A stretch of 64,000 nucleotides of DNA from an uncultured Lachnospiraceae bacterium (GTDB lineage: Bacteria; Bacillota; Clostridia; Lachnospirales; Lachnospiraceae): contig CATLGW010000004.1 of assembly GCA_949948715.1 (NCBI GenBank), positions 1 through 64,000 on the forward strand, written 5' to 3'. The notes under the pieces were generated by a model, which worked only from the letters and a program-made list of their open reading frames with translations, was not told the DNA's origin and did not search any database. This document shows, one piece after another, positions 1 through 64,000 of the stretch (positions are counted from its first letter, which is position 1; each line of letters opens with the position of its first letter). The position numbers and the translations under genes were made by a program.

Positions 1-1
1 T

Positions 2-1330
2 AGCAGCCTAAGAAGTATAGATTTGAGCAGTTTTAATACCGGGAATGTGACAGACATGAGGGAGATGTTTTCTGGTTGCAGTAGCCTGAGTAACATAGAC
101 TTGAGCAGTTTTAATACCGGGAATGTGACAGACATGGGGAGTATGTTCGCTGGTTGCAGCAGCCTGAGTAACATAGACTTGAGCAGTTTTAATACCGGGA
201 ATGTGAAAGATATGGGGAGTATGTTTTCTAGCTGTAAAAGTCTGAGTAGTATAGATTTGAATAGTTTTAATACTGAGAATGTGGTAGATATGGGGGGGAT
301 GTTCTGGGGCTGTAGCGGCTTGATAAGTATAAATTTGAGCAGTTTTAGTACTGAGAATGTAGCAGATATGGAGAGTATGTTCGCTGGTTGCAGTAGCCTG
401 ATTAGTATAGATTTGAGCAGTTTTAACACCGGGAATGTGACAGATATGTGGAGAATGTTTTCTGGTTGTAGCAGCTTGAGTAATATAGACTTGAGCAGTT
501 TTTATACCGGGAATGTAACAAACATGACGTATATGTTTAGAGGGTGCAGCAAACTGAGCGGTATAGATTTGAGCAGTTTTAATACCAGAAATGTGACAGG
601 CATGGGGGAAATGTTTTCTGGTTGCAGTAGCCTGATTAGTATAGATTTGAGCAGTTTTAACACCGGGAATGTGACAGATATGTGGAGAATGTTTTCTGGT
701 TGTAGCAGCCTGAGTAATATAGATTTGAGTAGTTTTAATACTGGGAATGTGACAAACATGAATGAGATATTCTCTGGTTGTAGCAGCCTGAGTAATATAG
801 ATTTGAGTAGTTTTAATACTGGGAATGTGACAAACATGAATGAGATATTCTCTGGCTGTAGCAGCCTGATTAGTATAGATTTGAGCAGTTTTAATACCGA
901 GAATGTGACAGATATGGGGGGAATGTTTTCTGGTTGTAGCAGCCTGAGTAATATAGATTTGAGTAGTTTTAATACCGGGAATGTGCGTGAAATGTGGGCT
1001 ATGTTCTTTGGCTGTAGTAGCCTGAGTGATATAGACTTAAGCAGTTTTAATACCGGGAATGTGACAAATATGGGGTGGATGTTCTCTGGCTGTAGTCGCC
1101 TGAGTAATATAGATTTGAGCAGTTTTAATCTTGGGAATGTGGTGTATATGTATGGGATGTTCGAAGATTGTAGCAGCCTAAGAAGTATAGATTTATGCGG
1201 TTTTAATATTGAAAAAGTAAGAGATATGCGTTGGATGTTCTCTGGCTGCAGTAGCCTGAAAAGTGTAGATTTGAGTAGTTTTGATACTGGAAAAATGGCT
1301 GGCGAATGGGATTGGTTTGATGGTATATTT
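2..1330 (+). repeat. 78-bp coding tandem repeats (DUF285 units)
   Basis: 26-codon period visible through nucleotides ~2-1330; two adjacent units (around 730-890) are almost identical at DNA level. Confidence 0.85.
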
Positions 1331-2689
1331 GATGACTGCATAAATTTAACTTCCATACATACGCCCTGCCATGTGCTCCAGGCAGTCGCCCTTCCCTCCG
1401 TCCCCGGCTATGCCTGGTATCTTCCGGACGGCACCGAGGTGGCGCAGCTTCCGAAAAACCTAAGCGAGAGCGTCCTCCTCACCAGGCGCGCCAAGGAGGG
1501 GGCGCCGGTTATCACCACCACCACGGTGGACCTGAATATGGAGGACGTAATCCGGGTGAAATATGTGCCCTATTCCTACACCGTTCGAACCAACAACCAG
1601 GACAGTGAAAACCAGGTCACCTTCTACGTAGTGGAGGGGAGGCTGGCGGAGGGTCTGCAGATGTACCCCGCCACCGGTGAAATCTACGGCGTTCCCCTGG
1701 AGGCGGGGGAATTCAGGATAACCGTGCGGGCGGATTTCAGCAATCCCAATTATCTCCCCTCCTATGCGGAACTGACCCTGACCGTGCTGGAAAATACGGA
1801 TGAAAACATAGGAACGGCCACGGATCCCGGGTATGAGATCACCCAGCCCGTGTCCGACCTGGATCTGGGCAGCCTGGCGGGAAGCGGCAGCCATACGGTG
1901 GTCTCCAACGGCGAGTATGCGGAATTCGTGGATGTGTACCTGGACGGCAGGAGGCTGTCCAGGGAGACGGAGTACACCTCCGAGGCAGGGAGCACCCGGA
2001 TCACCATAACCGACCAGACCTTTATCGACGCGGGGGAGGGGAGCCACACCCTGGGCATCGAGTTCCGCGCTGAGGAGACGGGGGAGCTGAAGCGTGCGGC
2101 GCAAAATATTGCCGTCACCAGCACGGGAAGCTCCGGGGAAGGCAGCCAGAAACCAGACGACGGCTATCCGGGCAGCAAGCCGGGAAATAATAACGGAGGC
2201 TCAGGAAACGAGACGGAGGGCGGACCGGAGCATACTGGCGGCAGCGGCAATGACGGCGGCGCGGATCCGGGAGTCGGAGTCCAGGCTCAGCCGCCCCGGG
2301 AGGCAGGAGCCTCCACCATCATCTACACGGTTCTGCCCGGAGACAATCTGTGGAAAATCGCAGTGAAGTTTTATGGCTCCGGCGGCTACTGGAGAAAAAT
2401 ATACGAGGGCAACCGGGCTGTTATTACGGATCCCGCCAGAATCTATGCGGGACAGCGCCTCACAATTCTCCTGTCCGGGGAGAACGCAGGAGGCGCGGCC
2501 AAGGCCTCTGGGGCAGACGGGAGAAAAACGCTTTACCGGGTGGCTGCCGGAGACAGTCTATGGAAAATTTCACTGAAGGTCTACGGAAACGGTCGGTTCT
2601 GGGAGAGGCTTTACCGGGCGAACCAAGGCAAGATTTCCAATCCTAAACGGATCTATGCGGGACAGGAAATCTTGATTCCCGAAAGATAA
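2..2689 (+). CDS. BspA-like/DUF285-repeat surface protein with Ig-like module and two C-terminal LysM domains (5'-partial, continues upstream of window)
   Basis: ~17 repeats of a 26-aa unit (SSFNTGNVTDMxxMFSGCSSLSNIDL) typical of DUF285/BspA-type repeats; reading frame open from base 2; C-terminal YTVLPGDNLWKIAVKFYGSG... and YRVAAGDSLWKISLKVYG... LysM motifs; stop at 2689. Confidence 0.9.
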   Translation, partial: SSLRSIDLSSFNTGNVTDMREMFSGCSSLSNIDLSSFNTGNVTDMGSMFAGCSSLSNIDLSSFNTGNVKDMGSMFSSCKSLSSIDLNSFNTENVVDMGGMFWGCSGLISINLSSFSTENVADMESMFAGCSSLISIDLSSFNTGNVTDMWRMFSGCSSLSNIDLSSFYTGNVTNMTYMFRGCSKLSGIDLSSFNTRNVTGMGEMFSGCSSLISIDLSSFNTGNVTDMWRMFSGCSSLSNIDLSSFNTGNVTNMNEIFSGCSSLSNIDLSSFNTGNVTNMNEIFSGCSSLISIDLSSFNTENVTDMGGMFSGCSSLSNIDLSSFNTGNVREMWAMFFGCSSLSDIDLSSFNTGNVTNMGWMFSGCSRLSNIDLSSFNLGNVVYMYGMFEDCSSLRSIDLCGFNIEKVRDMRWMFSGCSSLKSVDLSSFDTGKMAGEWDWFDGIFDDCINLTSIHTPCHVLQAVALPSVPGYAWYLPDGTEVAQLPKNLSESVLLTRRAKEGAPVITTTTVDLNMEDVIRVKYVPYSYTVRTNNQDSENQVTFYVVEGRLAEGLQMYPATGEIYGVPLEAGEFRITVRADFSNPNYLPSYAELTLTVLENTDENIGTATDPGYEITQPVSDLDLGSLAGSGSHTVVSNGEYAEFVDVYLDGRRLSRETEYTSEAGSTRITITDQTFIDAGEGSHTLGIEFRAEETGELKRAAQNIAVTSTGSSGEGSQKPDDGYPGSKPGNNNGGSGNETEGGPEHTGGSGNDGGADPGVGVQAQPPREAGASTIIYTVLPGDNLWKIAVKFYGSGGYWRKIYEGNRAVITDPARIYAGQRLTILLSGENAGGAAKASGADGRKTLYRVAAGDSLWKISLKVYGNGRFWERLYRANQGKISNPKRIYAGQEILIPER

Positions 2690-2730
2690 CTTACCAGGTA
2701 CAAGCCTGAATAGAAGGAGGAGCTTAAATA

Positions 2731-5700
2731 ATGAAACTGATGAAAAAGTGTCTGGCGGTGTTCATGGCGGCATTGCTGATTATGCCCGGCCTGTCGGCAT
2801 CCGCGGGGGTCAGGGAGCCTGCGGACGCGCCGAAAATCAGAGAGGAAGCGGATACGGCACAGGCCATAGAGGCAGCAGACGCAGCGGAGAACAGGGGGGC
2901 CGTGGCCGCTGCGGATGCCGTGGTCCCGGCGGAGGACCAGAAGCCTACGGAAATGACGGAAACCGGGGAGGCGGCCTCGCCTGTGGCATCCGCGGAGACA
3001 GACCAGGTCCTGTTTAACACCGGGAACCATGTGTTTTGTATCGTTCCCGAGTCCGTTTCCATGAATGGAACGGGGGATGGCTTTTTTGAGGAGGACGGAA
3101 GCTATACCATCCATATTCCGGAAGACAATCCCTTCTTCCCCTATGAGGTGCAGTTTACCCATGGCGGGGAGGTTTTCAGCCGATGGTTTATGACCCCGGA
3201 CGACAGCGTGGAGGTGGGCGGGCATATCTTTTATGTGGACGCCTGGTTTGACGGCGTGTCGGTGACCCGGATGAACCTGTGCGTGGCGGGGGAGAAGGTG
3301 CCGCTATACCCGGAGAAGAAGCGGTTTGACAACTCTGGGGACGGGACCATGCCGATCTCCCTGCTGCCCCTTGAGGAGCGGAGACTCCATGCGGATTTAA
3401 CCGCTTACACACCTGCGGAGCTGACCCGGGTGGCCGTGGAGATCTTTGCGGGAACCCAGGCGAAGGAGGGGGATCAGGTGGTGTGGACCTATTCCGCCGG
3501 TGACGACTATACCGTAAATCTGCCGGGGGATCAGCTTGACCTGAGCAGCCACACCTATAACAGCTCCCGTACCACCTGGCAGATGATTGTGGGGGACGGC
3601 GACCAGCTTGCGGCCTCCAATATCCGCTGTATTGTGGATATGCAACTTACATCCTCCAAACGGTGGCTTTTGCCTATGGTTTATTCCCAGAACAGTGCCG
3701 GGAGGCGCAGTCCGGTGTCCGTGGTGGAGTTTGACAGCGTTCTGGACGCTTATTATGATTATAATAAGAATGACCGCGAAATGAGGATCCGTGTGCCGGA
3801 GGATGAGGTGGACGGGGAGGTTTACATAAGCCTGAAGATAAATAAAGAGATTTTTCCCGATACCGCATTTGATCATTTCAGGGTGTATGAGGGGCAGTTT
3901 GCCGATGCCGCGGAGGCGCTGGCAGGGAAGGATATCACCGCCCAAGTGTTCTGTGAAAACATGACGCAGAGAGATGCCGGTTACCGGATACCGCGCTCTA
4001 CTGACCGGTGGGTTACCCTGGTGACCTTTGACGCGGGAGGAAATGTGACAGGCTGCCTGCCCTTTCAGCTTTACTGGCAAACCGCCAGCAATTATGTGAG
4101 GGTATACGGTCTGTATGACAGGTCGGAGGGAGAAACAGGCGGGACTTCTGTTACGGACAAATATTCCAGGAGGACGGTGGACGGCGCTGTCACGGAAACC
4201 AGGACCCTGTACAAGGGGTATGCGGCAAACGGCATTTATCATTTAGTATTTAATTATTATGTAAACAATTCCTCCGTCTCTAACGCATTGGTTGCGGTGA
4301 CGGCGGCTTATGCGGGAACCTATTCCTCCATAGCCCAAGCGTCAGCGGCGGGGGCCGTAGATATTAAGGAAACCCTGTTTGGACAGGATTCCTCCGGCGG
4401 ATATGCCGCAGACTACAGCGGCGGCGTGGACTTTACCGTTTTTGTGGGGGAGGACGGCAGCCCGGAGCAGGAAATTTACCATTATAAAGTGATCACAAAA
4501 GAGGGGGAGACTCCGCCTCCGGCCCCCTCGGAGGTCCTTGGCAGCGGGACGTGGGTAAGCTTCTATGGCCTGAACGACAGAAACGGGAAGTGGATCAGCG
4601 CGTACCGGGTGGACAGCCGGGAGGACGATTACGGGGAATATACCTTCCTCACCTTCCTGGTGGGGGCGGATCAGGATGTGACGGACCTGGCGCCGGTATT
4701 TTACACGGAGGAAGGCTTAAATCTGCGTGTCTCCGGCAGCACCACGGCGGAGGTCAGCGGGGAGAGCTTTCACGACTTTTCCCAGAGACCGGTGCAGTAC
4801 ACCGCATATTCGGAGGACGGAGAGAACCAGCGCAACTATTGGCTCCAGGTGGTGAAAGCAACCGAGGGGGCCGGGCGGATTTACATCAACAGCCTGGCGG
4901 ACGCAAGCGCGGGCACACGGTGGGAGAACGGGGTGGCTTATTCCACCAGGGAGATGATGCTGGACGGCTACCATGGCTATAAGCATGATATCTTCATCGC
5001 GAATATGGGGACCCAGGCGCTGGAGGCCCTGTCCGTGGATCTGCAGTCGGACGCGGTGGAGCTGGACGACTATTGGACGCTGAGCGGGGATTATGATCTG
5101 GCGGGTTTTTCAGGCACATGGGAATCCTCCTCTTACGGGGAACTCTGGAATCTGGCAAAGATCCGCGTCAAGGCGAAGGACGGCATGGAGGCCGGGGCGG
5201 ACGTGGCCGGCACATTGACGGTCAAGGCGGGGGAGACCGTGCTGGCGGTGCTGACGCTGACGGGAACGGTGGGCGACCCCTGCATCACCACGGAGGAAAT
5301 ACCCCAGGCGGTTAAATATGTGCCTTACGGCGCCGCTATCCAGAACAACAACAAGTATAGCTGGAACAGGGTGACTTATAGCTGGATGGAAGGGGAACTG
5401 CCCCAGGGTATGACAGTCAGGCCCAACGGGGAGTTGTACGGCGTACCCATGGAAGCAGGGGAGTTTGCCTTCACGGTGCGCATGAACAACGGCAGTTCCT
5501 TCCGGGACAGCACAAAGACGTACACTCTGGTCGTGAAGGAAAACACGGATGAGAATGTGAACGCCGCCACGGACGCGGGCTATGAGCTCACCAAGCGGGT
5601 GCAGCCCGTGTACCTGGATTCCCTGTCGGGCGGGCAGATCCTGGTTTCCCAGGGAAACTACGGGGAGTTCCAGGATATCTATCTGGACGGCGTGAAGCTG

Positions 5701-6381
5701 GCGGAGGGGGAGGATTATATATCCGAATCCGGCAGCACCCGGATCACCATCCTGGAGCAGACTCTTGCGAACAATACCCCGGGAACCCATACCCTGGGGC
5801 TGGAATTCCGCACGGAGGATACGGAGACCCTAAACCGCGCGGCCCAGAACTATACCGTAGAGGCCGAGAGGCCGGGTGAGGATGACGGCGGAGACGGCTC
5901 CGGCAGCGGAAGCGGCGGCAGCCATGGCGGAGAGGACGGCGATGGCGGCGGTTCCGGAAGCGGGAGCGGCGGAAACGGCAAAAGCAATCTGGAAATTGCC
6001 CTTTCAAGCGGCATTGCGACGGCGGTTTCCTATACCGTGGAGGCAGGGGACACTCTCTGGAAGATTGCGAAGAAATATTATGGCTCCGGCATATACTGGC
6101 AGAAGATCTATGAGGACAATGCATCCGTAATAAGCGACCCCGACAGAATCTACGTGGGGCAGAAGCTCACGATTTATCTGGCGGGGGGAGCGGGAGCCGC
6201 CGCAGTGGCGGCAGGAGGAACCTCCTATACGGTGCAGCCCGGGGACACGCTCTGGAAAATCGCCCAGAAGGTCTACGGCTCCGGCTGGCGGTGGAGAAAG
6301 ATTTACCAGGCCAACGCGGATGTGATTGCCGATCCTTCCCGCATTTTTGTGGGACAGGTTTTGATTTTGCCGGAGGCGTGA
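2731..6381 (+). CDS. Secreted protein with signal peptide, putative Ig-like modules, Gly/Ser-rich linker and two C-terminal LysM domains
   Basis: N-term MKLMKKCLAVFMAALLIMPGLSASA signal peptide; C-term YTVEAGDTLWKIAKKYYGSG / YTVQPGDTLWKIAQKVYGSG; RBS ggagg upstream; C-terminal third homologous to the preceding protein. Confidence 0.85.
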   Translation: MKLMKKCLAVFMAALLIMPGLSASAGVREPADAPKIREEADTAQAIEAADAAENRGAVAAADAVVPAEDQKPTEMTETGEAASPVASAETDQVLFNTGNHVFCIVPESVSMNGTGDGFFEEDGSYTIHIPEDNPFFPYEVQFTHGGEVFSRWFMTPDDSVEVGGHIFYVDAWFDGVSVTRMNLCVAGEKVPLYPEKKRFDNSGDGTMPISLLPLEERRLHADLTAYTPAELTRVAVEIFAGTQAKEGDQVVWTYSAGDDYTVNLPGDQLDLSSHTYNSSRTTWQMIVGDGDQLAASNIRCIVDMQLTSSKRWLLPMVYSQNSAGRRSPVSVVEFDSVLDAYYDYNKNDREMRIRVPEDEVDGEVYISLKINKEIFPDTAFDHFRVYEGQFADAAEALAGKDITAQVFCENMTQRDAGYRIPRSTDRWVTLVTFDAGGNVTGCLPFQLYWQTASNYVRVYGLYDRSEGETGGTSVTDKYSRRTVDGAVTETRTLYKGYAANGIYHLVFNYYVNNSSVSNALVAVTAAYAGTYSSIAQASAAGAVDIKETLFGQDSSGGYAADYSGGVDFTVFVGEDGSPEQEIYHYKVITKEGETPPPAPSEVLGSGTWVSFYGLNDRNGKWISAYRVDSREDDYGEYTFLTFLVGADQDVTDLAPVFYTEEGLNLRVSGSTTAEVSGESFHDFSQRPVQYTAYSEDGENQRNYWLQVVKATEGAGRIYINSLADASAGTRWENGVAYSTREMMLDGYHGYKHDIFIANMGTQALEALSVDLQSDAVELDDYWTLSGDYDLAGFSGTWESSSYGELWNLAKIRVKAKDGMEAGADVAGTLTVKAGETVLAVLTLTGTVGDPCITTEEIPQAVKYVPYGAAIQNNNKYSWNRVTYSWMEGELPQGMTVRPNGELYGVPMEAGEFAFTVRMNNGSSFRDSTKTYTLVVKENTDENVNAATDAGYELTKRVQPVYLDSLSGGQILVSQGNYGEFQDIYLDGVKLAEGEDYISESGSTRITILEQTLANNTPGTHTLGLEFRTEDTETLNRAAQNYTVEAERPGEDDGGDGSGSGSGGSHGGEDGDGGGSGSGSGGNGKSNLEIALSSGIATAVSYTVEAGDTLWKIAKKYYGSGIYWQKIYEDNASVISDPDRIYVGQKLTIYLAGGAGAAAVAAGGTSYTVQPGDTLWKIAQKVYGSGWRWRKIYQANADVIADPSRIFVGQVLILPEA

Positions 6382-6466
6382 GATTGCGGAGTAAATATTT
6401 GGGGGCAAGGAATCAAAAGCGCAGTTGCATTAAGGGGTAGTAGGAAAAAGAAAGATATAGGTTAGG

Positions 6467-6498
6467 CTGTCCGCCCGGAATCAACGCCGGGCGGACAG
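6467..6498. other. 12-bp perfect inverted repeat (CTGTCCGCCCGG-8-CCGGGCGGACAG), no T tract
   Basis: Read directly; lies 11 nt upstream of the TTG start at 6510. Confidence 0.75.
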
Positions 6499-6509
6499 TC
6501 GGTTAAGGG

Positions 6510-8015
6510 TTGGAAGGTTTGAAAGTGAAAAAGAGCGATCACTCGTTTTTCTATCTATTGTGCGGCTTAAATTTTTTGATTGTTGGCTGGCTGTTTTCAG
6601 CCGGAATTTCCGGGAATGATCTTTGGTGGCATATTAAGGCGGGGGAATGGATTGCGGAACATGGACGGATTCCTGCGGAGGACGCGTTTTCCTGGGTAAG
6701 CGCCACCCGCAGTCTTGCGTGGACGCCCCATGAATGGCTTTCGGAGCTGATTTTTTATCTTCTGCACCAGGCGTTTGGGGAATATGGAATCTTTATTTTC
6801 GTTATTTTCATATCGCTTTTGTTTAATTTTGGTATGCTTGCGCTGCGGCGTGAGGAGATTGAGAAAAATAACCTATTTTGGGGGGTGTTTTTTGTATATC
6901 TGTTCTTCCTTACAAAGCTTTTTCAATGCGGCAGACCCCAAATTTTTGCCTGTTGTATTTTGTTTGTGGAGCTGGTTCTGCTTTACCGCTTTATGGAGAA
7001 GCCGGAGAGCAGAGGCATATTCTGGCTTCCGATTATTTCTGTCCTTTGGAGCAATACCCACGGAGGATCTGCCAATCTGGGCTATCTGTTGATTTTGCCA
7101 GTGCTGGCGGGCGGTGGCTTACATTTTTCCCTTGGGAGGCTGGAGACCTGGAAGATGCCGGCAAAGTCACTTGTTCGCCTGGGTGCTGTGTTTACACTGA
7201 CGGTATTGGGAGTGTTTGTCAATCCGGTGGGAAGGGAAATTTTTCTGTATCCTTATGAGCAGATGCAAGATGGTGTTATGCTCAAGTATATTTCCGAGTG
7301 GCAGCCGCCGGATGTTAAAGACCCGGCACAGCTTCTGCTCCTGTTTGTGCCAGTATTTCTGCCTTTATCCACATTGATGCTTTCCCCTAAGAAAATACGT
7401 CTGGCGGATTTTTTGTTTATGCTGGTTTTTACCTATCTCTTTTTCAGAAGTGTGCGGTTTTGCTTCCTTTACATGGTGGCGGCTCCCTTTTGGTGTTCGC
7501 GTTATGTGGAAGGGGAAGGGTTTTGCAAGAAACGGCAGATTGGGACACGGAGTGCGGGGATTGCCAGGATGGTCTGCCAGTGCCTGACTGTCGTCGTATA
7601 CATCGGTTTTGCCTCGGGCGTTTTTGTTCTGTTTCAGAAGGGGGGAGAGGGCGGAGTGATTTCGCATATACTACCGGACGAAGTGCTGGAGGTGATAAAA
7701 AAAGAGGAACCGGATCGGCTGTTCAATGATTACGATTATGGCGGTGAATTGATATTTGCGGAGATCCCGGTATTTTATGACGGCAGAGCCGATCTTTATT
7801 CGGCAGCAGGGATTTTTGCGGAGGGAAATACCCTGTTGTTCCTGAGACAAATAGAGGGCAGAGGCTTTGACCTGGAGGAGTTAATGCAAAAATACCAGTT
7901 TGACGGTATAGTGATCAGGGTTGACAGACCTCTTAATGTGTATTTGAGCAGTCATCCGGAGCGGTTTGAGAGAATCTTGGAACAAGGCGGCGCTGTTTAT
8001 TACAGAGTGAGGTGA
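6510..8015 (+). CDS. Polytopic membrane protein, uncharacterised (glycosyltransferase/DolP-mannose-transferase-like topology)
   Basis: 501 aa, many hydrophobic segments, motif GNDLWWHIKAGEWIAEHGRIPAEDAFSW; start may be TTG 6510 or GTG 6525. Confidence 0.65.
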   Translation: MEGLKVKKSDHSFFYLLCGLNFLIVGWLFSAGISGNDLWWHIKAGEWIAEHGRIPAEDAFSWVSATRSLAWTPHEWLSELIFYLLHQAFGEYGIFIFVIFISLLFNFGMLALRREEIEKNNLFWGVFFVYLFFLTKLFQCGRPQIFACCILFVELVLLYRFMEKPESRGIFWLPIISVLWSNTHGGSANLGYLLILPVLAGGGLHFSLGRLETWKMPAKSLVRLGAVFTLTVLGVFVNPVGREIFLYPYEQMQDGVMLKYISEWQPPDVKDPAQLLLLFVPVFLPLSTLMLSPKKIRLADFLFMLVFTYLFFRSVRFCFLYMVAAPFWCSRYVEGEGFCKKRQIGTRSAGIARMVCQCLTVVVYIGFASGVFVLFQKGGEGGVISHILPDEVLEVIKKEEPDRLFNDYDYGGELIFAEIPVFYDGRADLYSAAGIFAEGNTLLFLRQIEGRGFDLEELMQKYQFDGIVIRVDRPLNVYLSSHPERFERILEQGGAVYYRVR

Positions 8016-8181
8016 AAGTCAGCATAGGCGTAGCTGACGACAAGCTTTATCCGATTCCAAAGATTTAGGATGTCCGCATCAGATATTCAGAAATTTGTAG
8101 CAAAAGCATTGACTTTTCGACGGTTCGGACATAAACTTGACCCATACAGAGTGTTGAAAGGCGGTTTATGGGAGGAGTGCG

Positions 8182-9765
8182 ATGGGAGCATATTTTAATC
8201 CCGGAAACAGGGGATTTCAGGAAATTCTGCAGTCGGAATATGTGGATAAAACCGGCTTGATTGCATTGGTCAACGAGACTGTGGGAACCATGCAGAAGCT
8301 GTCTTGCATCAGCAGACCGAGGCGTTTTGGTAAATCTTATGCCGCAAAGATGCTGTGTGCGTACTATGACTGCTCCTGCGATTCCCGCAGACTCTTTGAC
8401 GGTATGGAGATTGCACGGACGGAAGGGTATTTGGATTACCTGAATCAGTACCATGTTATCAGTATAGATGTTGCGGGATTTGTTTCTGCCGCTAAAAAGC
8501 AGTGCAAGGCAATGGAAAGTATGCCGGGATTGATTGAAAAGAGGATACTTGAGGAACTGGTCTTGCTGTATCCGGAATTCGGAACGGAAAATTACCTTAC
8601 GGATTGTCTGGTCAGATGTGTGGAGAAGACGGGCAGACAGTTTATCTTTATTATTGACGAGTGGGATGCGCCAATCCGTGAGGCAAAGGAGGATGCCGAT
8701 GCACAGACGGCTTATCTTAATCTTTTGCGGGAATGGTTTAAGAATAATAATTTTACGCCGCAGGTTGTGGCCGCAGCCTATATGACCGGGATCCTTCCGA
8801 TTAAAAAGGACGGCTCACAGTCGGCGGTATCGGATTTTATGGAGTACCCGATACTGGAACCGGACGGATTTGCTTCGTTTACCGGTTTCACGGAAGGAGA
8901 GGTAAGAAGACTATGTGAAGAACATCTGATGTCCTTTGAGGATGCGAGGAGATGGTATGACGGTTATGACTTCCCTGACGCGGGGGCGATTTATAATCCC
9001 TATTCCGTTATGTCGGCAGTCAGAAAGGGAAAGTTTCGTTCTTATTGGCAGAAGACTTCCGCGGCAGAGTCGCTGATGACTTACGTCAACATGGATTTTG
9101 AAGGATTGCAGGAAATTATTGCGCGGCTGATAGCCGGTGAAGAGGTGGAGGTTAAAACAGACGGATTTGAGAATGATTTTGAGACCTTCAAGAGCAAGGA
9201 TGACGTGCTGACGTTGTTGATCCATCTGGGTTATCTTACTTATCGTGAGGAACATGAGACAGCGCGCATTCCCAATGAGGAGGTGAGGATTCAATTTGAG
9301 AAGATTCTTGAGGGAACGGGGGTAAGCCGGAGGTGGACGGAGTTGATAGGCAGTTCCAGGAAGTTGCTGGAGGATACGATCGCAGGCAATTCGGAGGCGG
9401 TGGCCGGGGCAGTGGATAGGATACGCGGCACACAGTATGCGCCTACTTTCTACAATGATGAGCAGGCGTTGCGGTATGTGGTTAAGTTCGCGTATATTGC
9501 CGCGGTGGATCAGTATATAAAGATTGAAGAGCTGCCGTCCGGAAAAGGGATTGCGGATGTGGTGTATCTGCCGAAGAGGAGATCGGCGCTTCCAGCATTG
9601 CTTATTGAGCTGAAATGGGATAAGTCGTCCGGCGGGGCTGTACGTCAGATTAAAGAAAACGACTACCCCGCGGTGCTTAAGGATTACGGGGGAGAGATTG
9701 TGCTGGTTGGAATCAATTATAATGCGAAGACCAAAGAACACACCTGCGAGATAGAGAGGATTTAG
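8182..9765 (+). CDS. AAA-ATPase-like / PD-(D/E)XK nuclease family protein (PF09820/DUF1703 type)
   Basis: YVDKTGLIALVNE...SRPRRFGKSYAAKML N-terminus and C-terminal IADVVYLPKRRSALPALLIELKWDKSSGGAVRQIKENDY typical of the family. Confidence 0.85.
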   Translation: MGAYFNPGNRGFQEILQSEYVDKTGLIALVNETVGTMQKLSCISRPRRFGKSYAAKMLCAYYDCSCDSRRLFDGMEIARTEGYLDYLNQYHVISIDVAGFVSAAKKQCKAMESMPGLIEKRILEELVLLYPEFGTENYLTDCLVRCVEKTGRQFIFIIDEWDAPIREAKEDADAQTAYLNLLREWFKNNNFTPQVVAAAYMTGILPIKKDGSQSAVSDFMEYPILEPDGFASFTGFTEGEVRRLCEEHLMSFEDARRWYDGYDFPDAGAIYNPYSVMSAVRKGKFRSYWQKTSAAESLMTYVNMDFEGLQEIIARLIAGEEVEVKTDGFENDFETFKSKDDVLTLLIHLGYLTYREEHETARIPNEEVRIQFEKILEGTGVSRRWTELIGSSRKLLEDTIAGNSEAVAGAVDRIRGTQYAPTFYNDEQALRYVVKFAYIAAVDQYIKIEELPSGKGIADVVYLPKRRSALPALLIELKWDKSSGGAVRQIKENDYPAVLKDYGGEIVLVGINYNAKTKEHTCEIERI

Positions 9766-9786
9766 TTCTTTGGCCTTTCCAACCGC

Positions 9787-10422
9787 TCACAGGGTTTCGG
9801 GAGGGAAGACTTCCTGTGACCGGCGGATCTCCACATATTTCTCAAACTTTTCTCCCGGAACCATGATGCGGTAGATATCCCTCAGGTTTTGTTCGCATTC
9901 CTCCCGGTCCGCGTTTCCCCCGAGAGCCAGAAGCCAGATGGCATAATGCACGCCGTAGACGGAGCTCCTGATTTCGGTTTTCAGGACTCCGTTTTTCTCA
10001 TAGAAGGCATCCCGCTTCTGTCTCTCCCGAGCTTCCGCCTCATTTTGGGCGAAGTCTATGTCCTCCGTCTCGATGAGAATCCCCCTGCAGTTCGGCAGAC
10101 GGGCGCTCAGCGCCCGGAGAAAGGCGCTGCCCGCGCCCCGGGAGCGGTATTCTTCCAGGATTGCCAAATAATCCAGGAGAATCATGCCGCCTCCCGGCTG
10201 GGCGGCAAAAAAAGCGTACCCTGCCAAGGGGGGCAGAGAGCGGGGGGAAACCGGGGAGTCTGATCCAGCATAGAGGGCGTAGGCACGGTATGCGTCCCCC
10301 TCCCACATACGGGCGATGCTCTTTAGCGGCTTGATTTCCCCTGCCGGAAAATGGCGGTGAAGATATTCCGAATAAATCTCTGCCGTCTGTTTGTAAGTTA
10401 GAGGCCGTACAAAATAGTCCAA
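9787..10422 (-). CDS. GNAT-family N-acetyltransferase
   Basis: LLDYLAILEEYRSRGAGSAFLRAL acetyl-CoA-binding-like motif. Confidence 0.7.
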   Translation of the reverse strand: MDYFVRPLTYKQTAEIYSEYLHRHFPAGEIKPLKSIARMWEGDAYRAYALYAGSDSPVSPRSLPPLAGYAFFAAQPGGGMILLDYLAILEEYRSRGAGSAFLRALSARLPNCRGILIETEDIDFAQNEAEARERQKRDAFYEKNGVLKTEIRSSVYGVHYAIWLLALGGNADREECEQNLRDIYRIMVPGEKFEKYVEIRRSQEVFPPETL

Positions 10423-10517
10423 TTTTCTGTGTTTCCTTTCTGTGGCGGTGGTCTGGGCGGGAGCTTCCGTGTTCCGTTTACTATAAATGCAGCGCCGGGC
10501 GCTTGGGCCGAACGAAA

Positions 10518-11366
10518 TTACAGACTGCTTTCTATGGATTCTACAAAGCGTTCAATCAGTGAGTTTACTGTCTCCGGCTGATCCGTGTTGGAATTGTGCC
10601 CCGCCTTTTCAATCCATTCCAGGGGGATTCCGGAAGCTTTGTGCCAGGCCTTGTTGTACCTCCTTGTGGAACCGGCCCGGTCCTGCTTTCCGCATATTAA
10701 AAGGGCCGGGCATTCGAGCCGGTAGGGCAGATCTGCCTCCATGGCATCGGCCAGCATTCGGAAGCCGTGGCCGGACAGCCCGGCGTATCGTTTCTTGTCC
10801 TGGTCATAGGACATCATCATATCGTACATCAGTTGTCTGCCGTAATCGGATACCGCGCATCCTTTTGTTCCGGACTTTAACAGCCATTTCCACGGATAAA
10901 GGCGATACACGGGTTCCATTCTCTTTAAAAGCCAGATCTCCGCCGAGGTGACATACCGTCTTTGAAGGGGCGCAGAATCCACGGAGACGAAGCCCCTGAG
11001 CCTTCCCGGGAACCGCTGCGCGAATGCCTGTCCCACATATCCGCCCATGGATTGTCCGATTATTACGGGGCGGAGGATGTTTTCCCTGTCCAGGATTTCC
11101 CCCAGCCATCCGGCCTTGTCCGACAGGGAAAAGGTGAGAGAAAAGGGCCGGGAGGAGCCGTGGCCGGGGGCGTCCCAGACAAGAAGAGGGTATTTGCCGG
11201 CAAAATACGCTGCCTGTTTGTCAAACAGTCTGTGGTCGGCGGTCAGGCCGGGCAAAAAGACCAAAGTGCAGCCATCCTTCTTGGGTTCGCCCTCCGTCCA
11301 ATAATGAATTTTGCCCAGGGCCGTGGCATATACTCTTTCCCTCATTCCGAAACCTGCCTTTCCCAC
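10518..11366 (-). CDS. alpha/beta hydrolase
   Basis: VFLPGLTADHRLFDKQ, GQSMGGYVGQAFA nucleophile elbow, C-terminal AGHNSN; start may be internal Met (11345). Confidence 0.85.
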   Translation of the reverse strand: MGKAGFGMRERVYATALGKIHYWTEGEPKKDGCTLVFLPGLTADHRLFDKQAAYFAGKYPLLVWDAPGHGSSRPFSLTFSLSDKAGWLGEILDRENILRPVIIGQSMGGYVGQAFAQRFPGRLRGFVSVDSAPLQRRYVTSAEIWLLKRMEPVYRLYPWKWLLKSGTKGCAVSDYGRQLMYDMMMSYDQDKKRYAGLSGHGFRMLADAMEADLPYRLECPALLICGKQDRAGSTRRYNKAWHKASGIPLEWIEKAGHNSNTDQPETVNSLIERFVESIESSL

Positions 11367-11526
11367 AGTTTTCTTGATTTTATCACAGAGGAATACTCTT
11401 CGTCAATGCGTGCTCCGGTTGTCTGGCATAAGGGGCAGTTTATGCGGGAAAAGCGGCAGCTTGCGTTTAGAAGGATTGATAAGCCGGGAATATTCCGTAT
11501 AATGGAACCAGAAGGGCGGTGGGAAT

Positions 11527-11967
11527 TTGAAGATAGAGATCAGGGTGGACGAGAGAGAGGAGGATCTGACGATTGCCGTTACCTGTAAGCAGTTGACCCC
11601 CGATGTGGAAAAGCTTTTGGCCGCGCTACGGATGATGAATCATCAGCTCACGGTAAAAAAGGAAGGGGAGATCTATCTGTTGGATATCGCGCAGATTGTC
11701 TATATCGAGAGCGTGGACAGGAAATGCTTTGTCTATACATCCGACGAAATATACGAATCGGAATTCCGATTGTATGAGCTGGAGCGGAGGTTGGAGGAAT
11801 ACGGGTTTATGCGGGTCAGCAAGTCATTTCTGATCCACCTGCATAAGATTCAGTCCCTGAGAGCCGACCTCAACCGCAAAATCCGCATCACCATGTCAGG
11901 CGGAGAGCAAATAATCGCCTCCAGGCAGTATGCCGACGAGCTCAAGAAGAGATTGGGGGTTAAATAG
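11527..11967 (+). CDS. LytTR-family DNA-binding transcriptional regulator
   Basis: LLDIAQIVYIESVDRKCFVYTSDEIYESEFRLYELERRLEEYGFMRVSKSFLIHLHKI; TTG start. Confidence 0.9.
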   Translation: MKIEIRVDEREEDLTIAVTCKQLTPDVEKLLAALRMMNHQLTVKKEGEIYLLDIAQIVYIESVDRKCFVYTSDEIYESEFRLYELERRLEEYGFMRVSKSFLIHLHKIQSLRADLNRKIRITMSGGEQIIASRQYADELKKRLGVK

Positions 11968-11968
11968 A

Positions 11969-12451
11969 ATGGAAAAAAAGGGAACGATATTTGATTATTT
12001 ATCGCAGGTGCTGATCGTCTTTGGCTTTGCCATGCTGATGTTAAATATTTTCTGTCTTCTCTTCGGAGATTCGGCCAGGGGGTTCTCGGGTTTGTTTGAG
12101 CTGGGGAGCAAGGGTGTACCTGCGGGGATCGCCTTTCAGTTTTTATGTGTGTCTGCCTTGATTGTGGGAATCCGCATTGTATTTTTTACGGATATTCTGA
12201 TTAAGAAAATGTCTTCCCGTCTCAGGACCCTTTGTATGCTGACTGCGGTAGTGACGGTCATAGCGGCGTTTGTGAGGGGATTTGACTGGTTTCCCACAGA
12301 TATGTGGCAGCCCTGGGCGATGTTTTTTGTCTGTTTCGGACTGTCGTTTCTGGGGAGCTTTGGGGTGATGAGCCTAAAAGAAAGAGCGGAAAACAGGAGG
12401 ATGGAGGAGGCGCTGCAAAGATGGAAGGAGAAAGAAGGAGGGAAAAAATGA
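11969..12451 (+). CDS. DUF3021-family membrane protein
   Basis: Four TM segments, directly downstream of LytTR gene as is usual for this pair; ORF trimmed to ATG 11969. Confidence 0.75.
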   Translation: MEKKGTIFDYLSQVLIVFGFAMLMLNIFCLLFGDSARGFSGLFELGSKGVPAGIAFQFLCVSALIVGIRIVFFTDILIKKMSSRLRTLCMLTAVVTVIAAFVRGFDWFPTDMWQPWAMFFVCFGLSFLGSFGVMSLKERAENRRMEEALQRWKEKEGGKK

Positions 12452-13296
12452 GCTATGTGATAGAGGCGGAGGATATCTCCTTGAGCCTTGGAAAAAAGCA
12501 GATTCTGGACCAGATCAGTTTCCGGGTGGGGGAAGGGGAAATTTTCGGTCTGTTGGGTCCTTCCGGAGCGGGGAAGACCACGCTCATAAAGCTTCTCACG
12601 GGACAGTTAAAACAGGATGCCGGATATGCAAGGCTTTTGGGAAGGGATACCGGTGGGCTGGGTGCGGCGGAGCATAGTCAGATCGGGGTGATGATGGATG
12701 ATTTGGGACTCTACGAGAGACTGTCCGTCTATGACAATCTGGCCTTTTACGCCGATATTTATCATATCTCCCGCGGCAAAATCGAGGAGCTTTTGGAAAG
12801 CGTCGGCCTGTATGAGGCCCGCCGCAGGGCGGTGTCAAAGCTTTCCAAGGGGATGAAAAACAGGCTGTCTCTGGCCAGGGCTCTTATGAGGGAAGGGAAG
12901 ATTCTTTTTCTGGACGAACCCACCTCCGGGCTGGACCCGGTCACCACAAGGCAGATGCACGAAATTCTGGCGGGGCTTAAGAAGAAGGGGGTGACGATCT
13001 TTCTCACGACCCACAATATGTATGAGGCGGCAAGCCTCTGCGTCCGGGTGGCCTTGCTGAACGAGGGGAAAATCATAGAGCAGGGACGTCCCGGGGAAAT
13101 CTGCAGAAAATACAATGATTTGAATCTGCTCCGGGTGACCCTTAAGAGCGGGGAGGAGGTCTTACTGAAAAACAGCCCGGCCTCCGCCCTGAGAATGAGA
13201 GAATATTTGGAGCAGGACGCCATATGGGCCATACATTCCACAGAGCCCACGCTGGAAAGTGTTTTTATTGAATTGACAGGAAAGGAATGGATATGA
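12448..13296 (+). CDS. ABC transporter ATP-binding protein
   Basis: GPSGAGKTTLIK Walker A, LSKGMKNRLSLARAL signature, LFLDEPTSGLD Walker B; ATGA overlap with upstream gene. Confidence 0.93.
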   Translation: MSYVIEAEDISLSLGKKQILDQISFRVGEGEIFGLLGPSGAGKTTLIKLLTGQLKQDAGYARLLGRDTGGLGAAEHSQIGVMMDDLGLYERLSVYDNLAFYADIYHISRGKIEELLESVGLYEARRRAVSKLSKGMKNRLSLARALMREGKILFLDEPTSGLDPVTTRQMHEILAGLKKKGVTIFLTTHNMYEAASLCVRVALLNEGKIIEQGRPGEICRKYNDLNLLRVTLKSGEEVLLKNSPASALRMREYLEQDAIWAIHSTEPTLESVFIELTGKEWI

Positions 13297-13297
13297 C

Positions 13298-13990
13298 ATG
13301 AGCAAAGCAGCAGCAATTTTCAAAAAAGAGCTGAAGGACACCTTCAAAAACAAAACGATTTTGATTCAGTTTCTCATGTTTCCGGCCCTTGTGCCAATCA
13401 TGGAAAATGCGGTGAGAATCGATGGAATGCCGGAGAATTTTTTTGTGAAACTGTTTGCCTCCATGTACATAGGGATGGCTCCTTTGACCGGCATGGCGGC
13501 CGTCATTTCGGAGGAAAAGGAGAAGAACACCCTGCGGGTTCTGCTTCTGTCAAATGTAAAGCCCTGTGAGTATTTATTGGGTGTGGGCGTCTATATCTGG
13601 ACTGCCTGTATGCTGGGAGCTGTCGTCATATGCGCCGCCGGGGGATATGGATTGCGGGGAAGCCTTGTCTTTTTGTCCGTCATGGCGGCGGGTATTTTGG
13701 TGTCCGCACTGATCGGGGCGGCCATAGGCGTATGGAGTAAGACGCAGATGATGGCTACCTCCGTCACCGTGCCCGTGATGATGGTTCTGGCCTTTCTGCC
13801 CATGCTGTCCATGTTCAACGATTCTATCGCGGCGGTGGCCAAATACACCTATTCGGAGCAGATCAGTATCCTGCTGAATCAAATCGACGCCCCGCGGATG
13901 GAGGTGTCCGGCGTCTGGGTCATTGCGGGCAACGGGCTTCTGGCCGCTCTGCTGTTTGCCGCCGTATACAGGAGGCGGGGACTGGAGTAG
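13298..13990 (+). CDS. ABC-2 type transporter permease
   Basis: AIFKKELKDTFKNKTILIQFLMFPALVP and ISEEKEKNTLRVLLLSNVKPCEYLLG; follows ATPase gene. Confidence 0.88.
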   Translation: MSKAAAIFKKELKDTFKNKTILIQFLMFPALVPIMENAVRIDGMPENFFVKLFASMYIGMAPLTGMAAVISEEKEKNTLRVLLLSNVKPCEYLLGVGVYIWTACMLGAVVICAAGGYGLRGSLVFLSVMAAGILVSALIGAAIGVWSKTQMMATSVTVPVMMVLAFLPMLSMFNDSIAAVAKYTYSEQISILLNQIDAPRMEVSGVWVIAGNGLLAALLFAAVYRRRGLE

Positions 13991-15356
13991 GCATATCCTT
14001 TGGCAAAACCGCCTCAAACACATTGGTCTCCCCCTCCCGAAAATAGCGGATACCTCCCCCGTGCTTTTCCAGGATGATTTTGGTTATAGCAAGACCCAGA
14101 CCGGTTCCGCCGTCTGTTCTTCTTGCCTTGTCCCCCCGAGAAAAGGCGTTGAATATCTGTGGCGCCAGATTCCTGTCAATTTCGCTGCCGTCGTCACAGA
14201 CTGCAAGAGTTATTTGGCTGTTATCCCGGGTTAACCTTACGGAGATAACCTTGCCGGAACGGTTGTACCTTTTCGCGTTGGAGAGAAGATTGCCTACCAC
14301 TCTGGAAAAGAGGTCTGTGTCAATCAGGACATTTATTTCGGTCTCCGGGATGTCGATGTCGAACGCAAAGCCCGCCTTTGTTATTTCGTCGTAGTATTCC
14401 GCGCAAAGCTGACGCAGATACTCGCATAGATTTACGGATTCGGGGTTCAGACGGTAATCAGGATGATCCATTTTAAGCATCATAAACATATCGTCGATAA
14501 GCTTTTGCACACGATTGATCTTTGCGTCAATGATACGGTAGGTCCCGTTTCTCTTTTCATCGGGGACAAGCCCTGCTTCAAGGGCATTTATATAGCTTTT
14601 AATGGTTGAAACAGGGGTTTTTATATCGTGGGACAATTCCAGCAGCATTTGGTTTTTGTTCCGGGTAAGCCGCTCCTTTTCAGCCTTTTCCGCTGCAAGC
14701 TGTCTCGTCATAAGATTGAAGGTGTCCACGATTTTTTCAAATTCCGCCTCGGTGGTTATATTGATTCCGGAGCCGTTTGCTCCGGAAGTAAGTCCTTCCA
14801 TTCCCTCAATAATTTTGGCTAAAGGATTTTTTATCTTCTTTTTCAGATACAGGCTGATCAGCACAATTTCAAGGAAGGAAAGCGGAAAGAAGATAAAAAA
14901 CAGATTGGGAGTGTCAAAATTGTCCACATTGTTTAGTTTGACGGTTATACCGGGCTCCATAATATCCCTGTCATAGATACAGAGATATTTTTTGTCGCTT
15001 TCTTCGGGCCGAATGAAAAAACCGATATATTTGCCTGTTCCGAAGGAGGCCGTAAGTTCCAGCAAGTCTTCGGCGGAATAGGCATATTTGTCGGTCTGCT
15101 TTTGGCCGTATGCATGAATGACATGATAGTTTTCATCCAGTTCTTCAATCCAGCCGCCTACTTTTTTGATAATTTCAAGATTTACCACATTGCCTTTTGG
15201 GTCAATGACATTTTCAGGGTGAAGCCTGTGCATATTGCCCTCGCCGATGAACGTGGCCTCAAGCCAAATACAGAAAATAAATGTTAAAATCATAACGACT
15301 GCATACAGTATAAAGCTGGCTACCAGCTTTGTGAAAATACTTTTTTTTATTCTCAA
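13920..15356 (-). CDS. Sensor histidine kinase (HAMP-HisKA-HATPase), two-component system
   Basis: LLELSHDIKTPVSTIKSYINALEAG, NLLSNAKRYN, GTGLGLAITKIILEKHGG; C-terminal extension past ...VFEAVLPK overlaps convergent gene. Confidence 0.92.
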   Translation of the reverse strand: MRIKKSIFTKLVASFILYAVVMILTFIFCIWLEATFIGEGNMHRLHPENVIDPKGNVVNLEIIKKVGGWIEELDENYHVIHAYGQKQTDKYAYSAEDLLELTASFGTGKYIGFFIRPEESDKKYLCIYDRDIMEPGITVKLNNVDNFDTPNLFFIFFPLSFLEIVLISLYLKKKIKNPLAKIIEGMEGLTSGANGSGINITTEAEFEKIVDTFNLMTRQLAAEKAEKERLTRNKNQMLLELSHDIKTPVSTIKSYINALEAGLVPDEKRNGTYRIIDAKINRVQKLIDDMFMMLKMDHPDYRLNPESVNLCEYLRQLCAEYYDEITKAGFAFDIDIPETEINVLIDTDLFSRVVGNLLSNAKRYNRSGKVISVRLTRDNSQITLAVCDDGSEIDRNLAPQIFNAFSRGDKARRTDGGTGLGLAITKIILEKHGGGIRYFREGETNVFEAVLPKDMPTPVPASCIRRQTAERPEARCPQ

Positions 15357-15360
15357 AATG

Positions 15361-16056
15361 TTATTCCTTTTCCACCTTGTATCCCAGCCCTTTTATGGTT
15401 TTAACAATCCTTGGGGTTTTGGGATTGTCCTCAATTTTTGAGCGGAGATTGCTGATATGCACCATAATCGTTTTGTCATCGGCAATATAATCACCGTCCC
15501 ACGCATAGTCAAAAATCTGTTGTTTGGTGAAAATTCTGCCCCTATGCTGCAGCAGCAGTTCAAGGATGAGAAATTCCGTCTTCGTAAGCTCCACAGCCCT
15601 TCCGTTCTTCGTAACCGTCCCCTCCGTCTTATTCAGCACAATATCAAAGCATTTCATTTCATCGCCTGGGATGGCGCCGTTATCCTTATAGTCGTAATTT
15701 CTGCGAAGCTGAGCCTTAATTCTTGCCACAACAACCATGGGGTTAAAGGGTTTCGTGATATAGTCGTCGGCGCCCAGGGAAAGTCCCAGAATTTTATCGT
15801 AATCCTCGCCTCTTGCGGTAAACATGATGGCGGGAACGCTGCTCTCGGCACGAATTTTCTTAAGCACCGTAAAGCCGTCGAGCCCCGGCATCATGATATC
15901 CAGCAGCACAAGATGAGGCTTTTCCCTTCTGAAAAGGTCGAAAGCTGCAATGCCGTTATCTGCCTTTATAAGCTTTATATTTTCTCTTTCGGTGTATAGC
16001 TCCAGAGCGTCGAGAAGCTCTGTTTCATCATCTGCCGCAAGCACCTTATATTCCAT
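15361..16056 (-). CDS. OmpR/PhoB-family response regulator
   Basis: Receiver VLAADDETELLDALELYTERENI...LVLLDIMMPGLDG plus winged helix IRVHISNLR-type C-terminus. Confidence 0.93.
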   Translation of the reverse strand: MEYKVLAADDETELLDALELYTERENIKLIKADNGIAAFDLFRREKPHLVLLDIMMPGLDGFTVLKKIRAESSVPAIMFTARGEDYDKILGLSLGADDYITKPFNPMVVVARIKAQLRRNYDYKDNGAIPGDEMKCFDIVLNKTEGTVTKNGRAVELTKTEFLILELLLQHRGRIFTKQQIFDYAWDGDYIADDKTIMVHISNLRSKIEDNPKTPRIVKTIKGLGYKVEKE

Positions 16057-16139
16057 GCAAACCTCCGGACTTCCGCTTCGCGGAGAAATTTCTCTAAGGC
16101 TGCCATGCTGCCTTTACGAAAGGGCCTGTGCCGTGAGCG

Positions 16140-17072
16140 CTAGAAATTCTTCTCCTGCGGTATATTCAGTTCTGTATAAATCAGATGAATCAGCGGTTGG
16201 GAAAAATCATAGTCCTTTTTCCACTGAGGGTTCAGGGCATCCAATATCATACATTGCGCCATTCCCGCCCTGTAATATTTATTTGAGCCTTCCCCGTATT
16301 CGCCGATATTATCGATATAATTGACTTTGAAGCTTTCGGGAGCCAGCCTGTAATATACGCTGGCCTCGATGTAACGGGCTGATCCCTCCACTCTTGTATA
16401 ATATTCTTCAAGAGCTGTTACGTCAATGGAAAGCAGTGCCCTTCTCTCACCGTCCAGCCTCTTATATTCTGCAATATACTCTCTTATTTTGTCAATATCA
16501 TCTGTCTTTACCGCGTTTTCAAGCAGAGCCGCCTGCTGCTCGAATAAACTGACCGCCTGCCGGTTTGTGTCGGCGTGTTCGACAATCAGATTTTCCGCCG
16601 CTTTCCCCTGCCAGAGGGCTTCTATGGGGCCGCGATAATTGGTAAGCTGCCAGCAGTGAAAGGCTTCGTGCCATAGGGTGGCGACACAATCTTCCCTTTC
16701 GTATTCCCAGCTTCCCCCGCTCATCATACCCAGAAACGACGACATTTTTTCAACGGTGGGCGAAAGAACTTCATAATGATCGTCCACGGAGTATGCCGTT
16801 GCGGCTATGGAATTTATGACGGGCCTTCGCCTTTCTATAAGGTAGCCGTTGTCTTTCCACCGGATCACATAATCGTGATCGCCGTCATAAAAGGCCACCG
16901 GGTAATCGGTTATGGCAAAACCCTCAAATCCAAAATTACCGTTTTCCTGCTCCAACGCTACCGCCTGCTCATATATAGCAATATTATCTTTTGAGAGACC
17001 GTAGCTGCCTGTGGCGATAACTCCCGCAGTAAGGGCGGCGCCTAAAAGAGATACAGCTATTTCTTTTTTCAT
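16140..17072 (-). CDS. Exported/membrane-anchored protein with HExxH zinc-protease-like motif
   Basis: MKKEIAVSLLGAALTAGVIATGSYG signal/anchor; CVATLWHEAFHCWQL HExxH; ORF trimmed to ATG at 17072. Confidence 0.7.
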   Translation of the reverse strand: MKKEIAVSLLGAALTAGVIATGSYGLSKDNIAIYEQAVALEQENGNFGFEGFAITDYPVAFYDGDHDYVIRWKDNGYLIERRRPVINSIAATAYSVDDHYEVLSPTVEKMSSFLGMMSGGSWEYEREDCVATLWHEAFHCWQLTNYRGPIEALWQGKAAENLIVEHADTNRQAVSLFEQQAALLENAVKTDDIDKIREYIAEYKRLDGERRALLSIDVTALEEYYTRVEGSARYIEASVYYRLAPESFKVNYIDNIGEYGEGSNKYYRAGMAQCMILDALNPQWKKDYDFSQPLIHLIYTELNIPQEKNF

Positions 17073-17190
17073 AATCGGTTTTCCTTTTTTGAGTTTCGCG
17101 TTTGCCCTTCCGGTACCTTGACAGACAGAACAAGGTCCGTCTGAAAGAACCATCCGGACCTTGTTCGGGCACTGTCCGGGCATCTGCTGT
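17073..17190 (-). promoter_or_regulatory. Structured leader element, divergent copy, upstream of the HExxH protein gene
   Basis: Minus strand reads ACAGCAGATGCCCGGACAGTGCCC...AAGGGCAAACGCGAAACTCAAAAAAGGAAAACCGATT-ATG; 11-bp perfect inner stem AACAAGGTCCG/CGGACCTTGTT. Confidence 0.65.
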
Positions 17191-17206
17191 TAAATTATTA
17201 CATTTC

Positions 17207-17962
17207 TTAGCTGGACTTTCGTTTGAACACAAGAATCAGTACCCCGAATACGTAAGCGCCGAGCAGACCTGTGAGAATGATATGCAGGTCAATCGGTTTT
17301 TCACAGAGCACATTGCCCGCTTCCCTTTGGATTCCGTGAAGGTTTGGAATCACTTTGAGGAAATATTTTATCATTTCTCCGGCAAAACCGCCTATAATGT
17401 CTTTCAGTATGGACAGTAAACCGTGAAAAATTCCCACAAGTGCCGCCGCGGCAGAGACTGCCCCCGATACAGGTCTGGGGAGGATTATGCTGAATGCGCT
17501 TGTCATTGCGCTCACAATCGTAATGTTTATTCCAAGGATCAGATAGGCCGGAATAAGTCTCCACAGCTCCCCCGTCTTGCCGTAAGAAATCATAAAGATA
17601 AGGATTGCAAGAAACAGGATTGCCTCTGATGCCAGTCCCGAAAGAATGTTTGCCACGGCAAGTTCCCCGTGATAGCGATGCTGGGGAATCTTTCTGATCC
17701 ACACAAGATGACTGGTTCTCCGTTCATATTCGTTGGGTATGGTACCCAGACTCATGACAACGGACAGACCGCAGCAGATTGCATTTACGACTGTCAGCAG
17801 AATGGGAGCAAGGGAACTGTAATCGGTAACCGCCTTGCCGTTTATGGTAAGAGACCCTGAGCCTGATCCAAAGGTAAGGAGGATAAGGGCTCCGATCACC
17901 GAGACAATAGTAAACTCTTTTCTCCGTATTTTTTCTTTTAAAGAAGTGAACGCGATAATCAT
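17207..17962 (-). CDS. ABC-2 type permease
   Basis: Six hydrophobic segments, downstream of and 4-bp overlapping the ATPase gene. Confidence 0.8.
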   Translation of the reverse strand: MIIAFTSLKEKIRRKEFTIVSVIGALILLTFGSGSGSLTINGKAVTDYSSLAPILLTVVNAICCGLSVVMSLGTIPNEYERRTSHLVWIRKIPQHRYHGELAVANILSGLASEAILFLAILIFMISYGKTGELWRLIPAYLILGINITIVSAMTSAFSIILPRPVSGAVSAAAALVGIFHGLLSILKDIIGGFAGEMIKYFLKVIPNLHGIQREAGNVLCEKPIDLHIILTGLLGAYVFGVLILVFKRKSS

Positions 17963-18654
17963 TTTGTCGTACCTCCCACCAAATCAAGAAAGACTTCTTC
18001 AAGAGTTTTCGTGCCGAGATCGGTTTTGTTCCAGGTTCCGGCCCGGGCGCCGTTTTTGATGATAATGCCTCTGTCGCAGATTCGTTCCAGATCATTGAGA
18101 ATATGGGAATTTATCATAATCGTCCTGCCCGATTTTTTCAGCGTTTCCATTAACCCCATAATCTCGACACGCCCCGGAGCGTCGAGGCCGGCCGTAGGCT
18201 CGTCGAGTATGAGAAGGTCCGGACTGCCGAGGAGGGATTGTGCCAGAGCGAGCCTCTGGAGCATACCTTTTGAATAGTTTCTTATTTTTGTCCGGCTGTT
18301 TTCAAGTCCCACCGTATCCAGCAGCTTTACAATTTCCCTCCTGCGCTCCGGTCTGGGGATTTTCTGAAGTCCTCCATAATAGTCAAGGGCCTCATAGCCT
18401 GTAAGAAACGGCAAAAAGTACGGTGTTTCAGGAGAATAGCCCACCCGGATATTTTCGGCAAACTTCACCTCTCCGCTGTCCATTGGGACCAGGCCCAGTA
18501 TCATTTTGACGGCGGTCGTTTTTCCTGCGCCGTTGCTTCCGATAAAGGCAAATATTTCCCCCCGGTTCACATGAAAGCTCAGATGATTTACAACGGGTTT
18601 TTTATGATAAGACTTTGTCAGATTATTACACTCAAGTATTTTTAATTCCTCCAT
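17959..18654 (-). CDS. ABC transporter ATP-binding protein (BcrA/YtrB-like)
   Basis: GSNGAGKTTAVKMILG, YSKGMLQRLALAQSL, LLILDEPTAGLD; ATG 18654. Confidence 0.92.
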   Translation of the reverse strand: MEELKILECNNLTKSYHKKPVVNHLSFHVNRGEIFAFIGSNGAGKTTAVKMILGLVPMDSGEVKFAENIRVGYSPETPYFLPFLTGYEALDYYGGLQKIPRPERRREIVKLLDTVGLENSRTKIRNYSKGMLQRLALAQSLLGSPDLLILDEPTAGLDAPGRVEIMGLMETLKKSGRTIMINSHILNDLERICDRGIIIKNGARAGTWNKTDLGTKTLEEVFLDLVGGTTK

Positions 18655-18846
18655 TTTTTCGCTCCTCTCTGTTTCTTTCATTTTAAAGCACAAAGCTGAA
18701 GCAAAGGTAAGGGGAACCTAAAGATTAGTTAAAGATTTATGCTTGTCCGGCTGCCCTGCGCGCTGTCAAACATCCGGCGGCAGGATGGCATAGTTTCCTT
18801 CGGCCAAGCATAGAAATGAATTGAACAAGCTTGCAGGAGGATTCTT

Positions 18847-21582
18847 ATGTTTGAAAAGAGTGGGATTCAGGATACCATACATAAATTACACAGCGACGGG
18901 GAGGCCGGGCTTTCGGCGCTGGAGGCGTCCAGGCGCCTTGCCGTAAACGGAAAGAATGAGCTGCGGGAGCCAAAGGGGAAGACGCCTCTGGAAAATTTTA
19001 TAGGGCAGCTTAACGACCCGCTGATCTATGTGCTTCTGGTGGCGGCTGTGGTGTCCGTATTTTTGAGGGAGATAAGCGATGCGGTCATCATCGGAGTGGT
19101 GGTGCTTGTGAACGCTTTGGTGGGGATGATTCAGGAGGGAAGGGCCAAGAAGGCCCTGGAGGCCTTAAAAAAGCTGACAAGCCCACAGACCACGGTGATC
19201 CGGGACGGGGTGCGCAGGGAAATTCCGGCATCGCAGCTTGTGACGGGAGACCTGGTGTGTCTGGAGGCGGGATGTCAGGTGCCCGCGGATCTGCGACTGA
19301 CCAGATCCGTCAATTTGAAGGTGGAGGAATCGGCCCTGACCGGAGAGACTCTGCCCGTGGAGAAGGACGCGCTGTTTCTGGCGGACTGTGCCAGGGAGAT
19401 TCCTCTGGGGGACAGGAGAAACATGGCCTATATGTCCACTATCGTCACCTATGGAAGAGGAGAGGGGATCGTCACCGCCGTGGGTATGAACACGGAGATC
19501 GGACGGATCGCCACTATGATCACGGAGTCCAAGGAGGAGATGACGCCTTTGCAGAAGCGCCTGGGAGAATTGGGCAAGGTGTTGAGCCTTTTGTCCCTGG
19601 CGCTGTGCGGAGCTCTGTTTTTCATCGCTGTGATACAGCAGAGGAATGCCCTGGAAATGCTGATCACCGCTCTGTCCCTGGCGGTGGCTGCGGTGCCGGA
19701 GGGGCTTCCGGCCGTGGTGACCATCTGCCTTGCCCTTTCCGTCACCAAGATGGTGAAGGTCAACACTATTGTGCGCCGTCTGCCCTCCGTGGAGACCCTG
19801 GGGGCGGTCAGCGTGGTGTGCTCCGACAAGACGGGCACCTTGACCCAGAACAGGATGTCGGTGGAAAGATGCTGGTGGGACGGCCGAATGGAGTCCCTGG
19901 GGGGACAGTGGTCGGAGGGCGCGGTGAAAGCGGCTCAAAAGTCGGAGATCGGCAGGGCTCTGGAGCACAGGGACTTTGTCCAGGGGCTGGTTCTGTGCAA
20001 TGACGCCTCTCTGGCTCAGGGTAGCCGCCTGGGTGACCCCACGGAGCTGGCGCTCTTGGATCTGGCGGCCCGGTTTGGCGTGGAGAAGGAAGGGCTGGAG
20101 ACCGCGCTGCCCCGCATGGGGGAGCTGCCCTTTGACTCGGACCGAAAGATGATGACCACCTGCCATATGCGTAAGGGGGAGCTGGCAGCCGCTCAGATTT
20201 CCCGGGAATGCGGGGGAGTGTCCTATACCAAGGGAGCGCCGGACGAGGTGCTGCGCAAATGCTGCTTTATCCGGATACGGGACAAAGTCCTGCCCATGAC
20301 GGAGCAGTACCGCAGACAGATCTTAAAGGCCGTGGAGGAGATGTCCTCGGAGGCGCTGCGGACTCTGGCGGTGGCTATGCGGGACCGGGTGAATTATCCC
20401 GTGGAGGAGCAGCTCACCTTTCTGGGGATGGTGGGAATGAGAGATCCCGCCAGGCCGGAGGCCGCGGAGGCTGTGGCCACCTTCAAGACGGCGGGAGTCA
20501 GCACGGTGATGATCACCGGAGATCATGTGGAGACCGCTTATGCCATCGGCAGGCAGCTTGGGATCGTGGATCATATGGGACAGTGCATGACCGGCAGTGA
20601 GCTGGGGATTTTGGGTGAGGAGGAGCTTAGGGAGCGGCTGGCTGACACCAGGGTTTTTGCCCGGGTGTCCCCCTCCCAGAAGGTCCGCATCGTGAAGGGA
20701 TTTAAGGATCGGGGACAGATTGTGGCCATGACGGGGGACGGCGTCAACGACGCGCCCTCCTTAAAGGCGGCGGATATCGGGATCGCCATGGGTATGACAG
20801 GCACGGATGTGGCGAAGCAGGCCTCCGACATGATTCTTACGGATGATAACTTTGCAACCATCGAGAAGGCCATCGAGGAGGGGCGGGGAGTCTATGAAAA
20901 TATACGCAAATCCGTGATATTCCTGCTGTCCTCCAATCTGGGAGAAATTTTGACCATGTTTTTGGCGGTGATCTGCGGGCTTGCCTCTCCTCTGAAATCC
21001 AGCCATATTTTATGGATTAACCTGATCACTGACACATTGCCGGCGCTGGCTCTGGGGATTGACAGAAACGACGGCAAAAGCCTGATGCAGAATGCTCCCA
21101 GAAAGTCGGATGAAAGCCTTTTTTCCAGGGGCGGGCTGGCGTGTACCTGCTTCTACGGGCTATTGATCGCGGGAATCAGTCTGGCTGCGTTTCTGATGCT
21201 GCCCTGCGCCTGGCTGAAGGTGCAGGAGCTGCCCGTGAATCTGGAGAACCTGGCCATGGTGCTGCGCCAGGATGTGCTGCTGTCCAAATCCCAGACCTAT
21301 GCTTTCACCCTGTTAGGGATGTCCCAGCTCTTTCATGCCATCGGCATGAGGGACACCCAGAAGTCGGTATTTCGCATGAACCACTGGGAGAACAAGCTGA
21401 TGCTTGCGGCGCTGGCGATGGGATTTGTCCTGCAGTTTGCGGTGACGGAGGTGCCCTTTTTGATCGACGCCTTCGGCACCTCCCATCTGTCCTGGCAGGA
21501 ATGGGGAAGGCTTGGGATTCTGGCGGCCTTTCCGCTGCTTGCCCATGAATGTATTGCGCTGCTGCAGAGAAGGCCGGGGTGA
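18847..21582 (+). CDS. Calcium-type P-type (P2) cation-transporting ATPase
   Basis: VCSDKTGTLTQNRM phosphorylation motif, TGDGVNDAPSLKAADIGIAMG hinge, 911 aa. Confidence 0.95.
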   Translation: MFEKSGIQDTIHKLHSDGEAGLSALEASRRLAVNGKNELREPKGKTPLENFIGQLNDPLIYVLLVAAVVSVFLREISDAVIIGVVVLVNALVGMIQEGRAKKALEALKKLTSPQTTVIRDGVRREIPASQLVTGDLVCLEAGCQVPADLRLTRSVNLKVEESALTGETLPVEKDALFLADCAREIPLGDRRNMAYMSTIVTYGRGEGIVTAVGMNTEIGRIATMITESKEEMTPLQKRLGELGKVLSLLSLALCGALFFIAVIQQRNALEMLITALSLAVAAVPEGLPAVVTICLALSVTKMVKVNTIVRRLPSVETLGAVSVVCSDKTGTLTQNRMSVERCWWDGRMESLGGQWSEGAVKAAQKSEIGRALEHRDFVQGLVLCNDASLAQGSRLGDPTELALLDLAARFGVEKEGLETALPRMGELPFDSDRKMMTTCHMRKGELAAAQISRECGGVSYTKGAPDEVLRKCCFIRIRDKVLPMTEQYRRQILKAVEEMSSEALRTLAVAMRDRVNYPVEEQLTFLGMVGMRDPARPEAAEAVATFKTAGVSTVMITGDHVETAYAIGRQLGIVDHMGQCMTGSELGILGEEELRERLADTRVFARVSPSQKVRIVKGFKDRGQIVAMTGDGVNDAPSLKAADIGIAMGMTGTDVAKQASDMILTDDNFATIEKAIEEGRGVYENIRKSVIFLLSSNLGEILTMFLAVICGLASPLKSSHILWINLITDTLPALALGIDRNDGKSLMQNAPRKSDESLFSRGGLACTCFYGLLIAGISLAAFLMLPCAWLKVQELPVNLENLAMVLRQDVLLSKSQTYAFTLLGMSQLFHAIGMRDTQKSVFRMNHWENKLMLAALAMGFVLQFAVTEVPFLIDAFGTSHLSWQEWGRLGILAAFPLLAHECIALLQRRPG

Positions 21583-21737
21583 CAGGCTGCCTGGGGGGAG
21601 GGGGATGTGCCGCCGAGGTACTGTAAAAAACATTAGTATTATGAATGGGAGTATGATAAGATAGTGTTAGTGCGAGGAGGGATAATTCCATATGCATTGC
21701 GATAATTGAAAGTTTACAGTTTCTTAGGGAGGAGTGG

Positions 21738-22943
21738 ATGGAATCTATGCATTCTGAAAATAACAACACGGACAATCTGGAAATAGAGATTGAGAAGAAA
21801 AAGGCGGAGTTTCTTGGTATTGAATATGATACAGAGGCCGAAAACAGCGAAGAAGAACAGGAAAGCATGGAACAGCCCTTCAATGTTGATAAGATAAGAG
21901 TTGACCAGCAAATGCTGTCCGTCAAATATATGCTGGAATTGATGGAACAGGATCTGCTTGAGTTGAACCCGGGATATCAGAGGAGGAGAGTATGGACTGA
22001 TAACAAGCGCAAGTCTTTATTGATTGAATCTCTGATATTGCGTATTCCGATTCCGGCATTTTACTTTTATGAGAATAAGGACGGAAAGTTTCAGGTTATA
22101 GACGGCCAGCAAAGGCTTGCAACCATAAAGGAATTTGTCAATGGTGATTTCAAGCTGACAGGACTGGAATATCTGGGGGCGGATTGCAACAAAAAGCGGT
22201 TCTCTGACTTGGAACAGAAATATATCCAGAGAATATACAGGACGCAGATTGCCGTCAATATTCTTGATGCCAGGTCTCCCAAAAAGGTGATTTATGAAAT
22301 TTTCCGTCGGGTGAATACCGGCGGTATGAATTTAAATCCGCAGGAAATGCGAAATGCGATTTGCAGACAGGAAGTGCGGGATTTTTTGGTCCGGAGCACA
22401 TGGAATCAAAATTATTTAATAGCCACCAGGAGAAGGGTAAAGGACGACAGGATGGATGCCCAGGAGCTGGTTTTGCGGTTTTACGCTTTTTATATGGCTT
22501 ACGATTTTGAGAGGGAAGAATTGCAGTATAATTCTCCCAATATAGCTGAAATGCTGGATGCGGCGATTGAAAAATTGAATGATATGCCGCCGGAAGAGAG
22601 AGAGAAGCTGTATAAAATCTTCGACACGGCCATGGAGCGGGCTTATGAGGCCTTTGGAAAATATGCCTTTTCAAAGATATACCGATCAGGCGGCGAGATA
22701 ATGAGAAACATGGATTATATCAACAAATCTTTGTTTTCTTCCTTTTCCGTTCTTTTGGCTCATTCCAAATATGACGGCGTGAAAATCGAGGAATGCCGGG
22801 ATCAATTATTGTATACATTGGCGGATGCATTGCAGAACTATTACTACACCAACTCTATAACAATCGGCACGGGAGACCGGCGGAATGTGTATGCAAACTT
22901 TGGATATTCCAGGGAGGTATTGGAGAAATGCCTGGTGCAATGA
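21738..22943 (+). CDS. DUF262-domain protein (ParB/Srx-like fold, GmrSD-N type, no HNH/DUF1524 seen)
   Basis: DLLELNPGYQRRRVWTDNKRKSLLIESLILRIPIPAFYFYENKDGKFQVIDGQQRLATIKEF; DGQQRL motif intact. Confidence 0.88.
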   Translation: MESMHSENNNTDNLEIEIEKKKAEFLGIEYDTEAENSEEEQESMEQPFNVDKIRVDQQMLSVKYMLELMEQDLLELNPGYQRRRVWTDNKRKSLLIESLILRIPIPAFYFYENKDGKFQVIDGQQRLATIKEFVNGDFKLTGLEYLGADCNKKRFSDLEQKYIQRIYRTQIAVNILDARSPKKVIYEIFRRVNTGGMNLNPQEMRNAICRQEVRDFLVRSTWNQNYLIATRRRVKDDRMDAQELVLRFYAFYMAYDFEREELQYNSPNIAEMLDAAIEKLNDMPPEEREKLYKIFDTAMERAYEAFGKYAFSKIYRSGGEIMRNMDYINKSLFSSFSVLLAHSKYDGVKIEECRDQLLYTLADALQNYYYTNSITIGTGDRRNVYANFGYSREVLEKCLVQ

Positions 22944-24052
22944 TCGATAAGATAGTATTGAAAAATTTCAAATGCCATAAAGATTTCGAGGCACAGATGC
23001 GTAATTTGAATATATTGACAGGGAGCAACGCTTCGGGTAAATCCAGTCTGGTACAGGCGGTGCTGCTGGCATTTAAAGGCTGGGAAAGCAGTGAAAAGAG
23101 GCAGGTGAGCACTAATAAGGTGTTTGGTGTGAATCTTGGTATTCCTATCAATATTGTGTCGGAGGAACTGGAACAGAAAGATATTGAGATCGGGCTGTTC
23201 ATGGAAGGGATTGAAAACAGGATTGTTTTGGACCTTCCGGAGGATAATGAGGAAATCTATTTGAACATCCGCAATTATGAGGAGATTGTGGAACAAAAGA
23301 CGCTTCGCAGAAATTTGGACAAAATACGCCTTTTCTTTTTGAACGCGGAACGGCAGGGTCCCCGAATCGTTTCCTTTATTCGGGAGGAGATGCCGTTTTC
23401 GGTAGGTACAGCCGGGGAGAATACAGGATTTATATTGAGCGAGATGGACAAAAACCAAAAGCGGAAAGGCGGACTCCGGCTGCCTGAGGCACTGAAAATT
23501 TCTGATATTGACAGGTTTTCGGCTAATTGCGAGGCTTGGCTTAATTTAATTGTTCCCGAAACAAGACTGCGGTACAGTGTGGATTTGGAAAAGAATTTTA
23601 CCACGCTTATGATGCAGAATCAGGGTGAATTTCATTTACCTGTGGCGACAGGGTTTGGTATCTCTTATGTGCTGCCTGTTGTGGTACAGGCGTTAGCGGC
23701 CAGTGCTGTCGGAGATTCTTTGCTGATCATTGAAAATCCGGAAGCGCATTTACACCCTTTAAGCCAGTCAAGACTTGGAAAATTTTTGTCACTGGTTGGG
23801 GCAAACGGAGTTCAAATCATTTTGGAAACGCACAGTGAGCATATTATAGACGGCTGTCGGATTCAGGCTGCTAAAGAAAAGCAATGTGAGAATATGCAGA
23901 TCCTGTTTTTTGAGAAGAAAGACAATGACAGTGTATGCTCACAGATTAAGATACAGGAAAACGGCGAGCTGGAGACTTGGCCCGAAGGATTTTTTGATCA
24001 GAAACGGTTGGATTTACGAGAGTTGCTGGAGATAAGAAGATGTGGAAATTAG
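22928..24052 (+). CDS. AAA/ABC-class ATPase (RecF/OLD-like, DUF3696-type)
   Basis: LKNFKCHKDFEAQMRNLNILTGSNASGKSSLVQAVLLAF, LLIIENPEAHLHP Walker B, ETHSEHIIDG; overlaps upstream stop (start 22928 or ATGA at 22940). Confidence 0.88.
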   Translation: MPGAMIDKIVLKNFKCHKDFEAQMRNLNILTGSNASGKSSLVQAVLLAFKGWESSEKRQVSTNKVFGVNLGIPINIVSEELEQKDIEIGLFMEGIENRIVLDLPEDNEEIYLNIRNYEEIVEQKTLRRNLDKIRLFFLNAERQGPRIVSFIREEMPFSVGTAGENTGFILSEMDKNQKRKGGLRLPEALKISDIDRFSANCEAWLNLIVPETRLRYSVDLEKNFTTLMMQNQGEFHLPVATGFGISYVLPVVVQALAASAVGDSLLIIENPEAHLHPLSQSRLGKFLSLVGANGVQIILETHSEHIIDGCRIQAAKEKQCENMQILFFEKKDNDSVCSQIKIQENGELETWPEGFFDQKRLDLRELLEIRRCGN

Positions 24053-24894
24053 ATTTCTATGTATTGCCGCCCGATCGATACGGGGACCTGAATGATGACA
24101 TTATCCTTGATTTTGATGAAAAGGCAAGATATTTAAGTGAAAGGGAAAATCTATATGTTCCGGATTCGATATTTTCCCAGGAGGACAGGGACGGTTTAAC
24201 TCTGGAGGATTTCCTTTTTGTGAATGAGCAAAGCGACAGTTCGGCCTTGCTTAGGGAAATAATTTTGAAGCAGAGAATGTGCTCCGATACATATGATGAA
24301 ATAGAGGAAAAAGCGGAATACGGGTATTTGCCTGTGAGCACTGTCGACATACCGGAAGAAACCGCACCTTTATGCGTTGGAAGAGTCAGGGATATCGAAG
24401 AAGAAAAATGCAGGAAGGTCAATGATGTGGTAAGGATAAAGCGCTTGTATATTGTAAGCACAGATAACTATAGTGTTTATGAAGACAGGGCGAGAGTCTG
24501 CTACCCTGATCTTTTTTTTCATGATGACGCTTTTTTGTATGCTTCCGAGATGGGGAGTTGTATGGATATGGCGGAAGAATTGTCAAGACACCTGGCTGCA
24601 CTGAATGATGCTGGCAGAAGCTTATATTTATATTATGGTCAGAATGAAAAGTCCGCATTATCAGAGCTTAAAGCAAAATATAAGATAGAATGTTCGGGAA
24701 AGGGCTCTAATGAAGGAGAGAGCTACAATAAGGAGATCACATATGGAAAACAGTCCTATCAATTGACTTGCAATCCTCATACAAAGCTTCATGGCAAGAG
24801 AACGGATGAACGGATTTATTTCTGTTGGGGACGCATCGAAATTGAAAGCCACAAAATTATAATTGTGCGCATTGGCGGACATTGGAAAAAATAA
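24040..24894 (+). CDS. Protein of unknown function, third gene of DUF262-ATPase cassette
   Basis: 284 aa, ATG overlaps ATPase stop by 13 bp; C-terminus NPHTKLHGKRTDERIYFCWGRIEIESHKIIIVRIGGHWKK. Confidence 0.8.
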   Translation: MWKLDFYVLPPDRYGDLNDDIILDFDEKARYLSERENLYVPDSIFSQEDRDGLTLEDFLFVNEQSDSSALLREIILKQRMCSDTYDEIEEKAEYGYLPVSTVDIPEETAPLCVGRVRDIEEEKCRKVNDVVRIKRLYIVSTDNYSVYEDRARVCYPDLFFHDDAFLYASEMGSCMDMAEELSRHLAALNDAGRSLYLYYGQNEKSALSELKAKYKIECSGKGSNEGESYNKEITYGKQSYQLTCNPHTKLHGKRTDERIYFCWGRIEIESHKIIIVRIGGHWKK

Positions 24895-24943
24895 CTAATC
24901 GTGCGCGGCCACAGGGAAAAACGCGGCCAGAGGAGAAAAGTGG

Positions 24944-24972
24944 TGGACAGATATGACCTCTTGTAGTATGAT
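24944..24972 (+). promoter_or_regulatory. Sigma-A-like promoter for trpS (TGGACA-N17-TATGAT)
   Basis: 5/6 matches in both boxes with 17-bp spacer; ~120 bp upstream of trpS ATG. Confidence 0.5.
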
Positions 24973-25014
24973 GAAAATGTTTCTGGCGTAGGAATTTCTT
25001 AAGGTGTTTGAATT

Positions 25015-25048
25015 GGTATGTCTGCTTCATATGGACATGCCTCTTTTT
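25015..25048 (+). terminator. Terminator-like hairpin in trpS leader (possible attenuator)
   Basis: GGTATGTC / GACATGCC 8-bp stem (one GU) followed by TCTTTTT, between the putative promoter and trpS. Confidence 0.45.
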
Positions 25049-25091
25049 CACACACAGGAGAAGTTTCAACATTTATAAAAGGAGTACGGAA

Positions 25092-26174
25092 ATGGACAAG
25101 ATTATTTTGACGGGAGACAGGCCCACGGGAAGACTGCATGTGGGGCATTATGTGGGCTCTCTGCGCAGACGTGTGGAGCTGCAGAATTCCGGGGAATATA
25201 AGAAAAACTTTATTATGATTGCGGACGCCCAGGCTCTCACGGACAATATTGAGAATCCGGAGAAGGTGCGGCAGAATATTATCGAGGTGGCTCTGGATTA
25301 CATGGCCTGCGGCCTGGATCCGATAAAGTCCACCCTCTTTATCCAGTCTCAGATTTCGGAGCTGTGCGAGCTGACCTTCTACTATATGGATCTGGTGACG
25401 GTGGCCCGGCTGCAGAGGAACCCCACCGTAAAGAGCGAGATTCAGATGCGCAATTTTGAGGCCAGCATCCCGGTGGGATTTTTTACCTATCCCATCAGCC
25501 AGGCGGCGGATATCACGGCTTTCAAGGCCACCACGGTGCCGGTGGGCAGCGATCAGCTCCCCATGATCGAGCAGACCAGGGAGATCGTGCACAAGTTCAA
25601 CACGGTGTACGCCCCCGTTTTGGTGGAGCCTGCGGCGTTGGTGCCAAAGAGCGAGGCCTGCCAGAGGCTTCCGGGCATAGACGGGAAGGCGAAGATGAGC
25701 AAGTCTCTGGGCAACTGCATCTATCTGGCGGACAGCGCCGACGAGGTCCGAACCAAAATTATGAGTATGTATACGGATCCCCTGCACCTGCAGGTCAGTG
25801 ATCCCGGCCATCTGGAGGGCAACACGGTGTTCATCTATCTGGACGCTTTCTGCAGACAGGAGCATTTTGAGCGGTATCTGCCGGAGTACGGCAGCCTGGA
25901 CGAGCTGAAGGCCCATTACCAGAGGGGCGGTCTGGGAGATGTGAAGGTGAAGCGGTTCCTGATCAATGTGATGCAGGAGGTCCTGGAGCCCATCCGCACC
26001 CGCAGGAAAGAGCTGGAAAAGGACATTCCGGCGGTCTATGAAATCCTGAAAAAGGGCAGCGAGGAGGCGCGACAGGCGGCGGCGCAGACGCTCTCCGAGG
26101 TGAAAACCGCCATGCGCATCAACTACTTTGAGGATCAGGAGCTGATCCGCGCTCAGAGCGCACGGTATGAATAG
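25092..26174 (+). CDS. trpS: Tryptophanyl-tRNA synthetase
   Basis: [39 protein letters not shown]; start at ATG 25092 after RBS aaaggag. Confidence 0.95.
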
Positions 26175-26180
26175 GAGCAG

Positions 26181-27347
26181 ATGAAAGAAACTATAAAAGT
26201 ATTTACACCCAGGGGGTACACAGAGATGAGGTCTGAGGAAAACATGACGGGGGAAGACCGGACCGAAGAAAAACGGGACAGGGAACATCAGGCTGAAGAA
26301 ACCCCAGGCGGCGGATACGCAAAAAAGGAGGAGCCTCTATCGGAAGACGGGGGAGAACCCAAAGGGCATACCGCCCGGAAAACCGGCGGGCAAACCAAGG
26401 GGAAAGCGCAGGGCAAATCCGGAAAAGGAAAGTCGGGCGGCGGGCAGTCCAGGGTGCTGGAGTTTCTTGCCGACGAAGAGTTTTATGACGAGGAGTGGGA
26501 GGAGCCTGACCGGGACGATGGGGAGGAAAAGGGCTCCGGCTCCGCGTTGAATGTGCTGACCTTCGGCGTTTTGATCGTTTTGGCGGTATTGGTCTGCACT
26601 CTGGTGTGGGTGTTGACCCACAGGGAGAAGGAAAAGGGGGAGAGCGGGCTGCCGGAAAGCAACACGGAGGTATCCTCCGAGCTTCCGTCCGGTCCGTCTG
26701 AGCCGGAGGGCGGGCCCTCTGACAGTATGCCCGCCCAGGGACAGCAGCCGGCGGGAGCGGACGGCGAGGTATCGTCGGACGCCGGGGCGGGAAGCGCCGT
26801 TTCCGGCGGGACGGAAATGGCGGAAGATCCCGTGTCGGGGGACGCCTCCATGACTTTTGTGGATGTGAAGGAGGACGTCACCGCAAAGGATGTGACCAAT
26901 TTGCGCTCGGTGCCCAGCACGGAGGACTCGGATAACATATTGACTCAGCTTATGAACGGAGAGACCTTGACGCGCACCGGTATCAACGAGAGCACGGGCT
27001 GGTCCAGGCTTTCCTGGAACGGACAGACGGTCTATGCCGTGACGCAGTTTTTGACCGCGGATTTGAGCTACAAGCCTCCGGTGAGCCAGTCGGATCCCAA
27101 CCGTGTCACCACCATGGACGGCAGGGTGATTATTTTTATGGATTGCGACGATACGGTGACGCCCAAGGAGTATGTAAATCTGCGGACGGAGCCCAGTACA
27201 TCCCAGGGGGAGACCACGGTCAGGGCGCAGCTATACAACGGCGAGCAGGCCCATAGAACAGGATACAGTCCGGATTCGGGGTGGTCCCGGGTGGAATATG
27301 ACGGCCAGGTACTCTATGTGGTAACCAGCTATGTGATCAATCCATAA
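26181..27347 (+). CDS. Membrane-anchored protein with two SH3-like (SH3b) repeats
   Basis: Single TM LTFGVLIVLAVLVCTLVWVL; paired VTAKDVTNLRSVPSTED.../VTPKEYVNLRTEPSTSQ... modules. Confidence 0.8.
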   Translation: MKETIKVFTPRGYTEMRSEENMTGEDRTEEKRDREHQAEETPGGGYAKKEEPLSEDGGEPKGHTARKTGGQTKGKAQGKSGKGKSGGGQSRVLEFLADEEFYDEEWEEPDRDDGEEKGSGSALNVLTFGVLIVLAVLVCTLVWVLTHREKEKGESGLPESNTEVSSELPSGPSEPEGGPSDSMPAQGQQPAGADGEVSSDAGAGSAVSGGTEMAEDPVSGDASMTFVDVKEDVTAKDVTNLRSVPSTEDSDNILTQLMNGETLTRTGINESTGWSRLSWNGQTVYAVTQFLTADLSYKPPVSQSDPNRVTTMDGRVIIFMDCDDTVTPKEYVNLRTEPSTSQGETTVRAQLYNGEQAHRTGYSPDSGWSRVEYDGQVLYVVTSYVINP

Positions 27348-27424
27348 TTTGACGTAAGACAGAATAAAATTCACACAGTCGGAGACAATAGTCCCAAAGC
27401 TTTGAGAAGGAGAGTGGCGGGATT

Positions 27425-28462
27425 ATGAATCGGAGTGATAATCAAAGATTGGGGAGATCCAGCGTGAAGCTGGGTTGTGACGTCTATATTAACAGCAGTG
27501 CCAGCGTGGTGGGCAAGAAGGAAGGAGAGGGCCCGTTGGGACTGCTGTTTGATATGGTGGGACAGGATGATCTGTTTGGGTGCAGCACCTGGGAGGAGGC
27601 GGAGAGCAGCCTGCAGAAGGATGCCGTCTATCTGGCCTTGGAGAAGGCCAAGCTGAAGGCCGAGGATATTTCCTATATTTTTGCGGGTGACCTGTTGGGT
27701 CAATCTATTGCGACCTCCTTTGGCATCGCCTCCTACAACATTCCCCTTTTGGGGGTGTACGGGGCCTGCTCCACCTGCGGGGAATCCCTTACATTGGGGG
27801 CCATGGCCATTGCGGGGGGATATGGGGACAAGGTGCTGTGCGTTACCTCCAGCCATTTTGCCAGCGCGGAGAAGGAGTTTCGTTTTCCCCTGGAGTACGG
27901 AAGCCAGAGGCCCCTCTCCGCAAGCTGGACGGTGACAGGCAGCGGAGCCTTTGTGGTCAGCGGGGAAAATGCCCGGGGGACGGCCAGAGCGCGCATTGTG
28001 GGAATGACGGTGGGAAAGATTGTGGATTATGGTCTGAAGGACTCCATGAATATGGGAGCCTGTATGGCCCCTGCGGCGGCGGATACCCTGGAGAGGCATT
28101 TTGTAGACTGGAACAGTCAGCCGGGAGATTATGACAAGATTATAACGGGGGACCTGGGATCTGTGGGGCAGACCGTGCTCTTTGATCTGATGAGAGAGAA
28201 GGGTTATGATATCTCCTCCGTGCACATGGACTGCGGAATCGAGATTTTCGATGCCCAGTCCCAGGATACCCACGCCGGAGGGAGCGGCTGCGGCTGCAGT
28301 GCCGTCACACTGTCAGCGTATATTTTAAAGCAGCTTGAGGAGGGCAACTGGAAGAAGGTGCTGTTTATGCCCACGGGCGCCCTGTTAAGCAAGACCAGTT
28401 TCAACGAGGGCCAGAGCGTGCCGGGGATAGCCCACGGCCTGGTGCTTGAGCATATAGAGTAG
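27425..28462 (+). CDS. spoVAD: Stage V sporulation protein AD
   Basis: Thiolase-like SpoVAD signature: DLLGQSIATSFGIASYNIPLLGVYGACSTCGESLTLGAM...SSHFASAEKEFRFPLEYGSQRP. Confidence 0.93.
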   Translation: MNRSDNQRLGRSSVKLGCDVYINSSASVVGKKEGEGPLGLLFDMVGQDDLFGCSTWEEAESSLQKDAVYLALEKAKLKAEDISYIFAGDLLGQSIATSFGIASYNIPLLGVYGACSTCGESLTLGAMAIAGGYGDKVLCVTSSHFASAEKEFRFPLEYGSQRPLSASWTVTGSGAFVVSGENARGTARARIVGMTVGKIVDYGLKDSMNMGACMAPAAADTLERHFVDWNSQPGDYDKIITGDLGSVGQTVLFDLMREKGYDISSVHMDCGIEIFDAQSQDTHAGGSGCGCSAVTLSAYILKQLEEGNWKKVLFMPTGALLSKTSFNEGQSVPGIAHGLVLEHIE

Positions 28463-28585
28463 CAAAAGCGGTAGGGAGCAGCCGTGGAAAAATCTGTTGC
28501 ATTGGCGGGGACGAACTGCTAAAATGGTTACAGCTTCCCTATCTTACGGGTGTGGGGAGCAATAGAACAAAAAGCGGGTGATCCC

Positions 28586-28831
28586 ATGCGCAGAATGGAA
28601 TTTAAGATGGAAAGGCCGGGACTTTTGTCCGTGGGTCAGAAGATTACGGTGACGGAGGGGCTGCTCCCCAGCAATTATTACTACATCATAGATCCGGCGC
28701 TGGCCATGTCGCCCAATGTCCCCTTTCGCAGCCGCCTGCTCAGCAGGGAGGGTGTGGTGGCGGACATTGTAGAAAACGCCAGGGGATTTTATGTGACTGC
28801 GGAATTTGACGAGCCGGAGGTCGGCGGCTGA
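28586..28831 (+). CDS. Small conserved hypothetical protein
   Basis: ATG 28586, 81 aa, MRRMEFKMERPGLLSVGQKITVTEGLLPSNYYYIIDPALAMS. Confidence 0.6.
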   Translation: MRRMEFKMERPGLLSVGQKITVTEGLLPSNYYYIIDPALAMSPNVPFRSRLLSREGVVADIVENARGFYVTAEFDEPEVGG

Positions 28832-28922
28832 TATTTACCCGGTCCTCCCGCTCCCCGGCGGATATGCGCGATACCCGCATTTACCATGGGATTCCGGCTA
28901 AGAAACGTCAAGAATTGTTTTT

Positions 28923-29038
28923 ACAGCATCTGCCCGGACAGCGCCCGGGACAGTATCCGGCTATGCCTTTTTGACGGATATTGTTCTGTCGGTATTGGCG
29001 CCGGGAGGGCGGATGCGGAACTAAAAAGGAGAGAAAAA
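28923..29038 (+). promoter_or_regulatory. Structured leader element upstream of RidA-family gene
   Basis: ACAGCATCTGCCCGGACAGCGCCC...GGCGCCGGGAGGGCGGATGCGGAACTAAAAAGGAGAGAAAAA-ATG; homologous to 44223-44340. Confidence 0.75.
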
Positions 29039-29413
29039 ATGATGCAAAAGATTTCCACAAAGAAAGCCCCTGGGGCCATCGGACCCTATTCCCAGGGCAT
29101 TGTCGCAGGAGACTTGCTCTTTGCCTCGGGGCAGATTCCCTTAAATCCTGAAACAGGAGAGGTGGAGGGACGAGATATTGCCGAGCAGGCCCACCGTGCT
29201 ATCAAAAATGTGGGCGCTATCCTTGCGGAGGCGGGTACGGACTATGAAGGGGTGGTGAAGACCACCTGTTTTCTGGCGGACATGAACGACTTTGCCGCTT
29301 TCAACGAAGTGTATGCCCAGTATTTCACCGGGAAACCTGCCAGGAGCTGCGTGGCCGTAAAGACGCTGCCCAAAAATGTGCTTTGTGAGGTGGAGGTGAT
29401 AGCCCGGCTGTAG
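29039..29413 (+). CDS. RidA/YjgF-family enamine/imine deaminase
   Basis: ISTKKAPGAIGPYSQGIVAGDLLFASGQIPLNPETGEV; FLADMNDFAAFNEVYAQYF. Confidence 0.95.
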   Translation: MMQKISTKKAPGAIGPYSQGIVAGDLLFASGQIPLNPETGEVEGRDIAEQAHRAIKNVGAILAEAGTDYEGVVKTTCFLADMNDFAAFNEVYAQYFTGKPARSCVAVKTLPKNVLCEVEVIARL

Positions 29414-29437
29414 GCTGGGGCAGGAGAGAGGCAGAAA

Positions 29438-30358
29438 ATGAAGAACAGAGCGGTTAGAAACAGTTTTCTCTTATTTTTGACGGCGTGTATCTGGGGCATG
29501 GCGTTTGTCTCCCAGAGTAAGGGTATGGATTATATGCAGCCCTTCACCTTTAACGGCGTAAGGACCTTGATTGGCGCTGCGGCGCTCCTTTTCTACATAG
29601 CGGTCTCCCGATTGATTGCGGGGAAGGGGGCCAAGCCCATCGACTGGCCTGTGACGGTGAAGGCGGGGCTTTTGTGCGGTGCGGTGTTCACGGCGGCCAG
29701 CACTCTGCAGCAATTCGGCATCCTGTATACCACGGTGGGGAAGGCCAGCTTCATTACCACCCTGTACATTATCTTCGTGCCCATAGGGGGCATCTTTCTA
29801 AAGAGGAAGGTGTCCCCTGTCATTTGGGGGGCGGCGGTCATGGCTGCGGTGGGAATGTATCTGCTGTGTATGTCGGAGAGCCTAACCCTTGGCAGCGGCG
29901 ACATTATGGTATTTCTCTGCGCCGTTTTGTTTGCCGCGCATATCATGGTGGTGGATCACTATGCAAAACGGGCGGACGGTGTGATCGTATCCTGCATCCA
30001 GCTTCTGGTGTGCGGCCTGGTGTGCGGCCTGTCGGCGCTTATCTGGGAACAGCCTGCTCCCGGCCAGCTTCGGGACGGCCTGGGAACCCTGCTGTACGCC
30101 GGAATTTTGAGCTGCGGCGTAGCGTATACCCTGCAGATTGTGGGACAGAAGGGCGTCAATCCCACGGTGGCGGCCCTGATTTTAAGTCTGGAGTCCGTGG
30201 TGGCGGCGGTGGCGGCGTGGATCGCGTACAAGGCGGGAATGCTGGGCACAGACCAGAGTATGACGACCAGGCAGATTGGGGGCTGCGTCATTGTCTTTGC
30301 CGCTGTCATTTTGGCGCAGCTTCCCCCGGAATGGTTTTCCCTTCGGCGAAAGGAATAG
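29438..30358 (+). CDS. EamA/DMT-family transporter
   Basis: ~10 TM segments, two EamA-type halves (FLLFLTACIWGMAFVSQSKGMDYMQPFTFNGVR). Confidence 0.9.
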   Translation: MKNRAVRNSFLLFLTACIWGMAFVSQSKGMDYMQPFTFNGVRTLIGAAALLFYIAVSRLIAGKGAKPIDWPVTVKAGLLCGAVFTAASTLQQFGILYTTVGKASFITTLYIIFVPIGGIFLKRKVSPVIWGAAVMAAVGMYLLCMSESLTLGSGDIMVFLCAVLFAAHIMVVDHYAKRADGVIVSCIQLLVCGLVCGLSALIWEQPAPGQLRDGLGTLLYAGILSCGVAYTLQIVGQKGVNPTVAALILSLESVVAAVAAWIAYKAGMLGTDQSMTTRQIGGCVIVFAAVILAQLPPEWFSLRRKE

Positions 30359-30474
30359 CGCTCCCCCGGCTGCTGTCGACGGATGGGGATGCATATTTGA
30401 TGAAAAAATGCGGACACTATCCTAAAGGAGCCGCCTCGCGGCGGCGCGGATTGACAGCAGGGAGGATAAGTGGG

Positions 30475-30831
30475 ATGGAATATTTGAACGCATTTTGGGT
30501 GGGAGGTCTGATCTGCCTCCTGGTGCAGATTCTGATGGAGAAGACGAAAATGATGCCGGGCAGAATTATGGTGCTTTTGGTGGTCTCGGGGGCCGTGATC
30601 AGCGCTCTCGGATGGTATGAGCCCTTTCAGGAGTTTGCCGGGGCCGGGGCCAGCGTCCCCTTACTCGGCTTTGGCAACGTGCTGATGAAGGGAGTCAGGG
30701 AAGCCGTGGACGAGCAGGGATTTCTGGGGCTGTTTATGGGCGGCTTCAAGGCCGGGGCGGTGGGCTGCTCGGCGGCGCTGATCTTTGGCTATCTGGCCAG
30801 TCTGATCTTCAAGCCCAAGATGAAAAAGTAA
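30475..30831 (+). CDS. spoVAE: Stage V sporulation protein AE (SpoVAC/SpoVAEB-type membrane protein)
   Basis: MEYLNAFWVGGLICLLVQILMEKTKMMPGRIMVLLVVSGAVISALGWYEPFQEFAGAGASVPLLGFGNVLMKGV; ATG 30475. Confidence 0.88.
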   Translation: MEYLNAFWVGGLICLLVQILMEKTKMMPGRIMVLLVVSGAVISALGWYEPFQEFAGAGASVPLLGFGNVLMKGVREAVDEQGFLGLFMGGFKAGAVGCSAALIFGYLASLIFKPKMKK

Positions 30832-30840
30832 AATAGCAAT

Positions 30841-31353
30841 TTACAGGGCCTCGAAGGACACGCCCTTCTCCGCCAGGAAGCGGGAGATATGTCTGTCCCA
30901 GATAACGTCCGGCTCCTTGGTGGGAACAAAGGAGGCGTAGGAGATACCGGTGGTGAGGCAGGCTTTGGTCCCGTCGTATTTGACGGTGAGGACCAGGGCT
31001 TTTATCAGGGAAGCGTCTGTCTGGCAGTTCTCCCCCATAAGCAGGGGGGCTGTCAGCTCCGGCTTCAGGTGCAGCACAAACTTAAAGGCCAGAGGCGTGT
31101 TTTTTCCCTTGATCAGATGAAAGCAAAGGCTCTTGATCTCGCTCCAGGGCTTCAGATCATAGGGAAGACAGTCCTTTTCCCGCTCCTCGGGAGGGTAGAA
31201 TTCTTTGTTGATATGTCCGTCCACCGTGTAGGTGAGAGCCGTGCGTATGACGGCCTCCTCCAAGAGGAAAATGTCAAAGGCGTCTCCCGCCAGAAGCTGA
31301 TTCATCAGGGGTTTCAGAGAGGTAATTGTAACGGTTGTCATGGCATTCCTCAT
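30841..31353 (-). CDS. Conserved hypothetical protein (possibly DUF5721-type)
   Basis: 170 aa complete ORF, hydrophilic, convergent with spoVAE. Confidence 0.6.
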   Translation of the reverse strand: MRNAMTTVTITSLKPLMNQLLAGDAFDIFLLEEAVIRTALTYTVDGHINKEFYPPEEREKDCLPYDLKPWSEIKSLCFHLIKGKNTPLAFKFVLHLKPELTAPLLMGENCQTDASLIKALVLTVKYDGTKACLTTGISYASFVPTKEPDVIWDRHISRFLAEKGVSFEAL

Positions 31354-31514
31354 ATCTTTCTAATTTTTCAGGTATCTTTCATCTTTTATCATATCACGGA
31401 AAAGCATTGTTTTACAAGAATATTCATTTTTTGCTTTACGAGCGTCCTCTCTTATGCTATCATAAGTAGTAATAAAAACTACATGAAAAGGTTGTTTAGA
31501 ACGGAGAAAGTGAC

Positions 31515-32351
31515 ATGAGCTATAAGATCGTAGTGGACAGTTGTTGTGAATTGCCTGAGCATTTGAAGAAGGACAGCCGGATTGAAGCGGTCCCCCTGGG
31601 TTTGGAGGTGGGGGATTATCGGATAATGGACGATGAAAATTTTGATCAGGCGGAATTTTTGAGGAAGGTGGCGGAGTGTCCGAAATGCCCCAAGTCCTCC
31701 TGTCCGTCCCCCGAGCGGTTCATGGAGGCTTATCATGTTGAGGCGGAGCACATTTATGCGGTGACGCTGTCCTCTCACTTAAGCGGCAGCTATAACAGCG
31801 CCATGTTGGGCAGGAAGCTCTATCTGGAGAAGTATGGGGAGAAGCAGATTCATGTGGTGGATTCGGAATCCGCCTGCGGGGGGGAGACCCAGATTCTGTT
31901 GAAGCTCATGGAGCTGGAGGAGCAGGGGCTTGCCTTTGAGGAGATCGTGAGACAGATAGAGAGCTTCAGAAGCAGTATTCACACCTATTTCGTGCTGGAC
32001 AATCTGGAGACCCTTCGGAAGAACGGAAGGCTGTCCGGAGTGAAGGCCCTGGTGGCCACCACTCTGAACATCAAGCCCGTCATGGCCGGGGATAAGGGAA
32101 ATATCGTTCAGAGGGGCCAGGGTATCGGAATCAAGAAGGCATTGGCCAAGATGGCGGATATGGCGGTGTCCAAGGCAGACCCCCAGGGCAGACAGACTCT
32201 GATCATCTCCCACTGCAATGCCCCAAAGAGGGCGGAGCAGGTGAGAGAGATGATTCTGGCCCGGGCCAGGTTCCAAAAGGTGTATATCACGGACACCACG
32301 GGAATCGGCAGTATGTATGCCAACGACGGAGGCGTGGTGGTGACCCTATGA
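31515..32351 (+). CDS. DegV-family fatty-acid-binding protein
   Basis: YKIVVDSCCELPEHL, CPSPERFMEAY, VVDSESACGGETQ, LETLRKNGRLSG. Confidence 0.93.
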   Translation: MSYKIVVDSCCELPEHLKKDSRIEAVPLGLEVGDYRIMDDENFDQAEFLRKVAECPKCPKSSCPSPERFMEAYHVEAEHIYAVTLSSHLSGSYNSAMLGRKLYLEKYGEKQIHVVDSESACGGETQILLKLMELEEQGLAFEEIVRQIESFRSSIHTYFVLDNLETLRKNGRLSGVKALVATTLNIKPVMAGDKGNIVQRGQGIGIKKALAKMADMAVSKADPQGRQTLIISHCNAPKRAEQVREMILARARFQKVYITDTTGIGSMYANDGGVVVTL

Positions 32352-32381
32352 CCTGGGGCAAAGGTAAGGGAAACGGGGCAT

Positions 32382-32666
32382 TCAGCCCTGGCCGAACCGC
32401 ACATAGAGCCACAAGAGAAGAGCGGTTTCCAGGATAAAGATGCAGGGGAAACCCAGCCGGAAGTACCAGTGCCTGGTCTTGTGGCGGAAGTACCGCATTC
32501 CCAGATAGCAGCCCAGGCTGCCTCCCAGCCAGGCCGTCAAAAAAAGAGAGCGCTCCGAGATGCGCCAGGCACCTCGGACTGCTCTTTTTTTATCGATTCC
32601 CATGACCGCGAAACCCACTGCGTTGATCAGCAGAAGATATATTCCCAAAAGCGTCTGTATGATCAT
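32382..32666 (-). CDS. DUF1294-family membrane protein
   Basis: NAVGFAVMGIDKKRAVRGAWRISERSLFLTAWLGGSLGCYLGMRYFRHKTRHWYF. Confidence 0.9.
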   Translation of the reverse strand: MIIQTLLGIYLLLINAVGFAVMGIDKKRAVRGAWRISERSLFLTAWLGGSLGCYLGMRYFRHKTRHWYFRLGFPCIFILETALLLWLYVRFGQG

Positions 32667-32679
32667 GGTCGTGGCCCCT

Positions 32680-33912
32680 TTACTGCAGCTTCATGGGGTC
32701 GATGCCCTGCTCCTGCTGCTTCATGGCCCGGACCTTGCTGGAGAGACCGAACAGATTGATGAAGCCCTCCGCGTCGTGATGGTCGTACAGATCGCCGGTG
32801 GTGAAGGAGGCAATCTTCTCATTGTAGAGAGAGTAAGGGGAGGTGGTGCCCGCCTTGATGATGTTGCCCTTGTAGAGCTTAAATCTCACCTCGCCGGTGA
32901 CATACTCCTGAGTCTTCTCTATGAAAGCCTGTTCTGCCTCTCTCAGGGGAGTGAACCATTTTCCCTCGTACACCAGGCTGGCAAAGCGGCCGCCCATCTC
33001 GGTCTTGAGGGCGTAGGTATCGCGGTCCAAAATCAGCTCCTCAAGCTGCTGGTGCGCCTCCATCAGGATGGTGCCTCCGGGGGTCTCATATACGCCGCGG
33101 GATTTCATGCCTACCACGCGGTTCTCCACAATGTCCACGATACCGATGCCGTGCTTGCCGCCCAGCTCGTTCAATTTCCGGATGATGTCGGACACCTTCA
33201 TTTTCTCGCCGTTTAAGGAGACGGGGACGCCCTTTTCAAAGGTCATGGTCACATACTCGCCCTCGTCGGGAGCTTTTTCGGGGGTGACGCCCAGCACCAA
33301 AAGATGCTCAAAGTTAGGCTCGTTTGCGGGATCCTCCAGCTCCAGTCCCTCGTGGCTGATATGCCAGATATTGCGGTCCCGGCTGTAGGAGGAGTCGGCG
33401 GAGAAAGGCAGATGAATGCCGTGGGCCTGACAGTAGGCGATCTCCGATTCGCGGGAATCCATGTTCCATTTTTCGTTTCTCCAGGCCGCGATGATCTTAA
33501 GATCGGGGGCCAGGGCCTTGATGCCCAGCTCGAAGCGGATCTGGTCGTTGCCTTTGCCCGTTGCGCCGTGGCAGATGGCGGAGGCACCCTCCTTGCGGGC
33601 GATTTCCACCAGCTTCTTGGCGATCAGCGGCCTTGCCATGGAGGTGCCCAGGAGATATTTGTTCTCATAGACGGAATGTGCCTGTACGCAGGGCACGATA
33701 TATTTGTCGCAGAATTCGTCCACCACATTCTCAATGTAGAGCTTGGATGCGCCGCAGGATTTTGCCCGTTCCTCCAGGCCGTCCAGCTCCTCATCCTGTC
33801 CGCAGTCCACGCAGACACAGATAACCTCATAGTCGAAGTTCTCCTTCAACCAGGGAATGATGGCGGTGGTGTCCAGTCCGCCCGAGTAAGCCAAAATTAC
33901 TTTTTCTTTCAT
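32680..33912 (-). CDS. argG: Argininosuccinate synthase
   Basis: [36 protein letters not shown], 410 aa. Confidence 0.97.
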
Positions 33913-34149
33913 AGGTTAAAGCCTCCCTGACTTATGTATTTTAGTAGATTTGTGTTGAATCTGAAAATTACTATACAACATTCTCCCGGGAAAAGCAAGG
34001 GCCGGGGAGGCTGCTTAAGGTCTGTTTCAAACATTTCCTCTCTGTCTCTGCCGTCACTTGGAACAAAACCCTGCCATCCTTTCCAGACTGTGGTAAAATA
34101 TGATAACAGACATAAAGTGGGAACGACAGAAACAGCGGAGGAGCAATTC

Positions 34150-34554
34150 ATGGAAATCAGGAAAACAGATGAAAAAAACGCGGAAAAAATTCTGAAATGG
34201 GACCGGCATATCACCAAAGAGGAGCTGACAAACCTGATCGGACTGGGAAGGGTGTATGTGCTGGAGACGGAAAATCAATTTGCCGGCTGGCTTCGGTACA
34301 ATCTCTTCTGGGACAATACGCCCTTTATGAATATGCTGTACATTCTGGAGGAATTCCGGGGCAGGGGGTTTGCAGCGGCCCTGGCAGAATTCTGGGAGGG
34401 AGAGATGAGGACGCGGGGATATTCCGTGGTGATGACCTCCACCGTCTCCCGAGAATACGCCCAGCATTTCTATCACAGGCTGGGATACAGGACGGTGGGA
34501 GGCTTTCTGCCCCACGGGGAATTCTATGAGGTGATTCTGGAGAAGGTCTTGTAG
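34150..34554 (+). CDS. GNAT-family N-acetyltransferase
   Basis: MLYILEEFRGRGFAAALAEFWEGEMRTRGY, YHRLGYRTVGGF; ATG 34150. Confidence 0.85.
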   Translation: MEIRKTDEKNAEKILKWDRHITKEELTNLIGLGRVYVLETENQFAGWLRYNLFWDNTPFMNMLYILEEFRGRGFAAALAEFWEGEMRTRGYSVVMTSTVSREYAQHFYHRLGYRTVGGFLPHGEFYEVILEKVL

Positions 34555-34682
34555 AAAGCTTTTTGGTGTGTCGGCACACTAGTCCGGCCCCTTCTGCGGA
34601 CTCGGGTAATGTGGGGCATAAGCCGGTCCGATTTCCGGCAGAGAATTTTGCGCTCCTGTTCTTCGGATATCATGGAGAGTAG

Positions 34683-34724
34683 AAACTGCCGCAGGGAGCC
34701 TGAAAAAGGCGCCTGCGGCAGTTT
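34683..34724. terminator. Strong hairpin between convergent genes (bidirectional terminator candidate)
   Basis: AAACTGCCGCAGG ... CCTGCGGCAGTTT perfect 13-bp stem. Confidence 0.6.
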
Positions 34725-34737
34725 GAGGCAATGTGAT

Positions 34738-35034
34738 TCAATAGTAGGACACCTTGGTGTTTTCTGTCATCCATTTACACAGCCCGGGCATTCCGGCGCG
34801 CATGGCGACGATCAGAACAAAAATCAGAAGAAAACCTATGATGAAATCCCTTATGTTCTTCTTTGCCTGCTCCAGTTCCTCGGCACTCTCAGCCTTCGCA
34901 AAGCGGACACCCAGGAAAATGCACTGTATGGCGCCCAGAGAACTCACAATGAGTAACAGGGTGCCGGTGTAACCGTTCACCAGATTCAGAATGGGAAGAA
35001 TCAGATTGTAAAAAGCGTTGGACTCATTGGTCAT
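34738..35034 (-). CDS. VirB2/TrbC pilin-like small membrane protein (paralog A)
   Basis: Two TM segments; GAIQCIFLGVRFAKAES...AKKNIRDFIIGFLLIFVLIVAMRAGMPGL. Confidence 0.7.
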   Translation of the reverse strand: MTNESNAFYNLILPILNLVNGYTGTLLLIVSSLGAIQCIFLGVRFAKAESAEELEQAKKNIRDFIIGFLLIFVLIVAMRAGMPGLCKWMTENTKVSYY

Positions 35035-35052
35035 AAGTATTCCCCCTCAGGC

Positions 35053-35340
35053 CTAGGCGGGACTGTTCATCCACGCCTGCATCGCGGGCAAGCCCAGCTT
35101 CAGGGCCAGCATCAGAACGAAAATCAGCACAAAACCGATAATTGCATTTTTGAGAGCTCCCTTTGCTTTCTCCCTGTCCTGAGGCTCCTCCGCCTTGGCC
35201 AGCTTGATGCCTAAGAAGATGCAGTAGATGGCGCCCACGGCTCCCACCAGCATGAGAATAGGGTTGATGGCCATATTGAGCAGCCTGACGATGGGGCTTA
35301 CCATCTGCTCAAAGGGATTGGTTGCTAATAATACATACAT
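35053..35340 (-). CDS. VirB2/TrbC pilin-like small membrane protein (paralog B)
   Basis: Two TM segments; GAIYCIFLGIKLAKAEEPQDREKAKGALKNAIIGFVLIFVLMLALKLGLPAM. Confidence 0.7.
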   Translation of the reverse strand: MYVLLATNPFEQMVSPIVRLLNMAINPILMLVGAVGAIYCIFLGIKLAKAEEPQDREKAKGALKNAIIGFVLIFVLMLALKLGLPAMQAWMNSPA

Positions 35341-35429
35341 GATAGATTCTCCTTTCGTTTAGAGATGGGTTAAAAGCTACCCTCATTGTATAGTTGGGAG
35401 AATGCCAATTCAATGTTCAAATTTGATTC

Positions 35430-35470
35430 AAAACCGTTAATTTTGCATGGAAAGCAAAATTAACGGTTTT
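35430..35470. other. 17-bp perfect inverted repeat in divergent intergenic region
   Basis: AAAACCGTTAATTTTGC-atggaaa-GCAAAATTAACGGTTTT. Confidence 0.85.
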
Positions 35471-35542
35471 ACTGCAAATACGGCACTAGGGACTTGGATT
35501 TCTTTTTGTTACAATAAAAAACAGAAGAAGGAGGAGTGAAGG

Positions 35543-35842
35543 ATGACGGTAAAGCTGATGAAACAGGAGGACCATGCGACGTTATTTCTGGAGGGGAGGA
35601 TCGATTCCATGTCCGCTCCGGAGGTTCAGGAGGCGCTGCTGCCTATGGTGGATGAGTTTGGGGATATCACCCTTGATTTTAACAAGGTGGCCTTCGTGAG
35701 TTCCGCCGGGCTGCGCGTGCTTCTGGCGCTGCAGAAAAAATGCATTGCCCAGAGCAAGGAGATGCGGCTGACCGGGGTCAAGCCCGCCATCATGGAGGTG
35801 TTTGACATGACGGGATTTTCGGGAATGCTGTGCATTGAATGA
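35543..35842 (+). CDS. STAS-domain anti-sigma factor antagonist (SpoIIAA/RsbV-like), copy 1
   Basis: LEGRIDSMSAPEVQEALLP...ITLDFNKVAFVSSAGLRVLLALQKK; phospho-Ser region SSAGLR. Confidence 0.92.
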   Translation: MTVKLMKQEDHATLFLEGRIDSMSAPEVQEALLPMVDEFGDITLDFNKVAFVSSAGLRVLLALQKKCIAQSKEMRLTGVKPAIMEVFDMTGFSGMLCIE

Positions 35843-35870
35843 CATCTGCGCTGCGGAGGTGAGGGATGAC

Positions 35871-38800
35871 ATGACAAAGTGTAAGTTAAATCAGGCGCAG
35901 TGGGGAATTTGGCAGAATGAGCGCGTCTATGGAGAAAAAAAACTGTCCGTGATATCCGTGAAGCTGAAGCTGGCGGGATATACGGCAGAGCAGGTCCGGG
36001 ACGCTGCGGACAGGGTTATGGAGCGCGCGGATATTTTCTCCGCGGCTCTTTGCCAGGAGGATGAGATCTGTTTTATTCCCGGAGGCCGGGCCGTGGAGGG
36101 CTGCGTTTTGCTGGCAGAGGCGGCATATGAGGACGCTCTCAAATATATGGAGGAGAAGGACCGCTGTCCTTTGGACTCCCCTCGGGAGCTGTACCGGGCG
36201 GAGACGATTCCTCTGCGGGAGGGCGGGGCGCTTCTCTATGTGCGCTTTCACCACATTCTCATCGACGGGTACGGGATGAGCCTTTTTGCCCGCCGGGTGG
36301 CGGATGCGCTTGAGGGAAAGGAGCCGCCCTTGTCCGTCTTCTTTTCGGAGGACGGTTTCCCGGGGGAGGAGGCTGCCTTTTCGGAGGACGGCTCGGAGGA
36401 GCTGTTCTGGAGGGAGTATTTCCGGGAGCCGGAGTTTGAGGCGGCAATTTTCCCGGAAGTTTCCAAGGGACTGGAAAAGACCAGTGTCCGCCGAAAACCG
36501 GAGAAGGGGCTGGGAGAAGAAATCCTTTCTTTCGCCGAGAGAAATCAGGTCACCCCGGCCTATGTCCTGGGGGCGGCCTACGCCCTTTACCTGGCCGAAG
36601 CTTCGGGCAAGGGGGAAGCGGTGTTTCTCATGGCCAGGCAAAACCGCAGAGAGGAGGAGCGGGAGACATTGGGCTGCTACACCCTCCCTGTGCCCGTGCG
36701 GGTGCAGGTGGAGCGGGAGGATACCTTCGGCCAGCTTTGCCAAAGGGTTCAAAACGCCGCCAGACTGGCCTCGGCAAAAAAGGGCTTCGGCCTTGAGCGG
36801 ATACAGAAGCTTTTGAGGGAGGAAGGACTGTCTTTCGGAAACGTCTCGGAATATTCGTTCAATTTCTATCCCCGGGGACTTTCGGGGAAAGCGGGGCATT
36901 CCCTGGATTTCAGCGTGTCGGGTGGGATCACGGGACATTTCAGATGGAATGTGTTTCAGGGAGAGGACGGTCCCTTCTTTGTGTTCGATCTGCGGGACGG
37001 GATTTACGACAGGGAGAGGGCGGAGTATTTTGCCAATTCCGTGGAGGAGATCCTGAGGCAGGGATTCGGGGGGAAACGGGCCGGAGAGATAGAAATCATC
37101 GGCGAGGCGGAAAAAAGGAGTCTTCTCGCCGTCCGCGGGAAGGAGATACCCATCGACGGGGAGGCCACCATACCGTCCCTGTTTCGGGAGGCCGCGGCCC
37201 GATACGGTCACAGGCCGGCCCTCTACGCGGGTGAGGCCGCGTTAAGCTTTCAAGAGCTGGATGTGCTGTCTGACAAAATTGCCGCGGGACTTAGGGCCAG
37301 GGGCGTGGAAAGCGGGGACAGGGCCGCCTTTATGCTGAAGCGGGACATCCGCCTGATCCCGGTGATTCTGGGAATCGCCAAGGCGGGGGCGGCTTTCATC
37401 CCCATAGACCCCATGTACCCCGGGGACAGGATTCGCTATATTGTGACGGACAGCCGGGCCAAGGTACTGATTTCCTCAAGGGAGGTGGAACAGGCGGCGG
37501 AATACGGGTATCTGGATGTGGAGGAGCTGATTTGCGGCGGGGAGGAGAGATTTGACCTTCCCCCGATAAGGCAGGAGCAGACCGCATATCTCATCTACAC
37601 TTCCGGCACCACGGGACGGCCCAAGGGAGTCATGCTTTCCCACAGGGGAATCGTCAATATCGTACACCCGGACAACAATCCCTTCAACCGGGATATCGTG
37701 GAGCATGCAAGAGGCATCACGGCAATCGGCTCCATCTGTTTTGACATTTCTCTCTTTGAGATCTTTGTGCCGTTGTTTAACGGACTGTTCGTGGAGCTGG
37801 GGAACGAAAAGTCCATGCTGGACGCGGGGGAGCTGGCGGAGCACATTCTGCGCCACAGGGCGGATATTTTACACTGCACGCCCTCCAGGGTGGCCTCCTA
37901 CCTGGGCAGCCCCCGCTTCAGGGAGGCGCTGGGGCAGGTGAAAGCCATGCTGATGGCGGGGGAGGTTCTGCCGGAGAGTCTGGTCAACGAGCTGAAGGAG
38001 CGCTACGGCATACGGGTCTACAACGGCTACGGCCCCACGGAGACCACCATAGGAGCCACCATCACCGAGGCCGGGGACAATCAAACCATAGGCGCGCCCA
38101 TCGCCAACACCGGCGTTGTGCTTCTAAATAAAAACGGGAAGGCCGTGCCCTGGGGAGCGGCGGGGGAAATCTGCGTTTACGGGGACGGGCTGGGGACCGG
38201 GTATTGGAACAGGCCCCGGGAGACGGAGGAGAAATTTATTCTGTGGCAGGGTATGAGGCTGTACCGGACAGGGGACCTGGGCCGCCTGGACCCGAGGGGG
38301 AGGCTTTTGTACCACGGTAGAAACGACAGGCAGGTGAAGCTCAGGGGGCTGCGGATAGAGCTGTCCGAAATCGAGAGGGTTATGGGCGCGCATCCCGACG
38401 TGGCTCAGGCCTGCTGTATTCTGCGGAAAATTGAGAGGACAAAGCGCCTGGTGGGATTTTATGCGGCCGGCCCCGGCGGCAGCGTGTCGGAGGAGAACCT
38501 GAGGGCGTTTATGAAGGAGCGCCTGGCGCCCTATATGGTGCCGGACATCCTGACGGCCCTGGACAAAATGCCTCAGACACCGGGAGGAAAGACGGACTAT
38601 AGAGCCCTGGAGGAGCTTCCGGTGGCTTTCCGGCAGACCTACCGCGCCCCAAAAGGGGATAAGGAACAGGCGGTCTGCCATGCCTTTGCAAGGGTACTGG
38701 AGCTTGCGCAGGTGGGAATGGACGACAATTTCTTCGAGCTGGGAGGAGACTCCTTGAGCGCCGTGGAGCTGATTGTGGAATTGGAGAAAGCCCTGGGCGG

Positions 38801-40073
38801 GGAGGCGGAAGGGATTAATTATGAGAGTCTGTTTCAGCATCCCACCCCCGGCCTGCTCCTCTCGCAGCTTGGCAGCCCGGGGGAGGGGAGGAAATCATAC
38901 CCCATAGACGGTCTGGATTACACGGGGATAGACGCATACCTTTCCTGCCGGACAGACAGGTCCCGGGGGGAAAGGAAAGGTCTGGGGAATGTGCTGATCA
39001 CAGGGGCCACCGGGTATCTGGGCATCCATATCCTGATCGAGCTTTTGCAGAATCCGGACATCTGCCAAAAGGTGTACTGCCTGACCCGGTCCAAGGGGAA
39101 GGTCTCCGCCGAGAAGCGAATGAAGAATTCTCTCTTTTATTATGCCGAGGCAGACTTTGAGGAAAGTTACGGCCCAAAATGGGAGGTGGCGGAGGGGGAT
39201 ATCACCCGGGACGAGATTTTCATCAAGCCCTTTGCCGGGAGAATCGACACGGTCATCAACGCCGCGGCAAATGTGGCCCATTTCGCCTACGGGGATGCGC
39301 TGGATCAGGTGAACCGTGCGGGGGTGAGGAATCTGGCGGAGTTTGCCCTTTCCCGGAAAGCTCTGTTCTGCCAGATTTCCACGGTCAGCGTGGGCGGTAT
39401 GTGCCGGGATCTGGCCGACGGCAGAGTGTTTTCCGAGGAGAATCTCTACATCGGACAGGGGATTTATAATCAGTACATCTATTCCAAATTTATGGCCGAA
39501 TATGAGCTGCTTCGGTCCGCCGTGGACAGGGGGCTGTCCGTGAAGATCATGCGGGTGGGAAACCTCCAGGGACGCAGCAGGGACGGAGAATTTCAGATGA
39601 ACCTAAAATCCAACGGTTTTACGAGGCGTCTGTCCTCCTATATCCGCATGGGGGCGGTTCCCCGGTCGGTGTACCGGGGCAGCGTCAATTTCTCCCCGGT
39701 GGACGAGACGGCCCATATGATTATCGCGCTGGCGGGGATGGACTGCGCCTGCCCGGTGTTTCATGTGTATCCCCCCCGGGAGGTGGAGTTTTCCAGACTG
39801 TTTGACGCTCTTGCAAGGCAGGGACATGAGGTGAAAGTGTTGGAGGACGAAGGGTTTGAGGAGCTGCTTCAGTCCTTAAAGCGCACCGACGAGGGGCGGC
39901 AGGCAGCGGAGGGGCTGCTCACGGAACGGCCCGACGGAATCAACAGAGATATCCCGGTCATCCAGAATCGGACCCAAGAGCTGTTGGAGGCCGCCGGGGA
40001 GAGGTGGCTCACCGTCACGGACGAATATCTGAATCAATATCTGTCCGCGCTGGAGGGTATGAATATGTATTAA
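35871..40073 (+). CDS. Nonribosomal peptide synthetase, single module C-A-T with C-terminal thioester reductase
   Basis: C: HHILIDGYGM; A: LIYTSGTTGRPKGVMLSH, NGYGPTETT, YRTGDLGR; T: FFELGGDSLSAVELI; R: NVLITGATGYLGIHILIELL and YIYSK (YxxxK); probable ATG 35871. Confidence 0.95.
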   Translation: MTKCKLNQAQWGIWQNERVYGEKKLSVISVKLKLAGYTAEQVRDAADRVMERADIFSAALCQEDEICFIPGGRAVEGCVLLAEAAYEDALKYMEEKDRCPLDSPRELYRAETIPLREGGALLYVRFHHILIDGYGMSLFARRVADALEGKEPPLSVFFSEDGFPGEEAAFSEDGSEELFWREYFREPEFEAAIFPEVSKGLEKTSVRRKPEKGLGEEILSFAERNQVTPAYVLGAAYALYLAEASGKGEAVFLMARQNRREEERETLGCYTLPVPVRVQVEREDTFGQLCQRVQNAARLASAKKGFGLERIQKLLREEGLSFGNVSEYSFNFYPRGLSGKAGHSLDFSVSGGITGHFRWNVFQGEDGPFFVFDLRDGIYDRERAEYFANSVEEILRQGFGGKRAGEIEIIGEAEKRSLLAVRGKEIPIDGEATIPSLFREAAARYGHRPALYAGEAALSFQELDVLSDKIAAGLRARGVESGDRAAFMLKRDIRLIPVILGIAKAGAAFIPIDPMYPGDRIRYIVTDSRAKVLISSREVEQAAEYGYLDVEELICGGEERFDLPPIRQEQTAYLIYTSGTTGRPKGVMLSHRGIVNIVHPDNNPFNRDIVEHARGITAIGSICFDISLFEIFVPLFNGLFVELGNEKSMLDAGELAEHILRHRADILHCTPSRVASYLGSPRFREALGQVKAMLMAGEVLPESLVNELKERYGIRVYNGYGPTETTIGATITEAGDNQTIGAPIANTGVVLLNKNGKAVPWGAAGEICVYGDGLGTGYWNRPRETEEKFILWQGMRLYRTGDLGRLDPRGRLLYHGRNDRQVKLRGLRIELSEIERVMGAHPDVAQACCILRKIERTKRLVGFYAAGPGGSVSEENLRAFMKERLAPYMVPDILTALDKMPQTPGGKTDYRALEELPVAFRQTYRAPKGDKEQAVCHAFARVLELAQVGMDDNFFELGGDSLSAVELIVELEKALGGEAEGINYESLFQHPTPGLLLSQLGSPGEGRKSYPIDGLDYTGIDAYLSCRTDRSRGERKGLGNVLITGATGYLGIHILIELLQNPDICQKVYCLTRSKGKVSAEKRMKNSLFYYAEADFEESYGPKWEVAEGDITRDEIFIKPFAGRIDTVINAAANVAHFAYGDALDQVNRAGVRNLAEFALSRKALFCQISTVSVGGMCRDLADGRVFSEENLYIGQGIYNQYIYSKFMAEYELLRSAVDRGLSVKIMRVGNLQGRSRDGEFQMNLKSNGFTRRLSSYIRMGAVPRSVYRGSVNFSPVDETAHMIIALAGMDCACPVFHVYPPREVEFSRLFDALARQGHEVKVLEDEGFEELLQSLKRTDEGRQAAEGLLTERPDGINRDIPVIQNRTQELLEAAGERWLTVTDEYLNQYLSALEGMNMY

Positions 40074-40180
40074 CGCCCTGCCGGAAACCGTGACATTTCT
40101 CTTCCCGGGTTTTTATCGGCGAAGGGTTTGTCTGCCCGGAGGAGGAGAGGGAATATAATGAAAGGAATAAGGAATCCAAT

Positions 40181-41626
40181 ATGTTCACGATAGCCTTGTG
40201 GAGCTTTGCGGTTTTTCTGGCGTCGGTATTCGCCGCGGTGCTGGCGGGAATCACGCTGGCGCCGAAATACGGGGGTGCGGTCAGGGCGCTTGTCTGGTCC
40301 GGGGCTGCAGTCTTGGGGTACGGAATGACCATAGGGAGCTATTCTGTCAATCTGTACAATGATACGGTGGGCATTTTGGGGCTTTCCGCCATGGTCTGCC
40401 TGGTGTGCCAGATTCTGTACAAGGGTGCCTGGTCGGAGAAGCTGGCGGTGGCTCTGATGGGATGTCTGATCGGAAACGTGTCCACCTTTATGCTCTGCGG
40501 CACCACGGACACTCTGTTGGCACCCCGGCTGGGGCTGATCAGGGAGGGGCCCTATGACACGCCGAATCTGTTGTTTTTTATCGGGCTGAAGGTTGTGGTC
40601 TATGTGCTCATTGCTTTGGTTTACGGGCGGTTTTTGAGAAAGTATGTGCATCATACCATCGAGTCCGTGGAGGGGAATATGACGCTCTTTCTTCCGGCCC
40701 TTGGGGTGTCGGTGGCAGGCTTTTATGTGATCAACCTGTTCTCCAACAGCAATGGGATTTACCCCGATCATCCCTGGTTTTTCCCGCTGTATCTCACGGT
40801 GTGCGTGATTTTCGTGGTGGAATTTTGGATGATTTTCTATTCCATTGACCGCAGCGCGGCTGCCGCCAGGAACGCGGCGGAGCTGAATGTGGCCACCAAT
40901 ATTCAGCAGTCCATGCTGCCCTGTATCTTTCCGGCGTTTCCGGAGCGGGAGGAATTTGACATTTTTGCGGACATGAATCCCGCCAGGGAGGTGGGCGGTG
41001 ATTTCTACGATTTCTTTATGGTGGATGAGGGGCATTTGGCCATGGTGGTGGCGGATGTGTCCGGCAAGGGGGTTCCCGCCGCTCTGTTCATGGTGATCGG
41101 CAAGACGCTGATAAAGGATCACACCCAGCCGGGGCGGGATCTGGGAACCGTGTTTTCTGAGGTAAACAATCTTTTGTGCGAAGCCAACAGCGAGGGAATG
41201 TTCATCACTGCCTTTGAGGGCGTGCTGGATCTGGCCTCGGGGGAACTGAATTTTGTAAATGCGGGACATGAGCTGCCGTTTATCTGCAGAAATAAGGGCA
41301 GCTTTGAGCCCTATAAAATCCGTCCCGGGTTCGTTTTGGCCGGGATGGAGGATATGCGCTTTCAGGCGGGAAGTCTGGTGCTGGAGCCGGGGGATAAGCT
41401 TTTCCAGTATACGGACGGGGTCACCGAGGCCACTAACGCAAAGAGCGAGCTGTACGGCATGGATCGGCTTAAGGCGGTTCTGGACAGGAACCGGACTAAG
41501 ACGCCGGCCTGCATTCTGCCCGAGGTTAAGCGGGACATAGATATGTTTGTGGGAAGCGCGCCTCAGTTTGACGATATTACCATGATATGTCTGGAGTACA
41601 GGGGAAGAAAGGGATCCGAGGTTTGA
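40181..41626 (+). CDS. Membrane-anchored SpoIIE/RsbU-type PP2C serine phosphatase
   Basis: N-terminal polytopic membrane region; NIQQSMLP, DMNPAREVGGDFYDFF, VVADVSGKGVPAALFM, LFQYTDGVTEA, FDDITMICL. Confidence 0.94.
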   Translation: MFTIALWSFAVFLASVFAAVLAGITLAPKYGGAVRALVWSGAAVLGYGMTIGSYSVNLYNDTVGILGLSAMVCLVCQILYKGAWSEKLAVALMGCLIGNVSTFMLCGTTDTLLAPRLGLIREGPYDTPNLLFFIGLKVVVYVLIALVYGRFLRKYVHHTIESVEGNMTLFLPALGVSVAGFYVINLFSNSNGIYPDHPWFFPLYLTVCVIFVVEFWMIFYSIDRSAAAARNAAELNVATNIQQSMLPCIFPAFPEREEFDIFADMNPAREVGGDFYDFFMVDEGHLAMVVADVSGKGVPAALFMVIGKTLIKDHTQPGRDLGTVFSEVNNLLCEANSEGMFITAFEGVLDLASGELNFVNAGHELPFICRNKGSFEPYKIRPGFVLAGMEDMRFQAGSLVLEPGDKLFQYTDGVTEATNAKSELYGMDRLKAVLDRNRTKTPACILPEVKRDIDMFVGSAPQFDDITMICLEYRGRKGSEV

Positions 41627-41658
41627 TGCGTCCGCGAAGCGGGCAGATGGGAGAGGCT

Positions 41659-42066
41659 ATGAAAGAAATGACGATCAATGCCACCGTGGAAAATATCCAG
41701 GTGGTCACAAATTTTGTGGACGAGCAGCTTGAGCTGCTGGGCTGTCCCATGAAGGCGCAGATGCAGATTGACATTGCCATCGACGAGCTGTTCGGCAATA
41801 TTGCCCACTACGCCTACAATCCGGAGGTGGGTTCCGCCACCGTTCGGGTGGAGGTGACGGAAAAACCCATGGCCGTCATTATTACCTTTATCGACAACGG
41901 AGTGCCCTATGATCCGCTGGAGAGCGCCGATCCCGACATTTCGCTCTCCGCTGCGGAACGGCAGATCGGAGGGCTGGGGATATACATGGTCAAGCAGAGC
42001 ATGGACGAGATCTCCTATGAATATAAGAAGGGACAGAATATCTTAAAGATCAAGAAGCATCTATAG
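41659..42066 (+). CDS. RsbW/SpoIIAB-like anti-sigma factor serine kinase (HATPase_c)
   Basis: QIDIAIDELFGNIAHYAY, FIDNGVPYDPL, QIGGLGIYMVKQSMD; ATG 41659. Confidence 0.92.
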   Translation: MKEMTINATVENIQVVTNFVDEQLELLGCPMKAQMQIDIAIDELFGNIAHYAYNPEVGSATVRVEVTEKPMAVIITFIDNGVPYDPLESADPDISLSAAERQIGGLGIYMVKQSMDEISYEYKKGQNILKIKKHL

Positions 42067-42118
42067 GATTCCCTTTAAGTTGAGCGGGCCGCTTGGGCGG
42101 CGGAAGGAGAGGATCGAA

Positions 42119-42415
42119 TTGAAGATTACAAGAACGGAAAACGGAAGCAGCCTCTGCCTGGCGCTGGAGGGGCGGTTGGACACAAACACGGCGCCGGAGC
42201 TGGAGAGCGAGCTTAAGGGACGGCTTGACTCTGTCAAGGAGCTGACCATCGATATGGCGGAGCTTTCCTATCTGTCCTCCGCGGGCCTGAGGGTTCTTCT
42301 GGGGGCGCAGAAGACCATGAACCGACAGGGCGGCATGAGGGTGACGAATGTGAACGAGACCGTCATGGAGATCTTTGAAATTACAGGGTTTTTGAATATA
42401 CTGACGGTGGAGTGA
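42119..42415 (+). CDS. STAS-domain anti-sigma factor antagonist, copy 2
   Basis: LEGRLDTNTAPELESELKGRL...ELSYLSSAGLRVLLGAQKT; TTG start 42119 after aaggagagg. Confidence 0.92.
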   Translation: MKITRTENGSSLCLALEGRLDTNTAPELESELKGRLDSVKELTIDMAELSYLSSAGLRVLLGAQKTMNRQGGMRVTNVNETVMEIFEITGFLNILTVE

Positions 42416-42464
42416 GGGCGCTGCGCACAAATTGAATAGGGCAAAACCGGGTATGACGGGTAAG

Positions 42465-42498
42465 ACAGACGAAAATGGTTTCATTTTCGTCTGTTTTG
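42465..42498 (+). terminator. Rho-independent terminator after STAS copy 2
   Basis: ACAGACGAAAATG-gttt-CATTTTCGTCTGT followed by TTTTG; 13-bp perfect stem. Confidence 0.88.
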
Positions 42499-42682
42499 TG
42501 GTACAATTTTTTTGTCGGTCTGGCCTTATCATTTAGGTATTGAGATCACCGGGAGGGATCTGTCAGGGGATTTATGAGGAAACGGTTGAGACACCGAGGC
42601 TGAGGAATGGCATTAGGGGACGGTAATCCTAAACTTTAAGGATTAGCAAATAAGAAATTGAGATTCAGGAGGGAGCATTACA

Positions 42683-44098
42683 ATGAAAAAACTGGTGGAG
42701 ATTTTGATTACGCTTTGTACGCTGGCTGCGGGGATATACTTTCTGGTCAACGCAGGCCCTCCGTTTCTAAAAATTCTGGGCGGGGCAAGACCCCTGGGTC
42801 CCGGGGAGGATTTTTCCCAGGCGGAAGGGGAGTACATAAGCTATGAGGTGGCCTATCCTGTGGCTTCCCGGGTGGCGGAGGTCTATTCGGGGGATCAGGA
42901 CCGGGCCAGGACCCTGGGATTCGTGGTATATGACGAGGAGAGGCAGGCGTTTATTTATGTCATTGTCTCGGAGCAGAACAAGGGCGGGTTTGAGAATCTC
43001 ATGTGGAAGCTGCAACTGGCGGCGGAGATGAGGGAGAGCAGGGATATGATGCCCATTCCTGTGGCGGGCACTCTGGAGCCCATGGAGAAAACGTCGGTGG
43101 AGCAAATCTTTAAGGCCCTGGAGGACAGCAAGGTGATGGAGCTCTATTCCTCCTACGGCCAGGGTGTGAGCGGAGATATCTACTTTGGCGATGCCTACGG
43201 TCAGGTCATGGCGCAGATGGGCGAGGCCCTGGAGCAGGGGTGGAAGCAGACGGATTGGTACTATATCGAGGACGGCAGCGTGGAAGGCAGGGAGAACTAC
43301 CATATATGGACCGCTGTTTTTGCCGGAGTGTTCAGCCTTTTCCTCTTTCTCTGCCGCGTGTTCAATATGTTTGCCGGGGGTAAAAGCCCTGCAGGGGAGA
43401 AAGACTTCGGCTCCGGCAGCAGAATGGGGCAGCTTTTGAACGCCCAGAGGGGCTGGGTGGAGGAATGGTGCTCTTACGGCTGGGGTAGAAGCCGCCGCCT
43501 GGCCTATTTGTTTGGGGTGGGCTGTGTGGCGGCGCTGACGGCGGTGGGCCTGTTAGCCGGAGGAACCCTCCCGGATGTGCTGTCATTCCATGTGCCTTTG
43601 GGAGTGCTCATGGGCGAACTGGGCGGGATATTTTTCTGGAGTACCCAGAAGGTAAAGTTTAAGCCGGATTTGATTTTGGTAAATCTGGAGAAGCACATGA
43701 AAAAGGAGCTTCCATCTTCCGCAGATCAGGAGGCGCTGGCCGAGGATATTTTCGGTGCGGGCAGAGAATGGGTGTTTCAGGACCGGGGAAAGGACGATAT
43801 GTACTATGGCGTCGTGGGGAGCCGTTATTGGGTGGTGTTCTCCGGAAACGGCACGGTGTGCGTTATAGATTCCCCGCGTCTTAGAAGGATAGAGACGGAA
43901 AAGAGATCCGGTCAGATGCGGAGCGGGAATGTGAAGGTGAGATATGAATTCTACCTGGCTCAGTTTTATTACGAGAATGCTGTCCCGAAGAAAAGAAGCG
44001 ACAAATCCCTGTCCTTTCCCACGGCCAACGGCTTGGGCCAGTTTATGACGCTGGCGAGAAAGAGGGTGGGCGACGGAGTAGAGATCGTGTCAAAGTGA
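42683..44098 (+). CDS. Uncharacterised membrane protein (N-terminal TM plus two central TMs)
   Basis: 471 aa, RBS aggaggg upstream, hydrophobic segments near N-term and at ~200-320. Confidence 0.75.
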   Translation: MKKLVEILITLCTLAAGIYFLVNAGPPFLKILGGARPLGPGEDFSQAEGEYISYEVAYPVASRVAEVYSGDQDRARTLGFVVYDEERQAFIYVIVSEQNKGGFENLMWKLQLAAEMRESRDMMPIPVAGTLEPMEKTSVEQIFKALEDSKVMELYSSYGQGVSGDIYFGDAYGQVMAQMGEALEQGWKQTDWYYIEDGSVEGRENYHIWTAVFAGVFSLFLFLCRVFNMFAGGKSPAGEKDFGSGSRMGQLLNAQRGWVEEWCSYGWGRSRRLAYLFGVGCVAALTAVGLLAGGTLPDVLSFHVPLGVLMGELGGIFFWSTQKVKFKPDLILVNLEKHMKKELPSSADQEALAEDIFGAGREWVFQDRGKDDMYYGVVGSRYWVVFSGNGTVCVIDSPRLRRIETEKRSGQMRSGNVKVRYEFYLAQFYYENAVPKKRSDKSLSFPTANGLGQFMTLARKRVGDGVEIVSK

Positions 44099-44340
44099 GA
44101 TGCGGAACTAAACTGACAGCATCTGCCCGGACAGTGCCCAGAACACTGTCCGGCAAAGCCATACAGCCCGGACATTGATCTGCCAGAGACGGTGCTGGGA
44201 GGGCAGATGCGGAACTAAACTGACAGCATCTGCCCGGACAGTGCCCAGAACACTGTCCGGCAAAGCCATACAGCCGGACATTGATCTGCCAGAGACGGTG
44301 CTGGGAGGGCAGATGCGGAACTAAAAAAGGAGAGAAAAAA
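44099..44340 (+). repeat. Two tandem copies (107 and 106 bp) of the structured leader element
   Basis: gatgcggaactaaactgacagcatctgcccggacagtgccc... unit at 44099-44205 and 44206-44311, identical apart from one C (cagcccgg vs cagccgg), then gatgcggaactaaaaaaggag. Confidence 0.95.
44223..44340 (+). promoter_or_regulatory. Structured leader element, gene-proximal copy
   Basis: GCATCTGCCC/GGGCAGATGC perfect outer stem, inner stem GAACACTGTCCGG/CCGGACATTGATC, ends at RBS aaaggag and ATG 44341. Confidence 0.8.
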
Positions 44341-44979
44341 ATGGTAAAAAAACTGACTTTTAAATCGTGGTTGAACTCGGGGCTTCTCATTCTTTTTTGT
44401 CTGATTCCCGGTACATGGGCTCTTTTGCGGTACGGCCCTCATGCCCTGGTGGCGCTTTCCGGAGGCGTGCCCTGGCTGAACGAGTCTATGGGCAATATCT
44501 ATGGAATGTCGGCGTTTGGCCTCCTTATGGTGATCATCGGCCTGTTTATTTTGGTAAAGCAGTTCACTTCCTCGGTGAGCAGGCTGGTGAAGCGCTATCT
44601 GACGGAGCACCCGGAGGTTACCATGGAACAGCTCGACAGTGAGTTTGCCGCTGCCCGGAAAATCGAAAATGTGTGGGTCGGCAGGAGGTGGACCTTCAGC
44701 CACCATCTGCGCTTTATTGTGGTGGATAATGAGAATATCGCCTGGGTCCACAGCAGAAGGGAGCGCAACAAAAACGGCACCAGCTATTATCTCTGTCTGG
44801 GAATGGCCGACGGAAAGACGGATGAGGTGAAGATGAGCCACGGAAGTCTCTCGGAGATCATGGAGCTCTATGAGAAGTATCCTCATATTGTGGTGGGGAA
44901 TAACCCGGAATACGAATATCAGTTCAAGCACGACAGGGAAGCTTTTCTGAATATGAAATACCGACAGGGAAAGGACTGA
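44341..44979 (+). CDS. Uncharacterised membrane protein (possibly DUF6709-type)
   Basis: Two TM segments then soluble domain ENVWVGRRWTFSHHLRFIVVDNENIAWVH; ATG 44341. Confidence 0.75.
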   Translation: MVKKLTFKSWLNSGLLILFCLIPGTWALLRYGPHALVALSGGVPWLNESMGNIYGMSAFGLLMVIIGLFILVKQFTSSVSRLVKRYLTEHPEVTMEQLDSEFAAARKIENVWVGRRWTFSHHLRFIVVDNENIAWVHSRRERNKNGTSYYLCLGMADGKTDEVKMSHGSLSEIMELYEKYPHIVVGNNPEYEYQFKHDREAFLNMKYRQGKD

Positions 44980-45342
44980 ATCTCAGCGTAAGCCCTTCCC
45001 CTGGGGGGGTGAAAGAGCAAACGGCATTAAAAGATCTCCCCTGCCATAGAGAAGGGGAGCGGTTGACCCGGAGGCGGATCCCGGAGGATTCGCATTTCGG
45101 GTTTCTTTCGTGTCCCTGTCCCCGATACGGCGCTCCAGGCTCACCGGCTGCGGCGCTTTCATAAGGACTGTGGCGGACAGGAAATTCAACGGAGTTTTTC
45201 CGAAAACGGGTTTACAGGTTTTTACCTAAGATGTATAATACTCTTGTTTTTGTACACTTTGTGAAGTATAATTCTTTCATATGGTTGTTGACGTACACGG
45301 CAGACAGCATTTCATTCATTGCAAGGATAAGGAGGATTCGGT

Positions 45343-48300
45343 ATGTACCATTGCCATATGCAATTCTATTTGCTGGGTTCGCAATGCGAAGTTTTTGATA
45401 TTGTTAAGGAGATGGCGCCTCTTGCGCATTTCACGCATGAATTCTTGGAAAGTGACAGGTTGGAGGAAGCATTGGCCGCCAAGGCGGACGTGATTTTGGC
45501 CAATCTGCAGGATGTGGATGCGGGGGCCGCGGTGCAGGCCCTGGTGTCAGCCAAGGACAGAGAGACGGAGCTGATACTTTTGTCGGACAAAAGCCAGGTC
45601 AGCCTTCTGGCCGACAGTCTGGCGGAGGTTAAGGATATATGGATCTGTCCCATGTCGGAGGAGGAAGCGCGCTTCCGCTTTCTGAGATGGCAGGAGAGCT
45701 GCAGACAGAGTAAGGATTTCTGGGAGACCAGCCATTTTTTTGAAGCCACCATCAACAATGTCCCCAACCTGATATGGTACAAGGACAAAAACGGAATCCA
45801 TGAGAAGGTCAACGACAGCTTCTGCAGGACGGTGAATAAGACTAAGGACCAGGTACAGGGCCGGGGGCATGCTTACATATGGGATGTGGAGCAGGATGAC
45901 CCTGCCTGCATCGAGTCGGAGCGGGAGGTCATGAGCACGGAAAAGACCTGCGTGTCGGAGGAGATCATCCAGACCGGAGCGGGGACCAGGACCCTTACCA
46001 CCTACAAGTCTCCCCTGTATGACCTGGACGGCAGCGTGATGGGAACGGTAGGCGTGGCCATTGACGTGACCCAGGAGCGGGCTTACGAGCAGGAGATCAT
46101 ACAGAAGAACCGGACCCTGGAGACGATTTTTACCACCATAGACTGCGGCGTTATTTGCCATACGGTGGACGGCTCAAGACTTTTAAGCATTAACAGGGCA
46201 GGGCTCAAGATTCTGGGCTATAACACCAGGGAGGAGCTGGAGAGGGAAGGCTTTGACATGGTGGCTCAGTCCATCGTGGAGGAAGATCGAGGAAGAATCA
46301 GAGAGGCCATCAAGAGACTGGAGAAGGAGGGGGACAGCGTCAGCCTGGAGTACCGCGTGCGTCACAGGGACGGAGAACTTCTGCACATTATGGGCAATGT
46401 AAAACTTCTGCAGGAGAATGGCCAGATGTTCTATCAGAGGTTTCTTCTCGACTGCACCGCTCAGAAGCTTCAGGAGAAGAAGAATGAGAGGCGCCAGATG
46501 GAGCTGATTCAGGCGCTGAGCATTGATTACAATATTGTATGCTATTTTGATCTGGACACCGGTGTGGGCACGCCCCTGCGCAGCGAGGAGGGCGAGCATG
46601 TTTTCGCGTTGGCCTCCAACGGCGCCATTTTCTTCCAGGAGAGCATGGAGCGCTATATACAGGAGTTTGTATTTGAGGAGGACCGGGAGATGGTGCGCCA
46701 GTCCGCCTCCCTGGAGTGTCTGAAGCGGGAGCTGGAGGAGAACAGTCTTCACTATGTGAATTACCGCGTTTCCATGAACGGCGAGACGCTTTATTTCCAA
46801 CTGAAAGCAGTCCGCACCGGAAATTGGGGACAGCATCACTATGCGGTTCTGGGTATCCGCAGCGTGGATGAGGAGACCCGCGCCGAGATGGAGAAGAAGA
46901 ATCTGCTGGAGACCGCGCTGATGCAGGCGAATCAGGCGAACAAGGCAAAAAGCATCTTCCTGTCCAATATGTCCCATGATATCAGGACTCCCATGAACGC
47001 CATCGTGGGCTTTACCGCTCTTGCTATCACACATATTGACTATAAGGAGCAAGTGGAGGAATATCTGAAAAAGATTATGTCCTCCGGCAATCATCTGCTG
47101 AGTTTGATCAATGACGTTTTGGATATGAGCAGGATCGAGAGCGGCAAAATGCATCTGGACGAGAAGCCCTGCCGTCTGCCGGATATCCTGCACGGGCTGC
47201 GCAATATTCTGCAGGCGGACATCCACGCCAAGCGCATGGAGCTCTATATCGACGCCGTGGATGTTACGGATGAGGATATTTACTGCGACAAGCTGCGTTT
47301 GAACCAGGTTCTTCTTAATCTGCTGAGCAATGCGGTGAAATACACGGGCGCCGGCGGGATTATCAGTATGCGGATCATTGAAAAGCCGGGAGCGCCCAAG
47401 GGGTACGCGAATTACGAATTTAATATCAAGGACAACGGCATCGGCATGAGCGAGGAATTCGTGGCCCATATCTTTGAGCCCTTTGAGAGAGAGCAGACCA
47501 GCACTGCCAGCGGTATACAGGGAACCGGGCTGGGAATGGCAATCACCAAGAATATCGTGGATATGATGAACGGCACCATCTCTGTGAAAAGCGAGCAGGG
47601 GGCGGGCACGGATGTGTCAGTCTGCTTTACCTTCCGTCTGCACTCCGATAAGAAGGAGGAGCAGGACATTCCGAAGCTGAAGAACTGCCGGGCTCTGGTG
47701 GTGGACGACGACTTTAATACCTGCGACAGCGTCAGCTATATGCTGGGACAGATCGGAATGCGGGCGGAATGGACATTGTCCGGAAAGGAAGCGCTTTTGC
47801 GCACCCGTCAGGCGGTCACCAGAGGCGATACCTACACCGTGTATGTAATCGACTGGATGCTGCCTGATATGAACGGCCTGGAGGTCACCCGCAGGATCCG
47901 CAAGGAGATGGGGGAGGATGTGCCCATTATTCTCCTGACGGCATACGACTGGATGGACATTGAGGAGGAGGCGAAGGAGGCCGGAGTCTCTGCCTTTTGC
48001 AGCAAGCCGATGTTCCTGTCGGAATTGAGAAGCTGTCTGAAAAACATTGTGGATGTGGAGGAGCGGGAGGAGACCCAGGGTGAGGGGGAGACGGTGAAGA
48101 GACGCACCGGGCGCATTCTGCTGGCTGAGGACAATGAGCTGAATCAGGAGATTGCCAGGGTGATCCTGGAGGATGCGGGATTCAGTGTGGAGATAGCCGG
48201 AAACGGTCAGATAGCGGTGGAGATGCTTAAGAATTCCGAGCCGGGGTATTATCAGCTTGTGTTGATGGATGTGCGTATGCCCATTATGAACGGCTATGAG

Positions 48301-48483
48301 GCCACCCAAACCATCCGTAAGCTGGAGGACTCCATGCTGGCCTCCATCCCCATACTGGCAATGACTGCCAATGCTTTCGAGGAGGATAAGCAGGAGGCCA
48401 TGGAGTGCGGAATGAACGGTCATCTGGCGAAGCCCATCGATGTGGAGGCTTTGTTTGCCGCTCTGGACAGGATATTGAAGTGA
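45343..48483 (+). CDS. Hybrid sensor histidine kinase (PAS repeats, HisKA, HATPase, two receiver domains)
   Basis: NMSHDIRTPMNAIVGFTALA, GTGLGMAITKNIVDMMNG, ALVVDDDFNTCDSV...VIDWMLPDMNG and ILLAEDNELNQEIA...VLMDVRMPIMNGYEAT. Confidence 0.95.
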   Translation: MYHCHMQFYLLGSQCEVFDIVKEMAPLAHFTHEFLESDRLEEALAAKADVILANLQDVDAGAAVQALVSAKDRETELILLSDKSQVSLLADSLAEVKDIWICPMSEEEARFRFLRWQESCRQSKDFWETSHFFEATINNVPNLIWYKDKNGIHEKVNDSFCRTVNKTKDQVQGRGHAYIWDVEQDDPACIESEREVMSTEKTCVSEEIIQTGAGTRTLTTYKSPLYDLDGSVMGTVGVAIDVTQERAYEQEIIQKNRTLETIFTTIDCGVICHTVDGSRLLSINRAGLKILGYNTREELEREGFDMVAQSIVEEDRGRIREAIKRLEKEGDSVSLEYRVRHRDGELLHIMGNVKLLQENGQMFYQRFLLDCTAQKLQEKKNERRQMELIQALSIDYNIVCYFDLDTGVGTPLRSEEGEHVFALASNGAIFFQESMERYIQEFVFEEDREMVRQSASLECLKRELEENSLHYVNYRVSMNGETLYFQLKAVRTGNWGQHHYAVLGIRSVDEETRAEMEKKNLLETALMQANQANKAKSIFLSNMSHDIRTPMNAIVGFTALAITHIDYKEQVEEYLKKIMSSGNHLLSLINDVLDMSRIESGKMHLDEKPCRLPDILHGLRNILQADIHAKRMELYIDAVDVTDEDIYCDKLRLNQVLLNLLSNAVKYTGAGGIISMRIIEKPGAPKGYANYEFNIKDNGIGMSEEFVAHIFEPFEREQTSTASGIQGTGLGMAITKNIVDMMNGTISVKSEQGAGTDVSVCFTFRLHSDKKEEQDIPKLKNCRALVVDDDFNTCDSVSYMLGQIGMRAEWTLSGKEALLRTRQAVTRGDTYTVYVIDWMLPDMNGLEVTRRIRKEMGEDVPIILLTAYDWMDIEEEAKEAGVSAFCSKPMFLSELRSCLKNIVDVEEREETQGEGETVKRRTGRILLAEDNELNQEIARVILEDAGFSVEIAGNGQIAVEMLKNSEPGYYQLVLMDVRMPIMNGYEATQTIRKLEDSMLASIPILAMTANAFEEDKQEAMECGMNGHLAKPIDVEALFAALDRILK

Positions 48484-48494
48484 GGGGAAGGCGC

Positions 48495-49829
48495 TCAGAG
48501 CGTCTTCCGGAAGGATAGGGCATAGTAAAGGATGCCTGCAGAGTCGGCCAATACCCAGCCGATGGGAATGGCCCACCAGATTCCGTCCACACCGACCCCG
48601 GAAAGCGGTGACAGGGTGTAGGCCAGGACTACCCGGGTGCCCAGGGAGATCACGGTCAGTACCACGGACATGGAGGGTTTTCCCAGGGCTCTGTAGAGCC
48701 CGTACAACAAAAACAAGCATCCGATGCCCCAGTAAAAGGGGCCCACTGTCCGAAGGTATTTGACGCCTTCCGCTACAATGTGGGCCTCTTCCTCGTCTAT
48801 AAAAATGAGGGTAAGAGGTCTTGCCAGAAACCACAAAAGTGCGGAGGCAGCGGCGCAGTAGGAGAACACGGTCAGGACGGCGTAGCGGATGCCCCTTTTG
48901 ATCCTGACAGTCTGTCCGGCTCCCATATTCTGGGCAATAAAGGTGGAAAAGGCATTGGCGTACTCCTGAGCGGGCATATAGATAAAGGCCTCGATCTTAA
49001 CCGCCGCCGTGAAGGCGGCCATGACGGAGGTGCCGAAGCCGTTGATCAGTCCCTGTATCATCAGAATGCCCAGGTTCATCACGGACTGCTGCAGACAGGT
49101 CAGGACGGAGTAGCCTGCGATTTCCCGCAGACTGCTGCCGCGTAGTCTGAAGATGCGGAGGGCGTCCCGCAGAGCTCTGTTTTTGGCAAAAACATAGATT
49201 CCGATGCCTGCGCCGGACACATATTGAGCGATGACCGTGGCGACGGCGGCCCCGGAGGTTCCCATTCCCAGGTCGGCCACAAACCAGAGGTCCAGGGCGA
49301 TATTCAGCACCGTGGAGAGCCCCAGAAACAAAAGGGGGACCACGGAATTTCCCAGGGCCTTCAGATAGGAGCCAAAGAAGTTGTACAGGGCCACGGCCGG
49401 GATGCCCCAAAAGATCAAGGTGAGATACTCTCCCATAATTTCCCGGATTTCGGGGGGAATATTCATCCAGGTCATGATCGGCCCTATGCCCGAGAGAGAG
49501 AGGACTGTGAGCAGAGCCGCCACGGCGGCTGTCAGGAGAAGGGAGGCGCACAGGCTGTCCTTTAAGCGGTCATGGTCCTCCTGTCCGAAGCAGAGGGAGA
49601 ACACGGTGCCGCTGCCCATGCACAGCCCCAGGAGTATGGAGGTCAGAAAGGTCATAAGGGTGAAGGCGGAACCCACCGCCGCCAGAGCCCAGGGCCCCAG
49701 GAAATGTCCTACTACCCAGGTGTCCGCTATATTGTATCCCTGCTGCAGGATGTTGCCCAGGATCATAGGCAGGGCAAAATGGAATAAAGTTGAAAAAACA
49801 GAACCTTTGGTTAAATCTTTTTGATGCAT
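48495..49829 (-). CDS. MATE-family multidrug/Na+ efflux transporter
   Basis: 12 TM; LPMILGNILQQGYNIADTWVVGHFLGPWALAAVG, VMAAFTAAVKIEAF. Confidence 0.94.
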   Translation of the reverse strand: MHQKDLTKGSVFSTLFHFALPMILGNILQQGYNIADTWVVGHFLGPWALAAVGSAFTLMTFLTSILLGLCMGSGTVFSLCFGQEDHDRLKDSLCASLLLTAAVAALLTVLSLSGIGPIMTWMNIPPEIREIMGEYLTLIFWGIPAVALYNFFGSYLKALGNSVVPLLFLGLSTVLNIALDLWFVADLGMGTSGAAVATVIAQYVSGAGIGIYVFAKNRALRDALRIFRLRGSSLREIAGYSVLTCLQQSVMNLGILMIQGLINGFGTSVMAAFTAAVKIEAFIYMPAQEYANAFSTFIAQNMGAGQTVRIKRGIRYAVLTVFSYCAAASALLWFLARPLTLIFIDEEEAHIVAEGVKYLRTVGPFYWGIGCLFLLYGLYRALGKPSMSVVLTVISLGTRVVLAYTLSPLSGVGVDGIWWAIPIGWVLADSAGILYYALSFRKTL

Positions 49830-49918
49830 GGCTTTTTCTCCGTAAGTAATTTGTAAAGTAAAACATATGTCCTATTATAGCACGGGCGCAGGCGCGAGAA
49901 AAGAGAGCGGACTAAAAT

Positions 49919-52900
49919 ATGGAAAGACGAGTAAAGGTATCCGAACAGAAGAAAACACTGGAGCTGTTTGAGAGGGAAACGGCCCGGTGGTTTGAGAAGG
50001 TGCTGGGAAGTCCCACCCCGGTGCAGGAAGCCGCCTGGCCGGCCATTGCTCAGGGAGGACATGTGCTGGTGTCCGCTCCCACCGGAACGGGGAAGACGTT
50101 GTCCGCCTTTCTGGTGTTTCTGGACCGCTTTAAAGAGCAGGCCCTGGCAGGGACGCTTCCGGGAAAGCTGCAGCTTATCTATGTGTCGCCCCTGAAATCT
50201 CTGGCCTCTGATATCCGTGAAAATCTAAAGAGACCCCTGGAGGGAATCGGCGGGGAGGAGCTTATCAGTGTGGCGGTCCGCACCGGGGACACGGATCAGC
50301 GGGAGAGGCAGCGTATGGTGAGAAAACCGCCCCATATCCTGATCACTACCCCGGAGTCTCTCTATCTGATGCTCACCGGGAAGGCGGGGCGCAATATGCT
50401 GTGCACGGCCCGGACCGTGATCGTGGACGAGCTTCACGCGCTGATCGACACCAAGCGTGGGGCTCATCTGATGCTGTCTCTGGCCCGGCTTGACATTCTC
50501 AGGGGGGAGCCGCTGCAGCGCATCGGACTTTCCGCCACCATCGCTCCCCTGGAGGAGGCCGCAAAATACCTGGCGCCGGAGCCTGTGAGGATTGTGGCTC
50601 CTCCCATGGAGAAAAAGGTGAGGCTTCAGGTGCTGGGTTCCTACGTGGAGTACGGAAAAAGGAGAAAGGATCCCGTCTGGCAGGAGCTCTCGGCGCTGGT
50701 TTATGAGCACTGCCAGGGGAAGCGCAGCGTCATCGCTTTTGTGGAGGGCAGGAGATATGCGGAGAAGCTGGCCTACTACGTGAATCTGCTGGGAGGGGAG
50801 GACTTCGCCCGGGTGCATCACGGGAGTCTGTCCCGGGAAAAGCGGCAGGAGACGGAAGAAGCGCTTAGGGAGGGGCGGCTTCGGCTGCTGTGCGCCACCT
50901 CCTCCATGGAGCTGGGAATCGACGTGGGGGAGATCGACCAGGTGCTGCAGGTGGGGTGCCCCAGAACCATATCCGGAACCATGCAGAGACTGGGGCGGGC
51001 GGGACATAACCCCTCCGGAGCCAGCGTAATGTATCTTTTTCCCAGGACGGCGGCGGAGAGCGTCCAGTGCGGCATGACCGCCCAGTTGGCAAGGGAGGGG
51101 ATGGTGGAGCGCATGAATCCCCCGGTGGGATGTCTGGACGTGCTGGCCCAGCATTTGGTCTCCTTGGCTGCTTTCGGCTCTTATCGGGTGGAGGATGTGA
51201 TGGAGATACTGCCCAGGGCCCTGCCCTTTGCCCGGCTCACAAGGGAGGATGTGGAATCGGTGCTTCGAATGCTTGCGGGGGACTATGAGCACGAGAGGGA
51301 GGTTCCTGCCCGTCCCCGGGTTCTGTATGACAGGATAAACGGGACTGTGGAGGGGGACGGCTACAGCAGGATGCTGGCGCTCTCCGGGGGAGGAACCATC
51401 CCCGACAAGGGACTGTATACCGTGCGGACGGAAGACGGGGTGAAGGTGGGGGAGGCGGATGAGGAGTTCGTCTATGAGACCCGGCTGGGCGACCGTTTTA
51501 TCCTGGGTGCCTTTGCCTGGCGGGTGGTGCATATCGGCCGGGATTTTGTGACGGTGACCCAGGCTCCTGCGGAAGGGGCCAGGCTTCCCTTCTGGAAGGG
51601 GGAGATCAAGGGAAGGGACAAGGAGACGGGAACCGCCTTCGGACGGATCCTGCGCTCTCTCGGGGAGGCCTCGGGGGGAGGCAGACTGCAGGAGGCTCTG
51701 GAGGAGCTGGGGCTGAATCAGGCGGCGGCCGTTCCGGCCGCGGAATATCTGATGAGACAGATTGCGGTCACGGGAGGGCTGCCGGATGACAGGACGATTT
51801 TGGCGGAGCATTTCAGGGACCAGTCGGGAAAGTGCCAGCTCATGTTCCATTCGGTATACGGCGGCCGTATCAACGGCCCGCTGTCGCTCTTAGCCGCCTG
51901 GAAGGCCGGGGAGGAGCTGGGAGAACATGTGGGAAGCGTGGATGAGGAGGACGGATTCCTGCTCTATTCCTACGGGGAGGGTGAACTGCCCCAGGGCCTG
52001 CTGCACCGGATTGCCCCGGAGTCTGTGGAGGCTGTTTTGTCCGTTCTTCTCCCGGGGACGCCCCTTTTCAACATGGCCTTTCGATACAACTGCGGCAGAG
52101 CCCTTATGACGGGGGTGCGGGGAGGAAAGAGGCAGCCGCTGTGGATGCAGAGGCTGCGCAGCGCGGAAATGCTGGAGCAGGTCATGGGGAGGGCGGAGCA
52201 TCCGCTGATCAGGGAGACTACCCGGGAATGCATGGAACAGCTCTGGGATGTGCAGGGACTTAAGGAGTTGCTTTTAGGGATCCGCCTGGGCCAAATCTCG
52301 GTGAGGGAGATATACACGGAGATTCCCTCCCCCATGTCCCTGCCGCTGCAATGGGCCCAGGAGGCGGGGGAGATGTACGATTACTGGCCCACCTTCCGGG
52401 GAATGCACGCCAAGGTGGAGGAGGCGCTGAAGGGGGAGAAAAATCAGATTACCCCGGGGGAGGCGGAGCTTGTGGAGGCACAGTCCAGGGAGAGGCTTCC
52501 GGAGGACGAAAGGCAGCTTCACTCCCTTCTCATGGCGGAGGGAGACCTGGCGGCGGGAGAGCTGGACATTCCTGTGGAATGGCTGGAGAATCTGGCGCAG
52601 GAGGGGAGGGCCGTCTATCTGGAGCAGGGACTGTGGATAGCGGCGGAGCAGGAGGAGGCCTACCGCGCGGCCTTTGGGGATCCTGGGGGCGGGGAGGCGC
52701 TGCGAATTCTGCGGCGTATGCTTCGCTTCCGGGGCGGCGCGGACGTCCGGCGGGCCGCTCTGCGGTACGGATGGACCCAGGAGGAAGCCCGCAGACTGTT
52801 GGAGAAGCTGTGCCGACAGAAAGAAGCGGCCGCCCATGGGGAGGGGGAGGAGACTGTCTATTACCATGGGAAGGTTTATGACAGGGCGAGGGCTAAGACC

Positions 52901-54064
52901 CTGCGAAGCCGCAGGGAGGAGATCTCCACCTGTCCCGCCTCCGCCTACGGGGCGCTGTTACTCTCCCGCATGGGAAGCTCGGCTCCTCCCCGGGAGCGTC
53001 TCAGGGAGGCCGTCCGGTCTTTGGAGGGGACGGCGTTTCCGGCGGCGCTGTGGGAGGAGGTGCTGCTGCCCGCCAGGGTGAGAAATTACAGGGAAGGGCT
53101 GCTGGATGAATTTCTGGCCGAGGGGGAATATTTCTGGCATATGGAGGCGGAGGGCAGACTTATGTTTGACAGGGTGGAGCGGACGGATTGGGATATTCCG
53201 CCCCGGGTGCCCTGGGAGGAGCTGTCTTGGCAGGAACGGATTCTGGCGGAGACCCTTTCCAGGCGGGGAGCCAGCTTTCTGCAGACCCTGGGAGGCGCTT
53301 TGGAGGGAGATTCTCCCTACGACGCCCTGTTTTCTCTGATGGAGAGGGGGATTGTGTGCGCCGACAGCTTTGCCCCGGTGCGGCATCTGCTGCACCGGAA
53401 AAGGACCGAACGGGCGGCGGCAAGACAGCGGGTGGGAGCCCGGGTGAAAGCTGTGAGCGGCGGACGCTTCGATCTGGTCAGGCCTCTTTTGCCACTCCCG
53501 GTGCAGGAGGCCGTGGACCGGTGCTTTGACCGGTATATCATTCTGTCCAGGGAAACGGCCGCCGCCTGCGGCCTGTCCTGGCAGGAGGCGCTGTCCCTTT
53601 TACGGATCCAAGAATACACCGGACAGGTGAGAAGAGGATATTTTGTGGAAGGGCTCTCGGGGGCACAGTTTCTCAGAAGCGGAGATTTTGAGTGGGTCAT
53701 CGCCTGTCTGAGAAAACCCCAGAGTGAGACGGTCTGGCTGAATGCGGCGGACCCTATACAGCCCTGGGGGAAGCTTTTTCCCCACAGGGAGGGCAGGGGA
53801 TTTGTCAATGTGCCGGGCACGGCGGCGGCGCTTCGGGACGGTCTGCCCGCGGCCGTCTTTGAGAGGCAGGGGAAGACCCTGCGGGTTTTTGAGCGGGAGG
53901 GGCTGGAGGAGGCTCTGGCTCTGTTTGCCCGGGAGTTCGCCGAGGGGAGGATTTTTACGAACAGAAAGCGAATCCTGGTGTCCGAATATCCCCCGGACGC
54001 GGCCCCGGCTTTGGCGGAAGCCGGTTTTCTAAAGGAGATGCAGGATTACGTGCTGTATAAATAG
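49919..54064 (+). CDS. Lhr-like DEAD/DEAH-box ATP-dependent helicase
   Basis: LVSAPTGTGKTLSAFL, VDELHALIDTKRGAHL, GRAGHNPSG; 1381 aa with long Lhr-type C-terminal region. Confidence 0.93.
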   Translation: MERRVKVSEQKKTLELFERETARWFEKVLGSPTPVQEAAWPAIAQGGHVLVSAPTGTGKTLSAFLVFLDRFKEQALAGTLPGKLQLIYVSPLKSLASDIRENLKRPLEGIGGEELISVAVRTGDTDQRERQRMVRKPPHILITTPESLYLMLTGKAGRNMLCTARTVIVDELHALIDTKRGAHLMLSLARLDILRGEPLQRIGLSATIAPLEEAAKYLAPEPVRIVAPPMEKKVRLQVLGSYVEYGKRRKDPVWQELSALVYEHCQGKRSVIAFVEGRRYAEKLAYYVNLLGGEDFARVHHGSLSREKRQETEEALREGRLRLLCATSSMELGIDVGEIDQVLQVGCPRTISGTMQRLGRAGHNPSGASVMYLFPRTAAESVQCGMTAQLAREGMVERMNPPVGCLDVLAQHLVSLAAFGSYRVEDVMEILPRALPFARLTREDVESVLRMLAGDYEHEREVPARPRVLYDRINGTVEGDGYSRMLALSGGGTIPDKGLYTVRTEDGVKVGEADEEFVYETRLGDRFILGAFAWRVVHIGRDFVTVTQAPAEGARLPFWKGEIKGRDKETGTAFGRILRSLGEASGGGRLQEALEELGLNQAAAVPAAEYLMRQIAVTGGLPDDRTILAEHFRDQSGKCQLMFHSVYGGRINGPLSLLAAWKAGEELGEHVGSVDEEDGFLLYSYGEGELPQGLLHRIAPESVEAVLSVLLPGTPLFNMAFRYNCGRALMTGVRGGKRQPLWMQRLRSAEMLEQVMGRAEHPLIRETTRECMEQLWDVQGLKELLLGIRLGQISVREIYTEIPSPMSLPLQWAQEAGEMYDYWPTFRGMHAKVEEALKGEKNQITPGEAELVEAQSRERLPEDERQLHSLLMAEGDLAAGELDIPVEWLENLAQEGRAVYLEQGLWIAAEQEEAYRAAFGDPGGGEALRILRRMLRFRGGADVRRAALRYGWTQEEARRLLEKLCRQKEAAAHGEGEETVYYHGKVYDRARAKTLRSRREEISTCPASAYGALLLSRMGSSAPPRERLREAVRSLEGTAFPAALWEEVLLPARVRNYREGLLDEFLAEGEYFWHMEAEGRLMFDRVERTDWDIPPRVPWEELSWQERILAETLSRRGASFLQTLGGALEGDSPYDALFSLMERGIVCADSFAPVRHLLHRKRTERAAARQRVGARVKAVSGGRFDLVRPLLPLPVQEAVDRCFDRYIILSRETAAACGLSWQEALSLLRIQEYTGQVRRGYFVEGLSGAQFLRSGDFEWVIACLRKPQSETVWLNAADPIQPWGKLFPHREGRGFVNVPGTAAALRDGLPAAVFERQGKTLRVFEREGLEEALALFAREFAEGRIFTNRKRILVSEYPPDAAPALAEAGFLKEMQDYVLYK

Positions 54065-54193
54065 TCCCGTCCGTTGACGGTTACCGCAAAAGAAGATAAA
54101 CTGTTTTCCGGGGACCGGTCAGGCACAGGGAACCATAACAATGACGGATAGGAGGTTTGAGCCAGAGAGCGAAAGGAGCTTTGGCGAAGCGGT

Positions 54194-56161
54194 ATGAGGA
54201 AGATTCAGACCAAGATTATGCTGTTGGTGGCGTTGGTGGCGGTGGGCGTCACGTTGTTTAGTTGTTATCAGGGAGCCGTGATCACAAGGCAATCCACCAC
54301 GGAAGCCATCGAGAAAAATGTGATGGAGACTGCCGAGCTGGCGGCGCTGGCGGCACAGAACATGATTGCCACCTACACTCTGACCATTGCGGAGATGGCT
54401 TCTAATCCGGTGCTCTCGGACAGAGACGCCACCGCAGAGGAGAAGCAGCTCTTTTTGCAGGGCAGGGCGGACGCTTATTATATGAGAGCCGGGGGAATGA
54501 CGGATGGGAACGGGTTTGACGCCTATCATGAGGTGGATGTCTCCGGGGAGCCCTTCTTCCAGGCGGCCATACAGGGGGAGAATTATATGTCTGCGCCCTA
54601 TATCGAGGGAGATGACATGTATCTGATGGTTTCGGCGCCGATCATGAAGGGCGATGAGATTTTGGGCATCGTGTACTTTCAGTGTGATACCTATATTCTG
54701 CGTTCCATTGTGGAGGGCATAAAGATCGGAGAGAAAGGGGATGCCTACATTCTGGATAAGGAGGGAAATACTATCGCCTACGAGGATGAACGGCTGGTGC
54801 TTAACCGGGAGAATGTCATAAGAGAGTCGGCGCAGAATCCAAAGGATCCGGATCTTGCGGTGTTGGCTGCTATCGAGAAGCGGATGGTGGCAGGGGAAAG
54901 CGGCGTTGAGAAATATACTTATGTCTCGGACCATACCAAGAATATCCAGGGCTATGCGCCCATCCAGGGAACGGACGGCTGGAGCATTGCGGTCACAATC
55001 AACGAGGACGAGTTTATGCGCTCTGCCTATGAGGGCAATATGATGCAGTTTCTGGTCTGTGCGGCGATGTGCGCGGCAGTGGTTTTGATTTCCTTCGGAG
55101 TCAGCCGCTCCATTGCGGGTCCTGTCAGCCGCTGTGCCGGCCGTCTGCAGCAGCTCTCCGAGGGGGATTTGAAAAGCCCTGTGCCCTTGGTGACCGGCAG
55201 GGACGAGGTTCGCGTGCTGGCGGACTCCACCAAAAATCTGGTGGAGAAATTCAGGGGCATTGTGGGGGACATGGGCATGGTGCTGGGAAGCATTGCCGAC
55301 GGCGACCTGACAAAGAGCAGCGACGGAGTTCACTATGCCGGGGATTTCCGGGAGCTGCATCAGTATCTTAAGATGATCGACGAAAAGCTCAATCAGACTC
55401 TGGGGGGAATTGTATCCACGGCGGCTTGTGTGTCGGGCGGCTCGGCTCAGATGGCAGCAGCCAGCGAGAGTCTTTCTCAGGGAGCGCTGGAACAGTCGGG
55501 AGCCGTGGAGCAGCTTTCTGTTACCATGGAGGATATGGACCGAGATGCCAGGAGGATCGCTTCGCTCACGGAGGATACCAAGGAGTCGGTGGGCAGCGCC
55601 GGCTCTCAGCTTCAGGAGAGCAGCCGGTATATTGAGAGTCTGAACGAGGCCATGAACAGAATCACTGCCTCCACCAATGAAATCAGCCGCATCATAGACG
55701 CCATAGACGATATTGCGCGGCAGACCAACATACTGTCCCTGAACGCCTCGGTGGAAGCAGCCCGGGCAGGAGAGGCGGGCAGAGGCTTTGCGGTGGTGGC
55801 CGGGGAGGTGCGGGAGCTGGCTGAAAAGTCTGCCCAGGCCGCCAAGGCTACCATGGAGCTGATACATAATTCCACGGAGGCGGTGGAGAGCGGAAGCCGG
55901 GTGGTGGAGAAGGTGACAGGCTCCGTGGCGAATGTGACGGCGATTTTTGAGGAGATCACCGAGCAGAGCAGGACCGTGGCGGAGGCGGTGGAACGTCAGA
56001 CGGCGGCCATCGGACAGGCGGCCCAGGGAATCGGTCAGATATCCGATGTAGTGCAGTCCAATTCCTCGGCGGCGGAGGAGAACGCTGCCACCAGCAGACA
56101 GCTTTCCGGCCAGGCGGCCGGGCTCAGACGGCTTGTCAGCAGCTTCTCACTTCGCAGATAA
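54194..56161 (+). CDS. Methyl-accepting chemotaxis protein (Cache sensor, HAMP, MA domain)
   Basis: [45 protein letters not shown] hairpin tip; N-terminal TM and periplasmic sensor. Confidence 0.95.
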
Positions 56162-56191
56162 TATCTGACCTATGCGGAATTCAAAAACAAA

Positions 56192-56305
56192 ACAGCATCA
56201 TCCCGAATGGCGCCCATGGAATGACCGGAAGCGAAGCGGCCGGGAATTCCATGCCCGGAGAGGTGCCGGGAGGGAGGATGCGGAACTCAAAATCAGGAGG
56301 CCACT
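56192..56305 (+). promoter_or_regulatory. Structured leader element upstream of GH42 gene
   Basis: ACAGCATCATCCCGAATGGCGCCC...GGTGCCGGGAGGGAGGATGCGGAACTCAAAATCAGGAGGCCACT-ATG; inner stem CATGGAATGACCGG/CCGGGAATTCCATG. Confidence 0.7.
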
Positions 56306-58261
56306 ATGAAATTCGGCGTATGCTATTATCCGGAGCACTGGGACAGGAAGGAGTGGCGGGACCATGCCCGTCTGATGCGGGAGGCGGGCTTTAATACGGC
56401 CAGGCTGGCGGATTTTGCCTGGGGCGTTCTGGAGCCGGAGGAGGGGAGGTATGACTTTTCCCTTCTGGACGAGGCTGTCGCGGTTCTGGGGGAGGAGGGC
56501 CTGGATGTCATCCTCTGTACTCCCACCGCCGGGCCTCCCAAATGGCTGGCGGACAGATATGACATTTTGCAGAATGACCGCTACGGCCGCCCGGCGGGCT
56601 GGGGCTCCCGCAGGGAGGGCTGCGCCAACAAGGCGGATTTTTGCAGGTTCAGCGCTTTGATCACGGATGAAATGGCCAGGCATTATGGGGATCATCCCAA
56701 AGTGGCGGCATGGCAGATCGACAATGAATTCGGCTGCCACGCTTCCGCCAGGTGTTACTGCGAGCAGTGCAGGAGAGCTTTTTCGCGGTGGCTTGCGGAA
56801 AAATACGGTGAGATAGAGAATCTGAACCGGGCCTGGGGGACGGTGTTTTGGAGCCATCAGTATGCCTCCTTTGAGGACGTGATATTGCCGGCGTACAATG
56901 CCTGTGAGCCGGAAAATGCCCAGAGCTGGTCCCATAATCCTTCCCTGGATATGGAATACAGACGGTTTGCCTCTGATTCCTGGGTGAATTACCAGAAAAT
57001 GCAGACGGATATTATCAGGAAATATACGGATCAGCCCGTGACCCACAATATGATGGGACATTTTTCGGATATTGATTACTATGATCTGGCCAGGGGGCTT
57101 GACTTTGTGGCCTGGGATAATTACCCTGACAATCAGTGGGGAGAGTCTGAATATGCGTATGTCTCCATGGCCCATGAGATTATGTACGGGGTAAAAAGAA
57201 AGAATTTCATTGTGGCGGAGCAGCAGTCCGGCCCCTGTGGCTGGGATGTGATGGGAGCCCAGCCGGAGCCGGGGCAGTTAAGGCTCTGGACCTATCAGGC
57301 TCTGGCTCACGGGGCGGAGGGGATACTCTATTTCCGCTTCCGGGCTCTGCCTTACGGTATGGAACAATACTGGTACGGCGTGCTGGACCATGACGGCGTG
57401 CCCCGCAGAAGGTACTATGAGCTGCAGCGCACCGGCAGGGAGCTTGAAAAGCTTACCCCCTACATTGTGGGGAAGCACAGCAGGTATGAGGCGCTGATTG
57501 TGAGAACCTACGACAATGTGTGGGGACATGAGATCAAGAGCCACGTGAAGGGCTTTGACTATCGAAGTCTTCTCTATGAGTATTACAGAGCCAACGCCCG
57601 GCTTAATATACCCACGGCGGTTTCCGTAGGAAATTATGAGGATTACAGGGCGGTCTATATGCCCGCCTACAATATCGTGCACCGCGGGGAGCTGGAGGCC
57701 GTGGCAGAATATGTGAAAGAGGGCGGGACTTTAGTGGTCACCTTCAGAAGCGGCGGCAGGGACCCGGAGAATAATCTCTTTACCGATACGCTGCCCTGCG
57801 CCTTTAGGGAGCTGGCGGGTATAGAGGTGGAGGAATTCGCTCCCCTGCGAAAGCCGGTGGGGGTGGAAGGGCTTGTGCAATGTGCTGCCAGGCTGTGGTG
57901 CGATGTGATAAAGCCTGTCACCGCCCGGGTGCTGTGCACCTATAGGGACTGCTATTTTCAGGGAAAGGCCGCCGTCACAGTCAATGCTTACGGAAAGGGG
58001 AAGGTGTATTATGTGGGCTGCGACCTGGAGGCGGAGGCTCTGGAAGAGCTGGTGCGCCACATCTCCTCTCAGGCGGGGATTGCCGTGACAGAGGCCCCCC
58101 GGGGGGTGGAGATCCTGCGCAGGGAGGACTGCACGGCGGTGCTCAATTACAATGATTACGAGGTGCAGACACCGGTTGCGGGACGGAATCTGCTGACCGG
58201 GGAGACTTTTACGGGAAAACTGGAGGGGTATGGGGCAGTGTTTATAAAGGAGGGCATTTAA
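56306..58261 (+). CDS. Beta-galactosidase, GH42 family
   Basis: FGVCYYPEHWDRKEWRDHARLMREAGFNTARLADFAWGVLEPEEGRYDFSLLD; AWQIDNEFGCHAS; EQQSGPCGW. Confidence 0.96.
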   Translation: MKFGVCYYPEHWDRKEWRDHARLMREAGFNTARLADFAWGVLEPEEGRYDFSLLDEAVAVLGEEGLDVILCTPTAGPPKWLADRYDILQNDRYGRPAGWGSRREGCANKADFCRFSALITDEMARHYGDHPKVAAWQIDNEFGCHASARCYCEQCRRAFSRWLAEKYGEIENLNRAWGTVFWSHQYASFEDVILPAYNACEPENAQSWSHNPSLDMEYRRFASDSWVNYQKMQTDIIRKYTDQPVTHNMMGHFSDIDYYDLARGLDFVAWDNYPDNQWGESEYAYVSMAHEIMYGVKRKNFIVAEQQSGPCGWDVMGAQPEPGQLRLWTYQALAHGAEGILYFRFRALPYGMEQYWYGVLDHDGVPRRRYYELQRTGRELEKLTPYIVGKHSRYEALIVRTYDNVWGHEIKSHVKGFDYRSLLYEYYRANARLNIPTAVSVGNYEDYRAVYMPAYNIVHRGELEAVAEYVKEGGTLVVTFRSGGRDPENNLFTDTLPCAFRELAGIEVEEFAPLRKPVGVEGLVQCAARLWCDVIKPVTARVLCTYRDCYFQGKAAVTVNAYGKGKVYYVGCDLEAEALEELVRHISSQAGIAVTEAPRGVEILRREDCTAVLNYNDYEVQTPVAGRNLLTGETFTGKLEGYGAVFIKEGI

Positions 58262-58363
58262 CCGGGTTTTCCGGCGGGCCTTCACGGATTTATTTGCAAT
58301 ATCCTTCAATCTATGGTATCCTTTTGTTATTACAAGCTGACACATTTTACGGAGAGAACGGCA

Positions 58364-60163
58364 ATGGATCACAGAAATATTACGGGCTACGGGAGCGTGC
58401 CCGGGGAATATCTGATGTATCGCGGTAAGGCTTCTCTGGGAAGCGGTTTTTATCTTGCCAATTACGACGAAAGGTTTTATCACTATATCGGTATGGCCAG
58501 AAGCTTCCAGTCTGTCCCCGAGTTTATACATCCCGACGACGTAGATGCGTTTCTGGAGGCGGTGCCGCGGCTGGATCAATGTCCGCAGCATTTGATTCTT
58601 CGTCTTTTGAGCGTCAATGACCAGTATCGCCTGTTCCATGTGTTGATGAAATATAACGGTAAGGTGCTGGACGGCTTTCGATCCTTTGATATATGTGCGA
58701 CCCAGATTATGGCCATCACTGACAAATACATGGACTATCTGAACCTGGTTGAAAAGTACAGGGGCTTTATGACGCTCTTTGACGGTATCTTTCTGGAGTA
58801 TGAGTACGGCACGGATATGCTGAAGTTCTATGAGTACAGGAACAGGCAGAGCCGGGTGGTATTCCACGCTCCGTTGGAGGAGTTCAGACAGCAGGTGGAG
58901 GAAAATGCCCGCCTCAGCCAGGAGCAGAAGGCGGAATTTCAGATTATGTACGAGATGCTCCGAAAGGGCAGAGATCACGCCAAGGTGGATGTGGACGCCG
59001 CGCTCTTTTTGGAGACGGAAGGGGCAGTCCGCTATGAGATCAGATTCAATATGGTCTATCAGGATGACGTCCGGGAGATGGCCATCGGTCTGGTGGATGT
59101 GATCAGCAGGAACAAGCCTAAACAGAGTTACTATCTCACGGACAGCGCCTTTGACCCCGGCACCGGTATTCTGAATAAGCGTGCCATCAATGAATACGCC
59201 ATTGAGAAGATTCAGAGTAATACTCCGGGACTGCATCTGGTCATCATGGATGTGGATGATTTCAAGCATATCAATGATAATTTCGGTCATATGTTCGGCG
59301 ACGAGGTACTTTCCCGGACGGCGGAGATTATCAAGGGAGTGGTGAAGACCAGAGGCGCGGTTGGCCGGTTTGGCGGCGATGAATTTATGGTGGTGTTAGA
59401 GGGAATCGACTCGGAGGATACTCTTCGGAGAATAATTTCCACCATTGCCCATAACATCGAGTGGGCCTTCAGCGATGTGGAGGGACTGAAGGTGACGGCC
59501 TCCATCGGAATCTCGAAATTTCCTGACGACGGAACCACCTATGAGGAGCTGTTCCAGAAGGCGGACAAATCCGTCTACATAGCCAAGGAGAAGGGGAAGA
59601 ACCGGTACATTATCTATGACGAGAAGAAGCACGGGGCGGTGGTGAAGGAGGATGACAACCGTCTCAATATCGGGTTTAAAGCCACTGTCAGCGATGACAA
59701 GAAGAATGCGGCGGCCTCCGATATGACCATGCGGCTCTATAGAGAGGGGACGGAAGCGCTGGTTCCCGTGATGGAGCAGATGCAGTCCTATTTTGACATC
59801 GACGGCATTGCCGTTTACACAGGGGAAAATTTGATGCGCACCCATTCGGTGGGAAAATATGTCAATCCTATCCAGTCTCTGTCTTTTGCAAAGGATGCAG
59901 GTTATCAGGAATTCTTTGACAAGCGGGGATTCTGCGATATGAACGCCATGCAGAAGCTGGAGAACAAGGCGCCTTTTGCTCTGGAGGAGTACAGGAAGCA
60001 GGAGAACGGGAAGTTCCTGCAGTGCCAGGCGCTTCGGGACGGGGTTCCCGTGGCGGTGGTGTCCTTTGACATTTTCAACAGAAAGACAAAGCAGGGAACC
60101 ACGGATCTGGGATTGATCCGCCTGGTGGGCCGGTTGATTGCGGAAATTGCGGCGAAGGGATGA
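58364..60163 (+). CDS. GGDEF-domain protein (putative diguanylate cyclase)
   Basis: LVIMDVDDFKHINDNFGHMFGDEVL...VGRFGGDEFMVVLEG; ATG 58364. Confidence 0.92.
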   Translation: MDHRNITGYGSVPGEYLMYRGKASLGSGFYLANYDERFYHYIGMARSFQSVPEFIHPDDVDAFLEAVPRLDQCPQHLILRLLSVNDQYRLFHVLMKYNGKVLDGFRSFDICATQIMAITDKYMDYLNLVEKYRGFMTLFDGIFLEYEYGTDMLKFYEYRNRQSRVVFHAPLEEFRQQVEENARLSQEQKAEFQIMYEMLRKGRDHAKVDVDAALFLETEGAVRYEIRFNMVYQDDVREMAIGLVDVISRNKPKQSYYLTDSAFDPGTGILNKRAINEYAIEKIQSNTPGLHLVIMDVDDFKHINDNFGHMFGDEVLSRTAEIIKGVVKTRGAVGRFGGDEFMVVLEGIDSEDTLRRIISTIAHNIEWAFSDVEGLKVTASIGISKFPDDGTTYEELFQKADKSVYIAKEKGKNRYIIYDEKKHGAVVKEDDNRLNIGFKATVSDDKKNAAASDMTMRLYREGTEALVPVMEQMQSYFDIDGIAVYTGENLMRTHSVGKYVNPIQSLSFAKDAGYQEFFDKRGFCDMNAMQKLENKAPFALEEYRKQENGKFLQCQALRDGVPVAVVSFDIFNRKTKQGTTDLGLIRLVGRLIAEIAAKG

Positions 60164-60169
60164 TTGGTT

Positions 60170-61006
60170 ATGCCCCAGGACAACGTACAGATAGAAAACA
60201 GTATTCGCAAGAGATTTCACAAATCTCTGTTTGGCAGGTTTGCCCGCGCTCTGAACCAATACGAGCTTCTTCGGGAGAACGACAGAGTGGCGGTATGCAT
60301 TTCCGGGGGGAAGGACTCCATGCTGATGGCAAAGCTTTTCCAGGAGCTGAAGCGTCACGATAAGTTTCCTTTCGAGCTGGTGTTTTTGGTGATGGACCCG
60401 GGCTACAGTCCGGCCAACCGGGCGGCTCTGGAGGAAAATGCCGCGCTCATGAATATTCCCCTCACCGTATTTTCGTCGGATATCTTTAACGCTGTGTATG
60501 AAATTGATAAATCGCCCTGTTATCTCTGTGCGAGAATGCGGCGGGGCCATCTCTACAGCCAGGCTAAGAAGCTTGGCTGTAATAAGATTGCCCTGGGCCA
60601 TCACTATGACGATGTGATTGAGACGATCCTGATGGGGATGCTCTATGGGGGACAGGTGCAGACCATGATGCCCAAGCTGCACAGCACGAATTTTCCCGGA
60701 ATGGAACTGATACGCCCCATGTACCTGATCAGGGAGGAGGATATCAGGCGGTGGCGGGATTATAATGACCTGCATTTCCTCCAGTGCGCCTGCCGTTTCA
60801 CGGAGCAGCATACCTTCTGCAAAAGCGACGGCAGCAGCGATTCCAAGCGCATGGAGATCAAGGCTCTGATCGCCCGCCTGAAGGAGACCAATCCCTTTGT
60901 GGAGGGGAATATCTTTAAGAGCGTGGAAAATGTGAATTTAAGCACTGTCATAGCCTACAAGGAGAACGGTGTCAGGCATCATTTTCTGGAGCATTATGAG
61001 GAGTAA
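60170..61006 (+). CDS. TtcA-like tRNA thiolation/PP-loop ATPase family protein
   Basis: RVAVCISGGKDSMLMAKLFQEL PP-loop; CYLCARMRRGHLYSQAKKLGCNKIALGHHYDDVIET. Confidence 0.9.
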   Translation: MPQDNVQIENSIRKRFHKSLFGRFARALNQYELLRENDRVAVCISGGKDSMLMAKLFQELKRHDKFPFELVFLVMDPGYSPANRAALEENAALMNIPLTVFSSDIFNAVYEIDKSPCYLCARMRRGHLYSQAKKLGCNKIALGHHYDDVIETILMGMLYGGQVQTMMPKLHSTNFPGMELIRPMYLIREEDIRRWRDYNDLHFLQCACRFTEQHTFCKSDGSSDSKRMEIKALIARLKETNPFVEGNIFKSVENVNLSTVIAYKENGVRHHFLEHYEE

Positions 61007-62126
61007 GAGGCCTCACAGTGACTCCGTTTACTTCCACGCTGCCGTCCAGCTCGATGACAAGGCAGGGTCTTCCGTTTATATTCCGGGTTTCTATCAGATC
61101 GGTGCGCTCCGGATTGACCCGGATCACCACATCCGGGGTTTTGACCTCAAAGGTGCGGGTGTCCGCCACATTGCTTACCAGGAGCGCCGTATCGCTTCCC
61201 GCCGTCTCGTCGTAGCGGCGGTCAAATTCGTCCATCCTCTCGTTGGACACACCGCTGCTCGCAAACAGTGTCTTCACTTCATTTTTATCCAGGATCAGGG
61301 GTTCGGGCTCCTCCCTGTGTTCCTCCACCATCTCATTTAATTTCTCATGTATATTTTTTACCGTCTCTATATCGCAGGCATCCCCCAGCGTCTCCTCGAT
61401 CAGGGAATGGAAGGTCTCCTTCTGTCCTCCGGCTGACAGAGGCAGGGGGCATCCCAGGAGGGCGTTCACAAAATCCTCCTTAAGCTCCTCGGGATTTTTG
61501 GTGTAATAGAGGAGGCTGTGCAGGTCCGCGCTGCGGTCGTTGAAAGCGGGGAAGAGGAAGGCGGTGGCGGGGGGCTCCACCACCCAGTCCCGTATGCGGT
61601 TGTGGAAGCTGTTTTCCTCGGCGTGATAGCTTAAGCCCGGCTTGCTCAGGTTCACCGGGCAGATACAGGTGAGTATGTACTCATATACTTCGTCGGAGGC
61701 GTCCTCCATCTCCATGCCGTCCCGGGCTTTGCCGGGGATATCGTAGACGTCGTGCACCATGAGGATCAGATAATTGCCCACATACTCGTAAGCTTCGATA
61801 ATCCTGTCATAAAATTCCCCAAGCAGCGCGTCGTCCTTAAGGCCGCTGCTTTTGAGTCTCAGCAAAAATTCCTGGGCGCCTCCCTCGGTCTCGCTCTCCA
61901 GAGGAAACTCCAGATTCAGCATATTCTTTCCGATGGAGCCTGACAGCGCCTTCCTCAGAATCTCAAAATATTTGAACATCTCCTCCTCGGGCAGCGCCAG
62001 AAAGGCCTGCCTGAATTCTGTTTTCTTGTTTTTCTCTCCGTCCACGTAGCAGCCGCAGATGCGGGTGATGGAGCAATTTCTCTGGGTAAAAAGCTTTTTC
62101 AACTCGGTTATATCCTGTTTGATCAT
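60972..62126 (-). CDS. DUF4317-family protein
   Basis: MIKQDITELKKLFTQRNCSITRICGCYVDGEKNKKTEFRQAFLALPEEEMFKYFEILRKALSG. Confidence 0.88.
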   Translation of the reverse strand: MIKQDITELKKLFTQRNCSITRICGCYVDGEKNKKTEFRQAFLALPEEEMFKYFEILRKALSGSIGKNMLNLEFPLESETEGGAQEFLLRLKSSGLKDDALLGEFYDRIIEAYEYVGNYLILMVHDVYDIPGKARDGMEMEDASDEVYEYILTCICPVNLSKPGLSYHAEENSFHNRIRDWVVEPPATAFLFPAFNDRSADLHSLLYYTKNPEELKEDFVNALLGCPLPLSAGGQKETFHSLIEETLGDACDIETVKNIHEKLNEMVEEHREEPEPLILDKNEVKTLFASSGVSNERMDEFDRRYDETAGSDTALLVSNVADTRTFEVKTPDVVIRVNPERTDLIETRNINGRPCLVIELDGSVEVNGVTVRPLTPHNAPENDA

Positions 62127-62143
62127 ATGTTACCTCCTAATTT

Positions 62144-62328
62144 AGTCGCTGCGCGACGGCTCTCCCGGGGAAGTCCCTTCGGCGCATATGTTGAGAGTCA
62201 GCCTTCATGCGCAGGGGAGCGCCTGAAAGCTGCTCTCATGCGCCCTTGGGGCTTCCCTGGGTGTTTTCTGCACATTTTAGCTGCAGTCGCTGCGCGACGG
62301 CACTCTGAAGGGGAAGTCCCTTAGGCGC
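62144..62328. repeat. Direct repeat pair AGTCGCTGCGCGACGGC-n-GGGGAAGTCCCTT(c/a)GGCGC
   Basis: Copies at 62144-62185 and 62285-62328, about 141 bp apart; each contains the palindrome GTCGC-tgc-GCGAC. Confidence 0.85.
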
Positions 62329-62564
62329 GGTCTCATTTCCAGTATAAACCATTTTTTGATGAGGGGCAATTGTAAAAATTTGGGCGCAAATGATGTAGAA
62401 AGTAAGAATATTATGTAGAAACCGGTAATTATTACACGATATACCGTATATAATGGAATATCGTGTAGATATGCGCGATGAAATGGAGTTGAAGCATCAA
62501 ACAATATCAATTTATAATAGGATGTAACGAATTTTAGAATTTTTTAGAGCTTGGAGGTAGTTTG

Positions 62565-63089
62565 ATGGAGCAGTTAAATATTACGGCTACGAAGGATAAT
62601 GATAAAGTGTACAAGATTTTGGGGGATTTGATGAATGCGGGCAAGGAGTTCCAGATTATGATCACCGTTCCTTCCGGAAAGGGAGGCGGCTCGCAGAAGA
62701 ACGGTGAGGAGCGGGTGGAGAAGACGGAGACGTCGGAAAGAGATCTGGAGCAGGATGTGACCGATATGATACATGAGATCGGAGTACCCGCTCACATCAA
62801 GGGCTACCAGTATTTACGTGAGGCCATCATGATGTCCGTGGACGATCCCTCCATGATCAGCTCCATCACCAAGATACTCTATCCCACCATCGCGAAGCGC
62901 TTTCAGACCACGCCCAGCCGTGTGGAGCGCGCCATCCGTCATGCCATCGAGGTGGCCTGGAGCAGAGGACGTATGGAGACGCTGGATTCCCTGTTTGGCT
63001 ATACCATTGACACCGGCAAAGGGAAGCCCACAAACTCCGAATTTATTGCGCTGATAGCGGATAAAATTCGCCTCTCATATAGAAAATAA
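62565..63089 (+). CDS. Spo0A C-terminal-type sporulation transcription factor lacking receiver domain
   Basis: [102 protein letters not shown]-terminus only ~65 aa. Confidence 0.92.
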
Positions 63090-63190
63090 CCCTTTTCTTG
63101 CCTCTGATATTAGTGTATAATGTATCTTAAGCAATAACAGTGGCAACAGATTTTGCATATGGCAGAGTGAAGTCTGCGTGGAGGGTTCAA

Positions 63191-64000
63191 ATGAAAAAGA
63201 TTCTTTTTGTGGCGTCAGAGGGAGTGCCTTTTGTCAAAACAGGGGGGCTTGCGGATGTGGTGGGATCCCTGCCCAAGTATATTGACAAGGAGCATTATGA
63301 CGTGAGGGTATTCCTGCCCAAGTATGCCTGCATGAAGCAGAATATGAAGGATAAAATGGAATATGTGACACATTTTTACATGGACTACAACTGGCAGAAT
63401 ATGTATGTGGGAATACTTGAGGCCGTTGAGGATGGGGTACATTATTACTTTATAGATAACGAGTACTATTTTAGCGGCGATAAGGTGTACAATGACAGCC
63501 CTGTCTATGAGATCGAGAGATATGCCTATTTCTGCAAGGCTGTCCTGTCCGCTCTGCCTATCCTTGATTTCAGGCCGGATCTGATTCACTGCCACGACTG
63601 GCAGACGGGGCTGATTCCCGTTTATTTGAAGGAGCGCTTCCAGGGGAGCGATTTCTTCAGAGGCATCAAGTCTGTCATCACCATCCACAATCTGAAATTC
63701 CAGGGCAAGTGGGATGTGAGGACGGTGAAGAACCTGACGGGACTTCCGGAGTATTATTTCTCTCCCGACAAGCTGGAGGCTTACAAGGATGCGAACCTTT
63801 TGAAGGGAGGCATTGTGTTTGCCGACGCGGTGACCACAGTGAGCAATACTTACGCCGAGGAGATCAAGACGCCCTTCTACGGCGAGGGGCTTGACGGGCT
63901 GTTGCGGGCCCGCAGCCATGATCTGAGAGGCATTGTAAACGGAATCGACTACGGAACCTTTGATCCTGCCACGGACTCCCATATTTTACATCCCTACAAT
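63191..64000 (+). CDS. glgA: Glycogen synthase (3'-partial, runs off window; absent from supplied ORF track)
   Basis: ATG 63191; MKKILFVASEGVPFVKTGGLADVVGSLPKYIDKEHYDVRVFLPKY...LIHCHDWQTGLIPVYLKE; frame open to 64000. Confidence 0.95.
   Translation, partial: MKKILFVASEGVPFVKTGGLADVVGSLPKYIDKEHYDVRVFLPKYACMKQNMKDKMEYVTHFYMDYNWQNMYVGILEAVEDGVHYYFIDNEYYFSGDKVYNDSPVYEIERYAYFCKAVLSALPILDFRPDLIHCHDWQTGLIPVYLKERFQGSDFFRGIKSVITIHNLKFQGKWDVRTVKNLTGLPEYYFSPDKLEAYKDANLLKGGIVFADAVTTVSNTYAEEIKTPFYGEGLDGLLRARSHDLRGIVNGIDYGTFDPATDSHILHPYN

What the first reader, a model, noticed from the sequence alone, without database searches (positions are those of the whole stretch)
21738..24894. Three-gene DUF262 - AAA ATPase - unknown cassette: candidate anti-phage or genome-defence system
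Genes are translationally coupled (ATGA/16-bp overlap at 22928-22943, 13-bp overlap at 24040-24052), visibly more AT-rich than flanking genes, and inserted between housekeeping genes (P-type ATPase and trpS). DUF262 is the N-terminal domain of GmrSD-type restriction enzymes, and OLD/RecF-like ATPases pair with nucleases in Septu, Gabija and retron systems. Here DUF262 lacks the usual HNH/DUF1524 partner, so the third protein may be the effector.
Basis: partly seen in the sequence, partly recalled or inferred. Interest (0 to 1): 0.7.

Follow-up and report, generated by a model that had tools for sequence, protein, structure and literature searches.

The report
Menshen anti-phage defence operon (nsnABC)
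This three-gene cassette in a gut Lachnospiraceae genome is a copy of the already described Menshen anti-phage system, whose third gene is most likely a swappable toxin that shuts the infected cell down; it is an ordinary but well-preserved member of a known family.

Summary
In detail: three overlapping, AT-rich genes at 21738-24894, set between a P-type ATPase and trpS. At least 11 congeners have those two neighbours side by side without the cassette. It is not a new system. All three proteins match PADLOC's NsnA, NsnB and NsnC profiles (1e-107, 8e-88, 9e-46), in the order nsnA-nsnB-nsnC. These are, to my knowledge, the Menshen genes of Millman 2022; a review confirms that Menshen pairs DUF262 with an OLD-type partner and that its DUF262 gene is needed for defence. 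Among the 80 closest NsnA loci in GTDB genomes, 78 have NsnB next door and about 76 a third gene. Flanks of the nearest ones carry Gabija, Septu, BREX/Pgl, Dazbog or restriction-modification genes. An AlphaFold model of that domain (pLDDT 94.5) resembles YoeB only weakly (TM 0.51, E 0.6, not significant). Effector polymorphism is already reflected in PADLOC's many NsnC profiles, a 2025 NAR title, and a 2025 mBio paper (ptuXYZ). Low novelty.

The parts
21738..22943 (+). nsnA: DUF262 (GmrSD_N, ParB/Srx-like NTPase) protein, 401 aa; QR (Q81 R82), DGQQR (122-126) and FxxxN (F189-N193) motifs intact; no DUF1524
   Evidence: PADLOC NsnA 1.3e-107 over 11-398; Pfam PF03235 2.3e-24; motif residues invariant in 13 relatives except Q124, the x of DGxQR
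22928..24052 (+). nsnB: ABC/OLD-RecF-like ATPase with DUF3696 C-terminus, 374 aa; Walker A GSNASGKS (32-39), Walker B/D-loop ENPEAHLHP (269-277), H-loop ETHSEH (300-305); no TOPRIM domain found
   Evidence: PADLOC NsnB 7.9e-88; Pfam AAA_15 1.9e-22, DUF3696 1.3e-12; motifs invariant in 13 relatives and in nearly all of the 78 further NsnB proteins
24040..24480 (+). nsnC, N-terminal part (residues 1-147): alpha/beta domain with few conserved residues; presumed regulatory/docking part
   Evidence: AlphaFold model pLDDT about 95; no residue likely to be catalytic is conserved at 70% or more here except K77 and R135
24481..24894 (+). nsnC, C-terminal part (residues 148-284): presumed toxin/effector domain with invariant H247, K249, R258, F261, H281
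   Evidence: PADLOC NsnC 8.7e-46; 45-member alignment; model pLDDT 94.5; same position holds YoeB (PF06769) or DUF4160 in other nsnC genes

Best explanation
The cassette is a Menshen (nsnABC) anti-phage operon, horizontally acquired between the P-type ATPase and trpS genes of a Lachnospiraceae bacterium (probably GTDB genus Acetatifactor). Shown: three full-length proteins with intact motifs, family membership, conserved gene order, defence-rich flanks of relatives, and exchange of the C-terminus of NsnC. Inferred: NsnA (DUF262, NTP-binding) and NsnB (ABC-type ATPase dimer) form a sensor/switch that recognises phage DNA or an infection-linked structure and holds NsnC inactive; on infection, nucleotide turnover frees or activates NsnC's C-terminal domain, most likely a nuclease of the RelE/YoeB (BECR) type acting on RNA, which stops translation and phage growth. 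Likelihoods: Menshen membership 0.97; NsnC is the effector 0.85; the effector is a BECR-type RNase 0.5.
For: PADLOC profiles NsnA/NsnB/NsnC match full length or nearly so. The trio in the same order and mostly overlapping occurs in 78/80 (A+B) and about 76/80 (A+B+third gene) of the closest NsnA loci, from Lachnospiraceae to Bacteroidota, Actinomycetota and archaea. Flanks of relatives contain GajA/GajB, PtuA, PglX/PglZ, DzbA, type III and IIG restriction-modification, MADS and Tn7-like genes. Mariano and Blower (PMC10952713) state that Menshen has a DUF262 protein with a predicted OLD nuclease partner, no DUF1524, and that loss of the DUF262 gene abolishes phage resistance. NsnC C-termini differ between loci: YoeB PF06769 (8e-18) in L120, L137, L109 and DUF4160 in L056. 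PADLOC needs some 40 NsnC profiles. Invariant H247/K249/R258/H281 in the window type. PMC11980606 predicts the same architecture with PIN-like plus YoeB-like PtuZ.
Against: No phage or toxicity data for this locus. The window's effector domain has no significant sequence match to YoeB (hhalign probability 0.6%) and no Foldseek hit at E<=0.001; YoeB is rank 2 with E 0.6, TM 0.51 by target and 0.36 by query. NsnC could be structural, with cleavage done by another protein. 'Nsn = Menshen' is my knowledge of the PADLOC/DefenseFinder gene names; no text read here spells it out.
Confidence: 0.8

Rival explanations
1. Same system, but NsnC's C-terminal domain acts on DNA (nuclease or nickase) or on another target rather than being a RelE/YoeB-like RNase; the shared end of the protein is only superficially like YoeB.
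For: No significant fold or profile match of the window domain to any solved RNase; invariant H-x-K, R and H residues fit several nuclease chemistries.
Against: Other nsnC genes carry bona fide YoeB at the same position; strand order beta-alpha-alpha-beta(n) in the model is the RelE-type order; the one topical Foldseek hit is YoeB.
Confidence: 0.35
2. A GmrSD-like type IV restriction system: NsnA recognises and cuts modified phage DNA, with NsnB and NsnC as accessories.
For: DUF262 with QR, DGQQR and FxxxN motifs, the motif set listed for GmrSD-type enzymes in PMC12137116.
Against: No DUF1524 or other nuclease domain in NsnA, DHxxP-like motif in only 1 of about 80 NsnA; NsnC is under diversifying exchange as effectors are.
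Confidence: 0.07
3. A hitherto undescribed defence system.
For: No Pfam or NCBIfam name for protein 3.
Against: All three PADLOC Nsn profiles match, in order.
Confidence: 0.02

Closest known systems
Menshen (nsnA-nsnB-nsnC; Millman et al. 2022, cited in PMC10952713; Li et al. 2025 NAR gkaf357, not held)
   Same: Same three proteins by profile, same order, same domains (DUF262; OLD-like ATPase; variable third protein), same lack of DUF1524.
   Different: This NsnC belongs to one of many effector types; PDLC03899 is its best profile, matching residues 33-282. No TOPRIM domain was found in this NsnB, although the review speaks of a predicted OLD nuclease.
ptuXYZ (PMC11980606, mBio 2025)
   Same: Three-gene order DUF262 without DUF1524, PtuA-like ATPase, two-domain third protein with C-terminal toxin fold. 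The YoeB-ended relatives found here (L120, L137, L109) fit its description; L120 genes 1 and 2 match NsnA (4.3e-112) and NsnB (1.1e-99). The paper does not mention Menshen.
   Different: The window's C-terminal domain does not match the YoeB family by sequence.
GmrSD / BrxU / SspE / GrwAB
   Same: DUF262 NTPase domain with the same motifs.
   Different: Those carry a DUF1524 His-Me nuclease; here a separate ATPase and third protein take its place.
PARIS (AriA/AriB), Gabija, Septu, retron-ATPase effectors
   Same: NsnB shares the OLD/ABC-type ATPase (AriA 1.4e-25, GajA 1.8e-17).
   Different: Much weaker than the NsnB match; no AriB, GajB or PtuB partner.

Membership tests
Menshen | NsnA: DUF262 protein without DUF1524 | tested here: met
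   NsnA profile 1.3e-107; PF03235 2.3e-24; no other Pfam domain above cut-off
Menshen | NsnB: OLD/ABC-type ATPase | tested here: met
   NsnB profile 7.9e-88, intact Walker A/B and H-loop
Menshen | NsnC: variable third protein | tested here: met
   NsnC profile PDLC03899 8.7e-46, two further NsnC profiles match
Menshen | Adjacent genes in the order A-B-C | tested here: met
   Overlapping ORFs 21738-24894; same order in relatives
Menshen | Protects against phage | not testable with these tools
   Needs a plaque assay
GmrSD type IV restriction | DUF262 plus DUF1524 His-Me nuclease | tested here: not met
   No DUF1524 in any of the three proteins
Septu / Gabija / PARIS | Cognate partner PtuB, GajB or AriB | tested here: not met
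   Neither protein 1 nor protein 3 matches these partners
RelE/YoeB (BECR) toxin, for the NsnC C-terminal domain | Sequence-profile homology to YoeB | tested here: not met
   hhalign probability 0.6%
RelE/YoeB (BECR) toxin, for the NsnC C-terminal domain | RelE-like fold | tested here: inconclusive
   Order beta-alpha-alpha-beta strands in model; YoeB rank 2 in Foldseek but E 0.6, TM 0.51 by target

The most novel reading that the evidence does not exclude
The window's NsnC ends in a highly diverged RelE/YoeB-fold RNase with its own active site (H-x-K ... R ... G-x-H), outside all Pfam families, used as an infection-triggered effector under control of a DUF262-ABC ATPase pair; and the 'ptuXYZ' loci named in 2025 are the same system as Menshen.
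Probability: 0.45. Interest if true: 0.35.

Novelty: new member of a known kind. Interest (0 to 1): 0.17.

Why it matters
It removes a candidate from the list of possible new systems. It adds a clean, chromosomally inserted Menshen copy with intact motifs and empty-site congeners, and names the four residues of NsnC to mutate first. It also suggests that current PADLOC profiles can miss Menshen effectors that end in YoeB.

Tried and rejected
NsnC as query against genome contigs: no relative found with one sequence, and the 8-member alignment was too diverged to search with; solved by searching with NsnA instead. No NsnC match in plasmids or phages. Full-length NsnC model against PDB and viral structures: no hit at E<=0.001, only scattered low-TM hits. 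NsnC against PDB by sequence: nothing credible. YoeB profile comparison failed. A type IV restriction reading was rejected for lack of DUF1524. The main mechanistic paper on Menshen (PMC12065111) and Millman 2022 are not held; only the former's title was seen, in reference lists.

Full report
Observation. Three same-strand ORFs at 21738-22943, 22928-24052 and 24040-24894 encode 401, 374 and 284 aa and overlap by 16 and 13 bp. Their GC (0.41-0.46) is well below the immediate neighbours: a P-type ATPase at 18847-21582 and trpS from 25092. The contrast is real but not unique, since the two-component/ABC region at 15-18.7 kb is also fairly AT-rich. In at least 11 genomes of the same genus the P-type ATPase gene is followed directly by trpS with a short intergenic gap, so the cassette is an insertion in this lineage.

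Identity. Protein 1 carries only DUF262/GmrSD_N; protein 2 is an AAA_15/AAA_21 ATPase with a DUF3696 tail; protein 3 has no Pfam or NCBIfam match. Against PADLOC-DB the best matches are NsnA (1.3e-107, residues 11-398), NsnB (7.9e-88, 5-368) and NsnC (8.7e-46, 33-282), each far ahead of its runner-up from another system. To my knowledge NsnA/B/C are the PADLOC and DefenseFinder names of the Menshen genes. A review (PMC10952713) describes Menshen as DUF262 plus a predicted OLD nuclease, without DUF1524, and reports that mutating or deleting the DUF262 gene abolishes defence.

Neighbourhood. A search with an NsnA alignment in one-per-species GTDB genomes gave 344 relatives; the best 80 were read. 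An NsnB gene lies next to nsnA in 78 and a third ORF follows in about 76; the exceptions include contig ends, and a few third ORFs are doubtful. They span Lachnospiraceae (up to 74% identity), Bacillales, Actinomycetota, Bacteroidota, Pseudomonadota and Methanosarcinales. Of 85 flanking proteins from the nearest loci, matches include GajA, GajB, PtuA, PglX, PglZ, DzbA, type III and IIG restriction-modification, MADS and Tn7-like TnsD/TnsE. That is a defence and mobile-element context. Within a 391-genome sample of the class, the window's NsnC profile rang in only 4 genomes, two of them at E 9e-4, and in the closest relatives in 4 of 61: sporadic, as for a horizontally moved system.

Motifs. 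NsnA keeps QR (81-82), DGQQR (122-126) and FxxxN (189-193), the three DUF262 motifs named in PMC12137116. NsnB keeps Walker A, Walker B/D-loop and H-loop, also found in nearly all of the 78 further NsnB proteins.

Protein 3 as effector. Third genes differ in their C-terminus between loci. In L120, L137 and L109 the last 80 residues are a YoeB toxin (PF06769, best 8.1e-18), and in L056 a DUF4160 domain. Others end in a different, NPKH...YHGF type (its resemblance to EndoU-type toxins is my reading by eye). PADLOC holds about 40 NsnC profiles. This is the pattern of polymorphic toxins. In the window's type, a 45-member alignment leaves six invariant residues: L185, H247, K249, R258, F261, H281. 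All but L185 lie in the C-terminal strands. The N-terminal part has no strictly conserved polar residue. AlphaFold gives a confident model of the whole protein (pLDDT 95.0) and of residues 148-284 alone (94.5), with strand-helix-helix-strands order as in RelE/YoeB. Foldseek places S. aureus YoeB second, but without significance (E 0.6, TM 0.51 by target), and sequence profiles do not connect the two. A RelE/YoeB-like RNase is therefore the leading but unproven reading.

Mechanism. Shown: architecture, motifs, effector exchange. Inferred: NsnA and NsnB sense infection through NTP-dependent DNA or structure recognition and restrain NsnC; activation releases its toxic C-terminal domain and arrests the infected cell. 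The 2025 mBio survey of RelE/ParE toxins (PMC11980606) predicts the same for 'ptuXYZ', with an inactive PIN-like N-terminus and a YoeB-like C-terminus in PtuZ. Those loci fit the description of the YoeB-ended Menshen loci seen here, whose first two genes match NsnA and NsnB (L120), although that paper does not mention Menshen.

Novelty. New member of a known kind. The effector polymorphism is implied by PADLOC's profiles and by the title of Li et al. [quoted passage not shown] paper not held).

Noticed in passing
L120:7329-8030, L137:6341-7027, L109:7201-7926: Third genes of Menshen-like operons end in a YoeB toxin; the L120 protein matches no PADLOC profile at E<=0.1, so annotation tools may miss such systems.
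   Followed up: partly
L062:6176-7296: nsnB is split into two frames in this close relative (frameshift or assembly error) while nsnA and nsnC are intact.
   Followed up: no
PMC11980606 versus L120: The 'ptuXYZ' locus proposed in 2025 as novel appears to be a Menshen variant: L120, which fits its description, matches NsnA 4.3e-112 and NsnB 1.1e-99.
   Followed up: partly
window 16140-17183, minus strand: ORF with an HExxH motif (WHEAFHCWQ), possibly a zinc peptidase, next to an ABC transporter and a response regulator.
   Followed up: no
L060-L083, flanks of the relatives: Flanks of Menshen relatives hold Gabija, Septu, BREX/Pgl, Dazbog and Tn7-like genes, while the window's own copy sits alone between housekeeping genes.
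   Followed up: partly

Follow-up and report, generated by a model that had tools for sequence, protein, structure and literature searches.

Why does the same long hairpin stand immediately upstream of the start codons of unrelated genes? This question is raised by a 64,000-nucleotide stretch of DNA from an uncultured Lachnospiraceae bacterium, referred to below as the window. A preliminary description of the window reported a shared P1-P2-P3 architecture in five copies at four loci; all these copies are found in their places, and their layout had been described correctly (Table 1). The pairing also is as described, except for P1 of the copy at 17 kb, which is partly mismatched; this copy consists of the P1-P2-P3 hairpin followed by GAAACT. 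The unit, denoted E1, is a hairpin of about 105 nt with the layout ACAG, P1, a 3x3 internal loop (often GGA/GGA), P2, the P3 hairpin, an 8-nt asymmetric loop, P2' and P1', followed on the 3' side by CGGAACT, an A-rich linker, the Shine-Dalgarno sequence (SD) and ATG, with the unit itself ending in CGGAACT-N-TAAA. In the window, the four E1 sites end 4-8 nt before the SD of unrelated genes, with the SD and the ATG at near-fixed distances. A DNA BLAST search with the 44-kb copy as the query retrieved the copies at 28 kb (E = 5.5e-23), 17 kb (3.3e-12) and 56 kb (6.8e-5), so that the copies are related beyond chance by sequence alone. Each terminal copy is predicted to fold more stably than its dinucleotide shuffles (z-scores from -2.9 to -6.7). 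Elsewhere in the window, positions 1-1287 comprise 16.5 tandem 78-bp units inside an open frame (23-2689, forward strand) that apparently encodes a long repeat protein.

Table 1. Copies of the E1 and E2 elements in the window and the associated sequence features
Feature	Positions	Strand	Remarks
5' module	17197-17217	-	Before the 17-kb E1 copy; same kind as the TTCCGGCTAAGAAACGTCAAGAATT module
E1 copy	17087..17190	-	Covariance model E 1.6e-22 (in seed of the model); before the gene for a HEAFH (HExxH) protein, 16140-17072 (-)
SD (AAGGA)	17082..17086	-	5 nt after the GAAACT end of the 17-kb copy; ATG 17072
5' module TTCCGGCTAAGAAACGTCAAGAATT	28890..28916	+	Same kind as the 5' stem strand of E2
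E1 copy	28923..29027	+	In seed; before the RidA gene, 29039-29413; SD 29026-29030; ATG 29039
E1 3'-end remnant AGATGCGGAACTAAACTGA	44098..44116	+	Overlaps the stop codon of the upstream gene, 42683-44098
E1 copy, tandem unit 1	44116..44221	+	Covariance model E 2.8e-25 (outside seed); 99% identical to unit 2
E1 copy, tandem unit 2	44223..44327	+	In seed; fold z -6.7; before the gene for a DUF6709 protein, 44341-44979
SD (AGGAG)	44327..44331	+	4 nt after the GGAACT of tandem unit 2; ATG 44341
E1 copy, divergent P3	56192..56292	+	Covariance model E 2.3e-18 (in seed); before the GH42 beta-galactosidase gene, 56306-58261
SD of the GH42 gene	56295-56299	+	After the 56-kb E1 copy; ATG 56306
E2 copy	62132..62259	-	E 4.5e-16; fold z -7.0; before the DUF4317 gene, 60972-62126 (-); SD 62134-62138; ATG 62126
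Partial E2 unit	62285..62328	-	12 nt downstream of a promoter-like site, TTGCCC-17-TATACT, 62369-62341

A covariance model seeded with 20 E1 copies from the genome that contains the window (2.29 Mb, 67% complete; hereinafter, the source genome) revealed many further copies. The source genome itself carries about 41 genuine copies at about 27 sites, often as tandem arrays of two or three units, and several contigs end inside such arrays. Under strict filters, matches were detected in 23 of the 101 genomes of the genus, and in the six relatives for which the copies were listed exhaustively, their number ranges from 8 to 83 (G064, 83; G021, 43; G139, 36; G065, 35; G134, 29; G141, 8). A pattern scan of GTDB r220 returned Lachnospiraceae records together with a few MAGs from the gut, the labels of which say no more than "uncultured bacterium" or "Clostridiaceae". 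An order-wide scan of 395 genomes from 174 genera, which was insensitive because just 10 candidates per genome were scored, detected no E1 outside the genus. E1 is an element that reaches dozens of copies per genome in mouse-gut Lachnospiraceae; we found no described repeat of this kind from this family in the open-access literature. Given that contigs end inside arrays and that the genomes are mostly MAGs, one could suspect chance similarity of ordinary GC-rich intercistronic hairpins or an artefact of assembly or binning. This explanation retains hardly any probability: it is refuted by the cross-genome searches, in which covariance-model E-values go down to 1e-24 outside the seed genome, across many independent assemblies including strain-named records, and the covariation described next also speaks against it.

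In the alignment of 144 E1 copies from many genomes, which was fitted with the structure model, 92.5% of the cells are paired and two-sided changes occur in 31 of the 32 pairs, with 947 two-sided change cells compared to 225 in shuffles (0/500). The ordinary MAFFT alignment of 20 copies from the source genome contains two-sided changes in 13 of the 32 pairs (0/500 shuffles), so the compensatory changes inferred originally from the window are real. G-U pairs exceed A-C mismatches on the sense strand by 239 to 44 (161 to 43 without the one consensus G-U pair), which favors selection on the sense strand and hence on the RNA, the excess within the source genome alone being small (20 vs 14). Template-switch repair of imperfect palindromes can yield compensatory changes without selection but should also erase the conserved internal loops. 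Rfam scans of the E1 stretches, as well as those of the second family discussed below, yielded no family at the gathering cut-off, and the E-value scans gave low-scoring unrelated matches only; assignment of E1 to a known Rfam family is thus rejected. Two other identities were considered and discarded, namely, integron attC sites, because the ends of E1 show no R-site cores when inspected by eye, and a mini-ORF, ATG-CGG-AAC-TAA, at the 3' end of E1, which is lost when P1 changes.

The placement of E1 is strict. Downstream sequence of sufficient length is available for 112 distinct copies; in 102 of these, an SD, a start codon and an open frame come within 12-40 nt of GGAACT, whereas an SD with a start codon is found at 20% (sense) and 6% (antisense) of random positions in the same loci; with a stricter SD, the count is 77 of the 112 copies vs 5.8% of random positions. 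Eight of the remaining ten copies are inner array units, one is a true case that was missed (L202) and one is a real exception (G000 C36). The element is always in the sense orientation relative to the downstream gene, and for none of the 112 copies does a gene start face the other way from the 5' end of E1. At 57 of 104 sites, the distance from GGAACT to the start of the SD is 5-6 nt, and most of the upstream neighbors are genes of the same direction that end a short way before E1. With copies placed strictly before start codons and not at random, and with the outcomes of the Rfam and covariation analyses, the original designation as a structured RNA or mobile 5'UTR family stands. In one divergent intergenic region (L005 / L141), E1 precedes a DJ-1/PfpI-like gene in the source genome and the opposite, CYTH-like gene in G064, each copy being located at the SD of its own gene.

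Comparison of orthologous sites reveals that E1 comes and goes. Between prmC and prfA, the element is present in G064, G139, G141, G075 (two units) and G118 (at least two units), reduced to a remnant in G134, and missing in G021, G116 and others. An SD is present without E1 both at the empty site in G139 that corresponds to a two-unit site in G064 and upstream of dnaK in G134, indicating that the SD belongs to the gene. The alternative raised in the preliminary description, that of a spreading palindromic repeat that carries an RBS, fits better with regard to the repeat; in both empty-site comparisons, the RBS is native to the gene. In 18 comparisons of orthologous genes, the E1 copies are 51% identical on average, compared to about 50% for random pairs between genomes, although the flanks of these sites are 70-93% identical; most of the tandem neighbors, by contrast, are 82-100% identical. 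These values imply local amplification and replacement that are much faster than the evolution of the genes, with the layout persisting. Given that the shape is kept while the letters change very fast, E1 has the appearance of an mRNA leader module that spreads, one that apparently has not been described before.

E1 copies are tandem or mosaic, some have interior deletions, and in G064 two different genes, pheS and tsf, carry nearly identical copies. The same genes are occupied in several species, with prfA occupied in six records and murD in four, and G064 and G139, with 48 and 27 sampled genes, respectively, share five of these, where about 0.4 would be expected; this recurrence leans towards a function or a strong target preference. 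A third, short hairpin module (AGAGGTTCTAAAGAACCTC / GAGGATC-GATCCTC) was observed in G064 after GGAAC, either before or after E1 (L143, L146, L156, L157, L163, L170 and L172); at tsf and pheS, it lies on opposite sides of nearly identical E1 copies, as if the order of the units had been permuted.

The window also contains a second SD-adjacent family, on the minus strand, that initially was overlooked (Table 1). This element, E2, is a structured unit of about 120-180 nt, unrelated to E1, of the form GGTGAAGTCGCGAAGGCGCACGAGAG...CGACTTTAAATAGGAGG, with 36 matches in G065, 21 in G021, 12 in G064 and 4 in the source genome, some of them partial. Covariation is seen in 12 of its 27 predicted pairs (28 copies), and nearly all of the listed full copies adjoin the SD. 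The two elements form mixed arrays (G065) and, across species, replace each other in one slot at pheT, murD and three other genes; both end in ACTNTAAAT-AGGAGG. Furthermore, the 5' module that precedes several E1 copies of the source genome, including those at 17 and 28 kb, is the 5' stem strand of E2. Because of this correspondence, and because the module is also found without a stop codon, the explanation that it reflects a conserved C-terminus of the upstream protein was rejected. The complete genome G006, in which no E1 was detected, contains three copies (L302, L307 and L312) of an element starting with AGTCCAGCTAATAAATGTCAATAGGTAAATGAAAAATA, possibly an IS-like or other repeat with the E2 5' motif.

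The observations on turnover would fit purely selfish repeats of the BOX/BIME/MITE type, the transposition of which targets SD-like DNA (AAATAGGAGG) and the structure of which serves transposition via single-stranded DNA hairpins rather than the host. Tandem and mosaic arrays, presence or absence at orthologous sites, interior deletions, the near-identical copies at pheS and tsf and the common end of E1 and E2 are all expected of such repeats, and targeting of the SD alone would account for both the slot and the orientation. Nevertheless, we consider a purely selfish nature rather unlikely, in view of the recurrent occupation of the same genes in several species, the sense-strand excess of G-U over A-C and the lack of a Y1 transposase in the richest carriers. 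The Y1 transposase domain PF01797 was not found in the source genome or in the richest carriers, and a RAYT/TnpA_REP enzyme was rejected as the mobilizer because G000, G064, G065 and G118, genomes with many E1 copies, lack this domain. With the transposase absent from these genomes, it is solely the copy pattern that points to mobility of E1, and any trans-acting machinery that moves the module would have to be of another kind.

A true cis-regulatory RNA class, that is, a riboswitch or a protein- or tRNA-binding leader that gates the translation of a regulon, would in turn account for the conserved structure and internal loops, the near-fixed distance to the SD, the leader position and the fact that many carriers, as judged by reading the proteins, are translation genes. 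Gating of translation had indeed been the initial proposal, but it is not supported. The predicted accessibility of the SD and start codon in static folds (n = 99) is 0.506 with the element, 0.507 when it is deleted and 0.506 when it is shuffled, so no direct translational effect is predicted, and both sequestration and exposure of the SD were rejected. Judged by reading their proteins, the downstream genes, which number more than 100 and include such different products as synthetases and ABC transporters, belong to no common pathway, and no expression platform was seen. Moreover, at several genes E1 is located behind genuine riboswitches: a T-box precedes E1 at alaS and pheS (G064) and precedes both E1 and E2 at leuS of the source genome, a SAM riboswitch precedes E1 at metK, and a ZTP riboswitch does so at an IMP cyclohydrolase-like gene. 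The position between a known leader and the SD implies that E1 lies inside mRNA leaders and is an insertion into these, neither a riboswitch class nor itself the sensor. Together with the unrelated genes and the unchanged accessibility, the sequence turnover at orthologous genes and the exchange with the unrelated E2 argue against a ligand-type switch, and E1 is undetected in most species of the genus. A cis-regulatory class hence appears quite improbable, and the spreading palindromic repeat beside the RBS is the better fit. There seems to be an excess of aminoacyl-tRNA synthetase genes (alaS, gltX, pheS, pheT, asnS, lysS and leuS, as judged by their proteins) among the genes with E1 or E2 (L142, L145, L146 and L169 in G064, L211, and L306, the leuS of the source genome).

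We propose that E1 and E2 are probably SD-adjacent mobile repeats similar to BOX and BIME, which as RNA would most likely be generic leader modules rather than ligand- or tRNA-sensing switches. Under this scenario, E1 would be a small interspersed repeat specialized to a single slot, a few bases 5' of the SD and in the sense orientation. Units would reach the slot, duplicate in tandem, join other modules (E2 and the short hairpin) and be lost or replaced, such that the slot outlasts the sequence that fills it. Transcription would place them at the 3' end of 5' leaders or intercistronic spacers, where the E1 RNA is predicted to form a long self-contained hairpin (P1, the 3x3 internal loop, P2 and P3) that leaves the SD free. 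The module may then affect the processing or stability of the mRNA, or separate the translation of the gene from the upstream RNA, and could be useful to the host rather than merely tolerated, with selection acting on the RNA. A more far-reaching possibility, which we put forward tentatively, is a system kept up by one clade of gut Lachnospiraceae, in which E1, E2 and short hairpins serve as exchangeable RNA modules of conserved structure beside the SD of selected genes. In such a system, selection would maintain the slot, and dedicated machinery would swap and amplify the modules, resulting in a tunable layer of post-transcriptional control distinct from both riboswitches and inert repeats. 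The replacement of E1 and E2 by each other while the genes stay in place offers a natural experiment that bears on whether hairpins derived from repeats turn into components of mRNA leaders, and may point to an SD-targeting insertion mechanism or to a generic leader-insulating RNA part. It also matters for operon regulation in gut bacteria and for the annotation and assembly of their genomes.

As in the general class of BOX, ERIC and BIME elements, the copies of E1 are numerous, palindromic and non-coding and are scattered over unrelated sites, along with arrays and empty sites. In REP/BIME elements, palindromic units form mosaic arrays in the intergenic spaces of an operon, and REPs are short (about 35 nt) and tied to Y1 transposases (TnpA_REP/RAYT); E1 resembles them in the mosaic palindromic arrays but is about 105 nt long and adjoins the downstream gene on its SD side. 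ERIC (127 bp), NEMIS/Correia and RUP elements are imperfect palindromes of about 100-130 bp between genes, some of which alter mRNA decay when transcribed. E1 is similar to these in size and spread, with different sequences; we know of no fixed SD distance or sense-only placement among them, and their sequence conservation is higher than that of E1. With respect to MITEs, P1 of E1 is a terminal palindrome, and inspection by eye revealed no consistent duplication or related IS. T-box, SAM and ZTP leaders (RF00230, RF00162 and RF01750) are structured leaders in 5'UTRs that also hold E1, which is a separate, additional unit. The BOX elements of Streptococcus pneumoniae (boxA-boxBn-boxC) are likewise interspersed, modular, with variable tandem middle units, structured if transcribed, and in one case located beside T-boxes, but are over-represented between convergent genes and possess terminal inverted repeats and target duplications (PMC3049150). 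E1, in contrast, occupies only the sense SD-adjacent slot, shows no clear target duplication, and turns over in sequence while its structure stays; given that its hosts are Lachnospiraceae and unlabelled gut MAGs, the resemblance to BOX is organizational only. Thus, E1 and E2 share the organization of small interspersed structured repeats but differ from these in the strict sense placement at the SD, the exchange within one slot and the conservation of structure without that of sequence: BOX, ERIC and BIME are scattered more loosely between genes, whereas E1 and E2 have one precise address beside the RBS in dozens of genes per genome.
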